A stretch of 64,000 nt of DNA, from positions 124,001-188,000 of the forward strand of contig JACRNY010000001.1 of the NCBI GenBank assembly GCA_016214695.1, read 5' to 3'. The notes beneath the pieces were generated by a model. That model was not told the DNA's origin. It did not search any database and worked only from the letters and a program-made list of their open reading frames with translations. The translations under genes and the position numbers were made by a program. This stretch comes from Nitrosomonadales bacterium. GTDB lineage: Bacteria; Pseudomonadota; Gammaproteobacteria; Burkholderiales; Gallionellaceae. Positions 1 to 64,000 of the stretch are shown here, one piece after another (within the stretch, counting starts at the first letter, position 1; each line of letters starts with the position of its first letter).

Positions 1-2
1 GC

Positions 3-1655
3 ATGGCGGACGTCATCGGGGGCAAGAAAGAGTCCTTCGAGAGCGAATACATCCGCTTCGACGCGCTGTCGGCGCTGGTGATCGACGATATCGGCGCGAT
101 GCGCCATGCCTTGCGCTCGCAGTTGCAATGGATGGGGATGAACCGGATCAAGTGCGTGGCCGATGCCGAAGAGGCGCTGGATCAGATCGAGAACAATACC
201 TACGACCTCATCCTCTGCGACTACAACCTCAACAAGGCCACCTCCGGCCAGCATTTCCTGGAGCATCTGCGCCACGAGCATCTGCTCAGCGCCAAGACCA
301 TCTTTGTGATGGTGACGGCCGAGGCCGAGTATGCCTTTGTCGCCAATGCGGTGGAGTTCGCACCGGACGATTACATCCTCAAGCCCTGCCCCGAGAAGAA
401 GCTGCGCGCGCGGCTGGAACGCCAGTTCGACCGCCGCAATTTCCTGCTGCCCGCGCTCACGGCGATGGACGAGAAGAACTACCTGCAGGTGGTGAGCGAG
501 TGCGACCGGCTGATGGCGATGGTGGACAACGAACGCTGGCTGCTGGCCGCGCTCAGGCTGAAGGCGGAAGCACTGCTGGCGTTGAACGACACCACCGATC
601 TGCTCAAGACCTATGAACAGGCACTGGCCATCCGCGACAACGTGCCCTGGGTGAAGATGGGCATCGCACGTGCGCGCATGCTGCTGAACGAGCCCGAGGA
701 AGCCGAAAAGATGACGCGCGAGATCATCGCCGACAACCCGAACTACGTCGCGGCATACGAGCTGCTGGCAGAGATCAGGAAGTCGCAGAACGACGAGGAA
801 GCCGCCCACGAGCTGATGGCGCAGTCGGCGAAGATACTGCCCACCGCCAAGCGCTTCCGTTCCACCGCGGAGTCGGCCTTCCTGCTGGGCAAGCTGGACG
901 AGGCGAAGACCCTGTCCGAGTCGGCGATCAGGATGTCGAGCGGCTCGATGACCGAACGGCCCGACGACTATCTGTCGCTGGCGCAGATCCAGACCGACTT
1001 GGGCGACCACCAGGCCGCCATCCAGACGCTGGAAAAGAGCGCGCGCAAATTCGAGGAGAAAGGCAGCTTCGGCATCGCCAAGAACGCCATCCTGGCACAG
1101 GCCTATGCCGATGCGGGCGACACCGCAGCGGCGAAGAAACTGCTGGAGCGTTCGCAACGGCTGATGACATCCGAGAGCGGCAGCACCGCCCTGAACGCGC
1201 TGGGCAAGGCGGCTTTCAAGGTGGGCGACCCCATCCTCGGCCTCAAGATGCTGACCCAGGCGGTGCAGTCCAGCGGCGAAGAACGCGAGCGCATCGCGCG
1301 CCACGTCACCAAGTCGATGCAGGACACCGGACAGCAGGACAAGATCGACGAGGTCATCGACGCGGGACAGAAACGCATATTGGTGCTGGTGGAAGGGGCG
1401 AAGAAATCGATGCATGTTGCGCAGTTCGAGGAAGCCTACAGCAAGGTGCTCGAAGCGCTGGAGATACAGCAGGACAACATCGAGGCCTTGCTGGCGGCGG
1501 CGCAGCTGCACCTGCTGTGGCTCAAACAGGAAGGCATGAACGAGGATGTGAAGGAACGCGCCAAGGCCTATCTGGCGACACTGGACAAACTGGTGCCGCA
1601 CAACGAGAAGGTGATGGGCTTTTATCGCTTTTACAATCAGCTGACGGGGGAGTAA
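3..1655 (+). CDS. Response regulator: receiver domain plus TPR repeats
   Basis: A receiver domain (about residues 20-140) carries the expected acidic motif VIDD, the phosphoacceptor context LCDYNL and the lysine in YILKP. The remaining ~400 residues are helical and TPR-like (repeated LxxLGxxxxA patterns), ending without a DNA-binding domain, so output is probably by protein-protein contact. The gene overlaps the next one by one base (TAATG), a typical kinase-regulator pair. The ATG lies at base 3 of the window, so an upstream start cannot be excluded. The signal sensed and the partner of the TPR part are not visible. Confidence 0.88.
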   Translation: MADVIGGKKESFESEYIRFDALSALVIDDIGAMRHALRSQLQWMGMNRIKCVADAEEALDQIENNTYDLILCDYNLNKATSGQHFLEHLRHEHLLSAKTIFVMVTAEAEYAFVANAVEFAPDDYILKPCPEKKLRARLERQFDRRNFLLPALTAMDEKNYLQVVSECDRLMAMVDNERWLLAALRLKAEALLALNDTTDLLKTYEQALAIRDNVPWVKMGIARARMLLNEPEEAEKMTREIIADNPNYVAAYELLAEIRKSQNDEEAAHELMAQSAKILPTAKRFRSTAESAFLLGKLDEAKTLSESAIRMSSGSMTERPDDYLSLAQIQTDLGDHQAAIQTLEKSARKFEEKGSFGIAKNAILAQAYADAGDTAAAKKLLERSQRLMTSESGSTALNALGKAAFKVGDPILGLKMLTQAVQSSGEERERIARHVTKSMQDTGQQDKIDEVIDAGQKRILVLVEGAKKSMHVAQFEEAYSKVLEALEIQQDNIEALLAAAQLHLLWLKQEGMNEDVKERAKAYLATLDKLVPHNEKVMGFYRFYNQLTGE

Positions 1656-2314
1656 TGGAAAAAGAACTATCCGTGCTGGTGATCCACGACATCAAAAACT
1701 CCCTGGCCCTGCTCGAGGCCGACCTGGAACAACTCAACCACAGGCCCGACATGCCCGAAGAGGCGCACAAGGCCTACCAGCGCTGCATCGAACTGAAGAA
1801 CCGCCTGATCAGTTTCCTCACGCTCTACAAGCACGAGCAAGGTCGGCTCAAACCCAACCTCGCCGAGATCGAACTGAGCGAGTTCCTCGAAGACATGATC
1901 GCCGGCAGCCAGTCGGTGACCATGGCCGGCAAACACGGCCACGCCATCGAAGTGACCGTGGACGAAGGCCGCATCCGCATCGCCCCCGGCGTAAAGCACA
2001 AGGGCATCGCCACGCTCGACGAATACCTGCTCGACCTCGCGCTGGAATCCGCACTCAACAACGCCGTGCGCTATGCCGCGAGCAAAGTGGATATCTGGTT
2101 CGAGCAGGATGCGGACAGCGTGACCTTCTTCGTGCAGGACGACGGCCCGGGTCTCAACACCAGCGAAACCCAGGCAGACAAACCCTCTTCCACGGGGGTG
2201 GGATTGTCGTTGTGCAATGCGGTTACGGAGGCGCATGGGGGTGGCACGGTGAGTCTGTCCAATGCGGCTGAAGGGGGGGCGTTGTTTATGATGGGGTTCA
2301 GGTTGGTGGGGTGA
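1655..2314 (+). CDS. Small soluble sensor histidine kinase
   Basis: The start is placed at the ATG that overlaps the stop of the upstream regulator; the ORF track begins 46 codons earlier, inside the regulator gene in another frame. A purine-rich GGGGGAG lies just upstream. The 219-residue product has an H-box-like segment HDIKNSLALL near the N-terminus and a GHKL ATPase domain with the N box (ESALNNAVRYA), the G1 motif DDGPGL and G2 motif GVGLSLCNAV. There is no membrane segment or sensor domain, so it is likely cytoplasmic and takes its input from another protein. It probably phosphorylates the adjacent TPR response regulator. Confidence 0.85.
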   Translation: MEKELSVLVIHDIKNSLALLEADLEQLNHRPDMPEEAHKAYQRCIELKNRLISFLTLYKHEQGRLKPNLAEIELSEFLEDMIAGSQSVTMAGKHGHAIEVTVDEGRIRIAPGVKHKGIATLDEYLLDLALESALNNAVRYAASKVDIWFEQDADSVTFFVQDDGPGLNTSETQADKPSSTGVGLSLCNAVTEAHGGGTVSLSNAAEGGALFMMGFRLVG

Positions 2315-2341
2315 GTGGGCTTGGTGCGGTGCGCCGTTTAA

Positions 2342-2512
2342 CCTGAGCCATACCTCTCCTCCGTTCGTCCTGAGCCATACCTCTCCTCCGTTCGTCCTGA
2401 GCCTGTCGAAGGAACGGACGGCGCGCCGAGCTGAAAGCATAAGGCAAGTCGTAGGTGCCCCCCTTAGGTCTGGTGCGCCGTTCAACCCTTCGACAGGCTC
2501 AGGGCGAACGGG
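2342..2512. repeat. REP-like palindromic repeat field with a 27-bp tandem
   Basis: Two exact 27-bp units (CCTGAGCCATACCTCTCCTC plus CGTTCGT) precede a full arm CCTGAGCCTGTCGAAGG. The opposite-strand arm CCTTCGACAGGCTCAGG follows near 2488, giving an inverted pair about 70 bp apart. The same arms recur near 3.1, 4.8, 14.1, 20.1 and 41.4 kb. This and the next repeat fill the gene-free stretch 2315-2673. Confidence 0.85.
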
Positions 2513-2540
2513 TTTGGGGTTTCCCTTGGCCCACTAAATC

Positions 2541-2624
2541 CCGTTCGTGGTGTACCCGCAAGGGGTAGGCCGTGGCTGTAAGGGGCATTCGCCCCAACAG
2601 CACACGCACAGCCTGTCGAACCAT
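2541..2624. repeat. 84-bp dispersed repeat, copy 1
   Basis: This begins CCGTTCGTGGTGTACCCGCA and ends CCTGTCGAACCAT. A second copy at 20056-20139 differs by a single base. It contains the short hairpin GTACCCGCAAGGGGTA-like core and adjoins the REP-like field. No reading frame in it looks real. Confidence 0.9.
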
Positions 2625-2673
2625 CCTGTCCTTGGACAGGGCCGATCAACGAAGACACGCCGTCCGATTTTAC

Positions 2674-2967
2674 TCAGGATGATCGACTTTGAGATTTGCT
2701 TTGCGCCAACCTCGAAACCTCCCCCCAATCCCCACTCATCAAAGCTTCCTTCTTCTTCCGCCCCCATCCCTTGATCTGCATCTCCGCCGACAACGCTTCT
2801 TCCCGCGTGGAACATTCCTGCGACCAGAGTAACTCTACAGGCAGTCGTGATGAAGTATAGCCGTCACACTCCCCCGACTGATGCAGGCCGATGCGTGCTT
2901 CGAGATTGTCGGTGTGGCCGGTGTAATAACTGTTGTCGGAACAGCGGAGGATGTAGACCCAGAACAT
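2674..2967 (-). CDS. GIY-YIG domain protein (UPF0213-like)
   Basis: This 97-residue protein begins with WVYILRCSDNSYYTGHT, the form of the GIY-YIG core typical of small single-domain members, followed by the conserved arginine region (NLEARI) and a KGWGRKKKEAL segment that is characteristic of the small family. A GGAG lies seven bases before the ATG. Small GIY-YIG proteins are nuclease-fold proteins whose cellular role is mostly unknown. The gene stands alone inside a field of dispersed repeats, which is common for this family. The last ~10 residues (QSKSQSRSS) look like read-through into repeat-flanking sequence and may not be conserved. Confidence 0.8.
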   Translation of the reverse strand: MFWVYILRCSDNSYYTGHTDNLEARIGLHQSGECDGYTSSRLPVELLWSQECSTREEALSAEMQIKGWGRKKKEALMSGDWGEVSRLAQSKSQSRSS

Positions 2968-2994
2968 TCCGATTCTCCATTAAATATTTTCTAT

Positions 2995-3181
2995 CCCGTT
3001 CGCCCTGCCCGTAGTGAACACAAGCATCCTAATCCCGTTCATCCTGAGGCATACCCACAACTCCGTTCGCCCTGAGCCATACTTCCAACTCCGTTCGTCC
3101 TGAGCCTTGAATCCTAATCCCGTTCGCCCTGAGCCTGTCGAAGGGTTGAACGGCGCGCCGCGCTGTAATCAGGACGAACGG
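2995..3181. repeat. REP-like repeat field
   Basis: At least four partial copies of CCGTTCGNCCTGAG occur in the same direction, then a complete arm CCTGAGCCTGTCGAAGGG and a reverse arm AGGACGAACGGAAT that ends beside the stop codon of the P-type ATPase. No gene is visible in this interval. Confidence 0.85.
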
Positions 3182-3184
3182 AAT

Positions 3185-5917
3185 TCAAGTTCGCCGCACC
3201 CACACCTTCCGCCCCTCCTCGATCAGCAACATCCCCACACCGAACGGCACGATGAACAGCCACACCTCCATCGCCAGCGGCGCAGTGCCGAACAGCGCAT
3301 TGCCCCACGGGGTGTAGACGATGAACGCCAGCAGCAGCAACTCGAACGCGATGCCCCAGGCGATCATGCGGTTGAAACGGTGGCCGCGGCGGAATGCGGA
3401 CAAGGAAGGATGGCGGCAGAGGAAGACGTTGACCACTTGCATGGCGATGATGGCGGCAAGGCAGGCGGTGGTGGACTGCAGGTAGAGCGGATCGTCGAAG
3501 GCCAGTGCGGTGCCGAACTGCCAGCCCGCGCCCTGCAGCACGAAGAAGAACGCAGCCATGCCGGCGATGGCTTCGAGCGGGCCGAGGAAGAGATAGGCGC
3601 GCGCCAGCAAGGCCCAGTTGAGCAGGCGTTCGCCGCGCGGGCGCGGCGGGCGCTGCATGATGGTGGGGTCGGGCTTCTCGGCGCCCAGCGCCAGCGCGGG
3701 CAGCATGTCGGTGCCGAGGTCCACCGCGAGGATCTGGATGATGGTGAGCGGCAGCGGGATCTTGAACAGCACGAAGGCGAGATAGGGCACCATCTCGGGG
3801 ATGTTGGAGGTGAGGATGTAGGTGAGGAACTTGCGCACGTTGTCATACACCGCGCGGCCTTCTTCGATGGCGGCGACGATGGTGGCGAAGTGGTCGTCGA
3901 GCAGCACGATGTCGGCGGCCTCCTTGGCGACGTCGGTGCCGGAGACGCCCATGGCGATACCCACGTCGGCGCACTTGAGCGCGGGGGCATCGTTCACGCC
4001 GTCGCCGGTCACCGCGACGATCTCGCCGCGGCGCTGCAGCGCCTGCACGATGCGCATCTTCTGGTCTGGGCTGGTGCGCGCGAAGATCAGGCCGGGTTCG
4101 TCGAGCAGCAGCTGCAGGTCGGTATCGGAGGTGGTGCGCAGTTTGTCGCCGCTGATCGCCACGGGGTTTTGCGCCAGGCCGATCTCGCGCGCCAGCGCAC
4201 TGGCGGTGCGCGCATGGTCGCCGGTGATCATGATCACGCGGATACCGGCGCTGTGGCAGGTGGCGATGGCTTCGGCCACGCCGGGGCGCGGCGGATCGAC
4301 CAGTCCGATGAGGCCGGCGAAGACCAGCTCGGCTTCGCGTTTCGCATCGCGCCGGTAAGCAAGCGCGATCACGCGCAGTCCCTGCTCCGCCATCTGGTTC
4401 TGCATCGCCAGCAGGCGCGTACGCCCGGCTTCGTCCAGCGGCATGACCTCGCCCTGTTCCAGCGTCTCGCTGCACAGCGGCAACACCGTCTCCGGCGCGC
4501 CCTTGCAATACAGCATGCGGCCCTGCGGCGTGTCGCAGATCACCGACATGCGTTTGCGATCGGCATCGAACGGGATCTCGTCCAGGCGCGGATACACCGG
4601 GCCGTCCGGTGCAGCCTGCAGCAGCGCCACCTCCATCGGGTCACCCTGCCACACCGGGTGGCTGTTCTGCTCGACTCGGCGCAGGTCGTGGCAGTGGCGC
4701 ATGATGGCGTAGAGGGGTGCGGCATCATTCAAAATCTCCGTTCGCCCTGAGCCTGTCGAAGGGTGAATGTCCACAGAGTGGTGCGCCGTCCGTTCCTTCG
4801 ACAGGCTCAGGACGAACGGAGATGAAGATTCGCCGTGCCCTTTCAATAATTCCTCTGGCGTCCGCAACTCCCCCGCAAAATACACCTGCCGGATGCTCAT
4901 CCGGTTCTGCGTCAGCGTGCCGGTCTTGTCGCTGCAGATCACCGTGGCTGCGCCCAGCGTTTCCACGGCGGGCAGGTGGCGCACCAGCGCGTTCTTCTTT
5001 GCCATGCGCTGCGTGGCCATCGCCAGCGACAGGGTGACGGTGGGCAGCAGGCCTTCGGGCACGTTGGCGACGATGATACCGATGGCGAAGACGAGGTTGG
5101 CCCAGAACGACAGGCCGACCATCTGCCCGATGAAGAAGAACACCACGCCCAGCAGCGTGGCGAACAGGGCCACCAGCCGCGACAGGCGCGCGATCTCTTT
5201 TTGCAGCGGCGACAGCGGTTCGCGTGCGGTCTGGGTGAGGCGCGCGATGTTGCCGAACTCGGTGCGCATGCCGGTGGCATACACCATGGCTTTGGCTTCG
5301 CCCGAGATGAGCGAGGTGCCGGCATGCAGGATGTCGCGCCGCAGCGCGGGCAGTTCTTCATCGGTCGTGGTGGTGTCGCGCGCCTTGGGGCGCGATTCGC
5401 CGGTGAGGTTGGCGGTGTTGACGCGCACGCCGAAGGCTTCGATGAGGCGACAGTCGGCGGGCACATCGTCGCCCGCGTTGAGCAGCACCACGTCGCCCGG
5501 CACCAGTTCCGCCACCGGCAGTTGCACGGCGCGACCGTCGCGCAAGGCGGTGGTGTGGCGCGGCAGCAGGTCGCGCAAGGCGGCCAGCGCTTTCTCGGCG
5601 CGGTATTCCTGCCAGAACGAGAACAGTCCGTTGACGATGATGACGCCGACCACGGCCCAGCCCAGCGTGGCCATGCCCTGCCCCGGCTGGCGGTGCTCGG
5701 CGAAGAACGCCAGCCCGGCGGCCAGCCACAGGATCAGCGCGAAGAAGTGGGTGAATTCCCGGAGCAGCTTGAAGGGGAGCGAGCGTGCGGCGATCGCTTC
5801 GAGACGGTTGGCGCCGTGTTGCGCCAGCCGCTGTGCCGCCTCGGCCTGCGACAGACCCTGCGCACTGCTGTGCAGGTGCGCGTAGAGCTGTTCGATGTCA
5901 TGGCGGTGCGGGTTCAT
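3185..5917 (-). CDS. P-type cation ATPase, type IIC-like, with repeat-derived insert
   Basis: This is an inner-membrane P-type ATPase of 910 residues. The start at MNPHRHDIEQ is chosen because the preceding 85 codons of the ORF lack protein-like character and overlap the neighbour. It has the actuator motif LTGES (171-175), membrane motif ANVPEGLLPTVT (TM4), phosphorylation site DKTGT with Asp330, hinge GDGVNDAPAL, and TM5-6 segments LTSNIPE and DLGTDMLPA. The TM4-TM6 motifs resemble Na+/K+-ATPase (type IIC) more than Ca2+ pumps, suggesting monovalent cation transport; the ion is not proven. Codons 366-395, just after the phosphorylation domain, are a 90-bp palindromic repeat read in frame. 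Otherwise the gene appears intact. Confidence 0.9.
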   Translation of the reverse strand: MNPHRHDIEQLYAHLHSSAQGLSQAEAAQRLAQHGANRLEAIAARSLPFKLLREFTHFFALILWLAAGLAFFAEHRQPGQGMATLGWAVVGVIIVNGLFSFWQEYRAEKALAALRDLLPRHTTALRDGRAVQLPVAELVPGDVVLLNAGDDVPADCRLIEAFGVRVNTANLTGESRPKARDTTTTDEELPALRRDILHAGTSLISGEAKAMVYATGMRTEFGNIARLTQTAREPLSPLQKEIARLSRLVALFATLLGVVFFFIGQMVGLSFWANLVFAIGIIVANVPEGLLPTVTLSLAMATQRMAKKNALVRHLPAVETLGAATVICSDKTGTLTQNRMSIRQVYFAGELRTPEELLKGHGESSSPFVLSLSKERTAHHSVDIHPSTGSGRTEILNDAAPLYAIMRHCHDLRRVEQNSHPVWQGDPMEVALLQAAPDGPVYPRLDEIPFDADRKRMSVICDTPQGRMLYCKGAPETVLPLCSETLEQGEVMPLDEAGRTRLLAMQNQMAEQGLRVIALAYRRDAKREAELVFAGLIGLVDPPRPGVAEAIATCHSAGIRVIMITGDHARTASALAREIGLAQNPVAISGDKLRTTSDTDLQLLLDEPGLIFARTSPDQKMRIVQALQRRGEIVAVTGDGVNDAPALKCADVGIAMGVSGTDVAKEAADIVLLDDHFATIVAAIEEGRAVYDNVRKFLTYILTSNIPEMVPYLAFVLFKIPLPLTIIQILAVDLGTDMLPALALGAEKPDPTIMQRPPRPRGERLLNWALLARAYLFLGPLEAIAGMAAFFFVLQGAGWQFGTALAFDDPLYLQSTTACLAAIIAMQVVNVFLCRHPSLSAFRRGHRFNRMIAWGIAFELLLLAFIVYTPWGNALFGTAPLAMEVWLFIVPFGVGMLLIEEGRKVWVRRT
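4734..4823. repeat. 90-bp palindromic REP-like element inside the ATPase gene
   Basis: The arms ATCTCCGTTCGCCCTGAGCC... and ...GGCTCAGGACGAACGGAGAT are 29 bp long and match as an inverted repeat with one mismatch. The length is exactly 30 codons, so the ATPase frame is preserved. The encoded peptide (SPFVLSLSK...HPSTGSGRTE) has no counterpart expected in P-type ATPases. Confidence 0.9.
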
Positions 5918-5957
5918 GATGTGCGGTCTGAGGATTATCGCTCTCGCTGCTTGCAGA

Positions 5958-6584
5958 TCACCTCGATGGCCCGCCGCATTGCGGCTGTTCGACCTCGCTC
6001 CGTTCCCTGGCGAGCTGCGCCCGATACGCCTCCAGTTTGCCGTGAAAATCCTCCGCCTCGCCGTATTCGAGGAAACGCTCGTAGCGCGGGTGCGCGCCGT
6101 ACACGCGCCGGGCATGCTTGATCGGGCAGAAATACTGCTCGGTACGCGCGACAACTTCGCTGGCGAAGGCAAGCAGGCCGACCGCGTACGAGCAATACAG
6201 GCAGTGCGATTTCTCGATGATGTTGAGGTAGGCCAGGTGCTGGTGGTCCATCACGAAGTAGTCGCGGCGTTTCACCCTGGAGATGCCGTAGACCGGAAAG
6301 CAGATCGACTGGTAGAGGTTGACGCTGAGATCGAACGCCAGCATCGGCAGCGCCATGCCGTAGATGAAGGGCATGGTGAGGTAGTTCTGCGGGCGCACGG
6401 TGAGGAACCAGCGGAACACGCCCAGTTTGACGCGCTGGTGCGCCTCGCGGATGGTCTGCTCGAACACGACACGGCGGCCTTCGATCTGGTAGCGCAGGCG
6501 GCTGCCCTGCTCCCGGAGCGCCTCGTTGAGTTCGTCTTCGAGCGCGGTGATCTGCAGCAGCAGCTGGCGTATGCGGTCGTTCAT
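5958..6584 (-). CDS. Conserved hypothetical membrane protein with CxxC
   Basis: The start at MNDRIRQ is supported by GAAAGG eight bases upstream; the ORF track starts nine codons earlier. The 208-residue product opens with a coiled-coil-like helix (LLLQITALEDELNEALREQ). A hydrophobic stretch follows, probably two membrane segments around residues 75-105. A cysteine-bearing region HCLYCSYAVG plus a third cysteine in YFCPIKHA could bind metal or form a disulfide. I do not assign a function. It lies between the P-type ATPase and a glutaredoxin-CcdA fusion on the same strand, so a link to membrane redox or metal handling is possible but is only inferred from context. Confidence 0.75.
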   Translation of the reverse strand: MNDRIRQLLLQITALEDELNEALREQGSRLRYQIEGRRVVFEQTIREAHQRVKLGVFRWFLTVRPQNYLTMPFIYGMALPMLAFDLSVNLYQSICFPVYGISRVKRRDYFVMDHQHLAYLNIIEKSHCLYCSYAVGLLAFASEVVARTEQYFCPIKHARRVYGAHPRYERFLEYGEAEDFHGKLEAYRAQLARERSEVEQPQCGGPSR

Positions 6585-6642
6585 GACAGGCCTTTCGTTG
6601 AATACGGGCAAGTGTCCCGCCCTGCAGATGCAGTATGCGCTT

Positions 6643-7815
6643 TCAATACAGCAGCAGGTATACGCCGAGCCCCACCATGACCAGCCCGCTGAGCAGTTTG
6701 AGCCAGCGTCCTTCCCGCTCCTGCAGGCGATGCTGGCTCAGCGTGACGATGCCGATGATCAGAATGAGCATGTCGTCGAGCATGTAGGCCAGATCGTAGA
6801 GCAGCAGATAGGCGTAATAGCCGAACGCCTCCGGCTGGTGCAGCGTGAGGATGCGCGTGTACAGCGCGGGAAAGCCCGAGGTACACAGCAGTTCGATGAT
6901 CTGCACCAGCACGCCCAGCAGCACGGTACCGATGAGTGCTGCGGCGAGGTTGTCGGCATGCAGCACGCCGCGCATGCGCGCGTAGATGCCGGGCTTGGCG
7001 CTGGCCGGGATGGAGAGCGAGATGCCGCGACCGAGGCCGCGGAAGTCCTTGAGGTTGAGCGCGCCCGCGATCAAGGCCAGCGCGGCGATGACGATCTCGG
7101 AGAGGCGCGACAGGCCGACCAGGAGGAACAGGTTCAGCCACGCCGCCATGAACAGGAAATAGGCGATGCCCTGTACCGCGATGAAGGTGCCGGCGACGGC
7201 GAACATGCGCGGGCGATTATTGAGCGGCGCGAGCAGCGAGATCATCAGCAGCAGCACCCACATCGAGCAGGGATTGAAACCGTCCAGCAGGCCCATCGCG
7301 ACGGTGAACAGCGGCAGGCCGATCTCGTCGAGCGCGAGCGTGCTGCCGAGGAATTCGATGCTGAAGGTCTCGGTTTCGCGAACGCTGTCGGGGCCGCACA
7401 GCGGCTCGGGTGCGGCGGCGCAAACGGCGGCGGACGCCGGCGGGACGGCAGCGGCGCTCTTCGCCAGTTCGTCGCGGATGAGCCGGTCGGTGACGCCTTC
7501 GGTGTAACCGATGAGCAGCCGCCCGCCCACTTGCAGCGCCGGCACGCGCAAGGCGGTCTCACCGTTGTGGCGGGCGAGCTGCTTCAGGCGTTGCAGTGCG
7601 GCGGGATCCCGGCCCACATCGCGGATGACGATGCGCAGGCCGGGCTGTTCGCGCTGCAGGCCGTGCAGGAAGAGCTCGGCCTTGGCACAGTGCGGACAGC
7701 CTTCGCGCACGAAAGCCTCGATATCGGGCGACTGCGCTGCTCCCGCTGCGGCCCAGCCCGGGAGCAGCGACAACGCCAGCAGCAGGATATATCTTGTGAA
7801 GGACCGCATGGACAT
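6643..7815 (-). CDS. Glutaredoxin-like domain fused to CcdA/DsbD-type membrane domain
   Basis: A signal peptide (RYILLLALSLLPGWAAAGAA) is followed by a glutaredoxin/thioredoxin-fold domain with CPHC at about residue 40 and the cis-proline region RVPALQVG. A small Cys-containing linker follows, then six or so membrane helices with the paired-cysteine-like sites GFNPCSMW and ELLCTSGFPALY, as in CcdA/DsbD electron carriers. The layout predicts passage of reducing power from the cytoplasm across the inner membrane to an attached periplasmic redox domain. The start at 7815 (MSMRS) has a GAGAGCGG upstream; 7809 is an alternative. It follows pcm by eight bases on the same strand. Confidence 0.82.
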   Translation of the reverse strand: MSMRSFTRYILLLALSLLPGWAAAGAAQSPDIEAFVREGCPHCAKAELFLHGLQREQPGLRIVIRDVGRDPAALQRLKQLARHNGETALRVPALQVGGRLLIGYTEGVTDRLIRDELAKSAAAVPPASAAVCAAAPEPLCGPDSVRETETFSIEFLGSTLALDEIGLPLFTVAMGLLDGFNPCSMWVLLLMISLLAPLNNRPRMFAVAGTFIAVQGIAYFLFMAAWLNLFLLVGLSRLSEIVIAALALIAGALNLKDFRGLGRGISLSIPASAKPGIYARMRGVLHADNLAAALIGTVLLGVLVQIIELLCTSGFPALYTRILTLHQPEAFGYYAYLLLYDLAYMLDDMLILIIGIVTLSQHRLQEREGRWLKLLSGLVMVGLGVYLLLY

Positions 7816-7823
7816 ACCGCTCT

Positions 7824-8531
7824 CTAGTTTGCTCCGGTGAGCGGCACGAAACGCACCGGCTCGATGTTCCTGCGATGGAAAACGCCCGCTTCATCCTTGC
7901 TGATCAACAGCAGCTCCTGCACGTCGAAGCGGCCGCCCACCGGGATCACCAGACGTCCGCCCGGCTTGAGCTGGTCCAGCAGCGCCTGCGGTATCTCTTC
8001 CGCCGCGGCGGTGACGATGATGCCGTCGTAGGGCGCATGCTCGGGCCAGCCCAGCGAGCCGTCGCCGGCTTTCACTGCGACGTTGTCGTAGCCCAGTTCG
8101 TGCAGCACCTTCGCCGCCTGCGCGGCCAGCGGCTCAACGATCTCGATGCTGTACACCCTGCCGGCCATCTCCGCCAGCACGGCGGCCTGATAGCCGGAAC
8201 CGGTGCCGATCTCCAGCACGCTGTCGCGCTTGTCCACGGCCAGCAGGTCGGTCATCAGCGCGACGATGTAGGGTTGCGAGATGGTCTGCCCGTAGCCGAT
8301 GGGCAGGGGCTGGTTGTAGTAGGCGCTGTACATCTCGCCTTCCGGAACGAAGCGGTGGCGCGCCACCTTGTCCATGATGGCGAGCACCTTATCCGAGACC
8401 GGGGTGGGTTGATAGTCGCTCGCCAGCCGCGACATCGCGCGGATGTCTTCGACCAGCTTGTGGCGTGCAAAGGCATAACGGTCATCGGCTTCGTGCTGTC
8501 GGTCTGTGCCATGTGGTTTCGGGGATTCCAT
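7824..8531 (-). CDS. pcm: Protein-L-isoaspartate O-methyltransferase
   Basis: This SAM-dependent repair enzyme methylates isoaspartyl residues in aged proteins. The 235-residue protein contains the SAM-binding motif VLEIGTGSGYQAAVLA, the post-motif IEIVEPL and the PCMT-specific segment YNQPLPIGYGQTISQPYIVA upstream. The C-terminal GGRLVIPVG region is also typical. The N-terminal ~20 residues (MESPKPHGTDRQHEADD) are polar and not conserved in the family, so a start at a later methionine is possible. It lies in a same-strand group with the glutaredoxin-CcdA fusion downstream and a small membrane protein and Lon-like protease upstream, consistent with protein quality control. Confidence 0.93.
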   Translation of the reverse strand: MESPKPHGTDRQHEADDRYAFARHKLVEDIRAMSRLASDYQPTPVSDKVLAIMDKVARHRFVPEGEMYSAYYNQPLPIGYGQTISQPYIVALMTDLLAVDKRDSVLEIGTGSGYQAAVLAEMAGRVYSIEIVEPLAAQAAKVLHELGYDNVAVKAGDGSLGWPEHAPYDGIIVTAAAEEIPQALLDQLKPGGRLVIPVGGRFDVQELLLISKDEAGVFHRRNIEPVRFVPLTGAN

Positions 8532-8549
8532 GACCGGGATGCCTCGGCA

Positions 8550-8711
8550 TCATGCTTTGCGATTGAGGGCGATACCGAGCAACTCGACCACCAGACCCAG
8601 CACGAGCACCACCGTCCCCGTCCAGGTCTCGAGCGCCAGGAATATCATCGCCGCGCCGAGCAGCATCAGCGACACGGCGAAGGGACGACGGATGTGCGTT
8701 TTTCTCAACAT
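8550..8711 (-). CDS. Small two-helix membrane protein (DUF2892-like)
   Basis: Starting at MLRKTHIRRP, which has AGAAAGG upstream, the product is 53 residues with two closely spaced hydrophobic helices (FAVSLMLLGAAMIFLAL and GTVVLVLGLVVELLGIAL) joined by a short polar turn. This resembles the small inner-membrane DUF2892/YgaP-C type proteins. The ORF track begins nine codons earlier without a ribosome binding site. It sits between pcm and the Lon-like protease on the same strand. No function is assigned. Confidence 0.65.
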   Translation of the reverse strand: MLRKTHIRRPFAVSLMLLGAAMIFLALETWTGTVVLVLGLVVELLGIALNRKA

Positions 8712-8748
8712 GCCCAGCCTTTCTGCCAGTGATGGCACATCATACAGT

Positions 8749-11184
8749 TCACTCCGCCTTCTTCCTGGCCGCGCTCTTCTTTGCCGGCGGCCGCGCCAGC
8801 GTTTTCCTGATCTCGGTCAGTTCGTGCAGCCGTTCGGCGACCTTGCGGTTGATGCTGCCTGCCGGATAGATACCCCTGGCATTCGCCTCCCCGGCGGGCA
8901 GGCCGGTCAGCAAGGCGATGGCCTGATCGACATCCTCCACCGCATGGATATGGAACTTGCCGGCTGCGACAGCAGCCACCACATCATGGCGCAGCATCAG
9001 GTGTTTGACGTTGGCGGCCGGGATCAGCACGCCCTGTTCGCCGCTCAGTCCGCGCGCCGCGCAGATGTCGAAGAATCCCTCGATCTTCTCGTTGACGCCG
9101 CCGATGGCCTGTGCGTGCCCGAGCTGGTTGACCGAGCCGGTGATGGCCAGCGACTGTTTGATCGGCGTATCGGCGAGGTTGGACAGCAGCGCGCACAACT
9201 CGGCCAGCGAGGCGCTGTCGCCGTCGACCATGCCGTAGGACTGCTCGAACACCAGGCTGGCGGAGAAGGCCAGCGGCTGGTTCCTGGCATAACGCGCGGC
9301 GAAGAAGGAAGACATGATCATCATGCCCTTGGAATGGATGGCGCCGGACAGTTTCACCTCGCGCTCGATGTTGACCATCTCGCCGTCGCCCAGCCGCGTG
9401 GTCGCGGTGATGCGCGTCGGCTGGCCGAAGGCGAAGTCGCCGAGCGAGATCACCGACAGTCCGTTGATCTGTCCCGTCACCGCGCCCTGCGTGTCTATCA
9501 CCAGCGTGTCGCGCAGGATCTCTTCGTACAGGCGTTCTTTCAGGCGGCTCTGGCGCCGGATCTGTGCGTCGATGGCGCATTGCACGTTGTCCGCATCCAC
9601 CACGCCAAGACCAGCCTCGCGCGAGCAGTGGTCGGCCTCGCGCAGCAGGTCGGCCACGCTGCGCATGTGCGTGGTGAGCCGCTCGGCATCGCCGACCAGC
9701 CGCGCGCTGTGTTCGATCACGCGCGCCACCGCACCGCGGTCGAACGGCAACAGTTTCTCCTTGCGTGCCAGCGTGGCGACCAGTTGTGCATACAGGGTCT
9801 GTGTATCGTCGTTGCGTTCTATGCGTTCCTCGAAGTCCGCCGCCACCTTGAACAGCTCGCCGAAGTCGGTGTCGTATTCCTGCAGCAGGTAATAGAACAT
9901 GCGGTCGCCGAACAGGATGACCTTGGTGTCGAGCGGGATCGGTTGCGGTTCCAGCGACACGGTGCTGACCAGGCTGTACATCTGACCCAGCGATTCGATG
10001 CGGATCTCGCGCGTCTGCAGCGCGCGTTTCAGGCCTTCCCAGGCATACGGCTGCGACAGCACCTTGCGGATGTCGAGTAGCAGGTAGCCGCCGTTGGCGC
10101 GGTGCAATGCGCCCGGTTTGATCAGAGTGAAATCGGTGACCAGTGTACCGAACTGCGATATGTGTTCGACCCGCCCGACCAGATTGCTGTAGCTAGGGCT
10201 GTCTTCGCTGACGATGGGCGCGCCCGGCTGCTTGCCGTTGTTCACCAGCACGTTCACCTTATATTGGTGGAAACTCTGGTGCGTGACCACGGTCATGCCG
10301 CCGACGGTGGCCGTCTCCTCCTGCTTGCGGAAGTCGTCGGCGTTGTCGACCATGACCTGCCGGACCTGGTCGAGATAGTTCAGCACTTCGGGCAGGTCGG
10401 CATAGGATTCCTTGATCTCGTTGACCAGGTGGTCAACCACGGACAACGTGGTCTCGCGGTCGAGCTGCTTGACCCGTTCATGCCGCTCCTTGCGCCATTG
10501 CGGCATCTGGCGCATGACCTTCTCCAGCCGCTCCTGCAGTTCGATGATGGCAGCCTCTATGCGCTCGCGCTCTTCCTCGGGCAGCTTCTCGAACTCGTCC
10601 GGCGGGATCACCTCGTGGTCGCGCATCGGCGCGAAGGCGAAACCGTCCGGGGTGCGCAGAAGGGCGATCTGCTTTTCCGCCGCCGCCGCGCCCAGTTCGT
10701 TGAAAACCTCCTCCTGCCGCTTGCTGAACTCTTCCTGGATCGCGCTCACCTTGGCGCGGCACTCGTCACTCTCGAACAGCGCGGGGATGGCGCTGCGCAA
10801 GTATTCGACCAGCTGATCCATGCGCGCGCGCAGTTGCTCGCCGCGACCGGAGGGCAGCCGCAACACCTGGGGCTGATGGTGCTGGGCGAAGTTGTTGATG
10901 TAGCACCAGTCATCCGGCTGCGGCTCGTCCTTCGCCTTCTGCTCGAGGAAACGCCGCACCATGCTGTTCTTGCCGATGCCCGAGGGACCGAGCACGAACA
11001 GGTTGTAACCATCGTGACGGATGCCGGTGCCGAAACGGATCGCGTCCATGGCGCGCATCTGGCCGATGATCTCGCCCAGGTCTTCCAGCTCTGCGGTGGT
11101 CTGGAAAGTGAACCGGCCCTGATCACAAGAACGGTAGAGTTGCTGCGGTTGCAGCGGGAGAGGGATTTTCGTGTTCTTCTGCAT
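8749..11184 (-). CDS. Lon-like ATP-dependent protease (LonB/YcbZ family)
   Basis: The 811-residue protein has an N-terminal region with Walker A GPSGIGKNSMV, a long helical insertion (residues ~150-330), and a C-terminal Lon protease domain. By alignment to the motif, the catalytic dyad is Ser657 (in GDSAS) and Lys700 (in NEKIEGFF). The 43-residue spacing is the same as Ser679/Lys722 of E. coli Lon. The family is a cytoplasmic Lon relative distinct from housekeeping LonA, which is ~780-800 residues with a different N-terminal domain. The C-terminus is Lys/Ala-rich (AKKSAARKKAE). It is the first gene of the same-strand group that continues into the DUF2892-like gene and pcm. Confidence 0.9.
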   Translation of the reverse strand: MQKNTKIPLPLQPQQLYRSCDQGRFTFQTTAELEDLGEIIGQMRAMDAIRFGTGIRHDGYNLFVLGPSGIGKNSMVRRFLEQKAKDEPQPDDWCYINNFAQHHQPQVLRLPSGRGEQLRARMDQLVEYLRSAIPALFESDECRAKVSAIQEEFSKRQEEVFNELGAAAAEKQIALLRTPDGFAFAPMRDHEVIPPDEFEKLPEEERERIEAAIIELQERLEKVMRQMPQWRKERHERVKQLDRETTLSVVDHLVNEIKESYADLPEVLNYLDQVRQVMVDNADDFRKQEETATVGGMTVVTHQSFHQYKVNVLVNNGKQPGAPIVSEDSPSYSNLVGRVEHISQFGTLVTDFTLIKPGALHRANGGYLLLDIRKVLSQPYAWEGLKRALQTREIRIESLGQMYSLVSTVSLEPQPIPLDTKVILFGDRMFYYLLQEYDTDFGELFKVAADFEERIERNDDTQTLYAQLVATLARKEKLLPFDRGAVARVIEHSARLVGDAERLTTHMRSVADLLREADHCSREAGLGVVDADNVQCAIDAQIRRQSRLKERLYEEILRDTLVIDTQGAVTGQINGLSVISLGDFAFGQPTRITATTRLGDGEMVNIEREVKLSGAIHSKGMMIMSSFFAARYARNQPLAFSASLVFEQSYGMVDGDSASLAELCALLSNLADTPIKQSLAITGSVNQLGHAQAIGGVNEKIEGFFDICAARGLSGEQGVLIPAANVKHLMLRHDVVAAVAAGKFHIHAVEDVDQAIALLTGLPAGEANARGIYPAGSINRKVAERLHELTEIRKTLARPPAKKSAARKKAE

Positions 11185-11251
11185 GACTGTTGTTCCCCTA
11201 CGCTCGATCCCACACTGGAATCATTCTACTGCCATTCGGCATATGTTCAGG

Positions 11252-12391
11252 TCATTTCAATTTTATCTCGGTCCAGATGCGCGACAGCACGCGGCGCTGG
11301 TGGCGGTCGAGATCGCGCAGCATCTCCAGCCGCACCTGCTGCGCCTTGTCGGGGAACACCGCCGGGCTTTGCGCGATCTCCGGCTGGATATATTGCCGCG
11401 CCGCGCGGTTGGGATTGCCGGAACCGATCAGGTTGGTGAGCTCGGAGGAGTTGCGACCGTCCAGCATGAAATCGATGAAGCGGTGCGCGAGGTCAGGGCG
11501 CGGCCCGCTCTTGTGCAGCACCATCGAATCCAGCGCCAGCACCGCACCCTCCTTGGGGATGCTGGCGAGGATGCGGAAACCGCGTTGCGCCTTCTGTGCG
11601 TCGAGGTCGGCCTGGAAGATGTCGTTGGAATAGCCGAGCACCAGCCAGATGTTGCCGACCGTCAGTTCCTTGATGTAGCTCGAGGCGTTGAACGCGGCCC
11701 AGTAAGGCTTGGCGCGGATGATGAGGTCGCGTGCCTGCTTCCAGTGTTCTTCGTTCGTATCGTTGGCCGAATAGCCGAGATACTTCAGCGCGGCGGCGAG
11801 CAGTTCGCGCTGACTGTCGAGCACGGTGACGCGGCCTTTCAGTTTCTCCAGATAATGCGGCTCGAAGATGACCGCCCAGCTGTCCACCGGCAGTTGCAGT
11901 TCGCGCATCTTCGCGTCGTTGTAACCGATTAGCGTGAGGGTGTAGGCATACGGCACCGAGTAGCGGTTGCCGGGATCGAACACGGTGTTCATATAGGCCG
12001 GTTCGATGCTGCCGAGCTTGGGCAGCAGGCTCTTGTCGAGCGGGCGCAAGGCGCGCTGACGGATCAGCGATTCCATCGCGTTACCGGTCGGCACGATGAG
12101 GTCGTAACCGCTCGCCCCCGCCGCCAGCTTGGCCAGCATCTCTTCGTTGTCGGAGTAGTAGTCCTGCACCACGCGACAGTTGCACTCCACCTCGAAACGC
12201 GCCACGGTGGCGTCGGAGATGTAGTTGTTCCAGTTGTAGAGATGGAGAGTGTCGGTGGCTTGGGCTGGAACAAACGACAAAACAAACCATAAGCCACAGA
12301 GGGCACAGAGATCACAGAGAAACCCGCTGCTCCCTGCAGCTCTGCTGCATTCTCTGTGGACTCTGTGTTCTCTGTGGCAAATGTCTTTCAT
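11252..12391 (-). CDS. potD: Spermidine/putrescine-binding periplasmic protein
   Basis: This is the substrate-binding subunit of a polyamine ABC importer. The start at 12391 is fixed by an ATGA overlap with the stop of potC and an AAAGG upstream; the ORF track's longer form runs antisense-like through potC. After the signal peptide (cleavage near AQA/TDTL), the mature protein begins LHLYNWNNYISD, the hallmark of PotD/PotF, and continues with YDLIVPTGNAMESLI and SVPYAYTLTLIGYN. Most of the signal peptide (residues ~4-34, including the Cys-rich FLCDLCALCGL) is encoded by a dispersed CACAGAG palindromic repeat. The fold beyond it appears complete at 379 residues in total. Confidence 0.92.
   Translation of the reverse strand: MKDICHREHRVHRECSRAAGSSGFLCDLCALCGLWFVLSFVPAQATDTLHLYNWNNYISDATVARFEVECNCRVVQDYYSDNEEMLAKLAAGASGYDLIVPTGNAMESLIRQRALRPLDKSLLPKLGSIEPAYMNTVFDPGNRYSVPYAYTLTLIGYNDAKMRELQLPVDSWAVIFEPHYLEKLKGRVTVLDSQRELLAAALKYLGYSANDTNEEHWKQARDLIIRAKPYWAAFNASSYIKELTVGNIWLVLGYSNDIFQADLDAQKAQRGFRILASIPKEGAVLALDSMVLHKSGPRPDLAHRFIDFMLDGRNSSELTNLIGSGNPNRAARQYIQPEIAQSPAVFPDKAQQVRLEMLRDLDRHQRRVLSRIWTEIKLK
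12291..12382. repeat. CACAGAG palindromic repeat, copy 1 (inside potD)
   Basis: The left arm GCCACAGAGGGCACAGAG and the right arm CTCTGTGTTCTCTGTGGC form a long imperfect inverted repeat. The same element occurs at 17092-17200 and 18401-18513. Here it lies between the potD start codon and the mature protein and is open in the potD frame. Confidence 0.9.
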
Positions 12392-13164
12392 GTTTTGCCT
12401 TTCAGCACATCCGGCGCGAACCGCGACGCCAGCACGATCATGCTCAGCGTGAGCAGCATCAGCAGCGTGGAGACCGCATTCACTTCCGGCGTCACCGCGA
12501 TCTTTATCATCGAGTAGATGCGCAGCGGCAGCGTCTGCACGCCGACCCCAGCGGTGAAGAAGGTGATGACGAAGTCGTCGATGGAGAGGGTGAAGGCCAT
12601 CAACCCGCCAGCGATCACCGCGGGCAGGATGAGCGGGAAGGTGACGTAGCGGAAGGTCTCCCACGGCGAAGCGCCGAGGTCGCGCGCGGCTTCGAACAGG
12701 CTGTCGTCCATGCCGGCCAGCCTTGCGCGCACGATGACCGCGACGAAGCCGATGGAGAAGGTAATGTGCGCGAGCACGATGGAGAGCATGCCGAGCGTGA
12801 GGTTGAGCACCTGGATGAAGAACAGCAGCAGCGACACGCCCAGCAATATCTCGGGCATCGCCACCGGCGTGAGCGCCATGAAGTTGAGCAGCTTGAGGTC
12901 GTAGCGGTGGATGGCCATGCCGGCCATGGTGCCGAGCAGCGTGGCGACAAAGGCGGAGACGAAAGCGATGAACAGCGAATTGCCCGCCGCCAGCAGCATC
13001 TCCTCATCGTGGATGAGCACGTCGTACCAGTGCAGGGTGAAGCCCACCCACTCGGCGTTCAGGCGCGAGTCGTTGAAGGAGTACACCACCACTATGGCGA
13101 GCGGCAAGTAGAGGAAGGCGTACACCGCCAGCGCCGCCGCCCATAGCCACGGCCCCCTACGCAT
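12388..13164 (-). CDS. potC: Polyamine ABC transporter permease
   Basis: This is an inner-membrane permease of the spermidine/putrescine importer. The start at MRRGPWLW is preceded by GGGGGAGG and overlaps the end of potB by eight bases; the ORF track's start seven codons earlier is less likely. The 258-residue product has about six hydrophobic segments and the permease signature EAARDLGASPWETFRYVTFPLILPAV, the loop that docks on the ATPase. The 3' end overlaps potD by four bases (ATGA), so translation is probably coupled. The gene order on the minus strand is potA, potB, potC, potD. Confidence 0.93.
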   Translation of the reverse strand: MRRGPWLWAAALAVYAFLYLPLAIVVVYSFNDSRLNAEWVGFTLHWYDVLIHDEEMLLAAGNSLFIAFVSAFVATLLGTMAGMAIHRYDLKLLNFMALTPVAMPEILLGVSLLLFFIQVLNLTLGMLSIVLAHITFSIGFVAVIVRARLAGMDDSLFEAARDLGASPWETFRYVTFPLILPAVIAGGLMAFTLSIDDFVITFFTAGVGVQTLPLRIYSMIKIAVTPEVNAVSTLLMLLTLSMIVLASRFAPDVLKGKT

Positions 13165-14065
13165 AGTGCCTCCCCCGCCCGGCAAGTCGGGTCGTCAGCC
13201 AGACGATCAGCAGCACCGTGACGGTCAGCATGATGGACAGCGTGGAACCGAATGGCCAGTCGCGTGTGCCGAGGAATTGTTCCTTGATGAGGTTGCCGAT
13301 CAGCATGTCGCCGGTGCCGCCGAGGATGTCGGGGATGGCGAACATGCCGAGTACCGGGATGAACACCAGCGCGGAGCCGGAGAAGATGCCGGGCAGCGAC
13401 AGCGGGAAGGTCACGCGCCAGAAGCGATGCCAGACATTGGCACCGAGGTCTTGTGCGGCGTCGAGCAGCGCGGGGTCGTGCTTCTCCAGGTTGGTGTACA
13501 GCGGCAGCACCATGAACGGCAGGTGCACGTAGACCATGCCGACCAGCACCGCGAACGGCGAGAACAGCAGATGCACCGGCTCCATGCCGAAGAGCGCGAG
13601 CACGCCGTTGACCGCCTGGCTGAACGCGGCCTGCGGGCCGAGGATGATCATCCAGGCATACACGCGCACCAGGAAGTTGCTGGCGAACGGCAGCACCACC
13701 AGCAGCACCATCAGGTCGCGGCTCTTCTTCGGGCTGCGCGCGATGAGCAGCGCGAGCGGATACGCCAGCAGCAGGCAGATCAGCGTGGTGGCGAGCGCGA
13801 CGAAGATGGATTTGAGGAAGACGTAACCGTAGATGATGTCGCTGAAAAAAAACTCGTAGGTCTCGACGGTGAGACCGTGCAGGGTCTGGGTATCGGCGAA
13901 CAGCGGCGCGAGGCCGCCGAACTCGCCGGGATAACGGAACGAGGCGAGCACCATGATGACGCTGGGGGCGACGAAGAACAGCAGCAGGAAGACGAACGGC
14001 GGGCCGCTCACCAGCCAGCGGGTGAGGCGTGATGCCCGAGATGATTTGTCGCTGGAGTCAGCCAA
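13157..14065 (-). CDS. potB: Polyamine ABC transporter permease
   Basis: This is the first of the two inner-membrane permeases of the polyamine importer. The 302-residue protein has an N-terminal hydrophobic helix (FVFLLLFFVAPSVIMVLASF) and the conserved cytoplasmic loop DAAQDLGANVWHRFWRVTFPLSLPGI, which contacts PotA. The family features LARSPKKSRDLMVLLVVLPFASNFLVRVYAW are present. It is separated from potA by ~160 bp that contain an inverted REP-like pair. It overlaps potC by eight bases. Confidence 0.93.
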   Translation of the reverse strand: MADSSDKSSRASRLTRWLVSGPPFVFLLLFFVAPSVIMVLASFRYPGEFGGLAPLFADTQTLHGLTVETYEFFFSDIIYGYVFLKSIFVALATTLICLLLAYPLALLIARSPKKSRDLMVLLVVLPFASNFLVRVYAWMIILGPQAAFSQAVNGVLALFGMEPVHLLFSPFAVLVGMVYVHLPFMVLPLYTNLEKHDPALLDAAQDLGANVWHRFWRVTFPLSLPGIFSGSALVFIPVLGMFAIPDILGGTGDMLIGNLIKEQFLGTRDWPFGSTLSIMLTVTVLLIVWLTTRLAGRGRHYA

Positions 14066-14083
14066 AGTACTGCCCCCCAGTTA

Positions 14084-14195
14084 TCCGTTCGCCCTGAGCC
14101 TGTCGAAGGGCTCCGGTTGCTTCGCCGGTGCTTTGATACAGTTTTTCGTCCGGCGCGCCGTTCCTTCCTTCGACAGGCTCAGGACGAACGGGATT
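14084..14195. repeat. REP-like inverted pair between potA and potB
   Basis: The arm CGTTCGCCCTGAGCCTGTCG at about 14088 and the reverse arm CGACAGGCTCAGGACGAACG at about 14171 form an inverted pair about 100 bp across. In between is a second palindromic stretch (GGTTGCTTCGCCGGTGC). This may form a hairpin in the pot mRNA between the ATPase and permease genes. Confidence 0.85.
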
Positions 14196-14223
14196 AAGAG
14201 AATCGGCGCAAACATGAGATTCT

Positions 14224-15309
14224 TCAGTCATGGAGGAACATCCCCGCATCGTGACGCCAGCCCAGCTTGACCGCGTCACCCGCCTCGAACAGTTGCGCGC
14301 GGCCCGAGGCCGAGTTCGGCAACAACGCCTCCAGCATCGCGCCGTTCGCCAGCCCGACGCGGTACACGGTGACGTCGCCCTGATACAGCAGGCTCTTCAC
14401 CTCGCCGCTGAAGTGGTTCTTCAGTTCGCTCACTTCGTCGTGGATGCCGATGCGCACCTGCTCGGGGCGGATCGCGTACACACCCTTGTCGCCGGCCTTT
14501 GCCTCCGCCAGCGGCGGCGCGACGATCTCACCCAGCCCTGCCACAGCAAGGCGCAGGTGGCCATGCGCGGCTTCCACCACCTGTGCTTCGAGCTGGTTGA
14601 TCTGGCCGATGAAGTCGGCGACGAAGCGGTTCTGCGGCGCGCTGTAGAGTTTCGACGGTTCGTCCAGTTGCTCGACCCGGCCCGCGTTCATCACCGCGAT
14701 GCGGTGCGACAGCGCCAGCGCCTCCACCTGCGCATGGGTGACGAAGACGAAGGTGATGCCGACATCGCGCTGCAGATTGATGAGGTCCACCTGCATCTCT
14801 TCGCGCAGCTTGGCATCCAGCGCGCCCAGCGGCTCGTCGAGCAGCAGCAGGCGCGGCCGGTTGACCAGCCCGCGTGCCAGCGCCACGCGCTGCTTCTGGC
14901 CGCCGGAAAGTTCGTGCGGATAGGCTGCGGCTTTGTCGACAAGATGCACCTGCTCCAGCATCTCGTTGAGCATGCTGCGCTGCTCGGACTCCGGGCGGCG
15001 CGCCATCCTGAGCGGAAAGGCGATGTTCTCGGCCACGGTCAGATGCGGGAACAGCGCGTAGTTCTGGAACACGGTGTGAACGGGACGCTTTTCGGCCGGC
15101 GTGTCGGCGAGGTCCTGGCCGTCGAGCAGGATCTGCCCGGCATCGGGCAGGTCGAAGCCGGCGATCATGCGCAGGATGGTGGTCTTGCCGCAGCCGGAGG
15201 GACCCAGCAGGGTGAAGAACTCCCCCGATTCGATACTCAGACTGACATCGTCCACGGCGACGAAATCGCCGAAGCGGCGCGTGACGTTCCTGAGTTCCAA
15301 TCGAGCCAT
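14224..15309 (-). CDS. potA: Polyamine ABC transporter ATPase
   Basis: This is the cytoplasmic ATPase of the polyamine importer. The start at MARLELRNVTRRFG is chosen because it begins the ABC fold; the ORF track extends 38 codons into the divergent promoter region. Motifs present are Walker A GPSGCGKTTILR, Q-loop VFQNYALFP, signature LSGGQKQRVALARGL, Walker B LLLLDEPLGALD and H-loop FVTHAQVEA. The C-terminal TOBE domain (IRPEQVRIGI) is complete, giving 361 residues. It is first in potABCD and is transcribed divergently from the gntR-prp operon, with about 200 bp between. Confidence 0.94.
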   Translation of the reverse strand: MARLELRNVTRRFGDFVAVDDVSLSIESGEFFTLLGPSGCGKTTILRMIAGFDLPDAGQILLDGQDLADTPAEKRPVHTVFQNYALFPHLTVAENIAFPLRMARRPESEQRSMLNEMLEQVHLVDKAAAYPHELSGGQKQRVALARGLVNRPRLLLLDEPLGALDAKLREEMQVDLINLQRDVGITFVFVTHAQVEALALSHRIAVMNAGRVEQLDEPSKLYSAPQNRFVADFIGQINQLEAQVVEAAHGHLRLAVAGLGEIVAPPLAEAKAGDKGVYAIRPEQVRIGIHDEVSELKNHFSGEVKSLLYQGDVTVYRVGLANGAMLEALLPNSASGRAQLFEAGDAVKLGWRHDAGMFLHD

Positions 15310-15377
15310 ATCGTTCCACCCGGTGATTGTCTGCACCGATATTACTGCATCGACAACCCGCGTGCCTCCCTCCCCCA

Positions 15378-15404
15378 CCCCTTGCCAGTGCTGCTGGCAA
15401 GGGG
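15378..15404. repeat. Perfect 11-bp-arm hairpin in the potA-gntR intergenic region
   Basis: CCCCTTGCCAG and CTGGCAAGGGG are exact inverted arms around a five-base loop. It lies about 70 bases upstream of the potA start. Without a following T-run on either strand it is not a clear terminator. Confidence 0.7.
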
Positions 15405-15426
15405 ATATGCCAGCTATCCCCACCCC

Positions 15427-15442
15427 ATTATGTCGACATAAT
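15427..15442. promoter_or_regulatory. Perfect palindrome ATTATGTCGACATAAT, candidate GntR operator
   Basis: This 16-bp perfect palindrome has a TGTCGACA core, the same core as the second site at 15492. The form is typical of GntR-family (FCD-type) dimer operators. It lies between divergent potA and gntR, so it could also affect potA. Confidence 0.65.
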
Positions 15443-15491
15443 CAAAATTTAATTGTCATTATTGACGGTTTCAGTGTTAGCATCACGCCGT

Positions 15492-15503
15492 ATTGTCGAC
15501 AAT
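15492..15503. promoter_or_regulatory. Perfect palindrome ATTGTCGACAAT, candidate GntR operator
   Basis: This 12-bp palindrome abuts the ribosome binding site (CGGAG) of gntR, so bound repressor would block transcription or translation of its own operon. It shares the TGTCGACA core with the site at 15427. A weaker inverted pair GTCA-TTAT-TGAC lies between them (15455-15466). Confidence 0.68.
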
Positions 15504-15515
15504 CGGAGTATTTTG

Positions 15516-16199
15516 ATGCTAGTCAAAGTTCCAGAACAAGGCACCCTTGCAGACGTGGCAGCCCACCGGCTGGCGCAGAGCATCGTCACGGGTGAATTGG
15601 AACAGGGCCAGAAACTGAACGAGGCGGAGCTGGCCGAGCGCTTCGGCATGGGGCGCGGCCCGCTGCGCGAAGCCCTGCGCCACCTCGAAGGCATGCGTCT
15701 GGTGAAGCGCATCCCCAACGCCGGGGCGCGCGTGGTGGTGCTGGACCGCAAGACGTTGGCCGACCTGTACGGTGTGCGCGAAGCGCTGGAAGGCATGGCC
15801 TGCCGCCTCGCCGCCTCGCAGATGACCGACGACGAGATCGCCCAGCTGGGCAAACTGCTCGACCGCCACGAGGAACAGATCAGGAAACAGGGCGGCAAGG
15901 TGTACGCGCAGAGCGAGGGCGACCTCGACTTCCATTTCCAGATCGCGCGCGGCAGCCGCAACCAGATGCTGATGGACATGCTGGGCAGCGAGCAATACCA
16001 GCTGCTGCGCATGTGCCGCTACCGCACCAGCCGCAACGCCCAACGCACCAAACCCGCACTGAACCAGCACCGCCAGATCGTGCAGGCCCTGCAGCAGCGC
16101 GACGGCGAACTGGCCGAACTGCTCATGCGCCGCCACATCCAGGGCGCGTGGCGCAGCATCAGCGAGATGATCGATAAAGAAGAAAAGGAAACCGCATGA
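15516..16199 (+). CDS. GntR-family (FCD-type) regulator of the methylcitrate operon
   Basis: The start at [11 protein letters not shown] follows GGAG by seven bases; the ORF track starts 21 codons upstream, inside the operator. The 227-residue protein has an N-terminal winged helix-turn-helix ([30 protein letters not shown]) and a C-terminal all-helical FCD ligand domain with the metal/ligand positions in [14 protein letters not shown] and H at [11 protein letters not shown]-type GntR proteins usually repress and are released by an organic acid. Its stop overlaps the prpB start (ATGA), so it is co-expressed with the genes it likely controls. Some annotations call such regulators PrpQ or MdcY-like; I leave the symbol blank. 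Confidence 0.88.
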
Positions 16200-17071
16200 A
16201 CGATACCCCCGGCAACAAACTGCGCCGCGCCGTCGCGGAGAACTCTCCGCTGCAAGTCGTCGGCGCCGTCACCGCCTACTGCGCCATCCTGGCGCAAAAG
16301 AGCGGACACAAGGCGCTATATCTTTCCGGCGGCGGCGTGGCGGCTTCCTCGCTCGGCATCCCCGACCTCGGCATCACCACGCTGCATGACGTGTGCGAAG
16401 ACACGCGCCGCATCACCGCCGCGAGCGACCTGCCGCTGCTGGTGGATGTCGACACCGGCTGGGGTGGCGCTTTCAACATCGCGCGCGCCACGCGCGAAGT
16501 GGCGCAGGCCGGCGCGGCCGGTTTCCATATCGAGGACCAGGTGATGCAGAAACGCTGCGGCCACCGCCCGAACAAGGCCATCGTGAGCCAGAGCGAGATG
16601 GTGGACCGCGTGAAGGCCGCCGTGGATGCGCGCACCGACGAGAGCTTCGTCATCATGGCGCGCACCGACGCGCTGGCGGTGGAAGGCATGCAAAGCGCCA
16701 TCGACCGCGCGCACGCCTGTGTCGAAGCGGGTGCGGACATGATCTTCCCCGAGGCGATGAATACGCTGGAACAGTACGCCGAATTCACCCGCACGGTAAA
16801 AGTGCCGGTGCTGGCCAACATCACCGAGTTCGGTGCGACGCCGCTGTTCACCACCACCGAACTGGCGGGCGTGGGCATCAAGCTGGTGCTGTATCCGCTC
16901 TCTGCCTACCGCGCGATGAGCAAGGCAGCGCTGAACGTCTATCAACATATCCTCGCAGACGGCACGCAGCAGAACGTGGTGCCGACGATGCAGACACGCA
17001 TGGAACTTTACGACTATCTCGGCTATCACGCTTACGAGCAGCAACTGGACAGACTGTTCGCCGAAAAGTGA
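16196..17071 (+). CDS. prpB: 2-methylisocitrate lyase
   Basis: This enzyme cleaves 2-methylisocitrate to pyruvate and succinate, the last step of the methylcitrate cycle. The 291-residue protein carries the catalytic KRCGHRPNK loop and the Mg2+-binding region [12 protein letters not shown] with GGGVAAS near the N-terminus, all standard for PrpB and different from isocitrate lyase (KKCGH). The start overlaps the regulator by four bases. It is followed by a CACAGAG palindromic repeat before prpC, which could weaken or modulate read-through. Confidence 0.96.
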
Positions 17072-17091
17072 GCCGAATAAACCCAAAACCA

Positions 17092-17200
17092 TTTGCCACA
17101 GAGAACACAGAGTTCACAGAGAAAGCCGTATCGCATTCAACGTGCGGAGCTATGAATTCAAACCGTACCTCTCTGTGACCTCTGTGTTCTCTGTGGCTAA
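17092..17200. repeat. CACAGAG palindromic repeat, copy 2 (prpB-prpC junction)
   Basis: The arms TTTGCCACAGAGAACACAGA and CTCTGTGTTCTCTGTGGCTA form an imperfect inverted repeat with a ~40-bp centre. The element is intergenic here, occupying most of the prpB-prpC gap. Confidence 0.92.
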
Positions 17201-17238
17201 AAAAGGTTTTTGACTGAATCGTATTCAAGGAGAAAAAA

Positions 17239-18387
17239 ATGGCAGAAGAAAGCACACTACCCAAGCCCAAGAAGTCCGTCGCCCTCTCCGGCACGGTCGC
17301 GGGCAACACCGCGGTCTGTACCGTGGGCCGCACCGGCAACGACTTGCACTATCGCGGTTACGACATCCTCGATTTCGCCGAGCAGGCCGAGTTCGAGGAG
17401 ATCGCCCATCTGCTGATCCACGGCACGCTGCCCAACGCCGCGCAACTAAAAGCCTACAAGGCCAAGCTGCGCTCACTGCGCGGTCTGCCGCAGGCGGTGA
17501 AACAGGCGCTGGAAGCCCTGCCCGCCAACGCGCACCCGATGGATGTGATGCGCACCGGCTGCTCGGTGCTGGGCACGGTGGAACAGGAGCCGGAAGCGCA
17601 CGACCCGGCCAAGACCAAAGAGATCATCGACCGTCTGATGGCGAGTTTCGGTTCGATGCTGGTGTACTGGTATCACTTCAGCCACAACGGCAAACGCATC
17701 GAGGTGGAGACCGACGACGATTCCATCGGCGGCCATTTCCTGCACCTGCTGCACGGCAAGCCGGCGAAAGCCTCGTGGGTGCGCGCGATGCACACTTCAC
17801 TCATCCTCTACGCCGAGCATGAGTTCAACGCTTCTACCTTCACCGCACGCGTGATCGCCGGCACCAACTCCGACATCTACTCGTGCATCACCGGTGCCAT
17901 CGGCGCGCTGCGCGGTCCGAAGCACGGCGGCGCCAACGAGGAAGCGTTCCGCATCCAGAGCCGCTACCAGAGCGCGGACGCGGCGGAAGCCGACATCCGC
18001 GAGCGCGTGGGCCGCAAGGAGATCGTCATCGGCTTCGGCCACCCGGTCTACACCATCGCCGACCCGCGCAACGAGGTGATCAAACGCGTGGCACAGGGGC
18101 TTTCCAAAGAGAACAGCGACATGCAGATGTTCGACATCGCCGCGCGTCTGGAGACGGTGATGTGGGAGCTGAAGAAGATGTTCCCCAACCTCGACTGGTT
18201 CTCGGCCGTGTCCTACAACCAGATGGGCGTGCCGACCGAGATGTTCACGCCGCTGTTCGTCATCTCGCGCGTCACCGGCTGGGGCGCGCACGTGATGGAA
18301 CAACGCGCCGACGGCAAGATCATCCGCCCGAGCGCGAACTATGTCGGGCCGGAGAATCTGGCCTGGGTGCCGATTGAAAAGCGTTAA
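17239..18387 (+). CDS. prpC: 2-methylcitrate synthase
   Basis: This enzyme condenses propionyl-CoA with oxaloacetate to 2-methylcitrate. The 382-residue citrate-synthase-fold protein has the catalytic histidine regions HSHNGKR-like YHFSHNGKR and [16 protein letters not shown], and the aspartate region ending [19 protein letters not shown] with R in the C-terminal substrate site. Its length fits PrpC rather than the ~430-residue hexameric GltA. AAGGAG lies upstream of the ATG with an A-rich spacer. It is flanked on both sides by copies of the CACAGAG palindromic repeat. Confidence 0.95.
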
Positions 18388-18400
18388 ACCCTGAAAACAA

Positions 18401-18513
18401 TTTAGCCACAGAGGACACAGAGATCACAGAGAAAGCCTGTTCCCACATTCAGAGCTCAGCGTTGAAAGCCTTTGTCGTACTTCTCTGTGCCCTCTGTGTT
18501 CTCTGTGGCAAAT
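18401..18513. repeat. CACAGAG palindromic repeat, copy 3 (prpC-prpD junction)
   Basis: The arms TTTAGCCACAGAGGACACAG and CTCTGTGTTCTCTGTGGCAA form the same type of imperfect inverted repeat as the copies at 12.3 and 17.1 kb. It ends about 38 bases before the prpD start. Confidence 0.92.
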
Positions 18514-18550
18514 AGATTTTGATTTTGACTTTGACTTTAAGGAAACCAAA

Positions 18551-20038
18551 ATGAGTGCCAACGTAGACATGAACAACCGCCCTGCTCCCGATCAGGTGCT
18601 GGTGGATATCGCCAAGTATGTGTGCAGCTTCGAGATCAAATCCAATGAAGCCTACGACACCGCGCGCAACTGCCTGATCGACACGCTGGGCTGCGGCCTG
18701 CTGGCCTTGCGCTTCCCCGAGTGCACCAAGCACCTCGGCCCCATCGTGCCGGGAACGACGGTGCGCAACGGTGCGCGCGTGCCGGGCACTTCGCACGAAC
18801 TCGACCCGGTGAAGGCCGCGTGGGACATCGGCGCGATGGTGCGCTGGCTGGATTACAACGACACCTGGCTGGCCGCGGAATGGGGCCATCCTTCCGACAA
18901 CCTCGGCGGCATCCTCGCCGTGGCGGATTACCTTTCGCGTTGCCGCGTGAGCGAAGGCAAGCCCGCACTGACCATGCGCGAGGTGCTGACCGCGATGATC
19001 AAGGCGCACGAGATCCAGGGCGTGCTGGCGCTGGAGAACAGCTTCAACCGCGTCGGTCTCGACCACGTCATCCTGGTGAAAGTGGCATCGGCTGCGGTGG
19101 TGACACGACTGCTCGGCGGTACCGAGACTCAGGTGGTGGATGCACTGTCGCAGGCCTTCGTTGACGGTCAGGCGCTGCGCACCTACCGCCATGCGCCGAA
19201 CGCCGGTTCGCGCAAATCCTGGGCGGCGGGCGACGCGACTTCGCGCGCCGTGCGTCTGGCGATGATAACGATGGCGGGCGAGATGGGCATCCCCGGCGCG
19301 CTGACCGCGCCGCAGTGGGGCTTCTACGACGTGCTGTTCAGCAAGACCAACAAGGACCAGAAGCTGAAGCCGGAAGAACAGCGCAAGTTCTCACTGCCGC
19401 AACCCTACGGCAGCTACGTGATGGAACAGATCCTGTTCAAAATCTCCTTCCCCGCCGAGTTCCACTCGCAGACCGCGTGCGAATGTGCGATGAAGCTGCA
19501 TCCGCTGGTGAAGGACCGTCTCAACGACATCGCGAAGATCGTCATCACCACGCACGAGTCGGCCATCCGCATCATCTCCAAGGTCGGCCCGCTGGCCAAC
19601 CCGGCCGACCGCGACCACTGTCTGCAATACATGGTGGCCGTGCCGCTAGCGTTCGGCGATCTGGTGGCGGAGAACTATGAAGACAGCTTCCACCATGCCC
19701 ACCCCATCATCGACGAGTTGCGCGACAAGATGGAAGTCGTGGAAGATGCCCGCTACACCAGGGAATATCTGGAGGCGGACAAACGCTCGATCGCCAACGC
19801 CATCCAGGTGTTCTTCAAGGACGGCAGCAGCACGGAAAAGGTTGCGGTGGAATACCCCATCGGCCACCGCCGCCGCCGCGCCGAAGGCATCCCGGTGCTG
19901 GAGCAAAAGTTCCTCGACAACCTGCGCACGCGTTTCCCCGAGGCGCGCTGCCAGCAGATCATGGCGCTGTGCCTGGACCAGAAGAAACTGGAAGCGATGG
20001 CGGTGAACGAGTTTGCGGAGTTGTTCTGCATCAATTGA
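18551..20038 (+). CDS. prpD: 2-methylcitrate dehydratase
   Basis: This MmgE/PrpD-family enzyme dehydrates 2-methylcitrate to 2-methylaconitate. The 495-residue product includes the family segments [20 protein letters not shown] and [12 protein letters not shown], with HASTAC-like ASSITAR replaced by the Betaproteobacterial form. AAGGAAACC precedes the ATG. No acnD or prpF gene is present in the operon, so hydration of the 2-methylaconitate to 2-methylisocitrate presumably depends on an aconitase elsewhere; that is inference. A REP-like repeat separates it from prpE. Confidence 0.95.
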
Positions 20039-20055
20039 ACCAAGCAAATCCGGGG

Positions 20056-20175
20056 CCGTTCGTGGTGTACCCGCAAGGGGTAGGCCGTGGCTGTAAGGGG
20101 CATTCTCCCCAACAGCACACGCACAGCCTGTCGAACCATGAGCGGCCCTTCGACAAGCTCAGGGCGAACGGAGCC
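20056..20175. repeat. 84-bp repeat copy 2 plus REP-like arm (prpD-prpE junction)
   Basis: Bases 20056-20139 match 2541-2624 with one difference. They are followed by CCCTTCGACAAGCTCAGGGC, the REP-like arm. The composite fills the prpD-prpE gap up to the prpE ribosome binding site. Confidence 0.9.
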
Positions 20176-20213
20176 TTGATATGGTCGAGAACCAACGACA
20201 AGGGAGGATCGAA

Positions 20214-22103
20214 ATGAGTTACCAATCAGAGTACGACCGTTCGATGCAGGATCCGGAGGGCTTCTGGCGCGACCAGGCCAAGGCGCTGGAGTGGTACAAG
20301 TTCCCGCAACAGATTTTGAGCAAGGATGCCGACGGCATCGGCCACTGGTTCGCCGACGGCGAGATGAACACGGCCTATATGGCGCTGGACCATCATGTGA
20401 AGAACGGCCGCGGCGGGCAGACTGCGATCATCTACGACTCTCCCGTTACCGAGACCAAAAAGAAAATCACCTATGCCGAACTGACCGACCAGGTCGCGCG
20501 CACGGCGGGCATGCTGGCGAACCTCGGCGTGGTCAAGGGCGACCGCGTCATCATCTACATGCCGATGATCCCCGAAGCCGTGGTCGCCATGCTGGCGGTG
20601 GCGCGGCTGGGCGCGATCCACTCGGTGGTGTTCGGCGGTTTCGCGCCGCCCGAACTGGCGGTGCGCATCGACGATGCCACGCCCAAGGTCATCATGACCG
20701 CTTCCTGCGGCATCGAGGTGAAGCGCGTCATCGAATACAAGCCGCTGGTGGACAAGGCCTTCGAGCTGGCGAAGCACAAGCCGCAAAGCTGCGTGGTGCT
20801 GCAACGCCCGCAGGCGACCGCGCCGCTGATCGCCGGACGCGACCACGACTGGTCGGCCTTGCTGGCAAAAGCCAAAGCGGTCGGCTGCACGCCGGTGAAA
20901 GGCAGCGACCCGCTCTACATCCTCTACACCTCGGGTACGACGGGCAAACCGAAAGGCGTGGTGCGCGAGAACGGCGGCCATGCCGTCGCGCTCAACTACA
21001 GCATGAAGGCGATCTATAACGTCGAAGCGGGCGATGTGTTCTGGGCCGCGTCGGACGTGGGCTGGGTGGTCGGCCACTCCTACATCGTGTACGGCCCGCT
21101 GCTGCACGGCTGCACGACCATCGTGTATGAAGGCAAACCCATCATGACGCCGGATGCGGGCGCGCTATGGCGCATCATCTCCGAGTACAAGGTGAAATCG
21201 TTCTTCACTGCCCCCACCGCATTCCGCGCGGTGAAGAAGGAAGATCCCGAGGCCTTGCTGATGAAGCCTTACGACCTGAGCAATCTGCAGGTCATCTTCT
21301 CTGCGGGCGAACGTCTCGATCCGCCGACACAGGAATGGCTGACCGACAAGAGCGGCAAGACTGTGGTGGATCACTGGTGGCAGACCGAGACCGGTTGGGG
21401 CATCACCGCCAACCTGTGGGGCGTGGAACCGAAGCCGGTGAAGTTCGGCTCCTCCACCCTGCCCACGCCCGGCTTCGACGTGCGCATCCTCGACGAGAAC
21501 GGCAAGCAGCTCGCGCGCAACGAACAGGGCTACATCGCCATCAAGCTGCCGCTGCCGCCGAGCTGCCTGAACCGCATCTGGGGCGACGACAACAAGTTCC
21601 GCGACGGCTATCTGAGTTTCCTGCCCGGTTACTACACCACCGGCGACGGCGGCTACATCGACGATGCCGGGTATGTGTTCGTGATGGGCCGCGTGGACGA
21701 TGTGATCAACGTGGCGGGACACCGTCTCTCCACCGGCGAGATCGAGGAAGTGGTGGCGGGCCATCCGGCGGTGGCCGAGTGCGCCGTCATCGCACGCGAC
21801 GACGAGTTGAAGGGTCAGATACCGATGGGACTGGTGGTGCTGAAATCCGGCGCGACCATCGCGGAAGAAGCCTTGCAGAAGGAACTGGTCAGCCGCATCC
21901 GCGAGAACATCGGCGCCATCGCCTGCTACAAGGACACCGTGATCCTCAAGCGCCTGCCCAAGACGCGCTCGGGCAAGACACTGCGCAAGACGCTGAACGG
22001 CATCGTCAACGGCAAGGAATACAACGTGCCCTCGACCATCGACGATCCGGGCGTGATCCCCGAGATCATCGAGACGTTACGCGGCAAGGGCTTCGTCAAA
22101 TAA
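20214..22103 (+). CDS. prpE: Propionyl-CoA synthetase
   Basis: This enzyme activates propionate with ATP and CoA, feeding the methylcitrate cycle. The start at MSYQSEYDRS has a strong AGGGAGG; the ORF track begins 11 codons earlier. The 629-residue ANL-family protein has the P-loop-like [11 protein letters not shown], the A5 motif WWQTETGWG, the GYYTTGDGGY hinge motif and the C-terminal catalytic lysine in TRSGKTLRK. The N-terminal DPEGFWRDQAKALEWYKFP matches PrpE rather than Acs. As last gene of the operon it is followed by a large perfect palindrome. Confidence 0.95.
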   Translation: MSYQSEYDRSMQDPEGFWRDQAKALEWYKFPQQILSKDADGIGHWFADGEMNTAYMALDHHVKNGRGGQTAIIYDSPVTETKKKITYAELTDQVARTAGMLANLGVVKGDRVIIYMPMIPEAVVAMLAVARLGAIHSVVFGGFAPPELAVRIDDATPKVIMTASCGIEVKRVIEYKPLVDKAFELAKHKPQSCVVLQRPQATAPLIAGRDHDWSALLAKAKAVGCTPVKGSDPLYILYTSGTTGKPKGVVRENGGHAVALNYSMKAIYNVEAGDVFWAASDVGWVVGHSYIVYGPLLHGCTTIVYEGKPIMTPDAGALWRIISEYKVKSFFTAPTAFRAVKKEDPEALLMKPYDLSNLQVIFSAGERLDPPTQEWLTDKSGKTVVDHWWQTETGWGITANLWGVEPKPVKFGSSTLPTPGFDVRILDENGKQLARNEQGYIAIKLPLPPSCLNRIWGDDNKFRDGYLSFLPGYYTTGDGGYIDDAGYVFVMGRVDDVINVAGHRLSTGEIEEVVAGHPAVAECAVIARDDELKGQIPMGLVVLKSGATIAEEALQKELVSRIRENIGAIACYKDTVILKRLPKTRSGKTLRKTLNGIVNGKEYNVPSTIDDPGVIPEIIETLRGKGFVK

Positions 22104-22105
22104 AC

Positions 22106-22179
22106 GTAGGGTGGGCACGGTTTTCGTGCCCACGCGTTGTGCGCTAACCGCGTGGGCACGAAAACCGTGCCCACCCTAC
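22106..22179. repeat. Perfect 31-bp-arm palindrome after prpE
   Basis: GTAGGGTGGGCACGGTTTTC plus CGTGCCCACGCG is repeated exactly in inverted orientation after a 12-base loop. Each arm is itself partly self-complementary (GTGGGCACG...CGTGCCCAC), so a cruciform or branched hairpin is possible. It may stop prp transcription, but it has no T-run. Confidence 0.88.
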
Positions 22180-22197
22180 CTGGCTTTGTGAAGTCGG

Positions 22198-22221
22198 GTA
22201 GGGTGCGCAAGCGCACCCTAC
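22198..22221. repeat. 11-bp-arm hairpin at the end of the cupin gene
   Basis: GTAGGGTGCGC and GCGCACCCTAC are exact inverted arms with a two-base loop. They share the GTAGGGTG start with the preceding large palindrome, so both may belong to one dispersed repeat family. The hairpin overlaps the stop codon of the minus-strand cupin gene. Confidence 0.75.
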
Positions 22222-22676
22222 ATTTTGTCGCCGACCTGCGCTTTCGCGTACCACGCGTTTAGTTCGGCGGCACTGCGCGCTTTGCCCCAAGCCGCGATAT
22301 CGGCCTCGGCGTTGGGTGCATAAGGGCCGTGCTTCACCTCAAAGATCACCGCACCGACATCGCGCGACAGCACGGCATGCCAGCCGCCCGCGGGGATCTC
22401 GACCACATGCGTGTCCTCGCCCAGTTCGGCGCGTGCCATGACCTTGCCCGCATCGTCGAACACCAGCACGGTGAAGCGGCCGCGCAGCGGTGTCAGCACT
22501 TCCCAGGTATGCGGATGGCGGTGCGGGAAGATCAGGGTGTCCGGCTCCATGGCGATGGCGAGACGCTGGATGGGATCGCCCAGATCCGTATGCAGGTTGG
22601 AATTGGCGCGCAGGCGCGGTGATTGGGCGGCTTGCTGGCCGAGGGCGGTCAGGTCGGCATAGGTCAGTTTCTTCAA
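22218..22676 (-). CDS. WbuC-like cupin protein
   Basis: The start is set at a TTG (22676) because AAGGAG lies seven bases upstream and the protein then begins MKKLTYADL, as expected for the family; the ATG at 22709 has no ribosome binding site, and the 340-codon ORF of the track is mostly antisense to the next gene. The 152-residue product has the cupin pattern FPHRHPHTWEVLTPLRGR and a second motif EIPAGGWHAVLS, with three histidines that could bind metal. WbuC-type proteins are often found in O-antigen or sugar clusters, but here the gene is isolated and divergent from an outer-membrane protein gene. Function is not assigned further. Confidence 0.78.
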   Translation of the reverse strand: MKKLTYADLTALGQQAAQSPRLRANSNLHTDLGDPIQRLAIAMEPDTLIFPHRHPHTWEVLTPLRGRFTVLVFDDAGKVMARAELGEDTHVVEIPAGGWHAVLSRDVGAVIFEVKHGPYAPNAEADIAAWGKARSAAELNAWYAKAQVGDKM

Positions 22677-22748
22677 AATATCTCTCCTTGATGGGCGAAA
22701 TTCTCTCATGCTTTTAACAGCGCGCCACAACAGATAGAATCCCGCCCC

Positions 22749-23720
22749 ATGCCCACCTTCTTCGCTCATCTTCGTACTGGTTGCATCGCCGCCGCGTTTT
22801 GCGCATGCACCTCTGCTGCAACAGCCGAAGAAGCCTACCCGGCAGACAAGAAGGTCGAGGAATCCCAGATCGGCATCCCGGCCAAGTCGGAATTGGTGTT
22901 CGAGCTCGACCCCTACTACACCTCGGTCGGCTATAACGTGCCGCTCACCAACAAACCCATCCCCACCATCACCTCGGACAACGAAGCGGTCATCTACCGC
23001 GACCTCATCGAGGGCTCGCTCATCCCGCGCTACATGGTGCTGGAAGCCAGCGTGTACCCGGTCGCCGGCTTGAGCAGCTACATCAAGTCGCACTCGCCCA
23101 ACCTGTACCGCCAGGGCGAGATTGGCCACAGCGGCATCAACCTGTTCGAGTCCGCCACCGCCGGTTTCCAGGAACCGTGGGCGGTTTCGGCGTTCTTCGG
23201 CAACGTGGCCAAGCTCAAACGTCCCAAAGAGACCCGCCACGGCAACAACTACGGCTATACCGGCTACCTGTTAAGCGCCGGCAACAAGCACATCAAAAAC
23301 AACACGCTGGTCGCCGACGACTGGTTCGAGTTCGAATGGAAGATCAAAGGCAAGATCGATTATCCGAATGAGAAGCTTTCCTGGAGCTTTCGCGTCGGCG
23401 GGAGATGGAACCACAACCGGGACGTGAACGACGTCACCTACATCAGCCTGCACCGCAGCAACCTCAACCTGCGCTATTCCTTCCTGGAGTGGCTGGAGAA
23501 CGCCAATTACGACCTGCGCGCACACTTCCTGCAGAACGGCGGGCAGATGGTGCGCCTGGAGCTGATCGCCGGGAAGAAGGTGCCGGTGGAGGGGTGGAGC
23601 TACACGCCGACGCTGGACATCGGTTTCGTATGGAGCAGCCCGAACGAGTATGCCGGCGCGCTCCGGGACAACCGCGGCAACACCACCACGCTGGTGTTCC
23701 GGCCCTCGCTGGAGTTCTGA
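22749..23720 (+). CDS. Putative outer-membrane beta-barrel protein
   Basis: The 323-residue product begins with a signal peptide (RTGCIAAAFCACTSAATA, cleavage likely before EEAY). Alternating hydrophobic/polar strands ending in an aromatic residue (FRPSLEF) suggest a beta-barrel of the outer membrane. Segments such as WSFRVGGRWNHNR and LNLRYSFLEWLENANYDLRAHFL are strand-like. I do not recognise a named family. The gene starts 73 bases from the divergent cupin gene and is followed by an acyl-CoA synthetase gene, so a role in lipid or hydrophobic substrate uptake is possible but only by proximity. Confidence 0.7.
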   Translation: MPTFFAHLRTGCIAAAFCACTSAATAEEAYPADKKVEESQIGIPAKSELVFELDPYYTSVGYNVPLTNKPIPTITSDNEAVIYRDLIEGSLIPRYMVLEASVYPVAGLSSYIKSHSPNLYRQGEIGHSGINLFESATAGFQEPWAVSAFFGNVAKLKRPKETRHGNNYGYTGYLLSAGNKHIKNNTLVADDWFEFEWKIKGKIDYPNEKLSWSFRVGGRWNHNRDVNDVTYISLHRSNLNLRYSFLEWLENANYDLRAHFLQNGGQMVRLELIAGKKVPVEGWSYTPTLDIGFVWSSPNEYAGALRDNRGNTTTLVFRPSLEF

Positions 23721-23803
23721 TCCGGCGTTGTCTCGTCATCAATTCGTAGCAATGGCAGGTTATAAGCAGCACCCAACAATAAAGCTGTAGCCAGGGAGAA
23801 CAC

Positions 23804-25609
23804 ATGCACGCCAGAACCGACCTCATCGCGCAGGATGTCGCCGTCACGCTTGACGGCCTGTTCCAGGAGCGCGTGCGCCGCTCGCCGCACAAGACCGCCT
23901 ACCGCTATTTCGACGACCACCGCTGCGAGTGGCGCGAACTGACCTGGCGCGAGATGGAACATGAGATCGCACGCTGGCAAGCCGCCATGACGCGTGAAGG
24001 CCTGCAACCCGGCGACCGTATCGCCATCATGCTGAAGAACTGCCCGCAGTGGGTGGTGTTCGACCAGGCCGCGCTGGGCCTGGGCCTGGTCACCGTGCCG
24101 CTGTATGTCAACGACCGCCCGGAGAACGTCGCGTATGTGCTGCAGGACTCCGGCGCGAAGCTGCTGCTGATCGACAACGCGACACACTGGCACCCGCTGC
24201 ACGAGGCCTGCGCCGGCCTCGATTCGCTGGCCCGCATCGTCACCCTGCGCACCCCGCCGGAGGGCGACAACGACGAGCGTCTGCGCAGCGTGGACGAGTG
24301 GCTGCCGGAGCAGAACGCCGGTTTCCGCCATCTGGTCAGCGATCCGGCGACGCTGGCCACCATCGTCTATACCTCGGGCACCACCGGCAAATCGAAAGGC
24401 GTGATGCTGAGCCACCGCAATCTGCTCAGCAATACGGCGGGATCACTGCGCTGCTTCGATGTCTTTCCCGACGACCTGTTCCTTTCCTTCCTGCCACTGT
24501 CGCATTCGCTGGAGCGCACGGCGGGGTATTACGTGCCGGTGATGGCCGACTCCATGGTCGCCTATGCGCGCTCGGTGCAGCAGTTGCAGGAAGACCTGGC
24601 GCTGCTGCGTCCGACCGTACTCATCACCGTACCGCGCATCTTCGAGCGCATCCAGGCCGGCATACGCAGCAAGCTGGACAAGGGGCCGGCCTCGCGACGC
24701 CGCCTGTTCGCGCTGGCCATAGATATCGGCTATCGCAGATTCGAACATGCGCAGGGGCGCGCATCGTGGCACCCGAAATTGCTGCTGTGGCCGCTCCTCA
24801 AGAAACTGGTGGCAGACAAACTGACCGCACGCCTCGGCGGCCGCTTGCGCGTCGCCGTGTCGGGCGGCGCGGCACTCTCGATGGACAACGCACGCACCTT
24901 CATCGGCCTCGGCCTGCCCATCCTGCAGGGTTACGGTCTCTCCGAAACCAGCCCGGTGATCAGCGTGAACCGTCTTGAGGACAACCTGCCCAGCAGCGTC
25001 GGCCAGCCGCTGCCCAATCTGGAAATGCGGCTGGGAGAGCACAACGCGCTGGAGGTGCGCGGGCCCAGCGTGATGATGGGCTACTGGAACAACGAGACCG
25101 CGACCAGCGCCATGATCAGCGCCGACGGCTGGCTCAACACCGGCGACGTGGCCAGTATCGACAAGGACGGCCGCATCGCCATCACCGGGCGCATCAAGGA
25201 GATCATCGTGCTGTCCAACGGCGAGAAGGTGCCGCCCAACGACATGGAGGCAGCCATCCTCGCCGATCCCCTGTTCGAACAACTGATGGTGGTGGGCGAA
25301 GGCAAGGCCTATCTCGGCCTGCTGGCTGTGGTGAACCGCGAACGCTGGGTCGCCGCCATGCAGGAGCGCAGCCTGCCTGCCGAATGGCCGGAGAGCCTGC
25401 ACAATTCGCAGGCCAAGGCCTATGCGCTGCAACGCGTGACGCAGCAGATACAGTCCTTCCCCGGCTATGCGCGCATCCGCCGCATCGCACTGCTGAGCGA
25501 GGCATGGACCATAGAGAACGGCCTGCTCACGCCCACCCTGAAGATCAAACGCGCCAAGGTACTGGAGCGCTTCAAGAAAGATTTTGACACTCTGTACGAC
25601 GGATACTGA
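23804..25609 (+). CDS. Long-chain acyl-CoA synthetase (AMP-forming)
   Basis: This 601-residue ANL-superfamily enzyme is likely to activate a fatty acid as acyl-AMP then acyl-CoA. It has the ATP-binding motif [19 protein letters not shown], the A5 motif [10 protein letters not shown], the motif [10 protein letters not shown] and a C-terminal lysine in [11 protein letters not shown], matching the FadD15/AMP-ligase type of ~600 residues. The N-terminus [31 protein letters not shown] is typical for that group. GGGAGAA precedes the ATG. The substrate chain length is not readable from sequence by eye. Confidence 0.9.
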
Positions 25610-25665
25610 GCGCATAGCAGCACATCGAAAGACGGGCTACACTCTGTATCCCACAGGAGCGCGCA

Positions 25666-27177
25666 ATGAAATTCCGCGAAATCTTTCGTACCGTCCGCCC
25701 CCTCATCTCGGCGCTGGCTGTCATCGCGACCGCTGCCGTACTCGTCTTCGCGATCTACTTCACCGAACTCGGCCTGCAGTGGGTCACTTTCCTGGCCGGC
25801 ATACTGGTGGCGGCGATCCTGGCGGAAGCGACGCGGGTGTCGCGCATAGAATGGCTTGCCACGCTGCGCTCGGCCAAACTGTCGGCCGTGAAGGACAAAC
25901 TGGAACGCGAGAGCTATCTGCGCAAGGCAGCCGAAGCGACCGTCGCGACGAACAAGCCGAAGCTGCACCTGCTCGATGAGGCGATACCGACCATGGTCGC
26001 CCTCATCGATACCGAAGGAAATTGCCGCTACCACAATCGCGCATTCATGGAGTGGCTGCATCTGCGTCCGGAACATATCCAGGCCCAGCATATCCGCAAG
26101 ATACTGGGCCCCAGGATATACCAGGAGATAGCGACCGCAGTCCGCCAGTCCCTGGACGGGCATCCGGTGCACTACGAACAGACCCAGCGCATGCCGGACG
26201 GGGCGCTCTACAGATTGCACATCGAGCATCTGCCGCAATTCTCCGAGGACGGCAAAGTGACCGGGTTCTTCATGCTGATCAACGACATCACCGCCCCCGG
26301 CGATGTGCATCCATCAGCTCCGGCCGAGCACAAGACCGCGGCGACAGCCCCGGGGGAGAACGTCCCCGTCCACGACAGCACCTCTCCCCAGCAGACCTTC
26401 ATCGACTCCTTCTCCGAGCAGATCATCGGACAGAAGGATGCCTCGCACATCAGGGCCGCGATCGAGAACGGCGATTTCCAGTTATATTGCCAGCTCATCT
26501 CCCCGCTCAGGGAAGGCACCGGCGAGATCGAACATTACGAGATCCTGGTGCGCCTGCTGGGAGAAGAGGAAGGCATGATGCCGCCGGGAGCGTTCTTCCC
26601 ATTGGCCGAGAGATACGGGCTCATGCCGCATCTGGACCGCTGGGTGGTGCAACATGTGGCGGAATGGGTCTCGCACCAGCACACGCAGGAGGACGGCAAG
26701 ACAGCGACCTTCTTCATCAACGTCGCGGGCGCCACCATCGCCGATCCCGGCTTCCCGGAATTCCTGGAACTGACCCTGCTGGAATACGGCATTCCCGCCA
26801 CCAGCTTCTGCTTCGAGATACCCGATGCCGAACTCGCGGCCAGGAGCGCCTTCGTGGCGGAATTCGCGCGCAAGATCAGGGAGTGCGGCTGCCGCATCGC
26901 CATCAGTTGCTTCGGCCATGACCGCATCTCCTTCGACCTCATCCGCGGCTTCCGCGTGGATTTCCTCAAGATCGACGGCAGCATCGTCTTCAATTTCCTG
27001 CGCGACCCGGTGAATCTGGCCAAGCTGACCGCCATCGACAACGTGGCCAAGAAGATCGGCGTCAAGACCATCGCCGAACTGGTGGAAGACGAAGAGACCA
27101 TCGCCAAACTGAAGGAGATCGGCATCGATTACGCGCAAGGATTTGGCATCTCGCGACCGCGACCACTGGCCGAATGA
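25666..27177 (+). CDS. Membrane PAS-EAL protein with degenerate EAL active site
   Basis: The 503-residue protein has two N-terminal membrane helices (LISALAVIATAAVLVFAIYF and LQWVTFLAGILVAAIL), a short coiled coil, a PAS domain (about 105-220) and an EAL domain (about 265-500) with no GGDEF domain between. In the EAL domain the ExLxR signature is present (EILVR), as are FFIN, CFEI, LKID, AELVE and YAQGF. The DDFG motif, whose two aspartates bind metal in active c-di-GMP phosphodiesterases, reads SCFG. It is therefore likely to bind c-di-GMP or a protein partner rather than hydrolyse it; this is inference. A terminator follows. Confidence 0.88.
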   Translation: MKFREIFRTVRPLISALAVIATAAVLVFAIYFTELGLQWVTFLAGILVAAILAEATRVSRIEWLATLRSAKLSAVKDKLERESYLRKAAEATVATNKPKLHLLDEAIPTMVALIDTEGNCRYHNRAFMEWLHLRPEHIQAQHIRKILGPRIYQEIATAVRQSLDGHPVHYEQTQRMPDGALYRLHIEHLPQFSEDGKVTGFFMLINDITAPGDVHPSAPAEHKTAATAPGENVPVHDSTSPQQTFIDSFSEQIIGQKDASHIRAAIENGDFQLYCQLISPLREGTGEIEHYEILVRLLGEEEGMMPPGAFFPLAERYGLMPHLDRWVVQHVAEWVSHQHTQEDGKTATFFINVAGATIADPGFPEFLELTLLEYGIPATSFCFEIPDAELAARSAFVAEFARKIRECGCRIAISCFGHDRISFDLIRGFRVDFLKIDGSIVFNFLRDPVNLAKLTAIDNVAKKIGVKTIAELVEDEETIAKLKEIGIDYAQGFGISRPRPLAE

Positions 27178-27203
27178 TGTATTGACCGCATTGCCGGAAA
27201 CGC

Positions 27204-27233
27204 AAAGGCCCCGCAAGGATGCGGGGCCTTTTT
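27204..27233. terminator. Rho-independent terminator after the EAL gene
   Basis: The hairpin AAAGGCCCCGC-AAGGAT-GCGGGGCCTTT is followed by more T residues on the plus strand. On the minus strand it follows the tRNA-Lys gene but has only three T residues, so it may be weakly bidirectional. Confidence 0.85.
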
Positions 27234-27235
27234 GT

Positions 27236-27311
27236 TGGTGGGTCGTGCGGGGATCGAACCTGCGACAAACGGATTAAGAGTCCGCTGCTCTACCAGCTGA
27301 GCTAACGACCC
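27236..27311 (-). tRNA. tRNA-Lys (anticodon CTT)
   Basis: The minus-strand sequence begins GGGTCGTTAGCTCAGCTGGT and ends ACGACCCACCA with an encoded CCA. The acceptor stem pairs over 7 bp, the anticodon loop is CTCTTAA (anticodon CTT), and the T-arm is GCAGGTTCGATCCCCGC-like. It is 76 nt in length. Confidence 0.97.
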
Positions 27312-27357
27312 GGAAGAGGCGCGCATTTTATGGGAGCAGCCGGAATTGTCAAGGAAT

Positions 27358-28419
<1,062 letters not shown>

Positions 28420-28425
<6 letters not shown>

Positions 28426-28884
28426 GACCCGAATCATAACCCGATAGCCCTGCCCGATGAGGCTGCCACGACGGCCTTTGCTGCACGTCTCGCCAAGGTG
28501 ATGCAGCCGGGGCTGGTGATCTATCTGCGCGGCGACCTCGGTGTGGGCAAGACCACGCTGGTGCGCGCGCTGCTGCATGCGCTGGGCTACGAGGGGCGCG
28601 TGAAGAGCCCCACCTACACTCTGGTTGAGCGCTACGAAGCGCGTAGGTTAAACTTGCGTCACTTCGACCTGTATCGCTTCCGCGATGCCGAAGAATGGGA
28701 GGGTTCCGGTTTCCGTGACGAGTTCGATGGGCACAACATTTGTCTGGTGGAGTGGCCTGAACAGGCCTCTGGATTGTTGCCCCCTGCGGATATCAGCATC
28801 ACCTTCGCGATACTCCAGGACGGGCGCGAGATCGTGCTCCATGCCTACACCGATGCGGGGCGCCAATGCTTAAGCGCGCTCTGA
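28420..28884 (+). CDS. tsaE: tRNA threonylcarbamoyladenosine biosynthesis ATPase
   Basis: TsaE is the ATPase that works with TsaB/TsaD in making t6A on tRNAs. The 154-residue product contains Walker A GDLGVGKTTLVRALL, the motif KSPTYTLVE and the C-terminal NICLVEWPEQ. The start is inferred to be TTG (28420), with GAGG nine bases upstream and a typical N-terminus HDPNHNPIALPDEAATTAF; the long ORF in the track is antisense to queG. Its 3' end overlaps amiC by 19 bases. Confidence in function is high, in the exact start moderate. Confidence 0.92.
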
Positions 28885-30173
28885 TCCTTGTTCCCCTGCT
28901 GTTGTGGCTGCCCGCCGCTTGCGCGGAGATCGCCGTCAATGCGGCGCGTATCTGGCCGGCGCAGGATTACACGCGCCTGACGCTGGAATCGAAACGTGCC
29001 ATCCAGTACAAGCTGTTCACCCTCACCAACCCGAGCAGGCTGGTGATCGACCTCGACGATGTCGGGATCAACGCGACCCTGAACGAACTCGGCGGCAAGG
29101 TCGGCGACAACGACCCATATATAAAGAGTGTACGCGTCGGCCGCTTCAAGCCCGGCGTGATCCGCCTGGTGCTCGACCTCAAGACCGAGGTCAAACCGCA
29201 GTTGTTCAGCCTCAAGCCGGTGGCCGAATACGGCCATCGTCTGGTGCTGGACGTGTACCCGCTGGTCGCCATCGACCCCTTGATGGCCCTCGTACAGCAG
29301 GGCGAGAGCGGGCCGGCAGCCGGAGAGCCGCCTGCGGCCAGCGCGGCACCCGAGACTCCCGTGATCGAAGCCACCCCTGCTCCCGTGACTCTGCCGCCGC
29401 CCACGATCATGCCAGAGACGCCTTATGCGCCACCGTCGCGTCCCGAGTTGCGCAACCGCGTGCTGATCATCGCCATCGATGCCGGACACGGCGGCGAAGA
29501 CCCGGGCGCGCGCGGTTATCGCGGCACACGCGAGAAGGACGTGACACTGGCCATCGCGCGCAAGCTGAAAACCCAGATCGACGATACCCCCGGCATGCGC
29601 GCCATCCTTATTCGCGACGGCGACTACTTCATCCCGCTGGGCGGACGCGTGGAAAAGGCGGAGAAGGCGCATGCCGACCTGTTCGTCTCCATCCATGCCG
29701 ACGCCTTCGTGCGCTCGCATGCGCGCGGCTCGTCGGTATTCGCGCTGTCCCAGCACGGCGCCACCAGCGCCAGTGCGCGCCTGCTGGCGAAGAAAGAGAA
29801 CGACGCCGACCTCATCGGCGGTGTGAACATCGCGGTGAAAGACCCCTATCTGGCGCGCACACTGGTCGACCTGTCGCAGACCGCCGCCATCAGCGACAGC
29901 CTGAAACTGGCCAAGCATGTGCTCAAGGAAGTGGGACAGATCAACACCCTGCACCGCGGCCGCGTCGAACAGGCGGGCTTCGCCGTGCTGAAATCACCGG
30001 AGATCCCCTCGATACTGGTGGAGACCGCCTTCATCAGCAACCCTGCCGAAGAACAGCGGCTGAAGGATGACGCCTATCAGGACAAGATGGCACGCGCCCT
30101 GCTCGGCGGCATCAAGCGTTACTTCGCGCACAACCCCGCGCTGTCGAAACAGAGGATCGCAACCAGCGACTAG
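28866..30173 (+). CDS. amiC: N-acetylmuramoyl-L-alanine amidase with AMIN domain
   Basis: This periplasmic zinc amidase splits septal peptidoglycan during daughter cell separation. It has a signal peptide (LILVPLLLWLPAACA), an N-terminal AMIN domain (about 25-130) that targets septal wall, a Pro/Ala-rich linker (about 145-195), and an Amidase_3 domain with IAIDAGHGGEDPGA, the Glu in TREKD, VSIHADAF and ILVETAFISNPAEEQ. All zinc ligands expected for the family (two His, one Glu) are visible. Length (435) fits AmiC. It overlaps tsaE, an arrangement common in Betaproteobacteria. Confidence 0.94.
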   Translation: MLKRALILVPLLLWLPAACAEIAVNAARIWPAQDYTRLTLESKRAIQYKLFTLTNPSRLVIDLDDVGINATLNELGGKVGDNDPYIKSVRVGRFKPGVIRLVLDLKTEVKPQLFSLKPVAEYGHRLVLDVYPLVAIDPLMALVQQGESGPAAGEPPAASAAPETPVIEATPAPVTLPPPTIMPETPYAPPSRPELRNRVLIIAIDAGHGGEDPGARGYRGTREKDVTLAIARKLKTQIDDTPGMRAILIRDGDYFIPLGGRVEKAEKAHADLFVSIHADAFVRSHARGSSVFALSQHGATSASARLLAKKENDADLIGGVNIAVKDPYLARTLVDLSQTAAISDSLKLAKHVLKEVGQINTLHRGRVEQAGFAVLKSPEIPSILVETAFISNPAEEQRLKDDAYQDKMARALLGGIKRYFAHNPALSKQRIATSD

Positions 30174-30270
30174 CTGCCGCCCACCTCTCCCGCAAGGCTT
30201 GCACCGGCAGGTAGAGGTCGCTGAATACCTTGCGCTGTGGACTTCAGGAAGCCAAAGGCGCATCGCCTGA

Positions 30271-31398
30271 TCATTTCGATCCATCGAGCAGCATCTCCAG
30301 CCGCATGCCGAGCATCCCGCTGGATTTGAAATGCCGTTCTTTCGGAAAATGAAGCTGCGGACTCAGTTCGAAGAATACCCACTCCCGATGCACACGGTAA
30401 CGATATGACAGCAGGAGGACATAATCGGTCACATGCGCATTCGGCCGGCTGATGCCGATCACGCTCGCCTGGTATAGCACTGCGGCGCGATTGTTCAGTT
30501 TGTGGAAAAGGGAGAAGTCCTGGCGCATATCCAGATTCTCGGAATCCTTCAGCCAGGTGGCGATGCTGGTGGCGCGGAACAGCAGCGGCTCGCTGATAGG
30601 GCGATCCAGATCCAGCTGGGTCGTCTCACCTGCGCCGATGCTGTTGAACCAGAACACCGTCTCTGTCGCTTTCAAGCGCCATTCCTCCAGCGGTACCCCG
30701 TAGCTCACGCGCGCACGCGCGAAAGGCGCGGTGTTCACCCCCTGGAACTTCAGTCCGCCCTCCGTACTGTAGTGCCAGCGCTCTTCTTTTTCCTTTTCGT
30801 AACGCACGCCGGCACCGTAGCTCTCGGGAGCAGATCTGGTACCGGGCCGCATGGGCTGGTTGCGGGAAGAGTCCGTGCTGACATTCTTGTCCGGATCCGT
30901 CTCAATCAGCAGGTGCAATTTCTTTTCGGTGTTGGGCAAACGCACCTTGGCTCTGCCCGAATAAACGAACTGGCGCTCACCGCCATACCCCATCACGCGG
31001 GTTATATCGAACTGCAACACGCTGTCATGGCTCTCCTGGAAGTTGCGGTCGTCACCGAAGAAACGGTCGACGCTGTTGACGAAACCGATGAACTTCTCCG
31101 CAAGGTAATCCCGCGGCGCATCGACCACGCCGATGATCTCTGCCAGTGGCTCCTCGGATGGGGGAGGCGGCGGGGGCAGCTGTTGCTCGGGGCGGGGCTT
31201 CTTCTTCGATTTCTTCAGTGCAGGTTTCTTCGGCGGGATGTTCTTCGGCGGGATGTTCTTCGGGACGGCCAGTGTCTCTGTCGCTTGCGGCTGCGATGCA
31301 GCCACTCCCTCGCCCCTCGATATCAAAGGAGTGGTCAGGCCGACAGCCACGGCCAGCCAGGCCGCCAATCCTGAAATCCGGAAGGTTCCTTGCCTCAT
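30271..31398 (-). CDS. Putative outer-membrane protein with Pro/Lys-rich N-terminal linker
   Basis: The 375-residue product has an N-terminal hydrophobic signal (GLAAWLAVAVGLTTPLISRGEG), a Pro/Lys-rich linker with a short 15-bp tandem (KNIPPKNIPPKK), a proline run (LPPPPPPSEE) and a ~270-residue strand-rich domain ending in MRLEMLLDGSK. Strands such as RQFVYSGRAKVRLP and VLLLSYRYRVHREWVFFELSPQLHFP suggest a beta-barrel. I do not recognise a named family. It starts six bases after cysM on the same strand with GAGG at the junction, so it is probably co-transcribed, though no functional tie to cysteine synthesis is evident. Confidence 0.7.
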   Translation of the reverse strand: MRQGTFRISGLAAWLAVAVGLTTPLISRGEGVAASQPQATETLAVPKNIPPKNIPPKKPALKKSKKKPRPEQQLPPPPPPSEEPLAEIIGVVDAPRDYLAEKFIGFVNSVDRFFGDDRNFQESHDSVLQFDITRVMGYGGERQFVYSGRAKVRLPNTEKKLHLLIETDPDKNVSTDSSRNQPMRPGTRSAPESYGAGVRYEKEKEERWHYSTEGGLKFQGVNTAPFARARVSYGVPLEEWRLKATETVFWFNSIGAGETTQLDLDRPISEPLLFRATSIATWLKDSENLDMRQDFSLFHKLNNRAAVLYQASVIGISRPNAHVTDYVLLLSYRYRVHREWVFFELSPQLHFPKERHFKSSGMLGMRLEMLLDGSK

Positions 31399-31403
31399 GC
31401 GCC

Positions 31404-32291
31404 TCAGGCGGGGAACACCCCGGTAGACAGATAGCGGTCGCCGCGGTCACAGACGATGAACACGATGGTCGCGTTCTGCACCTGTTGCGAGATGCGCAGC
31501 GCGATACTCAATGCGCCGCCGGATGAGATGCCGCAGAAGATTCCCTCCTCGCGCGCGAGACGGCGCGTCATCTCTTCCGCATCTTTCTGTCCGACATACT
31601 CGATGCGGTCGATGTGCTGCGGGCTGTAGATCTTCGGCAGGTAGGCCTCCGGCCATTTGCGGATGCCGGGGATCTGCGCTCCGTCCTCAGGCTGTGCGCC
31701 GACGACCTGGATGGCGGGGTTCATTTCCTTGAAGTAGCGCGAGCAACCCATGATGGTGCCGGTGGTGCCCATGCTGCTGACGAAGTGGGTGATCTTGCCC
31801 TGGGTGTCGCGCCAGATCTCGGGCGCGGTGCCTTCGTAATGCGCGAGCGGATTGTCAGGGTTGGCGAACTGGTCGAGGATGATGCCGCGCCCCTGGTCGC
31901 GCAGCTTCTCTGCGGTATCGCGCGCCAGTTCCATGCTGCCCTCTTTCGATGTCAGCACCAGCTCTGCACCGAAGGCACGCATGGTCTGGCGGCGCTCCAC
32001 ACTCTGGTTCTCGGGCATCACCAGGATCATCCCGTAGCCGCGCATCGCCGCCGCCATCGCCAGCGCGATGCCGGTGTTGCCGCTGGTGGCTTCGATGAGG
32101 GTGTCGCCGGGTTTGATCTCGCCGCGTTCTTCGGCGCGGCAGATCATCGAGAGTGCAGGCCGATCCTTCACCGATCCGGCGGGGTTGTTGCCCTCCAGCT
32201 TGGCGAGGATGACATTGGAGGTGTCACCGGGGATGCGTTTGAGTCTGACCAGCGGCGTATCGCCGACATAGTCGTCCAGGGTCTTGTACAT
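31404..32291 (-). CDS. cysM: Cysteine synthase B (O-acetylserine sulfhydrylase)
   Basis: This PLP enzyme forms cysteine from O-acetylserine and sulfide or thiosulfate. The 295-residue sequence has the PLP lysine motif NNPAGSVKDRPAL, the substrate loop [12 protein letters not shown] and the phosphate-binding GTTGTIMG. The NNPAGSVKDRP form, the short length and SSGGALSIALR suggest CysM rather than CysK. A second, CysK-type gene lies upstream on the same strand, separated by about 220 bp with a palindromic repeat. Confidence 0.94.
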   Translation of the reverse strand: MYKTLDDYVGDTPLVRLKRIPGDTSNVILAKLEGNNPAGSVKDRPALSMICRAEERGEIKPGDTLIEATSGNTGIALAMAAAMRGYGMILVMPENQSVERRQTMRAFGAELVLTSKEGSMELARDTAEKLRDQGRGIILDQFANPDNPLAHYEGTAPEIWRDTQGKITHFVSSMGTTGTIMGCSRYFKEMNPAIQVVGAQPEDGAQIPGIRKWPEAYLPKIYSPQHIDRIEYVGQKDAEEMTRRLAREEGIFCGISSGGALSIALRISQQVQNATIVFIVCDRGDRYLSTGVFPA

Positions 32292-32389
32292 GGGCTGTTC
32301 CGCAAAAGGAAAACGCCAGCATGATAAAGGCTCGCGTTGGGTTTTGCACTGCTCAGTGGCGAATTAAACCCGGATAATTCATTGGAGTT

Positions 32390-32485
32390 CCTTCCCCCTT
32401 GCAGGGGGAAGGCCAGGATGGGGGTAGAGTCTTTGAGCTCAGGCATTTCTACCTCCACCCTACCCCTGCAAGGGGGAGGGAATGT
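32390..32485. repeat. Palindromic repeat between cysK and cysM
   Basis: The arms CCTTCCCCCTTGCAGGGGGA (self-complementary) and CCCCTGCAAGGGGGAGGG enclose about 50 bp. Together they form an inverted repeat, of the common CTCCCCCTTGCAGGGG type. No T-run suggests termination. Confidence 0.8.
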
Positions 32486-32510
32486 TGCAGCGCCTAATGG
32501 AACATCCTGG

Positions 32511-33485
32511 TTAAACCGCAATCCCCGACGCGTCGAACATCCCCTCGAACAGGATGGAACTGAGATAGCGCTCACCCGAGTCCGGCAAAATCACCACGAT
32601 GGTCTTGCCCGCATTCTCGGGCTTCCGCGCCTGGCGCACAGCCGCCGCGACCGCCGCACCACTGGAGATGCCGGAGAGGATGCCTTCTTCGAGTGCCAGA
32701 CGGCGGGCGTAAAGCACCGCATCTTCGTTCGTCACCTGCTCGATATCGTCCACCACAGAAAGGTCCAGCGCGCCGGGGACAAAGCCCGCGCCTATGCCCT
32801 GGATCTTGTGCGGCGCGGGCTTGAGCTCCTGCCCGGCGCGCTTCTGCGTCAGGATGGGACTGGCGGAAGGTTCCACCGCGACCGCGCGGATGGCCTTGCC
32901 TCTGGTCTTCTTGAGGTAGCGCGACACGCCGGTGATGGTGCCGCCGGTGCCCACACCGGACACGAAGATGTCGACCTTGCCGTTGGTGTCGTTCCATATC
33001 TCCGGCCCGGTGGTGGCTTCATGTATGGCCGGGTTGGCCGGATTCTCGAACTGCTGCAGCAGCACGAACTTCGGATCGGAATCGGCGATCTCTTTCGCCT
33101 TGGCCACTGCCCCGCTCATACCCTTCGCGCCCTCGGTCAACACCAGCTTTGCACCATAGGCGACCAGCAGCTTGCGCCGCTCGATGCTCATGGTCTCGGG
33201 CATGGTCAGCGTGAGCGGGATGCCGCGCGCCGCCGCCACGAAGGCCAGGGCGATGCCGGTGTTGCCGCTGGTGGGTTCGACGATCTCCTTGCCCGGACCG
33301 AGCAGGCCCTTCTTCGTCGCATCGTCGATCAGTGCCACACCGATACGATCCTTTACCGAGTAGGCCGGATTGCGCCCTTCGATCTTGGCGAGGATGGTCG
33401 CCTGCGCGCCGTCGGCGATGCGGTTGAGTTTGACGAGCGGGGTGCGCCCGACGGACAGCGAGTTGTCTGCGAACTGGTTTGGCAT
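32511..33485 (-). CDS. cysK: Cysteine synthase A
   Basis: This PLP-dependent O-acetylserine sulfhydrylase has 324 residues. It shows the PLP lysine motif [32 protein letters not shown] and the phosphate loop [14 protein letters not shown], plus GIGAGFVP, all CysK-typical. The segment [12 protein letters not shown] closes the active site. GGAGAG lies before the ATG. The gene lies upstream of cysM on the same strand but is separated by a repeat, so they may be transcribed separately. Confidence 0.95.
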
Positions 33486-33592
33486 GGGACTCTCCTCTTA
33501 TATATCGCTTGAATGGCCGGCCGCATTATTGTGCATGCGGCCTGATTCCTCAAATCACATTTATCTATTACCAAATTCCTGCTCCGCATAAA

Positions 33593-33630
33593 CGAACAGC
33601 CCATCCGGCACAGGCCGGATGGGCTGTTCG
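33593..33630 (-). terminator. Strong hairpin downstream of the ComEA-like gene
   Basis: CGAACAGCCCATCCGG and CCGGATGGGCTGTTCG are exact 16-bp inverted arms with a six-base loop, just after the stop codon of the minus-strand gene. The following TTTATG has only a short T-run, so termination is probable but not textbook. Confidence 0.7.
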
Positions 33631-33647
33631 ACTACCAGGTTGCCGAT

Positions 33648-33917
33648 TTACTTCTTGGCAGTCTTGCCTACCGTGAACTCGTTGCGCAGCTTCTCGACGG
33701 ACTTGTCGCCGAAGCCTTTGACTTCACCCAACTCATCCACGCTCTTGAATGCCCCGTGCTGCTTGCGGTATTCGAGAATGGCATCCGCCTTGGCAGCGCC
33801 GACGCCCTTGACGGCTTCCAGCTCCGCTTTGCTCGCGGTGTTGAGATCGACCGCAGCATAGCTGATACCGGAGAATGCCAACGACATGAACAGAGACAAA
33901 AACAACTTCTTCATCAC
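33648..33917 (-). CDS. ComEA-like helix-hairpin-helix protein
   Basis: This 89-residue exported protein has a signal peptide (FLSLFMSLAFSGISYA) and one helix-hairpin-helix DNA-binding domain: VDLNTASKAELEAVKGVGAAKADAILEYRKQHG followed by DELGEVKGFGDKSVEKLR. Such short ComEA-type proteins bind double-stranded DNA in the periplasm and are often involved in DNA uptake, but in many Betaproteobacteria the role is untested. GAAAGGAAAC precedes the ATG. It is last in the minus-strand run that includes hldD and ends at a strong hairpin. Confidence 0.86.
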   Translation of the reverse strand: MMKKLFLSLFMSLAFSGISYAAVDLNTASKAELEAVKGVGAAKADAILEYRKQHGAFKSVDELGEVKGFGDKSVEKLRNEFTVGKTAKK

Positions 33918-34004
33918 AGTTTCCTTTCACAAAATGCGGCTCGCGCCGTGGTTGGGAAATTCCTCCTGCTTAAAGACTGCAACAGCATGTAATCGTGGAC
34001 TCCC

Positions 34005-35003
34005 TTATTTGTACTGCTCCAGCATGTAATTCACATAGCGTGCCGTGCCCTGCTCCACAGTGAGGAAGGGCTCGGCGTAGCCGATCTCGCGCATGGCGCT
34101 CATATCGGCCTGGGTGTAGCTTTGATATTTTCCGCGCAGCGCGTCCGGGAACGGGATGTAGCGGATGATCTGCTGTTGCTGCATCTGTTCCAGCGTCAGC
34201 GCGCCCTCGCCCTTGGCTGCACGCAGGGTATTGATGGTCGCCACTGCGACATCGTTGAAGCTTTGCGCGTTGCCGGTGCCGAGGTTGAAGATGCCGGACT
34301 TGCCGGGATGGTCGAGGAAGTACATGTTGACCTTGACCACATCCTCGATCGAGACGAAATCGCGCAGCTGCCCGCCGTTGGCGTAACCGTCGCAGCCCTC
34401 GAACAGTTTCACATGGCCGTCGGCACGATACTGGTTGAAGAAGTGGTAGGCCACCGAAGCCATGCGGCCCTTGTGCTGTTCGCGCTTGCCGTACACGTTG
34501 AAGTAGCGGAAGCCGACGATCTGCGAAGTGCGGTTGTGCCAGCGCTTGCGCACCACCTGGTCGAACAGGAACTTGGAGTAGGCATAGACATTGAGCGGCG
34601 ACTCGAATTCGCGGCTCTCCTTGAACACGCCGCCGCCGCCGTAGACCGAAGCGGAGGATGCATACAGGAACGGCACTTCCTCGTTCTGGCAGTGGTTCAG
34701 TATCTCCAGCGAGTAGCGGTAGTTGTTCTCCATCATGTAGTGGCCGTCGGTCTCCATGGTGTCGGAGCAGGCACCCTCGTGCAGCACCGCCGCGAGGATG
34801 CCGTCGAAGGAGCCGTCCTGCAGCAGGCCGATGAAGTCCTCCTTGTCCAGATAGTCGGCGATCTCGCAATCGACGAGGTTCCTGAACTTGTCGGCCTTCT
34901 TCATGTTGTCGACCGCGATGATGTTGGTCTCGCCGCGCTCGTTCAGCGCCTTGACCAGATTCGACCCGATAAAACCAGCGGCACCTGTCACAACGTAATA
35001 CAT
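34005..35003 (-). CDS. hldD: ADP-L-glycero-D-manno-heptose 6-epimerase
   Basis: This enzyme makes ADP-L-glycero-D-manno-heptose, the inner-core LPS heptose donor. The start at [15 protein letters not shown] has AAGGAG upstream; the track start is 11 codons earlier. The Rossmann NADP motif GAAGFIGSN, the SAT-like [10 protein letters not shown] and the catalytic YxxxK (YAYSK) are present, along with [15 protein letters not shown]. At 332 residues it matches the family. It follows rfaE1 on the same strand, 120 bp apart, in keeping with the heptose pathway. Confidence 0.95.
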
Positions 35004-35123
35004 GCTATCTCCTTGAATGGGATGATGGATCTTCAAAATATCAATCTAGCCCCCGCCGATTACCCATGCAGACGAGAGGGTAACGCATTAACCATTCTAT
35101 CGGCAAGGGTTAATTGGATCGTC

Positions 35124-36068
35124 TCAATCCTGCTTTTTCATGTCCTGCAGTATCTCTTCGCGCGAGACCACTGCCGTACCCAGCTTGGCAACCACCACGC
35201 CCGCCGCGCGGTTGGCGATGCGCACCGCATCGCCCATGTCGGCGCCGCTTGCCAGCATCACGGCCAGCGTGGCGATGACGGTATCCCCCGCACCGCTGAC
35301 GTCGAACACTTCGCGCGCCTGGGTCGGTTCGTGCAGCACATCCTTGTCGCGGAACAGCGACATGCCCTCTTCGCTGCGTGTGACCAGCAGTGCATCCAGC
35401 TTCAGTTCGGTGCGCAGCTTCTGCGCCTTGGCATTCAGTTCCTCTTCGTTCTTCCAGCTGCCCGCCACTTCACGGAACTCACTGCGGTTGGGCGTGAGCA
35501 GGGTCGCCCCCTGATAGCGCGCATAGTCGTCGCCCTTGGGATCGACCAGCACCGGCTTGCCCGCCGCGCGTGCCGCCTTGATCATCGCGGCGATATGCGC
35601 CAGCCCGCCCTTGCCGTAGTCCGACATCACCACCACATCGGCCTGCGGCAGCTTGGCGTGGAAATCGGCCAGCTTGGCGTTGAGTACCTCGTGGCTGGGC
35701 GGTGTTTCGAAATCGATGCGCAGCAATTGCTGGTGCCGCGCGATGGCGCGCAGCTTGACGATGGTGGAGATGCTGTCGTCGCGGTGCAGCATGGCATCAA
35801 CGCCGCCCTGCTCGGTCAGCAGGCGTTGCAGGCAATCGCCGGCCTCGTCCGCGCCCACCACCGACAGCAGCGTGCAATGCGCTCCCAGCGAGGCGATGTT
35901 GCGCGCCACGTTGGCGGCGCCGCCCGGGCGCTCTTCCACTTTGTTCACTTTCAGCACCGGCACCGGCGCTTCCGGCGAGATGCGTGTGACGTCGCCGAAC
36001 CAGTAACGGTCCAGCATCACGTCGCCGACGACCAGTACCCTTGCGTTTTCGAACGATGGCAGCTTCAT
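35124..36068 (-). CDS. rfaE1: D-glycero-beta-D-manno-heptose-7-phosphate kinase
   Basis: This PfkB-family sugar kinase makes the 1,7-bisphosphate intermediate in ADP-heptose synthesis. The 314-residue protein has the N-terminal [26 protein letters not shown] and GGAANVARN substrate motif, and the C-terminal PfkB signature [15 protein letters not shown] with the catalytic Asp. It has only the kinase half; the adenylyltransferase domain found fused in E. coli HldE is not here and must be encoded separately (RfaE2). Its start overlaps pyrF by four bases. Confidence 0.94.
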
Positions 36069-36766
36069 GCCATGTCTCCTGTTTCCTTGATGATCTCTTG
36101 CAGCGCGACCAGCGGGTCGGGCGCCTGCGTGATCGGCCGGCCGATGACCAGATAGCTGGAACCGGCATCCAGTGCGGCGCGCGGCGTCATGATGCGCGCC
36201 TGATCATTGGCGGCAGCATTGGCCGGGCGGATGCCGGGGGTGACCAGGCAGAAATCCCGTCCCAACTGTTGGCGCAACACGAATGCCTCCTGCGCTGAGC
36301 ACACCACGCCGTCCAGACCGCAGTCGTTCGCCAATCCCGCGAGGAGCGGCACCATCTGCGACGGACTGGCGTTGATACCGATGCCGTGCAGGTCCTCCTG
36401 CGCCATGCTGGTGAGGATGGTCACGGCAATCAGTTTGGGGCGGTTCGCGATGTTGACCAGCGCTTCGCGCGCGGCCTCCATCATGCGTTTGCCGCCCAGC
36501 GCATGCACGTTCACCATCCACACGCCCAGCGCTGCCGCTGCCTTGCAGGCTTGCGCCGTGGTGTTGGGAATGTCGTGGAATTTGAGATCGAGGAACACCT
36601 CGAAACCGCGCTGCTGCAACTGCTCGACCAGTTGCGGCCCGGCAGCGGTGAACAGCTCCTTGCCCACTTTCAAACGGCACAATGACGGGTCAAGACGCTG
36701 CGCCAGTGCCAGTGCGGACGCTGCCTGAGGGTAATCGAGGGCGACGATGATTTTGGGATCGTTCAT
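36065..36766 (-). CDS. pyrF: Orotidine 5'-phosphate decarboxylase
   Basis: This enzyme catalyses the last step of UMP synthesis. The 233-residue TIM-barrel protein starts IIVALDYPQ, has the lysine in [10 protein letters not shown], the catalytic cluster [12 protein letters not shown] (Asp-x-Lys-x-x-Asp) and the phosphate-binding VTPGIRP and YLVIGRPIT. It overlaps both neighbours by four bases: lapB upstream and rfaE1 downstream. That tight packing implies one transcript linking LPS assembly, pyrimidine synthesis and heptose synthesis. Confidence 0.96.
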
Positions 36767-37938
36767 ATTGCAACACCATTCTCTTCACTGCGTTTGGGGG
36801 AATAGCTCTCCCAGCTATGACAGGCCGGGCAATGCCAGTAGAACTGGCGCGCCTTGAAGCCGCAATGTTTGCAGCGGTACATCGCCAGTCCGCGCGTGCG
36901 GTTGTGGATCAGGCTCTTCACCAGCTCGATGTCGGCACGGCGCTCGCCGGTCATCTCCAGCAGCTGAGCTTCCAGCAACTTGTCGAGACCGAGCAGGGTC
37001 GGATTACGTTTCAGCTCGTTGCGCACCATGATGTATGCCGCTTCCGCGCCATCGCGCTGCACCAAAGCGCCGAACAGCACGTTCATCAGGTCGAGCGAGG
37101 GATATTTCTGCAGCCAGGTTTGCAACAGCTCGACGCCGATCGCTTCCTCGCCTAGTTGCCGATAGGCCTGTAGCAGTCGTTCCGCCACCAGCGGCAGATA
37201 TTGCGCATCCTGCTGCTCGATATGCTTCCATGTCTCGATGGCGCTCACCGCACGCCCGGCTGCCGACTCGATGTCACCCTGCATGATGCTGGCGCGTACG
37301 CTTTTCGGATCGGCGGCCAGCGCCTGTTCCAGATGCACCACGGCGGCATCGGTCTGTTTGTGCGCCAGTTCGCTGGCGGCCAGTTCACAGAAGAAGAAGG
37401 CTGCCTCCTTCACATGCGACTGGCCGGTCAGGGCCGCAAGACGCTGGCTGATATCGACGGCCTTGAGCCAGTCTTTTTCTTTCTGATATATCTCAAGCAG
37501 AAAATCCAGCGACTCCTTCTCATAAGGCGAGCCGTGCAGCTCCTGGAATGCAGCCTCGGCACGGTCCAGGATGCCAGCCTTCAGATAGTCCTGCGCCAGT
37601 TCGAACAGGGCCTGCTGTTTCTTGTCCTCCGCCAGGTCGGCACGTTCGACCAGATTGAGGTGCATGCGGATAGCGCGGTCCACTTCGCCGCGACGACGGA
37701 ACAGGCTGCCCAATGCAAAGTGCAACTCGACCGTTTGCGGGTCGACCTTGACCACTTCGATGAAGGCTTCGATGGCCTGGTCCTGCTGTTCGTTGAGCAG
37801 GAAGTTGAGCCCCTGAAAGTAGGAGCGCGGCAGTGCGCTGGACTCGTTGAGCAGCTCCTTGATATCGATACGTGCTGCCAGCCAGCCCATGCCGAAGAAC
37901 AGGGGAAAGACGAGCAACATCCAGGGTTCGAAATCCAT
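36763..37938 (-). CDS. lapB: LPS assembly protein B (TPR and rubredoxin-like)
   Basis: LapB is an inner-membrane anchored cytoplasmic TPR protein that controls LPS synthesis through FtsH-dependent turnover of LpxC in Enterobacteria. The 391-residue protein has an N-terminal membrane anchor ([17 protein letters not shown]), about nine TPR helices, and a C-terminal rubredoxin-type metal-binding domain [23 protein letters not shown] with four cysteines. It sits immediately after lapA and overlaps pyrF by four bases. Confidence 0.94.
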
Positions 37939-37950
37939 CAGTTCAGTATC

Positions 37951-38244
37951 TCAGGAGGGTTGAGCGGATGAGCGCTGCGCATCGATCTCGGCCAGCTTGT
38001 TCTTCATCTGCAATTCGCGTTTGACAGCGGCCAGTTCGCGACGTTGACGCAGCATGCTGCCAAGCATGGCGAGCAAACCGACGATGACACCTGCGGTGAA
38101 GAAACACAGCAACACGACCACCAGCGAAGTCTGCCATTCGTATCCGAAAAAATATCTCAGCACGACGGGTTGGTCGTTCTTGACTGCGAAGCCGAGCAAC
38201 AGCAGGAACAGCAGGGCGCGCAGTGACCAGATCAGATATCGCAT
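37951..38244 (-). CDS. lapA: LPS assembly protein A
   Basis: This 97-residue inner-membrane protein has two membrane helices (LIWSLRALLFLLLLGFAVKN and SLVVVLLCFFTAGVIVGLLAML) and a charged C-terminal coiled-coil tail, matching LapA/YciS (DUF1049). It works with LapB in LPS assembly in E. coli. The motif NDQPVVLRYFFGYEWQ between the helices fits the family. The gene begins after a terminator that follows ihfB, so it may have its own promoter in the ~100-bp gap. Confidence 0.9.
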   Translation of the reverse strand: MRYLIWSLRALLFLLLLGFAVKNDQPVVLRYFFGYEWQTSLVVVLLCFFTAGVIVGLLAMLGSMLRQRRELAAVKRELQMKNKLAEIDAQRSSAQPS

Positions 38245-38292
38245 GATGACTCTATGGCCTGTAAATCGGTTTGTAACGATAACATGAACGAA

Positions 38293-38330
38293 TAAAAAAT
38301 TGGCGGCACATCTCGCGATATGCCGCCAAT
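38293..38330 (-). terminator. Terminator after ihfB
   Basis: On the minus strand, ATTGGCGGCA, a 12-base loop and TGCCGCCAAT are followed by TTTTTTA. It separates ihfB from lapA. Confidence 0.85.
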
Positions 38331-38350
38331 CGGGTCACTTCAGGACTGCG

Positions 38351-38638
38351 TCAGGCAGAAGGATAATCCACCCGTTCGCGCAGCTCCTTGCCAGCCTTGA
38401 AGTGCGGTACATACTTGGCAGGCACCTGAACCTTGTCGCCGGACTTGGGGTTGCGCCCCAGGCGCGGCGGACGATAGTTCAACGCGAAACTGCCGAAGCC
38501 GCGGATCTCGATACGGCCACCTTTTGCCAGCGTGGCCGACATGCTGTCGAGGATCACCTTCACAGCCAACTCGGCATCCTTGCCGAGCAACTGCGTGTAA
38601 CGCTCCGCAAGTTTGGCGATAAGATCAGAACGGGTCAT
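38351..38638 (-). CDS. ihfB: Integration host factor subunit beta
   Basis: IHF-beta is a nucleoid protein that with IHF-alpha bends DNA sharply at specific sites. The 95-residue sequence starts [14 protein letters not shown] and has the DNA-binding beta-arm [29 protein letters not shown] with the intercalating proline in RNPKSG and the C-terminal KELRERV. GAGGAA precedes the ATG and the gene follows rpsA by nine bases, as in the conserved rpsA-ihfB pair. A terminator follows. Confidence 0.96.
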
Positions 38639-38647
38639 CGTTCCTCC

Positions 38648-40357
38648 TTACTGAGCGTCTGCCTTGCTGGAATCCAGTTTCGCCTTGAGCAGCGCACCCA
38701 GATTGGTGGTACCGGCAGAGCTGGTGTTCTCCGCTGCGAACTTCTGCATCGCTGCTGCCGTATCGGCCTTGTCCAGCGCCTTGATCGACAGGTTGATGCC
38801 GCGATTCTTGCGGTCCACGTTGATGATGACAGCCTTGACGGTGTCGCCTTCCTTCAGGTGGTTGCGGATGTCTTCCACGCGGTCGGCGGAGACTTCGGAG
38901 GCCTTCAGGTAAGCTTCGACATCGCCTTCCAGCGCGATCACTGCACCCTTGGCATCCAGCGACTTCACGGTACCTGTAACGACGGCGCCCTTGTCATGGC
39001 CGGATGATACGAAGCCGCCGAAGGGATCACCTTCCATCTGCTTCACACCCAGGGAGATACGCTCGCGCTCGACATCGATGGCCAGAACCACGGCTTCCAG
39101 TTCGTCGCCCTTCTTGTAGTTGCGCACGGCTTCTTCGCCGGGGATGGACCAGGACAGGTCGGACAGGTGCACCAGACCGTCGATGCCGCCATCCAGGCCG
39201 ATGAACACGCCGAAGTCGGTGATCGACTTGATCGCGCCCTTAACCCTGTCGCCCTTCTTGTGGTTGAGCGCGAAGTCGTCCCAGGGATTGGACTTGCACT
39301 GCTTCATGCCCAGGGAGATACGGCGGCGCTGCTCGTCGATCTCGAGGATCATGACTTCCACTTCGTCGCCGAGGGCAACGACCTTGGAAGGATGTACGTT
39401 CTTGTTGGTCCAGTCCATCTCGGACACGTGCACCAGACCTTCGATGCCCTGCTCGATCTCGACGAATGCACCGTAGTCGGTCAGGTTGGTCACCTTGCCG
39501 AACAGGCGTGTACCCTGCGGGTAGCGGCGAGCCAGACCGTTCCACGGATCGTCGCCCATCTGCTTGATGCCGAGGGAGACGCGGTTCTTTTCCTGGTCGA
39601 ACTTCAGGATCTTGGCTTCGACTTCGTCGCCCACCGTCAGCACTTCGGACGGATGCTTCACGCGGCGCCATGCCAGATCGGTGATGTGCAACAGACCGTC
39701 GATACCGCCCAGGTCCACGAACGCACCGTAGTCGGTGATGTTCTTGACGATACCCTTGACGATCGCGCCTTCCTTCAGATTCTCCAGCATGGACTCGCGG
39801 TCGGCGCCCTGAGTCGCTTCCAGCACTGCGCGGCGGGAAACCACCACGTTGTTGCGCTTGCGATCCAGCTTGATGACCTTCAGTTCCATGGTCTTGTTTT
39901 CGTACGGTGTGGTGTCCTTGACCGGACGTGTATCCACCAGCGAACCGGGCAGGAATGCGCGGATGCCGTTCACCATGGCAGTCAGACCGCCCTTGACCTT
40001 GCCGCTGACGTAACCTTCAACGATGCGGCCTTCTTCCATCGCCTGCTCCAGATCGATCCAGGCAGCCAGACGCTTGGCTTTCTCGCGCGACAAGCGCGTT
40101 TCGCCGTAGCCGTTCTCCAGGGATTCGATGGCGACGGTGACGAAATCACCGGCCTTGACTTCTACTGCGCCCGTTGCGTCTTTGAATTCTTCAACGGGAA
40201 TGAAACTTTCGGACTTCAGTCCGGCATTCACCACAACCACGTTCTGCTCGACGCGAACGACTTGGGCGGTGATCAACTCGCCTGCACGCATTTCTTTGCG
40301 GTTCAGGCTCTCTTCAAACAGGGAAGCAAAACTTTCCATATCAGCAACTGCAGTCAT
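38648..40357 (-). CDS. rpsA: 30S ribosomal protein S1
   Basis: S1 binds mRNA on the 30S subunit and aids initiation. The 569-residue product has six S1 OB-fold repeats; characteristic lines include [27 protein letters not shown] and [28 protein letters not shown]. The start at [18 protein letters not shown] is the usual S1 N-terminus with AAGG nine bases upstream; the ORF track starts seven codons earlier. Length matches the family (E. coli 557). It lies between the aroA-cmk fusion and ihfB. Confidence 0.97.
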
Positions 40358-40475
40358 TTTGGTATACCTTGAGGACAATCCCGTTGTAAGCGGGGGTTAG
40401 TTATAAAACCCAGACAGAAAGGCTTCTATCTGGACTCCTGCGGGCAATTGAAATCACCCGCCTTTGAAACATCGT

Positions 40476-40527
40476 GCCCGCTCCCTCACCTCAATCCTCT
40501 CCCGCAAGCGGGCGAGGAGGCAAACGT
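40476..40527. repeat. Short repeat, uninterrupted copy (rpsA-aroA gap)
   Basis: GCCCGCTCCCTCACCTCAAT then CCTCTCCCGCAAGCGGGCGAGGAGGCAAACG. It contains the hairpin CCCGC-AA-GCGGG. The same element occurs near 44474-44582, where it is split by 57 extra bases. Confidence 0.8.
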
Positions 40528-40539
40528 GCTGCGCGTGTC

Positions 40540-42513
40540 TCACTTCACTGCACGGTAGCGGCTTAGCACTTCCTGAACCGCCTGCTCGATGTTCAGAGGG
40601 GTCGTGTCCAGCAAGCTCGCACCTTGCGCCTGTTGCAAAGGAGCCACGCTACGTTGTGTATCTCGCTCGTCGCGCGCCCTGATATCTTGCAAAAGGGCGG
40701 CGATATTAGCACCCATCCCTTTTTCTTTCAACTGCTTATATCGACGTTCCGCACGAGCCTCGGCGGAGGCTGTCAGGAAGATCTTCAGTAGCGCATCCGG
40801 GAACACCACGGAGGCCATGTCGCGCCCGTCGGCCACCAGCCCGGGGGCGCGGCGGAAGGCCCGCTGCTTATCGAGCAAAGCCGCGCGAACCTTGGGCAAA
40901 GCGGCTATTTTGGAGGCAGCTGAGCCCGCTTCCTCAGTGCGCAATTCGTCGCCCACCTTGGCCCCATCCAGCCAGATATCCGCACCCTCGAAGCGGATAT
41001 CGACCTGCCCGGCCAGTTCTGCCAGCCGGTCTTCGGCTTCCAGCGCGATGCCGCGCCTTTGCGCCGCCAGGCCCAGCAAACGGTACAAGGCACCGCTATC
41101 GAGATAGTGCATACCCAGCGCTGTCGCCACGCGTTGCGCCACCGTGCCCTTGCCGGAAGCGGACGGCCCGTCGATGGCGATGACCGGCACCGCCTGTGCC
41201 ACTTTGGCGAACTCGGAAAAATATTCCGGGAAGGTCTTGGCCACGCACTTGGGATCGTTGATGCACACCCCCGCCCCGCCGAACGCCGCCAGCGAGAAAC
41301 ACATCGCCATGCGGTGATCGTCATAGGTGTCTATCGCCGCATACCGCAATTCCGTTCGCCCTGAGCTTGTCGAAGGGTGAACATTCTGTGGCGGTGTAAT
41401 TCTTATATAGTCTGCGCCCTCTTCCACCGTCGCACCGACCTTGCGCAACTCGGTCGCCATGGCGGCGATGCGGTCTGTCTCCTTCACGCGCCAGCTGGCG
41501 ATGTTGCGCAGCGTGGTGGTGCCATCGGCGAACAAGGCCGCCACGGCCAAGGTCATCGCGGCATCGGGGATATGGTTGCAATCGAGGTCGATGGCTTGCA
41601 GTCTTCCGGCAGGGGCGCGAGCCTCGATCCAGTTGTCACCCATGGCGATGCCTGCACCCATCTTTTCCAGTGCCTCGGCAAAGCGCACGTCGCCCTGAAC
41701 GCTGGACTTGCCGACCCCTTCGACACGCACCGGGCCGCCGCCGATGGCACCTGCGGTAAGGAAGTAGGAGGCGGACGAGGCATCCCCTTCGACATAGACC
41801 TCTTTGGGCGAGACATAGCGGCTGCCCGCATTCACCGTGAAGCTGCGCCAACCGTCGCGTTGCACCACGACTCCGAAGCGCGCCATCATCGCCAGCGTGA
41901 TCTCGATATAGGGCTTGGAGATGAGCTCGCCCACCACCTCGACCTTCACCGTGCGGTCCAGCAACGGCAAAGCCATCAGCAGGCCGGTGAGGAACTGGCT
42001 GGATACATCGCCGCGCACTTGCGCGGTATCGCCCGCCAGTTTGGCCGGGGAAATTCTCAGAGGGGGGAAACCTTCATTGCCCAGATATTTGATGTCGGCA
42101 CCGAGCTGGCGCAGCGCATTCACCAGATCGCCGATGGGGCGCTCGTGCATGCGCGGCACGCCGGACAGCTCGTAGCTGCCGCCGGACAAGGCCAGTGCTG
42201 CCGTCAGCGGACGGAACGCGGTGCCCGCGTTGCCGAGGAACAGTTTGGCCTGCTTGACCGGGAAGTCCCCGCCGCATCCGGTGACGCGATAGGCATTGTC
42301 GCCGAGCGATTCCACCTGCACGCCGAGCGTGCGCAGCGCATCCAGCATGCGCTCGGTATCGTCCGAGTGCAGCAGGTCGCGCACTGTCGTCGTGCCTTGT
42401 GCCAGCGCCGCCAGCAGCAGCACGCGGTTGGAGATGCTCTTGGAGCCGGGGAGGCGCACGGTGCCGTGCGCGGACATCAAAGGAGAGAGTTCGAGGGATT
42501 CGTGCAGAGACAT
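40540..42513 (-). CDS. aroA-cmk: AroA-Cmk fusion: EPSP synthase and cytidylate kinase
   Basis: A single 657-residue chain joins EPSP synthase (residues ~1-430) to cytidylate kinase (~435-657). The AroA half has [20 protein letters not shown] and [15 protein letters not shown]; the Cmk half begins [20 protein letters not shown] and has [13 protein letters not shown] and the CMP-binding [12 protein letters not shown]. The start at [10 protein letters not shown] is chosen from the family N-terminus; the ORF track's 130 extra codons overlap tyrA. No clear ribosome binding site is seen, so coupling to tyrA (17 bases upstream) is possible. Codons 377-388 are a REP-like half-element read in frame. 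Such fusions are known in some Betaproteobacteria. Confidence 0.93.
41350..41385. repeat. REP-like half-element inside aroA (12 codons)
   Basis: On the minus strand CACCCTTCGACAAGCTCAGG plus GCGAACGG matches one arm of the REP-like element in the ATPase gene, and is read in the same frame ([10 protein letters not shown] here, HPSTGSGRTE there). It lies between ITPPQ and [12 protein letters not shown], where the normal AroA chain is continuous. Confidence 0.88.
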
Positions 42514-42530
42514 GCGATAAGAATGTGTAG

Positions 42531-43400
42531 TTATTGTTGCGTCCAGGCGCTGCGAACCTTGCGCGCCTCGCTGAATACCTCTTCCAGCCTGGCTGAGTCC
42601 TTGCGTTCCAGCGCCTGATAGAGATCGTGCAATTCGTTGGCGTATTGCAGCAGTTCGCGCAGCATCGCATCGCGGTTGGCGAGACAGATGTCGCGCCACA
42701 TCTCCGGGCTGCTGGCGGCGATGCGGGTGAAGTCGCGGAAGCCGCTGGCCGCGAAGGACAGCAACTGGTCGCGGTTGTCGCGCTGTGCCAGGTCGTGCAC
42801 CAGTGCGAACGACAGCAGGTGCGGCAGGTGACTCACCGCGGCGAACACCTCGTCGTGCTGCTGCGCCGTCAGCTCGCTCACATTCGCACCGCACAGTTCC
42901 CATGCCATGCGCACGCGCGCCACGGACTCTTCGCTATTTTCGGGCAAGGGTGTGAGGACGACGCGCTTGCCCTGGTACAGGTCGGGCAACGCTGCAGCAG
43001 CGCCACTCTTCTCCGCACCCGCGATGGGATGCGCGGGAACGAATTGCGCCAGCCTGCCGCCAAGATTCGCACGTGCCGCGGCGACCACATCGCCTTTGGT
43101 ACTGCCGCCGTCCGTCACCAGCGTATGCGGACCAAGATGCGGCCCGATGCGCTTGAAGATATCGGCCATCTGGGCCACCGGTGTGGCGATCAGGACGATG
43201 TCGGTATCGTTCACTTCCCGGGCCACATCGCTGCCGATGCGATCGAGGATGCCTAGCTGTCTGGCCTCATCCAGCGTCGCCTGACTGCGGCCGAAGCCGA
43301 CCACTTCCGAGACGGCTCCTGCCTTGCGCAAAGCCAGTGCGAACGACCCGCCGATCAAACCGACGCCGAAGATGACGACTTTGCGAAAGGCCGGTTGCAT
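42531..43400 (-). CDS. tyrA: Prephenate dehydrogenase
   Basis: This NAD(P)-dependent enzyme converts prephenate to 4-hydroxyphenylpyruvate for tyrosine. The 289-residue protein has the Rossmann motif [19 protein letters not shown], the conserved [11 protein letters not shown] and the catalytic-region [18 protein letters not shown] with the essential histidine. No chorismate mutase or ACT domain is attached. It lies directly upstream of aroA-cmk and four bases after the DAHP synthase gene, so the three are likely one transcript. Confidence 0.94.
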
Positions 43401-43403
43401 GAT

Positions 43404-44420
43404 CTAGAGCGTTCTGCCGATCGCCTTGGCGATACCGTCCAGTGTGCCCATGAGTTTCTTCAATTCATCCGGGGTCAGCGCCTGATCGGCATCGCACCAG
43501 GCATCGCACGGGCTCGGATGCATCTCGACCAGCAGGCCGTCGGCGCCCGCCGCGATGGCGGCCTGCGACAGCGCCGGCACCATCCAGGCCTTGCCGCCCG
43601 CGTGCGAGGGATCGACGATCACCGGCAGGTGGGTCTCTTTCTTCAGCACCGGGATGGCGGTCACGTCCAGAACATTGCGATAGGCGGTCTCGAAGGTGCG
43701 AATGCCGCGCTCACAGAAGATGATGTTGTGGTTGCCGCCCGCCGCGATGTACTCCGCCGACATCAGCCACTCGCTGATGGTGGCCGACATGCCGCGCTTG
43801 AGGATGATGGGTTTGTTGACCTTGCCGACCGCCTTGAGCAGGTCGAAGTTCTGCATGTTGCGCGTACCGATCTGGATCGCGTCCACATCGTATTCCATGA
43901 AGGTATCCAGTTGGCGCGCGTCCATCAGCTCGGTGACGATGGGCAGTTTGTATTTGCTGGCAGCCTTGCGGAACATGTCCAGCCCTTCCACGCCGTGGCC
44001 CTGGAAAGCATAGGGACTGGTGCGCGGCTTGAACGCGCCGCCGCGCATCAGGCGGCAACCGGCTTCATGCGTGAACTTCGCCGCCAGATCCATCTGCTCC
44101 TGCGTCTCCACCGAGCAGGGGCCGCCGATGATCTGGATCTGGTTGCCGCCCAGCGGCACGCCGCCGATCTCGACGATGGTGTTCTGCTTGTGCGACTCGC
44201 GCGACACGATCTTGTACTGCTTGGCGATGTGCATCGCAGATTCCACGCCCGGCAGCGAGGTGAACATGTCCGCATCCAGCTTGCGCTCGTCGCCGATGGC
44301 GCCGATGACGGTACGTTCCACGCCGCGCGAGATGTTGGCCTTGAGTCCCGCCGCTTCCAGTTTCTTCACCACCGTGTCGATCTGTGCGTCGGTGGTTTCA
44401 TTGCCCATTACGATGATCAT
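43404..44420 (-). CDS. aroF: 3-deoxy-7-phosphoheptulonate synthase (type I-beta)
   Basis: This enzyme condenses PEP and erythrose-4-phosphate in the first step of the shikimate pathway. The 338-residue protein has an N-terminal ferredoxin-like regulatory domain (MIIVMGNETTDAQIDTVVKKLEAAG) and a TIM-barrel with GGPCSVETQEQMDLAA, RGGAFKPRTSPYAFQG and the metal-binding DPSHAGGKAWMVP. The N-terminal domain marks the I-beta form, usually feedback-regulated by an aromatic end product. It sits between hisC and tyrA, an addition relative to the simplest gyrA-serC-pheA-hisC-tyrA-aroA arrangement. Confidence 0.93.
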   Translation of the reverse strand: MIIVMGNETTDAQIDTVVKKLEAAGLKANISRGVERTVIGAIGDERKLDADMFTSLPGVESAMHIAKQYKIVSRESHKQNTIVEIGGVPLGGNQIQIIGGPCSVETQEQMDLAAKFTHEAGCRLMRGGAFKPRTSPYAFQGHGVEGLDMFRKAASKYKLPIVTELMDARQLDTFMEYDVDAIQIGTRNMQNFDLLKAVGKVNKPIILKRGMSATISEWLMSAEYIAAGGNHNIIFCERGIRTFETAYRNVLDVTAIPVLKKETHLPVIVDPSHAGGKAWMVPALSQAAIAAGADGLLVEMHPSPCDAWCDADQALTPDELKKLMGTLDGIAKAIGRTL

Positions 44421-44473
44421 TTCACTTCTCCTAAACGGGCATTGGACAAATACGCCAACCCCTGGTTAATTTA

Positions 44474-44582
44474 CGCCCGTTCCCTCACCTCAATCCTCTG
44501 ATGAAACTACTAGCCATTCGACTAAGCACGATAGAACCGTGCAAGTCGCAGGTTATCCCGCAAGCGGGAGAGGAAGCAAACG
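44474..44582. repeat. Short repeat, copy interrupted by 57 bp (aroF-hisC gap)
   Basis: GCCCGTTCCCTCACCTCAAT CCTCT (to 44499) and CCCGCAAGCGGGAGAGGAAG (from 44557) are the two parts of the element that is uninterrupted at 40476. The 57 bases between (44500-44556) are AT-richer than the surroundings and are absent from the other copy. Confidence 0.8.
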
Positions 44583-44586
44583 AACG

Positions 44587-45753
44587 CTACGCGACTTTTT
44601 CGTTTATCGCCTGCTTCAGTGCATGCAGAAATTTTGCATTCTCGCTTTCCAGACCGATGCTCACACGCAACCAGTCCGGCATGTCGTAATTCGCTATCGG
44701 GCGCACGATCACGCCCAGTTCGAGCAAGCGTCGGTACATCGCCGTGGCGTTGCCGATGCGGAACGCCACGAAGTTGCCGAACGACGGGATGTATTCCAGT
44801 CCCAGCTTGGCCAGCCCATCGGTGATCTGCTGCATGCCGCGCTGGTTCAGTTCGAAGGTCTTCTTGACGAAAGACACATCGCGCAATGCCGCCACCGCCG
44901 CCGCCTGCGCCACGCTGTTCACGTTGAACGGCTGACGCACGCGATTCATCATATCCGTCACCTGTTCGTGCGCCAAGGCATAGCCCACGCGCAGCCCGGC
45001 CAGACCGTAAGCTTTGGAGAAGGTGCGCGAGATGATCAGGTTGGGGAATTCTTTCAACCCCCGCGAGGGGGACGCCGACGGGTCCCCAACGGCTTCGCCG
45101 TTACCCGTTCGCAGCCAGCTCACGCTGTCGTAACGCTTGTCTTCCGGCAGGTACTCGTTATAGGCCTCGTCCAGCACCACCAGTATCTCGGGCGGCAGGC
45201 CGCGCATGAACACCAGCAGATCGTCGGCACTCAGGAAGGTTCCGGTCGGATTGTTTGGATTGGCGATGAACACCATCTTGACCTTGTTGTCCCTGGCGGC
45301 CTTCTGCATCGCAGGCAGATCGTGACCAAAACCCGCGGCAGCCGGCACGCTGATGCCGGTCGCACCGACAGCCTGGGTCGCCAGTGCATACACCGCAAAG
45401 GCATGCGCCGAGTAAACCACCCTGTCGCCGGGGGCGAGGAACGCCCGCGCCGCCAGTTCGAGCAGATCGTTGCTGCCGTTGCCCAGCGTGATGCTTGCAT
45501 GCGCCACGCCATAGCGCTTGACCAGCGCATCTTTCAACTCGAAACCGTTGCCGTCCGGATACAGCGCGATGCTCTTGATCGCGTTCTGCATGGCTGCCAC
45601 GGCTGCCGGACTTGCACCCAGCGGGTTCTCGTTCGAGGCCAGCTTGATGATGCCGCTGATGCCCAGTTCGCGCTCCAGCTCGGAGATCGGCTTGCCCGGC
45701 TGGTACGGCGCGATGGAACGGATATAAGAGGGAGCTAGATCACAGTAATTCAT
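44587..45753 (-). CDS. hisC: Histidinol-phosphate aminotransferase with 20-residue insert
   Basis: This PLP aminotransferase acts in histidine synthesis and often also on aromatic keto acids; in this genomic setting a role in Phe/Tyr transamination is likely. The 388-residue sequence has [20 protein letters not shown], the DEAYNEY motif and the PLP lysine Lys247 in SRTFSKAYG, then RVGYALA. Residues 215-234 ([18 protein letters not shown]) interrupt the usual [15 protein letters not shown] continuity and derive from a palindromic DNA insert. The rest of the fold looks intact, so the enzyme may still be active. Confidence 0.93.
45052..45111. repeat. Palindromic 60-bp insert inside hisC
   Basis: It contains CCCCCGCGAGGGGG, and CGGGT...AACGGCTTCGCCGTTACCCG, nested inverted repeats in exactly 20 codons. 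It differs from both the REP-like and CACAGAG families seen elsewhere in the window. Confidence 0.75.
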
Positions 45754-45880
45754 AAAGTCAAAAATCCACCACGGAGAAACAAAGGCACTTCAATATCCAG
45801 GGCAAGGAAACGATTCTACTTTCGCTCGCAACTTCTTCAGACGCCCGGACGGGTCAGGCACTGCTTTTAATAATCATTAT

Positions 45881-46945
45881 TCAAACGGCGACCGGGTAAG
45901 ACCCCAGCACCTTGACGAAGGCTGCGATCTGCTTGAGCTGTGTCAGTGCAGCAGCGACCTTGCTGTCGGATTGATGGCCTTCGATATCGACATAGAAAAC
46001 ATATTCCCACAAGCCCGCGCCCGACGGACGCGACTCAAGCTTGGTCATGGAAACGCCATTCTTGGCAAAGGGCGTCAGCAGGTCGTGCATCGCCCCCGGA
46101 CGGTTCGGGGCCGACATCGCCAGCGAGGTCTTGTCCTTGCCGGACGGAGCGACATCCTGTTTGCCGATGACGAGGAAGCGCGTGGTATTGCGCGGATCGT
46201 CCTCGATGTTCTGCGCCAGCACCTTGAGGCGGAAATGTTGCGCCGCCTGCGCTCCGGCGATCGCCGCCGCGAACGATTCCTCCGCTGCCAGACGCGCCGC
46301 ATCGGCATTGCTGGAGGCGGTGATGCGCTCCGCCTGCGGCAGATGCGCATGCAACCATTCCTGGCACTGACCGAACGATTGCGGATGCGAATAGACCTTG
46401 CGGATCAGCGACAGATCGTTCTCGTTCGACAGCACGCACTGGTGCACCTGCAGCAGCACCTCGCCGCAGATCTTCAGATTGCTGTTGAGCAGCAGGTCGA
46501 GCGTGCGTCCGACCGCTCCTTCGGTGGAGTTCTCCACCGGCACCATGCCGTAATTGGCCGCCCCGCTCTCTACCGCGGCGAACACGCCGTCGATGGAATC
46601 GGCCGGCAGACCTTCACTGGCCTGGCCGAAACGCTGGAACACCGCCGCCTCGCTGAAGGTGCCGTGCGGACCAAGGTAAGCCACGCGCAACGGCGCCTCC
46701 AGCGCACGGCATTGCGACATGATCTCGGTGAACAGCTGCGACACACCCTGGTTGGACAGCGGCCCCTTGTTGGCCTGCATCATGCGCTGCAGCACCTGCG
46801 CCTCGCGCTCCGGTCGCAGCACAGCGCCGTTGCCTTTGACGCGGCCGATCTGCTGCGCCAATCCGGCACGCTGGTTGAACAACTTGAGCAACTCGTCGTC
46901 AATAAGGTCGATCTGTTCGCGGAATTTTTTCAGTTCGTCGGACAT
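45881..46945 (-). CDS. pheA: Chorismate mutase / prephenate dehydratase
   Basis: This bifunctional P-protein leads to phenylpyruvate. The start at MSDELKKFREQIDLIDDELLKLFNQR fits the AroQ chorismate mutase N-terminus; the 47 extra codons in the ORF track are a repeat-like leader. Residues ~1-90 are chorismate mutase, ~92-270 prephenate dehydratase (VAYLGPHGTFSEAA, NSTEGAVGRTLDLL) and ~275-354 an ACT domain (NRPGAMHDLL, ESRPSG) for phenylalanine feedback. AGG lies nine bases before the ATG. It is between serC and hisC in the aromatic block. Confidence 0.95.
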   Translation of the reverse strand: MSDELKKFREQIDLIDDELLKLFNQRAGLAQQIGRVKGNGAVLRPEREAQVLQRMMQANKGPLSNQGVSQLFTEIMSQCRALEAPLRVAYLGPHGTFSEAAVFQRFGQASEGLPADSIDGVFAAVESGAANYGMVPVENSTEGAVGRTLDLLLNSNLKICGEVLLQVHQCVLSNENDLSLIRKVYSHPQSFGQCQEWLHAHLPQAERITASSNADAARLAAEESFAAAIAGAQAAQHFRLKVLAQNIEDDPRNTTRFLVIGKQDVAPSGKDKTSLAMSAPNRPGAMHDLLTPFAKNGVSMTKLESRPSGAGLWEYVFYVDIEGHQSDSKVAAALTQLKQIAAFVKVLGSYPVAV

Positions 46946-47191
46946 GAGGTCAACCTGGAAACCGTAGTTGAACGAAGTGTAGTGTGCGTCCATCGCGGTG
47001 CAGGGCAAGACGCGAGAACGAGGAATGGTTATTCCATTCCGAGGCCGAGCAACGCCGCCATGCGCCGCGAGGGGCGTGCAATGCACTTCGTAGCGACTTC
47101 ACCCAATGGGTGAGCATGGATAAATATCGAATTCTATTCATATTCATTCTCTTGTGAACTCACAGGGAGCGGTCAACTGCGGTTCCCAGGT
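46946..47191. other. serC-pheA intergenic region with a hairpin
   Basis: About 245 bp with no convincing gene. On the minus strand it has the inverted repeat GGAATGG-AATAA-CCATTCC and a GC-rich stretch (GCACGCCCCTCGCGGCGCAT) that looks like part of a dispersed element. An in-frame run upstream of pheA (MDAHYTSFNYGFQVDL) is present but lacks a ribosome binding site. Confidence 0.5.
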
Positions 47192-48274
47192 TTAACCTTT
47201 GCTGCGGGCGAATTCGCCCATGAAATCCGCCAGCGCCTGCACACCCGCCACCGGCATGGCATTGTAGACGGAAGCGCGCATGCCGCCCGCCAGCTTGTGA
47301 CCCTTGAGCTGCAACATGCCGCGCGTTTCCGCCTGCTTGAGGAACTCGGCATCCAGCGCCGCATCGCGCGTCTTGAACGGCACGTTCATGCGCGAACGGT
47401 CGGACTTTGCCACCGGGCAGGCATAGAAACCGCCGCTGGCATCGATGGCGTCGTACAGCAGCCTGGCCTTGGCGATATTGGTGCGTTCCATCGCGGCCAC
47501 GCCGCCGTTCTTCTTCAGCCACTGGAACACCAGACCGGCCATGTACATGCCGTAGGTGGGCGGGGTGTTGTACATCGAATCGGCGTCCGCATGGATCTTG
47601 TAATCCAGCATGGTCGGCAGGCGCGGGTCGGCATGACCGACCAGATCCTCGCGCACGATCACCAGCGTCAGACCGGCCGGGCCGATGTTCTTCTGCGCAC
47701 CGGCATAGATCAGGCCGAACTTCGCCACGTCGCAGGGACGCGACAGGATGTTGGACGACATGTCCGCCACCAGCGGCACCTTGCCGGTGTCGGGCACCCA
47801 GTTGAACTCCACGCCGCCTATGGTCTCGTTGGGCGTGTAGTGCACGTAGGCCGCATCCTTGTCCAGCTTCCAGGTCTTGAGTTCGGGCGCGTAAGTGAAA
47901 TTGCGGTCGGCACTGCTGGCGGCCTCGTTCACATAGCAGAACTTCTTCGCCTCGGCGATGGCCTTCTTCGACCATTCGCCGGTATTCACATAGTCGGCCG
48001 ACAGTTTGCCGCGCAACAGGTTGAGCGGGATCATGGAGAACTGTAGATGCGCACCGCCCTGCAGGAACAGTACCTTGTAGTTCTTCGGGATGACCAGCAA
48101 TTCGCGCAGGTCGGCTTCGGCCTGCGCCGCGATGCCCATGAACTCCTTGCCGCGGTGCGACATCTCCATCACCGACATGCCGGTGCCGTGCCAATCCAGC
48201 AATTCTTCGCGCGCCTGCACCAGCACTTCGTGCGGCAAGACGGCAGGGCCGGCGCTGAAGTTGAAGACCGTCAT
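47192..48274 (-). CDS. serC: Phosphoserine aminotransferase
   Basis: This PLP enzyme acts in serine and pyridoxine synthesis. The 360-residue protein begins [18 protein letters not shown] and has [10 protein letters not shown], the PLP lysine region [13 protein letters not shown] and a C-terminal [16 protein letters not shown]. The length fits SerC exactly. Its ATG follows the gyrA stop with no gap (TAAATG), so translation is probably coupled to gyrA. It heads the conserved serC-pheA-hisC-tyrA-aroA arrangement. Confidence 0.96.
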
Positions 48275-50827
48275 TTACTCGGCATCCTCTTCTTCGGTCT
48301 CGGCGATGCGGCTCAGACCGGCCAGCTTCTCGCCATCCTCCAGGTTCATCAGCGTGACGCCCTGGGTGGCGCGGCTCATCTCGCGGATCTCGTTGACGCG
48401 GGTGCGGATCAGCACGCCGTTGGTGCCGATCAACATGATCTCCTCTTCGGGCTTGACCAGCGTGGCAGCGACCACTTTGCCGTTGCGCTCGGAGGTCTGG
48501 ATCGCGATCATGCCCTGCGTGCCGCGTCCATGGCGGGTGTATTCGGTGATCGGCGTGCGTTTGCCGTAACCGTTCTCGGTCGCGGTCAGCACGGACTGCT
48601 CTTCGTTCTCGGCCACCAGCAGCGCGATGACCTTGCCGCCCTTGGCCAGGTTCATGCCGCGCACGCCGCGCGCATTGCGTCCCATGCCGCGCACGTCATC
48701 CTCGTCGAAGCGCACCGCCCTGCCCTCGTCCGAGAACAGCATCACATCGTGCTTGCCGTCGGTGATCGCCACGCCGATGAGGAAATCGCCCTCGTCCAGG
48801 CTGATGGCGATGATGCCGGCCTTGCGCGGATTGGCGAAGTCGGACAGCGGCGTCTTCTTCACCGTGCCTTCACTGGTTGCGAAGAAGATGAACTGGTCCT
48901 CGGCGAACTTCTTCACCGGCAGGATGGCGTTGATCTTCTCGTTGGCCTCCAGCGGCAGCAGGTTGACAATCGGCTTGCCGCGGCTGATGCGCGTACCCTG
49001 CGGCACCTCGTAGACCTTGAGCCAGTAGACGCGGCCGCGGTTGGAGAAGCACAGGATGTAGTCGTGGGTGTTGGCGATGAACAGGTTGTCGATGAAATCG
49101 TCTTCCTTGGTCGCCGTGGCCTGCTTGCCGCGGCCGCCGCGTTTCTGCGCGCGGTATTCGTCCAGCTTCTGCGCCTTCATGTAGCCGCTGTGCGACATGG
49201 TGACCACCACGTCTTCCGGCGCGATGAGGTCTTCCATGCTCATGTCTTGCGTGTGGGTGATGATCTCGCTGCGGCGCTTGTCGCCGAACTGCGAGCGGAT
49301 CGTGATCAGCTCGTCGCCGATGATCTGCGTCACGCGCGCCGGCTTGGACAGGATGTCGAGCAGATCGGTGATCTTGTCCATCACCTCGCGATATTCGCCG
49401 ACGATCTTGTCCTGCTCCAGCCCGGTCAGGCGTTGCAGGCGCAGTTCGAGGATGGCTTGCGCCTGTGCATCGGACAGGAAATAGCCGCTGCCCTTGACCA
49501 GGCCGAACTCCGGTGCCAACCCTTCCGGACGCGATGCCGCATCGACGCGGGACAGCATGTCTTCCACCAGCGAGGAGCGCCAGCCGCGCGCCATCAACTC
49601 GCGCTTGGCATCCACCGGTGTCGGTGCCGCCTTGATGAGCGCGATGATCTCGTCCACGTTGGACAGCGCCACGGCCAGACCTTCAAGGATATGGCCGCGC
49701 TCGCGCGCCTTGCGCAGTTCAAAAATGGTACGACGTGTGATGACCTCGCGGCGGTGGCGCAGGAAGGCCTCGATGACATCCTTCAGGTTGCACAGCTTGG
49801 GCTGGCCGTCGACGATGGCGACCATGTTGATGCCGAAGCTGTCCTGCATCTGGGTGTCTTTGTAGAGCTGGTTCAGGATCACGTCGGCATTCTCGCCGCG
49901 CTTCAGCTCGATCACCGCGCGCATGCCGGATTTGTCCGACTCGTCGCGGATCTCGGAAATGCCTTCGATGCGCTTCTCGCGCACCATCTCGCCGATCTTC
50001 ATCAGCAGATTGGCCTTGTTCACCTGGTAGGGCAGCTCGTCGATGATGATGGCCTGGCGGTCGCCCTTGCCGATGTCCTCGAAGTGGGTGCGTGCGCGCA
50101 TCACCACACGGCCGCGGCCGGTGCGGTAACCTTCCTTCACCCCGGCCAGACCATAGATGAAACCGGCGGTCGGGAAGTCTGGCGCGGGCACCAGTTCGAT
50201 CAGGCGCTCGATATCCATATCCGGCTCGCGCAGCAGCGCCAGACAGGCATCCACCACTTCGGTCATGTTGTGCGGCGGGATATTGGTCGCCATACCCACG
50301 GCGATACCGGAAGAACCGTTCACCAGCAGGTTGGGGAAGCGCGCCGGGAACACCAGCGGCTCGTGCTCGGAACCATCGTAATTGGGCCCGAAGTCCACGG
50401 TCTCCTTGTCCAGATCGGCCAGCAGTTCATGCGCGATCTTGGCCATGCGGATCTCGGTGTAACGCATCGCCGCCGCGTTGTCGCCGTCCACCGAACCGAA
50501 GTTGCCCTGGCCGTCCACCAGCGTGTAGCGCAGCGAGAAGTCCTGCGCCATGCGCACGATGGTGTCGTACACCGCAGTGTCGCCGTGAGGGTGGTATTTA
50601 CCGATGACGTCGCCGACGATACGCGCCGATTTCTTGTAGGCGCGGTTCCAGTCGTTATTCAGCTCGTGCATGGCAAACAATACGCGCCTGTGCACCGGCT
50701 TCAGGCCGTCGCGCACATCGGGCAACGCACGGCCCACGATCACGCTCATCGCATAGTCCAGATAGGACTTGCGCATCTCTTCTTCAAGGCTTACCGGCAG
50801 GGTTTCTTTGGCGAATTGTTGTTCCAT
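48275..50827 (-). CDS. gyrA: DNA gyrase subunit A
   Basis: This is the breakage-reunion subunit of DNA gyrase. The 850-residue protein starts [44 protein letters not shown]; the track start is 14 codons earlier. The active-site Tyr is in [10 protein letters not shown], and the QRDR reads [14 protein letters not shown], with Thr at the position of E. coli Ser83, as in some other Gram-negatives. The GyrA box QKRGGRGKQ and the six-bladed C-terminal wrapping domain are present. It leads the long minus-strand block. Confidence 0.97.
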
Positions 50828-51053
50828 GTGCGACCTATTTTTAACCCCCAGACAAAGCGGGTGGGGCAATAAAACGAAAGTCGCATTCTAGCACACCCCC
50901 TCCATGCGCCGACTACCAGACCACAGCCCGTAGCCCTTGCCAAAGCCCCCTTGCTCAGGATCAGGCAAGCCGCAAGAAGAGGCGCGGGAACATTCCGCAC
51001 CGTTAGGAAAAATCGAGGCTGGATGGGCCGAACCGGCGCCCCACCCCGCGACC
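50828..51053. other. gyrA upstream region
   Basis: About 225 bp with no credible gene. The gyrA promoter must lie here, but I see no clear -35/-10 pair. Short ORFs in this stretch have shadow-like composition. Confidence 0.5.
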
Positions 51054-51086
51054 AAAAAGAAAAAGGCAACGGCCGGAGCCGTTGCC
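51054..51086 (-). terminator. Terminator after the cytochrome operon
   Basis: On the minus strand GGCAACGGC-TCCG-GCCGTTGCC is followed by TTTTTCTTTTT. It lies just beyond the stop of the downstream diheme cytochrome. Confidence 0.9.
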
Positions 51087-51123
51087 TGAACACTTCGAAG
51101 CTGCAATGAAGTCGTTGTGCTGC

Positions 51124-51849
51124 TTATTTTGCTGCCGGTACCGCGGCAGTCACAGTGCGATAGTCGGGCAGGCGGGACAGGTAGCTGGCCACAGCCTCGA
51201 AATCAGCCTGGCTGAACTTGGAGATCGCCTTGACCATCTCGGGATGCGAGTTGCCGCGCACGCCCTGACGGATCCATTTCATCTCGCGGATCAGATAGTC
51301 GTAGTGCTGGGCCGAAAGCATCGGATAGGCCTTGGCTGCATCGCCTTCCCCGTTCACGCCGTGGCAACGCGAGCACTTGTTGTCGGTGTACAGCTTCTTG
51401 CCCTTGGCCGACATATCTTCCGCACCCTTGCCGTTCTCGCGAACGGTGGTCAGCGTATTCAGATACGCCGCGATGTCACCGATCTCTTCCACGGAGATGG
51501 CCGGATCTTCAACGAACGGCAGCATCTTCGGGTTCTGGCGGATACCGGCGCGGATCTCGGTGATCTGCTTGATCAGCACGCTGGCGTGCTGTCCGGTCAG
51601 GCGCGGGTACACACCTTCAGTGACGCCGGCCGCATCGGCCTTGTGGCAACCCTGGCAACCGCGGAAAGACTCCTTGCCCTTCACCGGGTCGCCGCCCATC
51701 TTCAGCACCTGGGTGCGCTCGGGAGTCATCTCGTCCCAGACGTAACCCTTCTTGCCGTAGACCTTGGGCTTGGAAGCACCCTCGGCCAGGACGACGGAGG
51801 CCTGCACGGAAAACAGTGCCACGATAATGATAGAGAGTAGTTTTTTCAT
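51124..51849 (-). CDS. Diheme c-type cytochrome (c4-like)
   Basis: The 241-residue periplasmic protein has a signal peptide (KLLSIIIVALFSVQASVVLA) and two CxxCH heme sites, CQGCH and CSRCH, in two homologous c4-type halves (RLTGQHASVLIKQI and MLSAQHYDYLIREM). Distal methionines are available in PKMLPF and HPEMVKAI. The N-terminal segment before the first heme (~45 residues, YGKKGYVWDEMTPERTQVL) is longer than in classic c4. It overlaps the preceding cytochrome gene by one base, so both are co-translated and probably work in series. Confidence 0.9.
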   Translation of the reverse strand: MKKLLSIIIVALFSVQASVVLAEGASKPKVYGKKGYVWDEMTPERTQVLKMGGDPVKGKESFRGCQGCHKADAAGVTEGVYPRLTGQHASVLIKQITEIRAGIRQNPKMLPFVEDPAISVEEIGDIAAYLNTLTTVRENGKGAEDMSAKGKKLYTDNKCSRCHGVNGEGDAAKAYPMLSAQHYDYLIREMKWIRQGVRGNSHPEMVKAISKFSQADFEAVASYLSRLPDYRTVTAAVPAAK

Positions 51850-52538
51850 TATTGAGCTTCCTTCAAGGTTTGGATAAATTCTGCCACAGCCGTGATCTCT
51901 TCATCCGTCATGCGCTTGGCGACCGCACGCATCACCCCCTTGGGGTCGTTGTCACGAGCGCCGGTCTTGAAGTTGGTCAACTGGTTGACGACATAGACAT
52001 TGTTCTGGCTGCCAATGTACGGGAACTTGTCGTTGCCGGTGCCATCCTCGCCGTGGCAACCGCCACAGGCCGGGACCGCCGACGCCATCACGCCTTCCAT
52101 GTAGATCTGCTGGCCCTTGGCGATCAGTTCTGCCTTGGCTTGTTCGCTCAGTGCGCCAGCCGCTGCCGGTGCGCTCGGATCTGCGGCAACCGGCTCCACA
52201 ACCGCCAATGAACCGGGCAGACGCTTCTGTTCGCTGAAATACTTCGCCAGCGCCTTGAACTCGCTCTCTTCCACCATCGGGATGATGCTGTCCATGATGG
52301 CGTTCTTGCGCTTGCCGGCCTTGAAATCCTCCAGCTGGCGCTGCAGATATTTGGCGTTCAACCCGGCCAGTTTTGGATTCTCCGCGATGACGCTGTTGCC
52401 ATCCGGATTGTGGCAACCGCCACACAATTGCAACCGCTCTTCGAGCGGAGCGGGATCGGCCTGTACTGCCGGCATAGCCAGCATGCCGATCAGCGCGCCC
52501 ATGGCGCACAGGCTGATACGGGTATTCTTATCTTTCAT
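51849..52538 (-). CDS. Diheme cytochrome c4
   Basis: The 229-residue protein has a signal peptide (SLCAMGALIGMLAMPAVQA) and two CxxCH sites, CGGCH in LQLCGGCHNPDGNSV and CGGCH in PACGGCHGEDGTG. The two halves share NPKLAGLNAKYLQRQLEDFKAGKR and FPYIGSQNNVYVVNQLTNFKTGARDN, the diagnostic c4 pattern. Methionine ligands are seen in NAIMDSIIP and KGVMRAVAK. Cytochromes c4 shuttle electrons in the periplasm to terminal oxidases. Upstream on the same strand is the cytochrome-porin, separated by a terminator. Confidence 0.93.
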   Translation of the reverse strand: MKDKNTRISLCAMGALIGMLAMPAVQADPAPLEERLQLCGGCHNPDGNSVIAENPKLAGLNAKYLQRQLEDFKAGKRKNAIMDSIIPMVEESEFKALAKYFSEQKRLPGSLAVVEPVAADPSAPAAAGALSEQAKAELIAKGQQIYMEGVMASAVPACGGCHGEDGTGNDKFPYIGSQNNVYVVNQLTNFKTGARDNDPKGVMRAVAKRMTDEEITAVAEFIQTLKEAQ

Positions 52539-52588
52539 TGTGATCCTCCCCTTGAAATCTTCAGGATACTAAATGGTCTTGCTGAATC

Positions 52589-52617
52589 AAAAAAGGAAGG
52601 CCTTGCGGCCTTCCTTT
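52589..52617 (-). terminator. Terminator after the cytochrome-porin gene
   Basis: On the minus strand GGAAGGCC-GCAA-GGCCTTCC is followed by TTTTTTGA, a standard intrinsic terminator between the porin gene and the c4 pair. Confidence 0.92.
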
Positions 52618-52641
52618 CACATCGTCGCGGTTAAGCGATGA

Positions 52642-53925
52642 TTACCATGCAGCTTCCAGCATGAAGGTTGTCAGAGTCTTGCCGGAACCGTTGACTGCAG
52701 TCGCTGCAGCGTTGGTGCCGGTAGTGTCATAAGACGAACCACTGCGCATACTGTGGTTGACGTGCACTGCCACGTTCTGGAACAGGTCGTACACAGCGGT
52801 GATGGTCAAGGAATTGTCCTTGTCGCCAGCTGTAGAGCCTGCGTTCACGCCGGTGTTGGCGATACGGTATGCAGCGCCAATGTGCAGAGTGTGCGGGATC
52901 ACGCTGAAGTCAGCACCCACGGTGATGGCCTTCTTCGCTGTACCGGTCTTGCTATTGAACGCGTTAGCGATAGCGCCGGTAGAGGCAGGAGCTGTTGCGT
53001 ACTGTGCGTACACGCTGGTCTCCATCTCGGCGATAGCGCCCTGGCCCTGGAAGTCAACCACAGTACCTTCGGTCTTGATTTGGCTAGTGCCGTTAGCAAG
53101 CCAGCTGGTACCACTCGCCTTACCGACGCCGATGTGCATCGCCCAGTCGGCGATGGTCGGGGTCGCAGCAACGCGAATCCAGGTAGAACTCATTTGAGTG
53201 CCAGTTGAACCGGCGATATAGAAGAACTCACGAGAAAACTTGGAAAAGTTGATGTAACCAATATCGCTGTTCACGACATAAGCGATACCGGATGCCGCAC
53301 CAGAACCGATGCCGGTGTACTGCGCTGCGGAGATGTCGGAACGGTGTTCAGCCCAACGCACGCCGCGGGTCATGCCGGTGCTGGACTGCTCGAAGCCGTA
53401 GGCCATGCCCAGAGCGTCGGTGCCGTAAGGGATCACTTGAATGGTGACCGGATCCAGAGCGATAGCGACCGGCACTTTCAAACCGGCGATCATTGGAGCG
53501 GCTGCCATGTTGTTCTCGTTCATGAAACCCATCTTGACGGTGCCGTTGTCGCCGATGCGGCCGCCGAAGAACAGGCTCAGCTCGTCGGGGATCTGCCACT
53601 GACCGCTGTTGGTGGTCGTACCGGAAACGGTACCGGCTGCATCGGTGCCGTTGGTCTTCTGATAGCGAGCCTTCAACAGGATGGCAGCGTTCAGCTGGTC
53701 GGGGATAGACAGGTCTTCGCCCTTGAACTTGCCCTTGGCGCTCAATTGAGTGTAGGCGCCAACCTTGAATTCTTGGCCGGTTGTGCTCAGCACTGGGTAG
53801 TGCTGGTAGTGGCACGAGCTGCAAGCCAGGCCGGTTTGACGAGCAAACGCCGGAATGGCGGATGCTTCGGGTGCGAACGCTGTTGCTGCCAACACGCCTG
53901 CCATAGACAGAACGATTTTCTTCAT
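52642..53925 (-). CDS. Fused monoheme cytochrome-porin (Cyc2-like candidate)
   Basis: The 427-residue protein has a signal peptide (VLSMAGVLAATAFAPEASA), then IPAFARQTGLACSSCHYQHYPVL, a single CxxCH heme site within the first 40 residues, followed by ~370 residues of strand-rich sequence ending in a C-terminal tryptophan (MLEAAW), typical of outer-membrane barrels. A small cytochrome module on a porin is the architecture of Cyc2, the outer-membrane iron oxidase of Fe(II)-oxidizing bacteria; other monoheme porins of unknown function share it. AGGAG precedes the ATG. Two diheme cytochromes lie directly downstream, fitting an electron path from outer membrane to periplasm. The substrate is not established. 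Confidence 0.72.
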   Translation of the reverse strand: MKKIVLSMAGVLAATAFAPEASAIPAFARQTGLACSSCHYQHYPVLSTTGQEFKVGAYTQLSAKGKFKGEDLSIPDQLNAAILLKARYQKTNGTDAAGTVSGTTTNSGQWQIPDELSLFFGGRIGDNGTVKMGFMNENNMAAAPMIAGLKVPVAIALDPVTIQVIPYGTDALGMAYGFEQSSTGMTRGVRWAEHRSDISAAQYTGIGSGAASGIAYVVNSDIGYINFSKFSREFFYIAGSTGTQMSSTWIRVAATPTIADWAMHIGVGKASGTSWLANGTSQIKTEGTVVDFQGQGAIAEMETSVYAQYATAPASTGAIANAFNSKTGTAKKAITVGADFSVIPHTLHIGAAYRIANTGVNAGSTAGDKDNSLTITAVYDLFQNVAVHVNHSMRSGSSYDTTGTNAAATAVNGSGKTLTTFMLEAAW

Positions 53926-54116
53926 TGCGCTTCTCCTCTTTATTTTTGAGTAAGTGTCCTACAAACCTAAATCGCTTATGCCCTGGAGAAAACTCCCTTG
54001 CACAAGTTGGAGACGATTCTAGCCGCGACTATGTGAAGCGTGCGTCAATGAATTGTGAAGAAAGCGTTAAATTGCGCTTTTTGCAACAGCGGCCGAAAAA
54101 CACTGGACAGGTACTA

Positions 54117-55400
54117 CTACGCATCGGCGCGGATCATCACCGGCTTGGCCGCCGAGAACACGATCTCCGCCGTCGTTCCCAACCCTTCCTGACTATCCAG
54201 CAGGATGCGCCAGCCGTAACGCTCGCAGATGCGCTTGACCAGCGACAGCCCCACGCCCGAGCCGGCGCTCGACGGCCCCTTGTAATAACGGTCCAGCGCA
54301 CGCGCCAGTTCGTCCGGGCGCATGCCGACCCCGGTGTCCTGCACGACCAGGCGGTCCTTTTCCAGCTTCAGCAGGACGAAGCCCGTCTTGGTATGGAACA
54401 GTGCGTTGCGGATCAGGTTGCCGATCACGATCTCCAGCAAGGGGCGCTCGAACAGCAGATCGGGTTCCGCGATCAGCTTCACTTCCATGCGGATGGGGCG
54501 GCCCGCGATCAGCGGCAGGTGCTTCTCGACGCAGGAACGCACCACTTCGCCGACATGGCCGGGCGCTTCCTCGGTCGAATATTGCTGTTCGCGCGCCATC
54601 AGCAGCAGGGCCGAGGTCAGCTCGATCATGTCCTGTGCGGCGCGGCGGATGCGCGCGATGCGCTCGCGCTGTTTTTCCGACAATGTCGGGTCCTGTTCCA
54701 GCACCTCGACTGTGCCGAGCATGATGGCAAGCGGTGTGCGTAACTCATGGCTGACGTCCGCGGTGAAGTAGTTCTCGCGCTCGATGAATTCGCGCAAACG
54801 CCGCAGGTAACGGTCGAAAGCCCGCGCCAGATCCCCCACTTCGTCGTTGCTGGTGAGCTTGATCAGCGACAGGTCGGCGTCGCGCGGTTCCGCCTGGCTG
54901 ACCTGCTTGGCCAGCCGCGACACCGATGCCGTGACACGGCTGGCGAGTATGACTCCGCCGATGGCCGAGCTGACGATCATGAAGAGCGCGAAGAAGACCA
55001 CGTAGCGGAAGAACTGGGTCTCCTGCAGATGCTGGCTCGCCGTATCGAACATCATGTAGTAGCGAGCATCGGCGAGGTCTGCGACCAGCACGCGATAGTC
55101 CGTCTTGCCGACCGCGATGTTGTAATTGCCCGGCTCCAGCGACTGGATCTCGTCAGGGATATTGGGGCTGGTCTGATTCGCAGAGCGTATGTAACCCTTG
55201 ATGGAGGCGGTATTGGGCGGCTCGAACTCCTCCTCGCTGGCGTGCTCGTAAAGCTCCCCCAGCATCACCTGATCCATGAGGCGGTGTCCGATCTGCTGCA
55301 CGGTGAAGTAGACCCCGCCGGAAAGCAGGACGCTGAGCCCGGCACCGAACAGCGCGTAATAGAAGGCGACGCGGAAGCGCAGGCTACTGGTCTGGAACAT
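54117..55400 (-). CDS. Membrane sensor histidine kinase
   Basis: The start at MFQTSSLRFRVAFYYALFG overlaps the end of the response regulator by 17 bases; the track's 47 extra codons lie in the regulator gene in another frame. The 427-residue protein has two membrane helices (residues ~11-31 and ~150-172) flanking a ~120-residue periplasmic domain, a HAMP segment, the H-box DVSHELRTPLAIMLGT and a GHKL ATPase domain with N box IGNLIRNALFH, DTGVGMRPDE and GVGLSLVKRI. The sensed signal is unknown. It pairs with the upstream OmpR-type regulator. Confidence 0.9.
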   Translation of the reverse strand: MFQTSSLRFRVAFYYALFGAGLSVLLSGGVYFTVQQIGHRLMDQVMLGELYEHASEEEFEPPNTASIKGYIRSANQTSPNIPDEIQSLEPGNYNIAVGKTDYRVLVADLADARYYMMFDTASQHLQETQFFRYVVFFALFMIVSSAIGGVILASRVTASVSRLAKQVSQAEPRDADLSLIKLTSNDEVGDLARAFDRYLRRLREFIERENYFTADVSHELRTPLAIMLGTVEVLEQDPTLSEKQRERIARIRRAAQDMIELTSALLLMAREQQYSTEEAPGHVGEVVRSCVEKHLPLIAGRPIRMEVKLIAEPDLLFERPLLEIVIGNLIRNALFHTKTGFVLLKLEKDRLVVQDTGVGMRPDELARALDRYYKGPSSAGSGVGLSLVKRICERYGWRILLDSQEGLGTTAEIVFSAAKPVMIRADA

Positions 55401-56079
55401 CGGGGCTGACCAGCTGGTATCCGAAACCGCGCAGCGTGCGCAGCAGTTTGCGCGGGTACGGTTTGTCGATAATGTCGCGCAGCAGGTGCACATGCGCGCG
55501 CAGCGAATCGCTGTCCGGACGCCCCTCGCCCCATACGGCATGCTCGATGTCGTCGCGACTCACGACCTGCGGCGAACGCGACATGAGTGTTTCCAGTATC
55601 TTGTACGGGATGGGCGGCAGCTCGATGTTCCTGTCGCCGCGCTTGACCGAGCAGGTGGCGGGATCGAGGCTGAGATCCTCCACCACCATCTTCTTGTTCA
55701 ATTTCTGGTTGAGGTCGCCGCCGCGCCGATGCAACACGCGCAGCCGCAGCTCCACTTCGCGCAATTCGGCCGGTTTGACCAGATAGTCGTCCGCCCCGGC
55801 TTCCAGTCCGGCGATCTTGTCGTCCAGCGAATCGCGCGCGGTGATCATCAGGACGGGGGTGGCCTTGCCCCCCTCTTCGCGCAACTTTCGGCACAGGGTG
55901 ATGCCGTCCATGCCGGGCAGCATCAGGTCGAGCGCGATGGCGTCATACTGGTTCACCAGCGCCAGATGCATGCCGGTGATGCCGTCGCCCGCCGCATCGA
56001 CGACGTGCCCCTTCGCTTCCAGGAAATCGAACATATTGGAAGCCAGGTCCCGGTTATCTTCGATGATAAGTATGCGCAT
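55384..56079 (-). CDS. OmpR-family response regulator
   Basis: The start at MRILIIEDNRDLASNMF is the canonical receiver N-terminus; the track start is 20 codons upstream. Residues 1-~120 are the receiver with phosphoacceptor DLMLPGMDG and lysine in YLVKPAE; residues ~130-231 are a winged helix (LPPIPYKILETLMSRSPQVVSRDDIEHAVWG and LLRTLRGFGYQLV). It overlaps the kinase gene. Targets are unknown. It is divergent from ubiG, with about 200 bp between. Confidence 0.92.
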   Translation of the reverse strand: MRILIIEDNRDLASNMFDFLEAKGHVVDAAGDGITGMHLALVNQYDAIALDLMLPGMDGITLCRKLREEGGKATPVLMITARDSLDDKIAGLEAGADDYLVKPAELREVELRLRVLHRRGGDLNQKLNKKMVVEDLSLDPATCSVKRGDRNIELPPIPYKILETLMSRSPQVVSRDDIEHAVWGEGRPDSDSLRAHVHLLRDIIDKPYPRKLLRTLRGFGYQLVSPDVPDQ

Positions 56080-56283
56080 TGATAAACACCCGATCGTTTT
56101 TGTGCATGGAGCAATTCCGACAACTTCGCACCATACCACCTACCGCTCCCCCGCCGCTAGGGCTTGCATGGCCGGATGAACTACTGTCTCGATAATGCCC
56201 ACAACACGTCACAGCCCTTTTTAATTGCGCGCGGTTTTGCTACATTCCAAGCAGTTCCCAATCTCTAGCGGTCAAACACCACC

Positions 56284-56979
56284 ATGTCCAACGCCGATCC
56301 CGTCGAAATCGAAAAATTCTCGCAACTCGCCCACAAGTGGTGGGATCCGAACAGCGAGTTCAAACCTCTGCACGAGATCAACCCGCTGCGTCTGGGCTAC
56401 ATCGACCGCATCGCCGGCCTGTCCGGCAAGGCCGTGCTGGACGTGGGCTGCGGCGGCGGCATCCTGACCGAGAGCATGGCCGGGCTGGGCGCGAAAGTGA
56501 CCGGCATCGACCTGGCCGACAAATCGCTGCAAGTGGCCAAGCTGCATCTGCTGGAGAGCGGCAAGCAGGTGGAATACCGCAAGGTGGCGGTGGAAGACCT
56601 GGCGGCCGAGCGCCCCGGGCAGTATGACGTGGTGACCTGCATGGAGATGCTGGAACATGTGCCGGATCCCGCTGCCGTGGTCGCCGCCTGTGCCAAACTG
56701 GCGAAACCGGACGGTCACGTGTTCTTCTCCACCCTCAACCGCAATCCGAAATCGTATCTTTTCGCGGTCATCGGCGCGGAATACGTGCTCAACCTGCTGC
56801 CGCGCGGCACGCACGATTTCGCCAAGTTCATCAAGCCTTCCGAACTGGCGCAATGGTGCCGCAATGCCGGACTGGATGTGAACGACGTCACCGGCATGAG
56901 CTACAACCCGCTCAACAAGAGCTATTCGCTCGGCCGCGACAGCAGCGTCAACTACCTGGTCGCCTGCCGCAAAGGCTGA
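56284..56979 (+). CDS. ubiG: Ubiquinone biosynthesis O-methyltransferase
   Basis: This enzyme performs both O-methylations of ubiquinone synthesis. The 231-residue protein begins [38 protein letters not shown], the family hallmark, and has SAM motif [16 protein letters not shown] and the later [13 protein letters not shown] and [16 protein letters not shown]. The gene is followed one base later by gph, a common pairing in Betaproteobacteria. No strong ribosome binding site is visible (AAACACCACC). Confidence 0.95.
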
Positions 56980-56980
56980 C

Positions 56981-57634
56981 ATGTCGCAGGCCGTCCTCTT
57001 CGATCTTGACGGCACCTTCGCCGATACCGCCCCCGATCTGGGGGCCGCACTCAACCATGTGCGGGCGCTGCACGGCAGGCCGCCATTACCCATTGCAACG
57101 ATCCGGCCGCAGGCCTCGCATGGCTCGCGCGGATTGCTGAAGCTGGGACTGGATGCCGAGCCGGAAGATGCGAACTACGATGCGATGCGCGATGCCTTCC
57201 TGCAACACTACGAAGAGCACATCTGCGACCGCACCGTGCTGTTCCCGAGCATGGCTGCCCTGGTATCGGAGCTGGAGCGGCACGAGATCCCCTGGGGCAT
57301 CGTCACCAACAAACCGCACCGCTACACCGTGCCGCTGATGGAACGGCTCGGCTACGCCAAACGCGCGGCATGCCTGGTGAGCGGCGACACCTGCGCCCGT
57401 GCCAAACCGCACCCGATGCCATTGCTGCATGCTGCCGAACTGATAGGCATCGCGCCGGAACGCTGCCTCTATCTGGGCGACGACCTGCGCGACATGGAAG
57501 CGGCACAGGCAGCCGGCATGACCGGCATCATCGCCGCCTACGGCTACATCGATCCGCAGGCCGACCTCGGCAGCTGGCCCTCCAGCGGCAGCGTGCCGAC
57601 TCCTTTGGCCCTGCTGCGTTACATCCAGAGCTGA
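56981..57634 (+). CDS. gph: Phosphoglycolate phosphatase (HAD family)
   Basis: The 217-residue HAD hydrolase has motif I VLFDLDGTFADTAPDL, the threonine motif IVTNKPHRYTVPL, the lysine in CARAKPHPMPLLHAAE and motif IV YLGDDLRDMEAAQAAG. The short form matches Gph/MupP-type enzymes. Because it sits next to ubiG, an alternative is the MupP-like N-acetylmuramic acid 6-phosphate phosphatase, which has the same neighbourhood in Pseudomonas; sequence by eye does not decide. It is one base downstream of ubiG. Confidence 0.85.
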   Translation: MSQAVLFDLDGTFADTAPDLGAALNHVRALHGRPPLPIATIRPQASHGSRGLLKLGLDAEPEDANYDAMRDAFLQHYEEHICDRTVLFPSMAALVSELERHEIPWGIVTNKPHRYTVPLMERLGYAKRAACLVSGDTCARAKPHPMPLLHAAELIGIAPERCLYLGDDLRDMEAAQAAGMTGIIAAYGYIDPQADLGSWPSSGSVPTPLALLRYIQS

Positions 57635-57680
57635 ACAACGGTATGATGCCCGCCATAAAGAGAAAGCGGGACGGAGGAGC

Positions 57681-59060
57681 ATGAACGAAGGATCGAACGG
57701 GGAGAACATCCCCCCCATTCCCTCGCAGGACGGTATCCAGGAGATCTTGCACAAGGTCATCATCGCCCATCAACAGGCGCTGGCCCTGCTGCAACAGACC
57801 GAGGCGGCCTACGGCCGTCTGGTTCCGCACCAGCTGCTCAACCTGCTGGAAGCAAAGAGCATCGTGGACGTGAAGCTCGGCGACCAGGTCGAGCGCAAGA
57901 TGACCATCATGTTCTCGGACATCCGCGACTTCACCCCGCTGTCGGAATCGATGACCCCGGCGGAGAACTTCGAGTTCATCAACTCCTATCTCAGCCAGAT
58001 GGAACCGGTCATCAGCCGCCATCACGGCATCATCGACAAATACATCGGCGACGCCATCATGGCCCTTTTCGAAAGAGGCGCCGACGAAGCGGTGAGCGGC
58101 GCCATCGCCATGCTGGAGCGCCTGAGCTACTACAACGCCGGACGCGAACGGGCAGGCTACGCGCCGGTACAGATCGGCATCGGCCTCAATACCGGCATGG
58201 TGATGATAGGCACGGTGGGCGGCATCAACCGCATGGACAGTACGGTGATCGGCGATGCGGTGAACCTCACCGCGCGCCTGGAAGAAGCGACCAAGACCTA
58301 TCACTCGCCGCTCATCATCAGCCAGAACACGCTGTATGACCTGACCGATGCGGGCAAATACGACATCCGCTTCCTCGACCGCATCCGCGTGAAGGGCAAG
58401 TCGCAGCCGCTCTCCATCTACGAGGTGTTCGACAACAACCCGGCAGAGTTGCGCGAGAGCAAACGGCAGGGACTGGCACTTTTCGAAAAAGCGGTCGCCT
58501 ATTACCACATGCAGGACATCGTCAAGGCGGTCCCGCTGCTCAAACGATGCATCGAGATCGCCCCGGAGGACTATCCCGCGCTCATCTATCTGGAGCGCTG
58601 CCACGCATTTCAGGCCAGCGGTCAGCATCTGGGCACCGGAGAATTGCAGACCAGCCTGTCCTGGAAGGAAGAGCTGCACACCGGCTTGCCGGAGGTCGAC
58701 AACGCCAATCGCATCCTGATGTATCACATCAACACGCTCACCACCAGGATCGCGCAGGACGACTGCCGCGATTTTGCCGATATCTTTCCCATCCTCCACC
58801 AGCATGCACAGCACATCTTCCCCGTCGAGGTGAAACTGATGCGCGAGCATGCCTATCCCTTCGCCGAAGGGCATATCCAGGAACACCAGCGTTTCGTCGA
58901 GAACTTTTGCGGACTGGAAAGAAAGGCCGGGAGCTCGTCGGAAGACCCGCGCTACCTCGCCTTCCGCACAGTGCTGCTGCTGCTCGACTGGTTCGCCTCG
59001 CATGCCACCAAGGCCGACCGCCACTTCGCACGCTACCTGCAGAACAAAAAAACCGGCTAG
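57681..59060 (+). CDS. Class III adenylate cyclase fused to an altered hemerythrin domain
   Basis: The 459-residue protein starts after a strong GGAGGAGC. After an N-terminal helical region (1-~70) comes a class III cyclase domain (~72-250) with metal Asp in FSDIRDFT, DKYIGDAIMA (Lys and second Asp), and VNLTARLE (Asn/Arg), plus Thr seven before the Asn; Lys/Thr favours ATP. A helical, TPR-like linker is followed by a hemerythrin-like domain (~315-455). By motif alignment the Fe1 ligands (two His in GHIQEH, one in SHATKAD) and bridging Glu and Asp are present, but both Fe2 histidines are replaced (NANR for DxQH; IF for HF). It may link oxygen, iron or redox to cAMP. Confidence 0.85.
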   Translation: MNEGSNGENIPPIPSQDGIQEILHKVIIAHQQALALLQQTEAAYGRLVPHQLLNLLEAKSIVDVKLGDQVERKMTIMFSDIRDFTPLSESMTPAENFEFINSYLSQMEPVISRHHGIIDKYIGDAIMALFERGADEAVSGAIAMLERLSYYNAGRERAGYAPVQIGIGLNTGMVMIGTVGGINRMDSTVIGDAVNLTARLEEATKTYHSPLIISQNTLYDLTDAGKYDIRFLDRIRVKGKSQPLSIYEVFDNNPAELRESKRQGLALFEKAVAYYHMQDIVKAVPLLKRCIEIAPEDYPALIYLERCHAFQASGQHLGTGELQTSLSWKEELHTGLPEVDNANRILMYHINTLTTRIAQDDCRDFADIFPILHQHAQHIFPVEVKLMREHAYPFAEGHIQEHQRFVENFCGLERKAGSSSEDPRYLAFRTVLLLLDWFASHATKADRHFARYLQNKKTG

Positions 59061-59080
59061 CCCGCCGGCCGGCCAGCCTG

Positions 59081-59086
59081 TACAAT
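59081..59086 (+). promoter_or_regulatory. Likely -10 element of tmRNA
   Basis: TACAAT lies about 30 bases before the tmRNA 5' end, preceded by TG. A good -35 box is not obvious in the GC-rich stretch upstream. Confidence 0.4.
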
Positions 59087-59113
59087 CCCTACCGCTTAGT
59101 AGCAAACCGAACC

Positions 59114-59481
59114 GGGGGCGACCTGGCTTCGACGTGGGTTGCAAAGCAGCGCAGGGCATACCGAGGACCCGCCACCTCGTAAATCAGCTGGAAAACCAAT
59201 AGTCGCAAACGACGAAAAGTACGCTCTGGCCGCCTAAGGTCAGACCTCACACCCTGCTGTCCGTGGAGGGGCTCGATAGCGCAAGCTTGAGATGAGTGAG
59301 GTCATTTACACGGAATCGTGTCGTGCAGGGTCACTTTGTACGAAGCTAAAACCAAGGTGACTCGTCCAGTAGCAGCCTGTCGGCTGGCGTCTGCCGGATA
59401 AAATCAAATAACCAGACTAAGTATGTAGAACTGTCTGTAGAGGGCTCGCGGACGGGGGTTCAATTCCCCCCGCCTCCACCA
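59114..59481 (+). ncRNA. ssrA: Transfer-messenger RNA
   Basis: The 368-nt RNA begins GGGGGCGACCTGGCTTCGAC and ends CGCCTCCACCA, with the 7-bp acceptor stem pairing GGGGGCG and CGCCTCC. The tag reading frame starts GCAAACGACGAAAAG at 59205 and encodes ANDEKYALAA before a stop at 59237. tmRNA rescues stalled ribosomes and tags products for degradation. A long hairpin directly follows the 3' end. Confidence 0.97.
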
Positions 59482-59523
59482 ACAAATGAAAACGACACCC
59501 TTGCGGTGTCGTTTTCATTTGTT
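59481..59523 (+). terminator. Terminator hairpin after tmRNA
   Basis: AACAAATGAAAACGACACC and its exact reverse complement enclose a CTTGC loop (19-bp arms). The core ACGACACC-CTTGC-GGTGTCGT is followed by TTTCATTTGTT. Confidence 0.85.
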
Positions 59524-59845
59524 GAATCGAGATTGTGCGGGAATTGAAACCCCGTCCGGCACGGACGGGGGGCGGAGGACGTAAAGCAAACAGCACCTGC
59601 GTGCTGTTTGTAGTCCGGAGCGGCATTCGCATGCAGGCGAATGCGCGGCCTGCAAGGCCAATTCCCCCACATTAAAGACACCCTTGCGGTGTCGTTTTTA
59701 TTTGTTGAGTTGAAATTGAGCGGGAATTGCATCCCCGTCCGGCACGGACGGGGGGCAAAGGGCGTCAAGCGAACAGTACCTGCGTGCTGTTCGTAGCCCG
59801 GAGCGGCATTCGCATGCAGGCGAATGCGCGGCCTGCAAGGCCACC
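59482..59845. repeat. Tandem duplication downstream of tmRNA (183-bp period)
   Basis: Two similar modules each contain a CACCCTTGCGGTGTCG hairpin, CCCCGTCCGGCACGGACGGG, an AACAG...CTGTT hairpin, and CGGCATTCGCATGCAGGCGA ATGCGCGGCCTGCAAGGCCA. Module 2 begins at a second AATTCCCCC resembling the tmRNA 3' end. No gene is supported in either module. Confidence 0.85.
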
Positions 59846-60029
59846 AGCGAGCACCGCTCGCGCAGGACGCCGGAAGCGAAGCGTACGGCGGTCCCGAAGA
59901 GACGAGGTTGTCGAGGATGCAACTCGACAACCGAGCAATTCCCCCCGCCTCTCCCGAACTCCACCCAAGTCGATTGAACCCCCAGCCCGATATCGGTATA
60001 GTCCGCCAAACCCCATTCAAGGCGCGATC
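59846..60029. other. Remnant with a second tmRNA 3'-end match
   Basis: CAATTCCCCCCGCCTC at 59936-59951 exactly repeats 16 nt of the tmRNA 3' end (59461-59476). The sequence between the duplication and this site includes GGTTGTCGAGGATGCAACTC GACAACC, an inverted repeat, and no credible gene. It could be an attachment-site scar of a lost element. Confidence 0.5.
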
Positions 60030-61814
60030 ATGGCTGCTCAAGAAGCCGCAGAACACAAACTGAAGCTGGCTGAAGTACTGGAATTGCTGGTTGCCGACAG
60101 CATGGTCAGCAAGGAAGATGCCGACTCCCTCGTCGCCGAGCACCGCCTGCATCGACACACAGCCCATCCACTGCTGATCATCGCGGACAAAGGCTGGAAA
60201 TCCCGCGCTGCACCCTATCGTATCCTGACCGTGGATACGCTGACCGAATGGCTGGCGAAAAAGGTCGGGCTGGAATACCTGCACATCGATCCCTTGAAGA
60301 TCGATTTCTCCAATCTGGTCGATCTGATGTCGATCGATTATGCCAACCGTTTCGCCATCATGCCGATACGCATCGAAGGCAACGAGCTGGTGGTGGCCAC
60401 AGCCGAACCTTTCCTGCGCGATTGGGAAACGGTGCTCAGGCAGACCTCGCGCAAGAACATCCGCCGCGTCGTTTCTTCTCCCGCGGACATCAACCGCTAT
60501 CTGGTCGAGTTCTACAATCTGGCACGCTCGGTCAAGAGCGCGACCAAGGTGAAGATGGATTCCGGCAATATCGCCTCGTTCGAGCAGCTGGTCGAGATGG
60601 GCAAGACCGACAAGCAGTTCGATGCCAACGACCAGCACATCGTGCATATCGTCGACTGGCTGTGGCAATACGCTTTCGACCAGCGCGCTTCGGACATCCA
60701 CCTCGAACCGCGGCGTGAATCGGGCATCGTGCGTTTCCGCATCGACGGGATTCTGCACCAGGTGCACCAGTTGCCGATATCGGTGGTCACCGCGATGACC
60801 AGCCGCATCAAGCTGCTGGGGCGCATGGACCTGATGGAGAAGCGCCGTCCGCAGGATGGCCGCATCAAGACGCGTACCGAAGCGGGGCAGGAGATCGAGC
60901 TGCGCCTGTCCACCCTGCCCACCGCGTTCGGCGAAAAGCTGGTGATGCGCATCTTCGACCCGGAAGTGCTGGTGCGCGACTTCTCCGAACTGGGCTTCTC
61001 CGACGACGACCGCGCGCGCTGGGAGCTGATGACCTCCAGGCCCAACGGCATCATCCTCGTCACCGGCCCGACCGGCTCCGGCAAGACCACCACGCTGTAT
61101 TCCACGCTCAAAAGCCTGGCGACACCGGAGGTGAACGTATGCACGCTGGAAGATCCCATCGAAATGGTGGAACCCGCATTCAACCAGATGCAGATACAAA
61201 CCGGGCTGGACCTCACCTTCGCCGAAGGCGTGCGCGCGTTGATGCGGCAGGATCCCGATATCATCATGGTCGGCGAGATACGCGACCTGGAGACCGCCGA
61301 CATGGCGATCCAGGCCGCCCTCACCGGCCACCTGGTACTCTCCACCCTGCACACCAATGATGCCCCCTCGGCCATCACCCGTCTGCTCGATCTGGGCGTG
61401 CCGTCCTACCTGCTCAACGCCACCCTGCTCGGCATCATGGCGCAGCGCCTCGTGCGCACGCTGTGCCCGCATTGCAAGCAGCCGCATCCGATACAGGATG
61501 AGGACATCGAACTGTGGAACGGCCTGGTCGCACCGTGGAAAGCGACGCGCCCGACGCAGTTGCAGCGTCCGCAGGGCTGCCTGGAATGCCGCATGACCGG
61601 TTACTCAGGTCGCATCGGCATCTACGAGATCCTGCTGATGTCGCCCGAACTGCGCAAGCTCATCACCGCCGAGACCGATATCGCCGCCCTGCGCGAGCAG
61701 GCCAACCGCGAAGGCATGAAACCGCTGCGTATCTCCGGCGCGCTCAAGATCGCTTCCGGACTGACCACACTGGACGAGGTGCTGAAGACCGCACCGCCGC
61801 CCGACCAGAGTTGA
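60030..61814 (+). CDS. PilB/GspE-type secretion ATPase
   Basis: The start at MAAQEAAEHKLKLAEV is preceded by AAGG; the track extends 101 codons upstream through the tmRNA-proximal repeats. The 594-residue cytoplasmic ATPase has an N-terminal GspE-N-like region, Walker A GPTGSGKTTTLYSTL, the Asp box CTLEDPIEM, Walker B DPDIIMVGEIRD, a His box LVLSTLHTND and a tetracysteine zinc site CPHC...CLEC. It drives type IV pilus or type II secretion assembly. No other pilus or T2SS genes are nearby, so the system it serves is unknown. Confidence 0.9.
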   Translation: MAAQEAAEHKLKLAEVLELLVADSMVSKEDADSLVAEHRLHRHTAHPLLIIADKGWKSRAAPYRILTVDTLTEWLAKKVGLEYLHIDPLKIDFSNLVDLMSIDYANRFAIMPIRIEGNELVVATAEPFLRDWETVLRQTSRKNIRRVVSSPADINRYLVEFYNLARSVKSATKVKMDSGNIASFEQLVEMGKTDKQFDANDQHIVHIVDWLWQYAFDQRASDIHLEPRRESGIVRFRIDGILHQVHQLPISVVTAMTSRIKLLGRMDLMEKRRPQDGRIKTRTEAGQEIELRLSTLPTAFGEKLVMRIFDPEVLVRDFSELGFSDDDRARWELMTSRPNGIILVTGPTGSGKTTTLYSTLKSLATPEVNVCTLEDPIEMVEPAFNQMQIQTGLDLTFAEGVRALMRQDPDIIMVGEIRDLETADMAIQAALTGHLVLSTLHTNDAPSAITRLLDLGVPSYLLNATLLGIMAQRLVRTLCPHCKQPHPIQDEDIELWNGLVAPWKATRPTQLQRPQGCLECRMTGYSGRIGIYEILLMSPELRKLITAETDIAALREQANREGMKPLRISGALKIASGLTTLDEVLKTAPPPDQS

Positions 61815-61849
61815 ACCGACTTAATCACCACCATCCGACAGGAATAGAC

Positions 61850-62752
61850 ATGACATTGACTGAACTCAACCAGCGCTTCGCCATCGGCAACCACGTGCAA
61901 TTCAAGGAGATCGCCGAAGGCATGATCATCGCCGAAATCGCCAACCAGCACGCACTGTCCAACATCGCATTGCAGGGTGCGCATATCGCCACCTTCCAGC
62001 CGCGCGGCGAGGAGCCGGTGATCTGGCTGTCGCCCAAAGCCAAGTTCGCCACTGGCAAATCCATACGCGGCGGCGTGCCGATCTGCTGGCCCTGGTTCGG
62101 CCCGCACAAGTCCGACAGCAAATTGCCCGGCCACGGCTATGCCCGCACCGTGCCGTGGGATGTGCTGGAAACCAGGGCATTGGCGGACGGCTCCACCTTC
62201 CTGCGCTTCGGTCTGGTCGAGAGCGACGCCACGCGTGCGCAATGGCCGCATGCCTCGACCGTGCAACTCGAAGTGACCGTGGGCAAAGCGCTGCGCGTGG
62301 AGCTCGTCACCACCAATACCGGCAAGGCCGCGTTCGAACTCGGCGAGGCGCTGCACACCTATTTCCAGATCAGCGACGTCGCCAACATGACCATCCGCGG
62401 GCTGGAGAACTGCGAGTATCTGGACAAGGTGAAGGATTTCGCGCGCTTCACGCAACAGGGCGGCATCGTCATCGAAAGCGAAGTGGATCGCGTGTATGTG
62501 AACACCGGCGCTGACTGTGTCATCGAGGACAAAGGCCTGAAGCGCGCCATCCGCATCACCAAGCAGGGCAGCCGTTCCACCGTGGTGTGGAATCCGTGGA
62601 CAGAGAAGGCCGAGAAGATGGGCGATTTCGGCCCGGCACTGCACCGCGACATGGTGTGCGTGGAAAGCGGCAATGCGCTGGAGAATGTGGTCACTCTGGC
62701 GCCGGGCGAGACGCACAAGCTGGTGGCGGTGTATAGCGTGGAGAAACTGTAA
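61850..62752 (+). CDS. D-hexose-6-phosphate mutarotase
   Basis: This YeaD-type aldose-1-epimerase-fold enzyme interconverts hexose-6-phosphate anomers. The start at MTLTELNQRFAIGNHVQF has AGGAA upstream. The 300-residue product has WLSPKAKFATGKSIRGGVPICWPWFGPH, PGHGYARTVPWDV with the catalytic His, the Glu in ELGEALHTYFQI and WNPWTEKAEKMGDFG near the C-terminus. It is downstream of the PilB/GspE-type gene by 35 bases, so it may be co-transcribed, without obvious functional link. Confidence 0.92.
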   Translation: MTLTELNQRFAIGNHVQFKEIAEGMIIAEIANQHALSNIALQGAHIATFQPRGEEPVIWLSPKAKFATGKSIRGGVPICWPWFGPHKSDSKLPGHGYARTVPWDVLETRALADGSTFLRFGLVESDATRAQWPHASTVQLEVTVGKALRVELVTTNTGKAAFELGEALHTYFQISDVANMTIRGLENCEYLDKVKDFARFTQQGGIVIESEVDRVYVNTGADCVIEDKGLKRAIRITKQGSRSTVVWNPWTEKAEKMGDFGPALHRDMVCVESGNALENVVTLAPGETHKLVAVYSVEKL

Positions 62753-62761
62753 ACCCAGCAA

Positions 62762-62847
62762 TCCGCAGATTGCACAGATTCACGCCGATCAAACCCAACC
62801 ATGCAGCCCTGGTTTTTGAAATCAGTTTAATCTGCGCAATCTGCGGA
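62762..62847. repeat. Inverted repeat between the mutarotase and efp genes
   Basis: TCCGCAGATTGCACAGATT and AATCTGCGCAATCTGCGGA form 19-bp arms with one mismatch around ~48 bp. The form is similar in style to the CACAGAG family but different in sequence. Confidence 0.85.
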
Positions 62848-62853
62848 CAAAAC

Positions 62854-62883
62854 AAAAGAGCCGCTTCACAGCGGCTCTTTTTA
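62854..62883. terminator. Bidirectional terminator between the mutarotase gene and efp
   Basis: AAAAGAGCCGC-TTCACA-GCGGCTCTTTT has T-runs on both strands, so it can end both the plus-strand mutarotase transcript and the minus-strand efp transcript. Confidence 0.92.
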
Positions 62884-62902
62884 TTGCTTCAGCGAAGCAG
62901 GC

Positions 62903-63469
62903 TCAGTTGGCGCGCTTCTTGAACTCGTTGCTGCGGGTGTCGATCTCGATCCTGTCGCCGATCTCGATGAACGCAGCCACCGGCAGCTCAAAGCCGGAAC
63001 CCTTCAGTTTGGCCGGCTTCATCACCTTACCGGAAGTGTCGCCGCGCACGGCTGGCTCGGTGTATTCCACTTCGCGCACGATGGTGGTGGGCAGCTCGAC
63101 CGAGATGGCCTTGCCTTCGTAGAAGGTCACTTCGCACTTGTCTTCCATGCCGTCCATCAGGTAGTTCACCACGTCGCCGAGGTTCTCCTTCTCGACTTCA
63201 TACTGGTTGTACTCTTCATCCATGAACACGTACATCGGATCGGCGAAGTAGGAATAGGTGCACTCCTTCTTGTCGAGGATGATCTGGTCGAACTTGTCGT
63301 CGGCGGAATAGATCGCCTCGCTGGGTGCGTCGGTCAACAGGTTCTTGAACTTGAACTTCACCACCGAGCCACTGCGACCGGAACGGCTGTATTCACATTT
63401 CTGCACGACCAGCGGCTGGTCCTTGACCATCACCACGTTGCCGGCACGGAGTTCTTGAGCGATTTTCAT
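62903..63469 (-). CDS. efp: Elongation factor P (Arg32 type)
   Basis: EF-P relieves ribosome stalling at polyproline stretches. The 188-residue protein has the three beta-barrel domains and the family lines [22 protein letters not shown] and [16 protein letters not shown]. The modified loop reads [12 protein letters not shown] with Arg at position 32, as in EF-Ps that are rhamnosylated by EarP, and not Lys34. The next gene on the strand is earP, which strongly supports this modification route. A bidirectional terminator follows the gene. Confidence 0.97.
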
Positions 63470-63508
63470 TTGAGTCTGCCTGAATGCTGGATTTCGAAGG
63501 CGCGCATT

Positions 63509-64000
63509 CTATGCAACTTGCCTGGAAAAAGCCAGCAAATTCAACGCAAGATTATTCTGCGCCAGCTGTTGTGCCCATGCCTTGCTACGCCCGGCCAGCA
63601 GGGCACGCTGCCCGATGAATCGCCGCCAGGCCCCGGCGATGTCAGCCCCGCCGTTCCAGGCCTGCCAGAGGTCGCGCACCGCCTGCGCCGCTTCGGGGGG
63701 CAAGCCTTCCGCATAACGCGCCCGCAGGGCCTCCAGTTTCTCCAGATGCACCCCGTCGTGCTGCGGATATATCTGCCAGATGAAGGGCTTGGCCGCCCAT
63801 TGCGCACGCACGCAGGAATCCTCCCCGCGCACGAAATTGACGTCGCAAGCCCACAACAACTCGTCATAGCGCTCCTGCTCGACGAAAGGCAATACATGCA
63901 CGCGCAGCTTGCCACGCTGCCAGACCTCGCCCGCCTTGCCGTCCCGCAATCCGAAATAGCCTGCCACCTGCGGTAGCGAGCGGCCTTCCGGCAACAGGCA
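63509..64000 (-). CDS. earP: EF-P arginine rhamnosyltransferase, C-terminal part
   Basis: Only the C-terminal ~164 residues are in the window; the gene continues beyond base 64000. The visible part has GYFGLRDGKAGEVW and WACDVNFVRGEDSCVRAQWAAKPFIWQIYPQ, the EarP signature with the catalytic-region VRGEDS, used in TDP-rhamnose transfer to Arg32 of EF-P. It lies 39 bases upstream of efp, the usual pairing. The listed ORF begins at an internal Met; there is no sign that it is the true start. Confidence 0.92.
   Translation of the reverse strand, partial: CLLPEGRSLPQVAGYFGLRDGKAGEVWQRGKLRVHVLPFVEQERYDELLWACDVNFVRGEDSCVRAQWAAKPFIWQIYPQHDGVHLEKLEALRARYAEGLPPEAAQAVRDLWQAWNGGADIAGAWRRFIGQRALLAGRSKAWAQQLAQNNLALNLLAFSRQVA

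Follow-up and report, generated by a model that had tools for sequence, protein, structure and literature searches.

An adenylate cyclase from Gallionellaceae carries a hemerythrin domain without the Fe2 histidines and may be a one-metal sensor

We analysed a 64,000-nucleotide stretch of DNA (the window) from a Nitrosomonadales bacterium of the Gallionellaceae, and found that it encodes a cyclase-coupled hemerythrin lacking both histidines of the Fe2 site. We propose that this hemerythrin has been cut down to its Fe1 half, probably leaving a mononuclear 3-His/2-carboxylate site with no O2 binding at Fe2, a reading to which we assign a probability of about 0.5. Its parts are not equally firm: the normal Fe2 site has very probably been lost, a metal is likely to be retained at Fe1, and the odds that the state of this metal controls the cyclase are about even. 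The gene, its domains and its neighbours are:

57681..59060, + strand: whole gene, class III adenylate cyclase, TPR and bacteriohemerythrin, 459 aa, ATG start, intact ORF
57726..57812, + strand: N-terminal helix, residues 16-44, running into the cyclase domain (AlphaFold model)
57894..58406, + strand: class III nucleotide cyclase domain, residues 72-242 (PF00211, Guanylate_cyc, E 3.6e-18)
58443..58619, + strand: TPR-like helical linker, residues about 255-313 (TPR_1, E 2.8e-4, under the Pfam cut-off; three helices in the model)
58656..59042, + strand: hemerythrin four-helix bundle, residues 326-454 (TIGR02481, 61.5 bits; AF2 model)
56981-57634: gph-like HAD phosphatase, the neighbour before the cyclase gene
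59114-59481: tmRNA gene, the downstream neighbour

A UbiG-like methyltransferase precedes the phosphatase at this locus. The tmRNA gene lies directly downstream in most orthologous loci that extend far enough, and the orthology of the cyclase–hemerythrin genes is therefore secure. Past the tmRNA gene (about 59480-59830) the reverse-strand translation shows roughly 60 codons duplicated imperfectly in tandem, possibly a relic of an integration site.

The cyclase domain scores 66.3 bits in a profile search with Guanylate_cyc PF00211 (cut-off 21.9). Its closest solved structure is CyaB (3r5g, E 1.6e-27), and its fold matches are 3r5g, CyaC and OaPAC, with 4yus among the matching structures. All six catalytic residues are present, and each is conserved in 101/101 proteins of the family described below:

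57918..57920, + strand: D80, first metal Asp
58038..58052, + strand: K120 (adenine) to D124 (second metal Asp)
58242..58277, + strand: T188 (adenine), N195 and R199 (transition state)

T188 is the same Thr as in 3r5g. CyaB of P. aeruginosa and CyaC of Spirulina share this catalytic domain and its D/K/D/T/N/R set but, unlike the window protein, were solved as proteins without a hemerythrin sensor. The active site, as read from these residues, is complete and of the adenylate type, and the protein is predicted to be a soluble class III adenylate cyclase that makes cAMP. This agrees with the sequence-only reading of the gene, which had placed the hemerythrin domain on a cAMP-making domain.

The hemerythrin domain exceeds the cut-off of TIGR02481 (61.5 against 51.75 bits) and falls under those of NF033749 (63 against 84) and PF01814 (16.1 against 25.3 bits). 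Its AlphaFold model (pLDDT 93.3) is an up-down four-helix bundle closest to DcrH-Hr (TM 0.81, rmsd 2.1, 134 columns), and the fold is thus predicted to be intact. We took the ligand columns from an alignment to DcrH-Hr and McHr, which has few gaps, and none in the ligand-bearing helices; the model agrees with its register. The ligand positions are:

58707..58709, + strand: N343, replacing Fe2 ligand H25 (alignment)
58815..58817, + strand: I379, replacing Fe2 ligand H54 (alignment)
58827..58829, + strand: E383, bridging carboxylate E58, kept (98/101 relatives)
58872..58874, + strand: H398, Fe1 ligand H73, kept (98/101 relatives)
58884..58886, + strand: H402, Fe1 ligand H77, kept (101/101 relatives)
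59001..59003, + strand: H441, Fe1 ligand H101, kept (100/101 relatives, one gap)
59016..59018, + strand: D446, bridging carboxylate D106, kept (101/101 relatives)

Structure prediction and alignment to hemerythrin, the check proposed with the sequence-only reading, bear out its description of the site: DxQH reads DNAN and HFxxEE reads IFPVEV, with both Fe2 histidines gone, and the full Fe1 set of three histidines is in place along with both bridging carboxylates. Compared with a five-His O2-binding hemerythrin, the protein thus lacks H25 and H54 and has H73, H77, H101, E58 and D106. The second, non-ligand Glu of HFxxEE is gone as well (V384), where the orthologues L002 and L003 read LFPxEE. 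Chance or an assembly artefact was ruled out as the source of the double loss, because L002 and L003, from two other genomes, share it (88% identical, with DNAN and LFPxEE common to both), and because the pattern at the site is phylogenetically structured over 101 homologues.

The sequence-only reading had allowed that neighbouring histidines, in HAQH and MYHIN, might fill the Fe2 site and restore a normal di-iron centre. As far as this could be tested it found no support, positions 53 and 31 being unconserved and the association at position 50 non-significant. We rejected two neighbouring histidines as Fe2 substitutes: H378, at position 53, where 12/101 proteins have His, and H349, at position 31, where relatives mostly have R/Q/K. 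By helix periodicity, both would lie off the metal face. Two other histidines stand out:

58803..58805, + strand: H375 (position 50), the sole nearby His enriched in proteins without H54
59022..59024, + strand: H448, two residues past D106 (motif DRH), near-invariant (His in 100/101) and family-specific

Position 50 is His in 6/6 sequences that have lost both Fe2 histidines and in 39/59 without H54, against 4/42 with H54. With phylogenetic correction the association of H375 with H54 loss was not significant, either by LRT (p = 0.26) or in independent pairs. H375 precedes I379 by one turn and, from helix geometry, would be too far by that turn to rebuild a normal Fe2 site. H448, whose position is K in DcrH and L in McHr, is possibly a domain-interface or second-shell residue.

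It is conceivable, nevertheless, that a second metal is bound more weakly by Asn, water or H375, counter to the one-metal reading. Fe2 would then be held by the bridging carboxylates together with N343, water and perhaps H375, in an asymmetric di-metal site that oxidises but forms no O2 adduct. Both bridging carboxylates are indeed retained, position 50 is His in all the double-loss proteins, Asn, a possible weak ligand, occupies H25 in 5/6 of them, H25 itself is still present in most relatives without H54, and some replacements of H54 (Cys, Asp) could ligate. However, I379 is unable to do so, as are the L/I/M/V found at this position in relatives, and H375 has both the non-significant association and the inferred one-turn offset against it. 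We regard an altered di-metal site as unlikely.

We compared 101 cyclase–TPR–hemerythrin proteins, which come mostly from Gallionellaceae (Sideroxydans, Gallionella) and, going by their names, from Rhodocyclales and some other groups, on a tree built from the cyclase and TPR columns only, leaving out the hemerythrin domain. All seven ligands are kept in only 34/101, the whole Fe1/bridging set in 94/101. Of the Fe2 ligands, 91 proteins have H25 and only 42 have H54. The minimum number of amino-acid changes on the tree was 20 for H54, 5 for H25 and 0-2 for the Fe1 and bridging ligands, with a median of 26 for hemerythrin columns, so that H54 changes at a rate near that of an average column of the domain. 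In the crown clade (52 proteins, tree length 7.2) only 2 proteins keep H54, the other 50 having L, S, I, C, T, M, Y or Q, and E58, H73, H77 and D106 are each present in 52/52 and H101 in 51/52 (one gap). Of 126 columns, no more than 13 are invariant in this clade, and they include all five Fe1/bridging columns (hypergeometric p 5e-6). H54 is absent from nearly all orthologues; the loss of H25 is recent and local. H25 is kept by 53/59 relatives without H54. On the alignment and tree, losses at the Fe2 positions, most of all at H54, recur throughout the family and the Fe1 half is nearly invariant. Repeated erosion of the Fe2 half with a fixed Fe1 half suggests a one-metal sensor.

Other patterns also occur in the family. 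A reverse partial loss is seen in the Gallionella-group proteins L072, L073, L078 and L084, where H25 is Leu (motif DRQL) and H54 is kept. The Rugosibacter homologues L105 and L106 have a deeper change of the site, with Ala at H54 and Gln at bridging E58, and the orthologue L022 is also without H101. In some genomes two cyclase–TPR–hemerythrin genes lie next to each other in divergent orientation (L032, L033, L025/L026; G016:C163, G020:C24), one with five canonical histidines and the other without H54.

The dN/dS of the hemerythrin domain is about 0.2 in the window clade, compared with 0.02-0.05 for the cyclase, which points to purifying selection on the hemerythrin domain that is looser than on the cyclase. 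Since the hemerythrin domain evolves faster than the cyclase, some relaxation is likely. The Fe2 losses might be the first step of a general relaxation, the domain being a decaying module that holds no metal and serves in structure or dimerisation. The recurrence of these losses, the faster evolution of the domain, the lack of H101 in L022 and the Gln at E58 in L105/L106 would all fit. Decay, however, should strike all seven ligands, and across these lineages (tree length 7.2) the Fe1 and bridging ones show essentially no change. We consider this explanation unlikely.

The window protein groups with L002 and L003 (SH-aLRT 96, cyclase/TPR tree). L006, a neighbour of the window clade, keeps H25; H54 was therefore lost first and H25 second. 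Grouping L049 with the window clade was rejected (AU test, p 0.0013), whereas grouping L012 with it was not rejected (p 0.435). The double loss, by these tree comparisons, arose independently at least twice, in the window clade and in L049, and possibly three or four times, counting L012 and L035. Four independent double losses, which we had considered, were reduced to at least two, as L012 may belong with the window clade.

How unusual is the loss among other hemerythrins? In the 13 other hemerythrin domains retrieved by search from the same genome, H25 is present in 13/13 and H54 in 12, with Gln in one, and none (0/13) is missing both Fe2 histidines. Among 45 distinct domains, counting the window's, that were sampled from its genome and related ones, 41 have the full ligand set; the sample is skewed to the highest-scoring domains. 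Two of the genome's hemerythrin genes adjoin each other, the second with Gln at H54 (L207/L210, G000:C2:206768-207513). Of bacterial hemerythrins, 18% were reported to have altered ligands, with helix C and single-domain proteins accounting for most of the alterations (Bailly et al. 2008, PMC2556348). These alterations share substituted iron ligands with the window family, but lie mostly on the Fe1 side in single-domain proteins, whereas the losses described here are in helices A and B, on the Fe2 side, and in a fusion (PMC2556348). The novelty expected by the sequence-only reading thus has to be narrowed: altered hemerythrin ligands were already published (PMC2556348), and what is new is the Fe2-specific, recurrent ligand loss in a cyclase–hemerythrin fusion. 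A search of the openly available literature for hemerythrin with adenylate or adenylyl cyclase found no account of such a fusion among the titles listed, and one on hemerythrins with missing iron ligands found nothing. The available portions of two reviews of hemerythrin sensors and architectures (PMC9388753, PMC4919030) make no mention of sensors lacking Fe2 or of hemerythrin fused to an adenylate cyclase.

Zn or Mn could occupy a conserved 3-His site just as well, counter to the Fe reading, and the domain would then be a mononuclear metal-level sensor by analogy with CZB, a helical bundle with a 3-His/1-Cys Zn site that regulates diguanylate cyclases (PMC8846402). CZB gives a published helical-bundle precedent (3 His + 1 Cys; PMC8846402), and the 3-His/2-carboxylate set is retained here. 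However, the paralogous domains are canonical di-iron hemerythrins by sequence, and the host family, Gallionellaceae, is known for iron oxidation (PMC3770913). A Zn or Mn site thus appears quite improbable.

The best sequence and fold match, DcrH-Hr of a D. vulgaris chemoreceptor (2avk/2awc/3waq), is likewise a C-terminal sensor hemerythrin but has all five histidines, a crystallographic di-iron site and MCP output. V. cholerae Bhr-DGC and Ferrovum Bhr-HD-GYP (PMC9388753) are c-di-GMP enzymes regulated by hemerythrin; like the window protein they join a hemerythrin domain to a cyclic-nucleotide enzyme, with redox control, and Ferrovum is an iron oxidizer too, like the window's host family. These two proteins differ from ours in having an N-terminal hemerythrin and c-di-GMP rather than cAMP as output, and a complete ligand set is reported for Bhr-HD-GYP. 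The same review lists conserved ligands as a feature of characterised hemerythrin sensors, and has the characterised full-length enzymes responding to redox change, not ligand binding. The hemerythrin-like domains of P1B-5 ATPases that it describes also have a non-canonical ligand motif but, unlike the window domain, are changed in helix C (HxE) and keep the Fe2 histidines.

Taken as a one-metal sensor, the window protein might work as follows. Its hemerythrin domain would bind a single metal, Fe(II) being the likeliest, in the 3-His/2-carboxylate site. In hemerythrin O2 binds at Fe2, and because this iron would be missing, the usual reversible O2 binding would be impossible. Instead, the bundle would change with the redox state or metal occupancy of this one site, and the TPR linker would pass the change on to the cyclase dimer, thereby setting the cAMP output for Crp-type regulators; two Crp-family matches are encoded in the genome. 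In a family of iron oxidizers, a labile ferrous site may plausibly report Fe(II) or Fe(II) oxidation. Only tentatively do we extend this to the broader proposal that a hemerythrin lineage repeatedly dropped the O2-binding Fe2 and became an Fe(II) (or redox/NO) sensor that has a mononuclear 3-His/2-carboxylate site and sets cAMP in iron-oxidizing bacteria.

If the Fe1 half works alone, these proteins would be a natural mutational series with five, four and three histidines in one architecture, in which the role of each hemerythrin iron in signalling could be asked. A sensor without the O2-binding iron, if real, would also allow a direct test of redox against ligand-binding responses in hemerythrin enzymes, the distinction drawn in PMC9388753. 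For the Gallionellaceae, it would mean a cAMP-linked sensor of iron or redox state.
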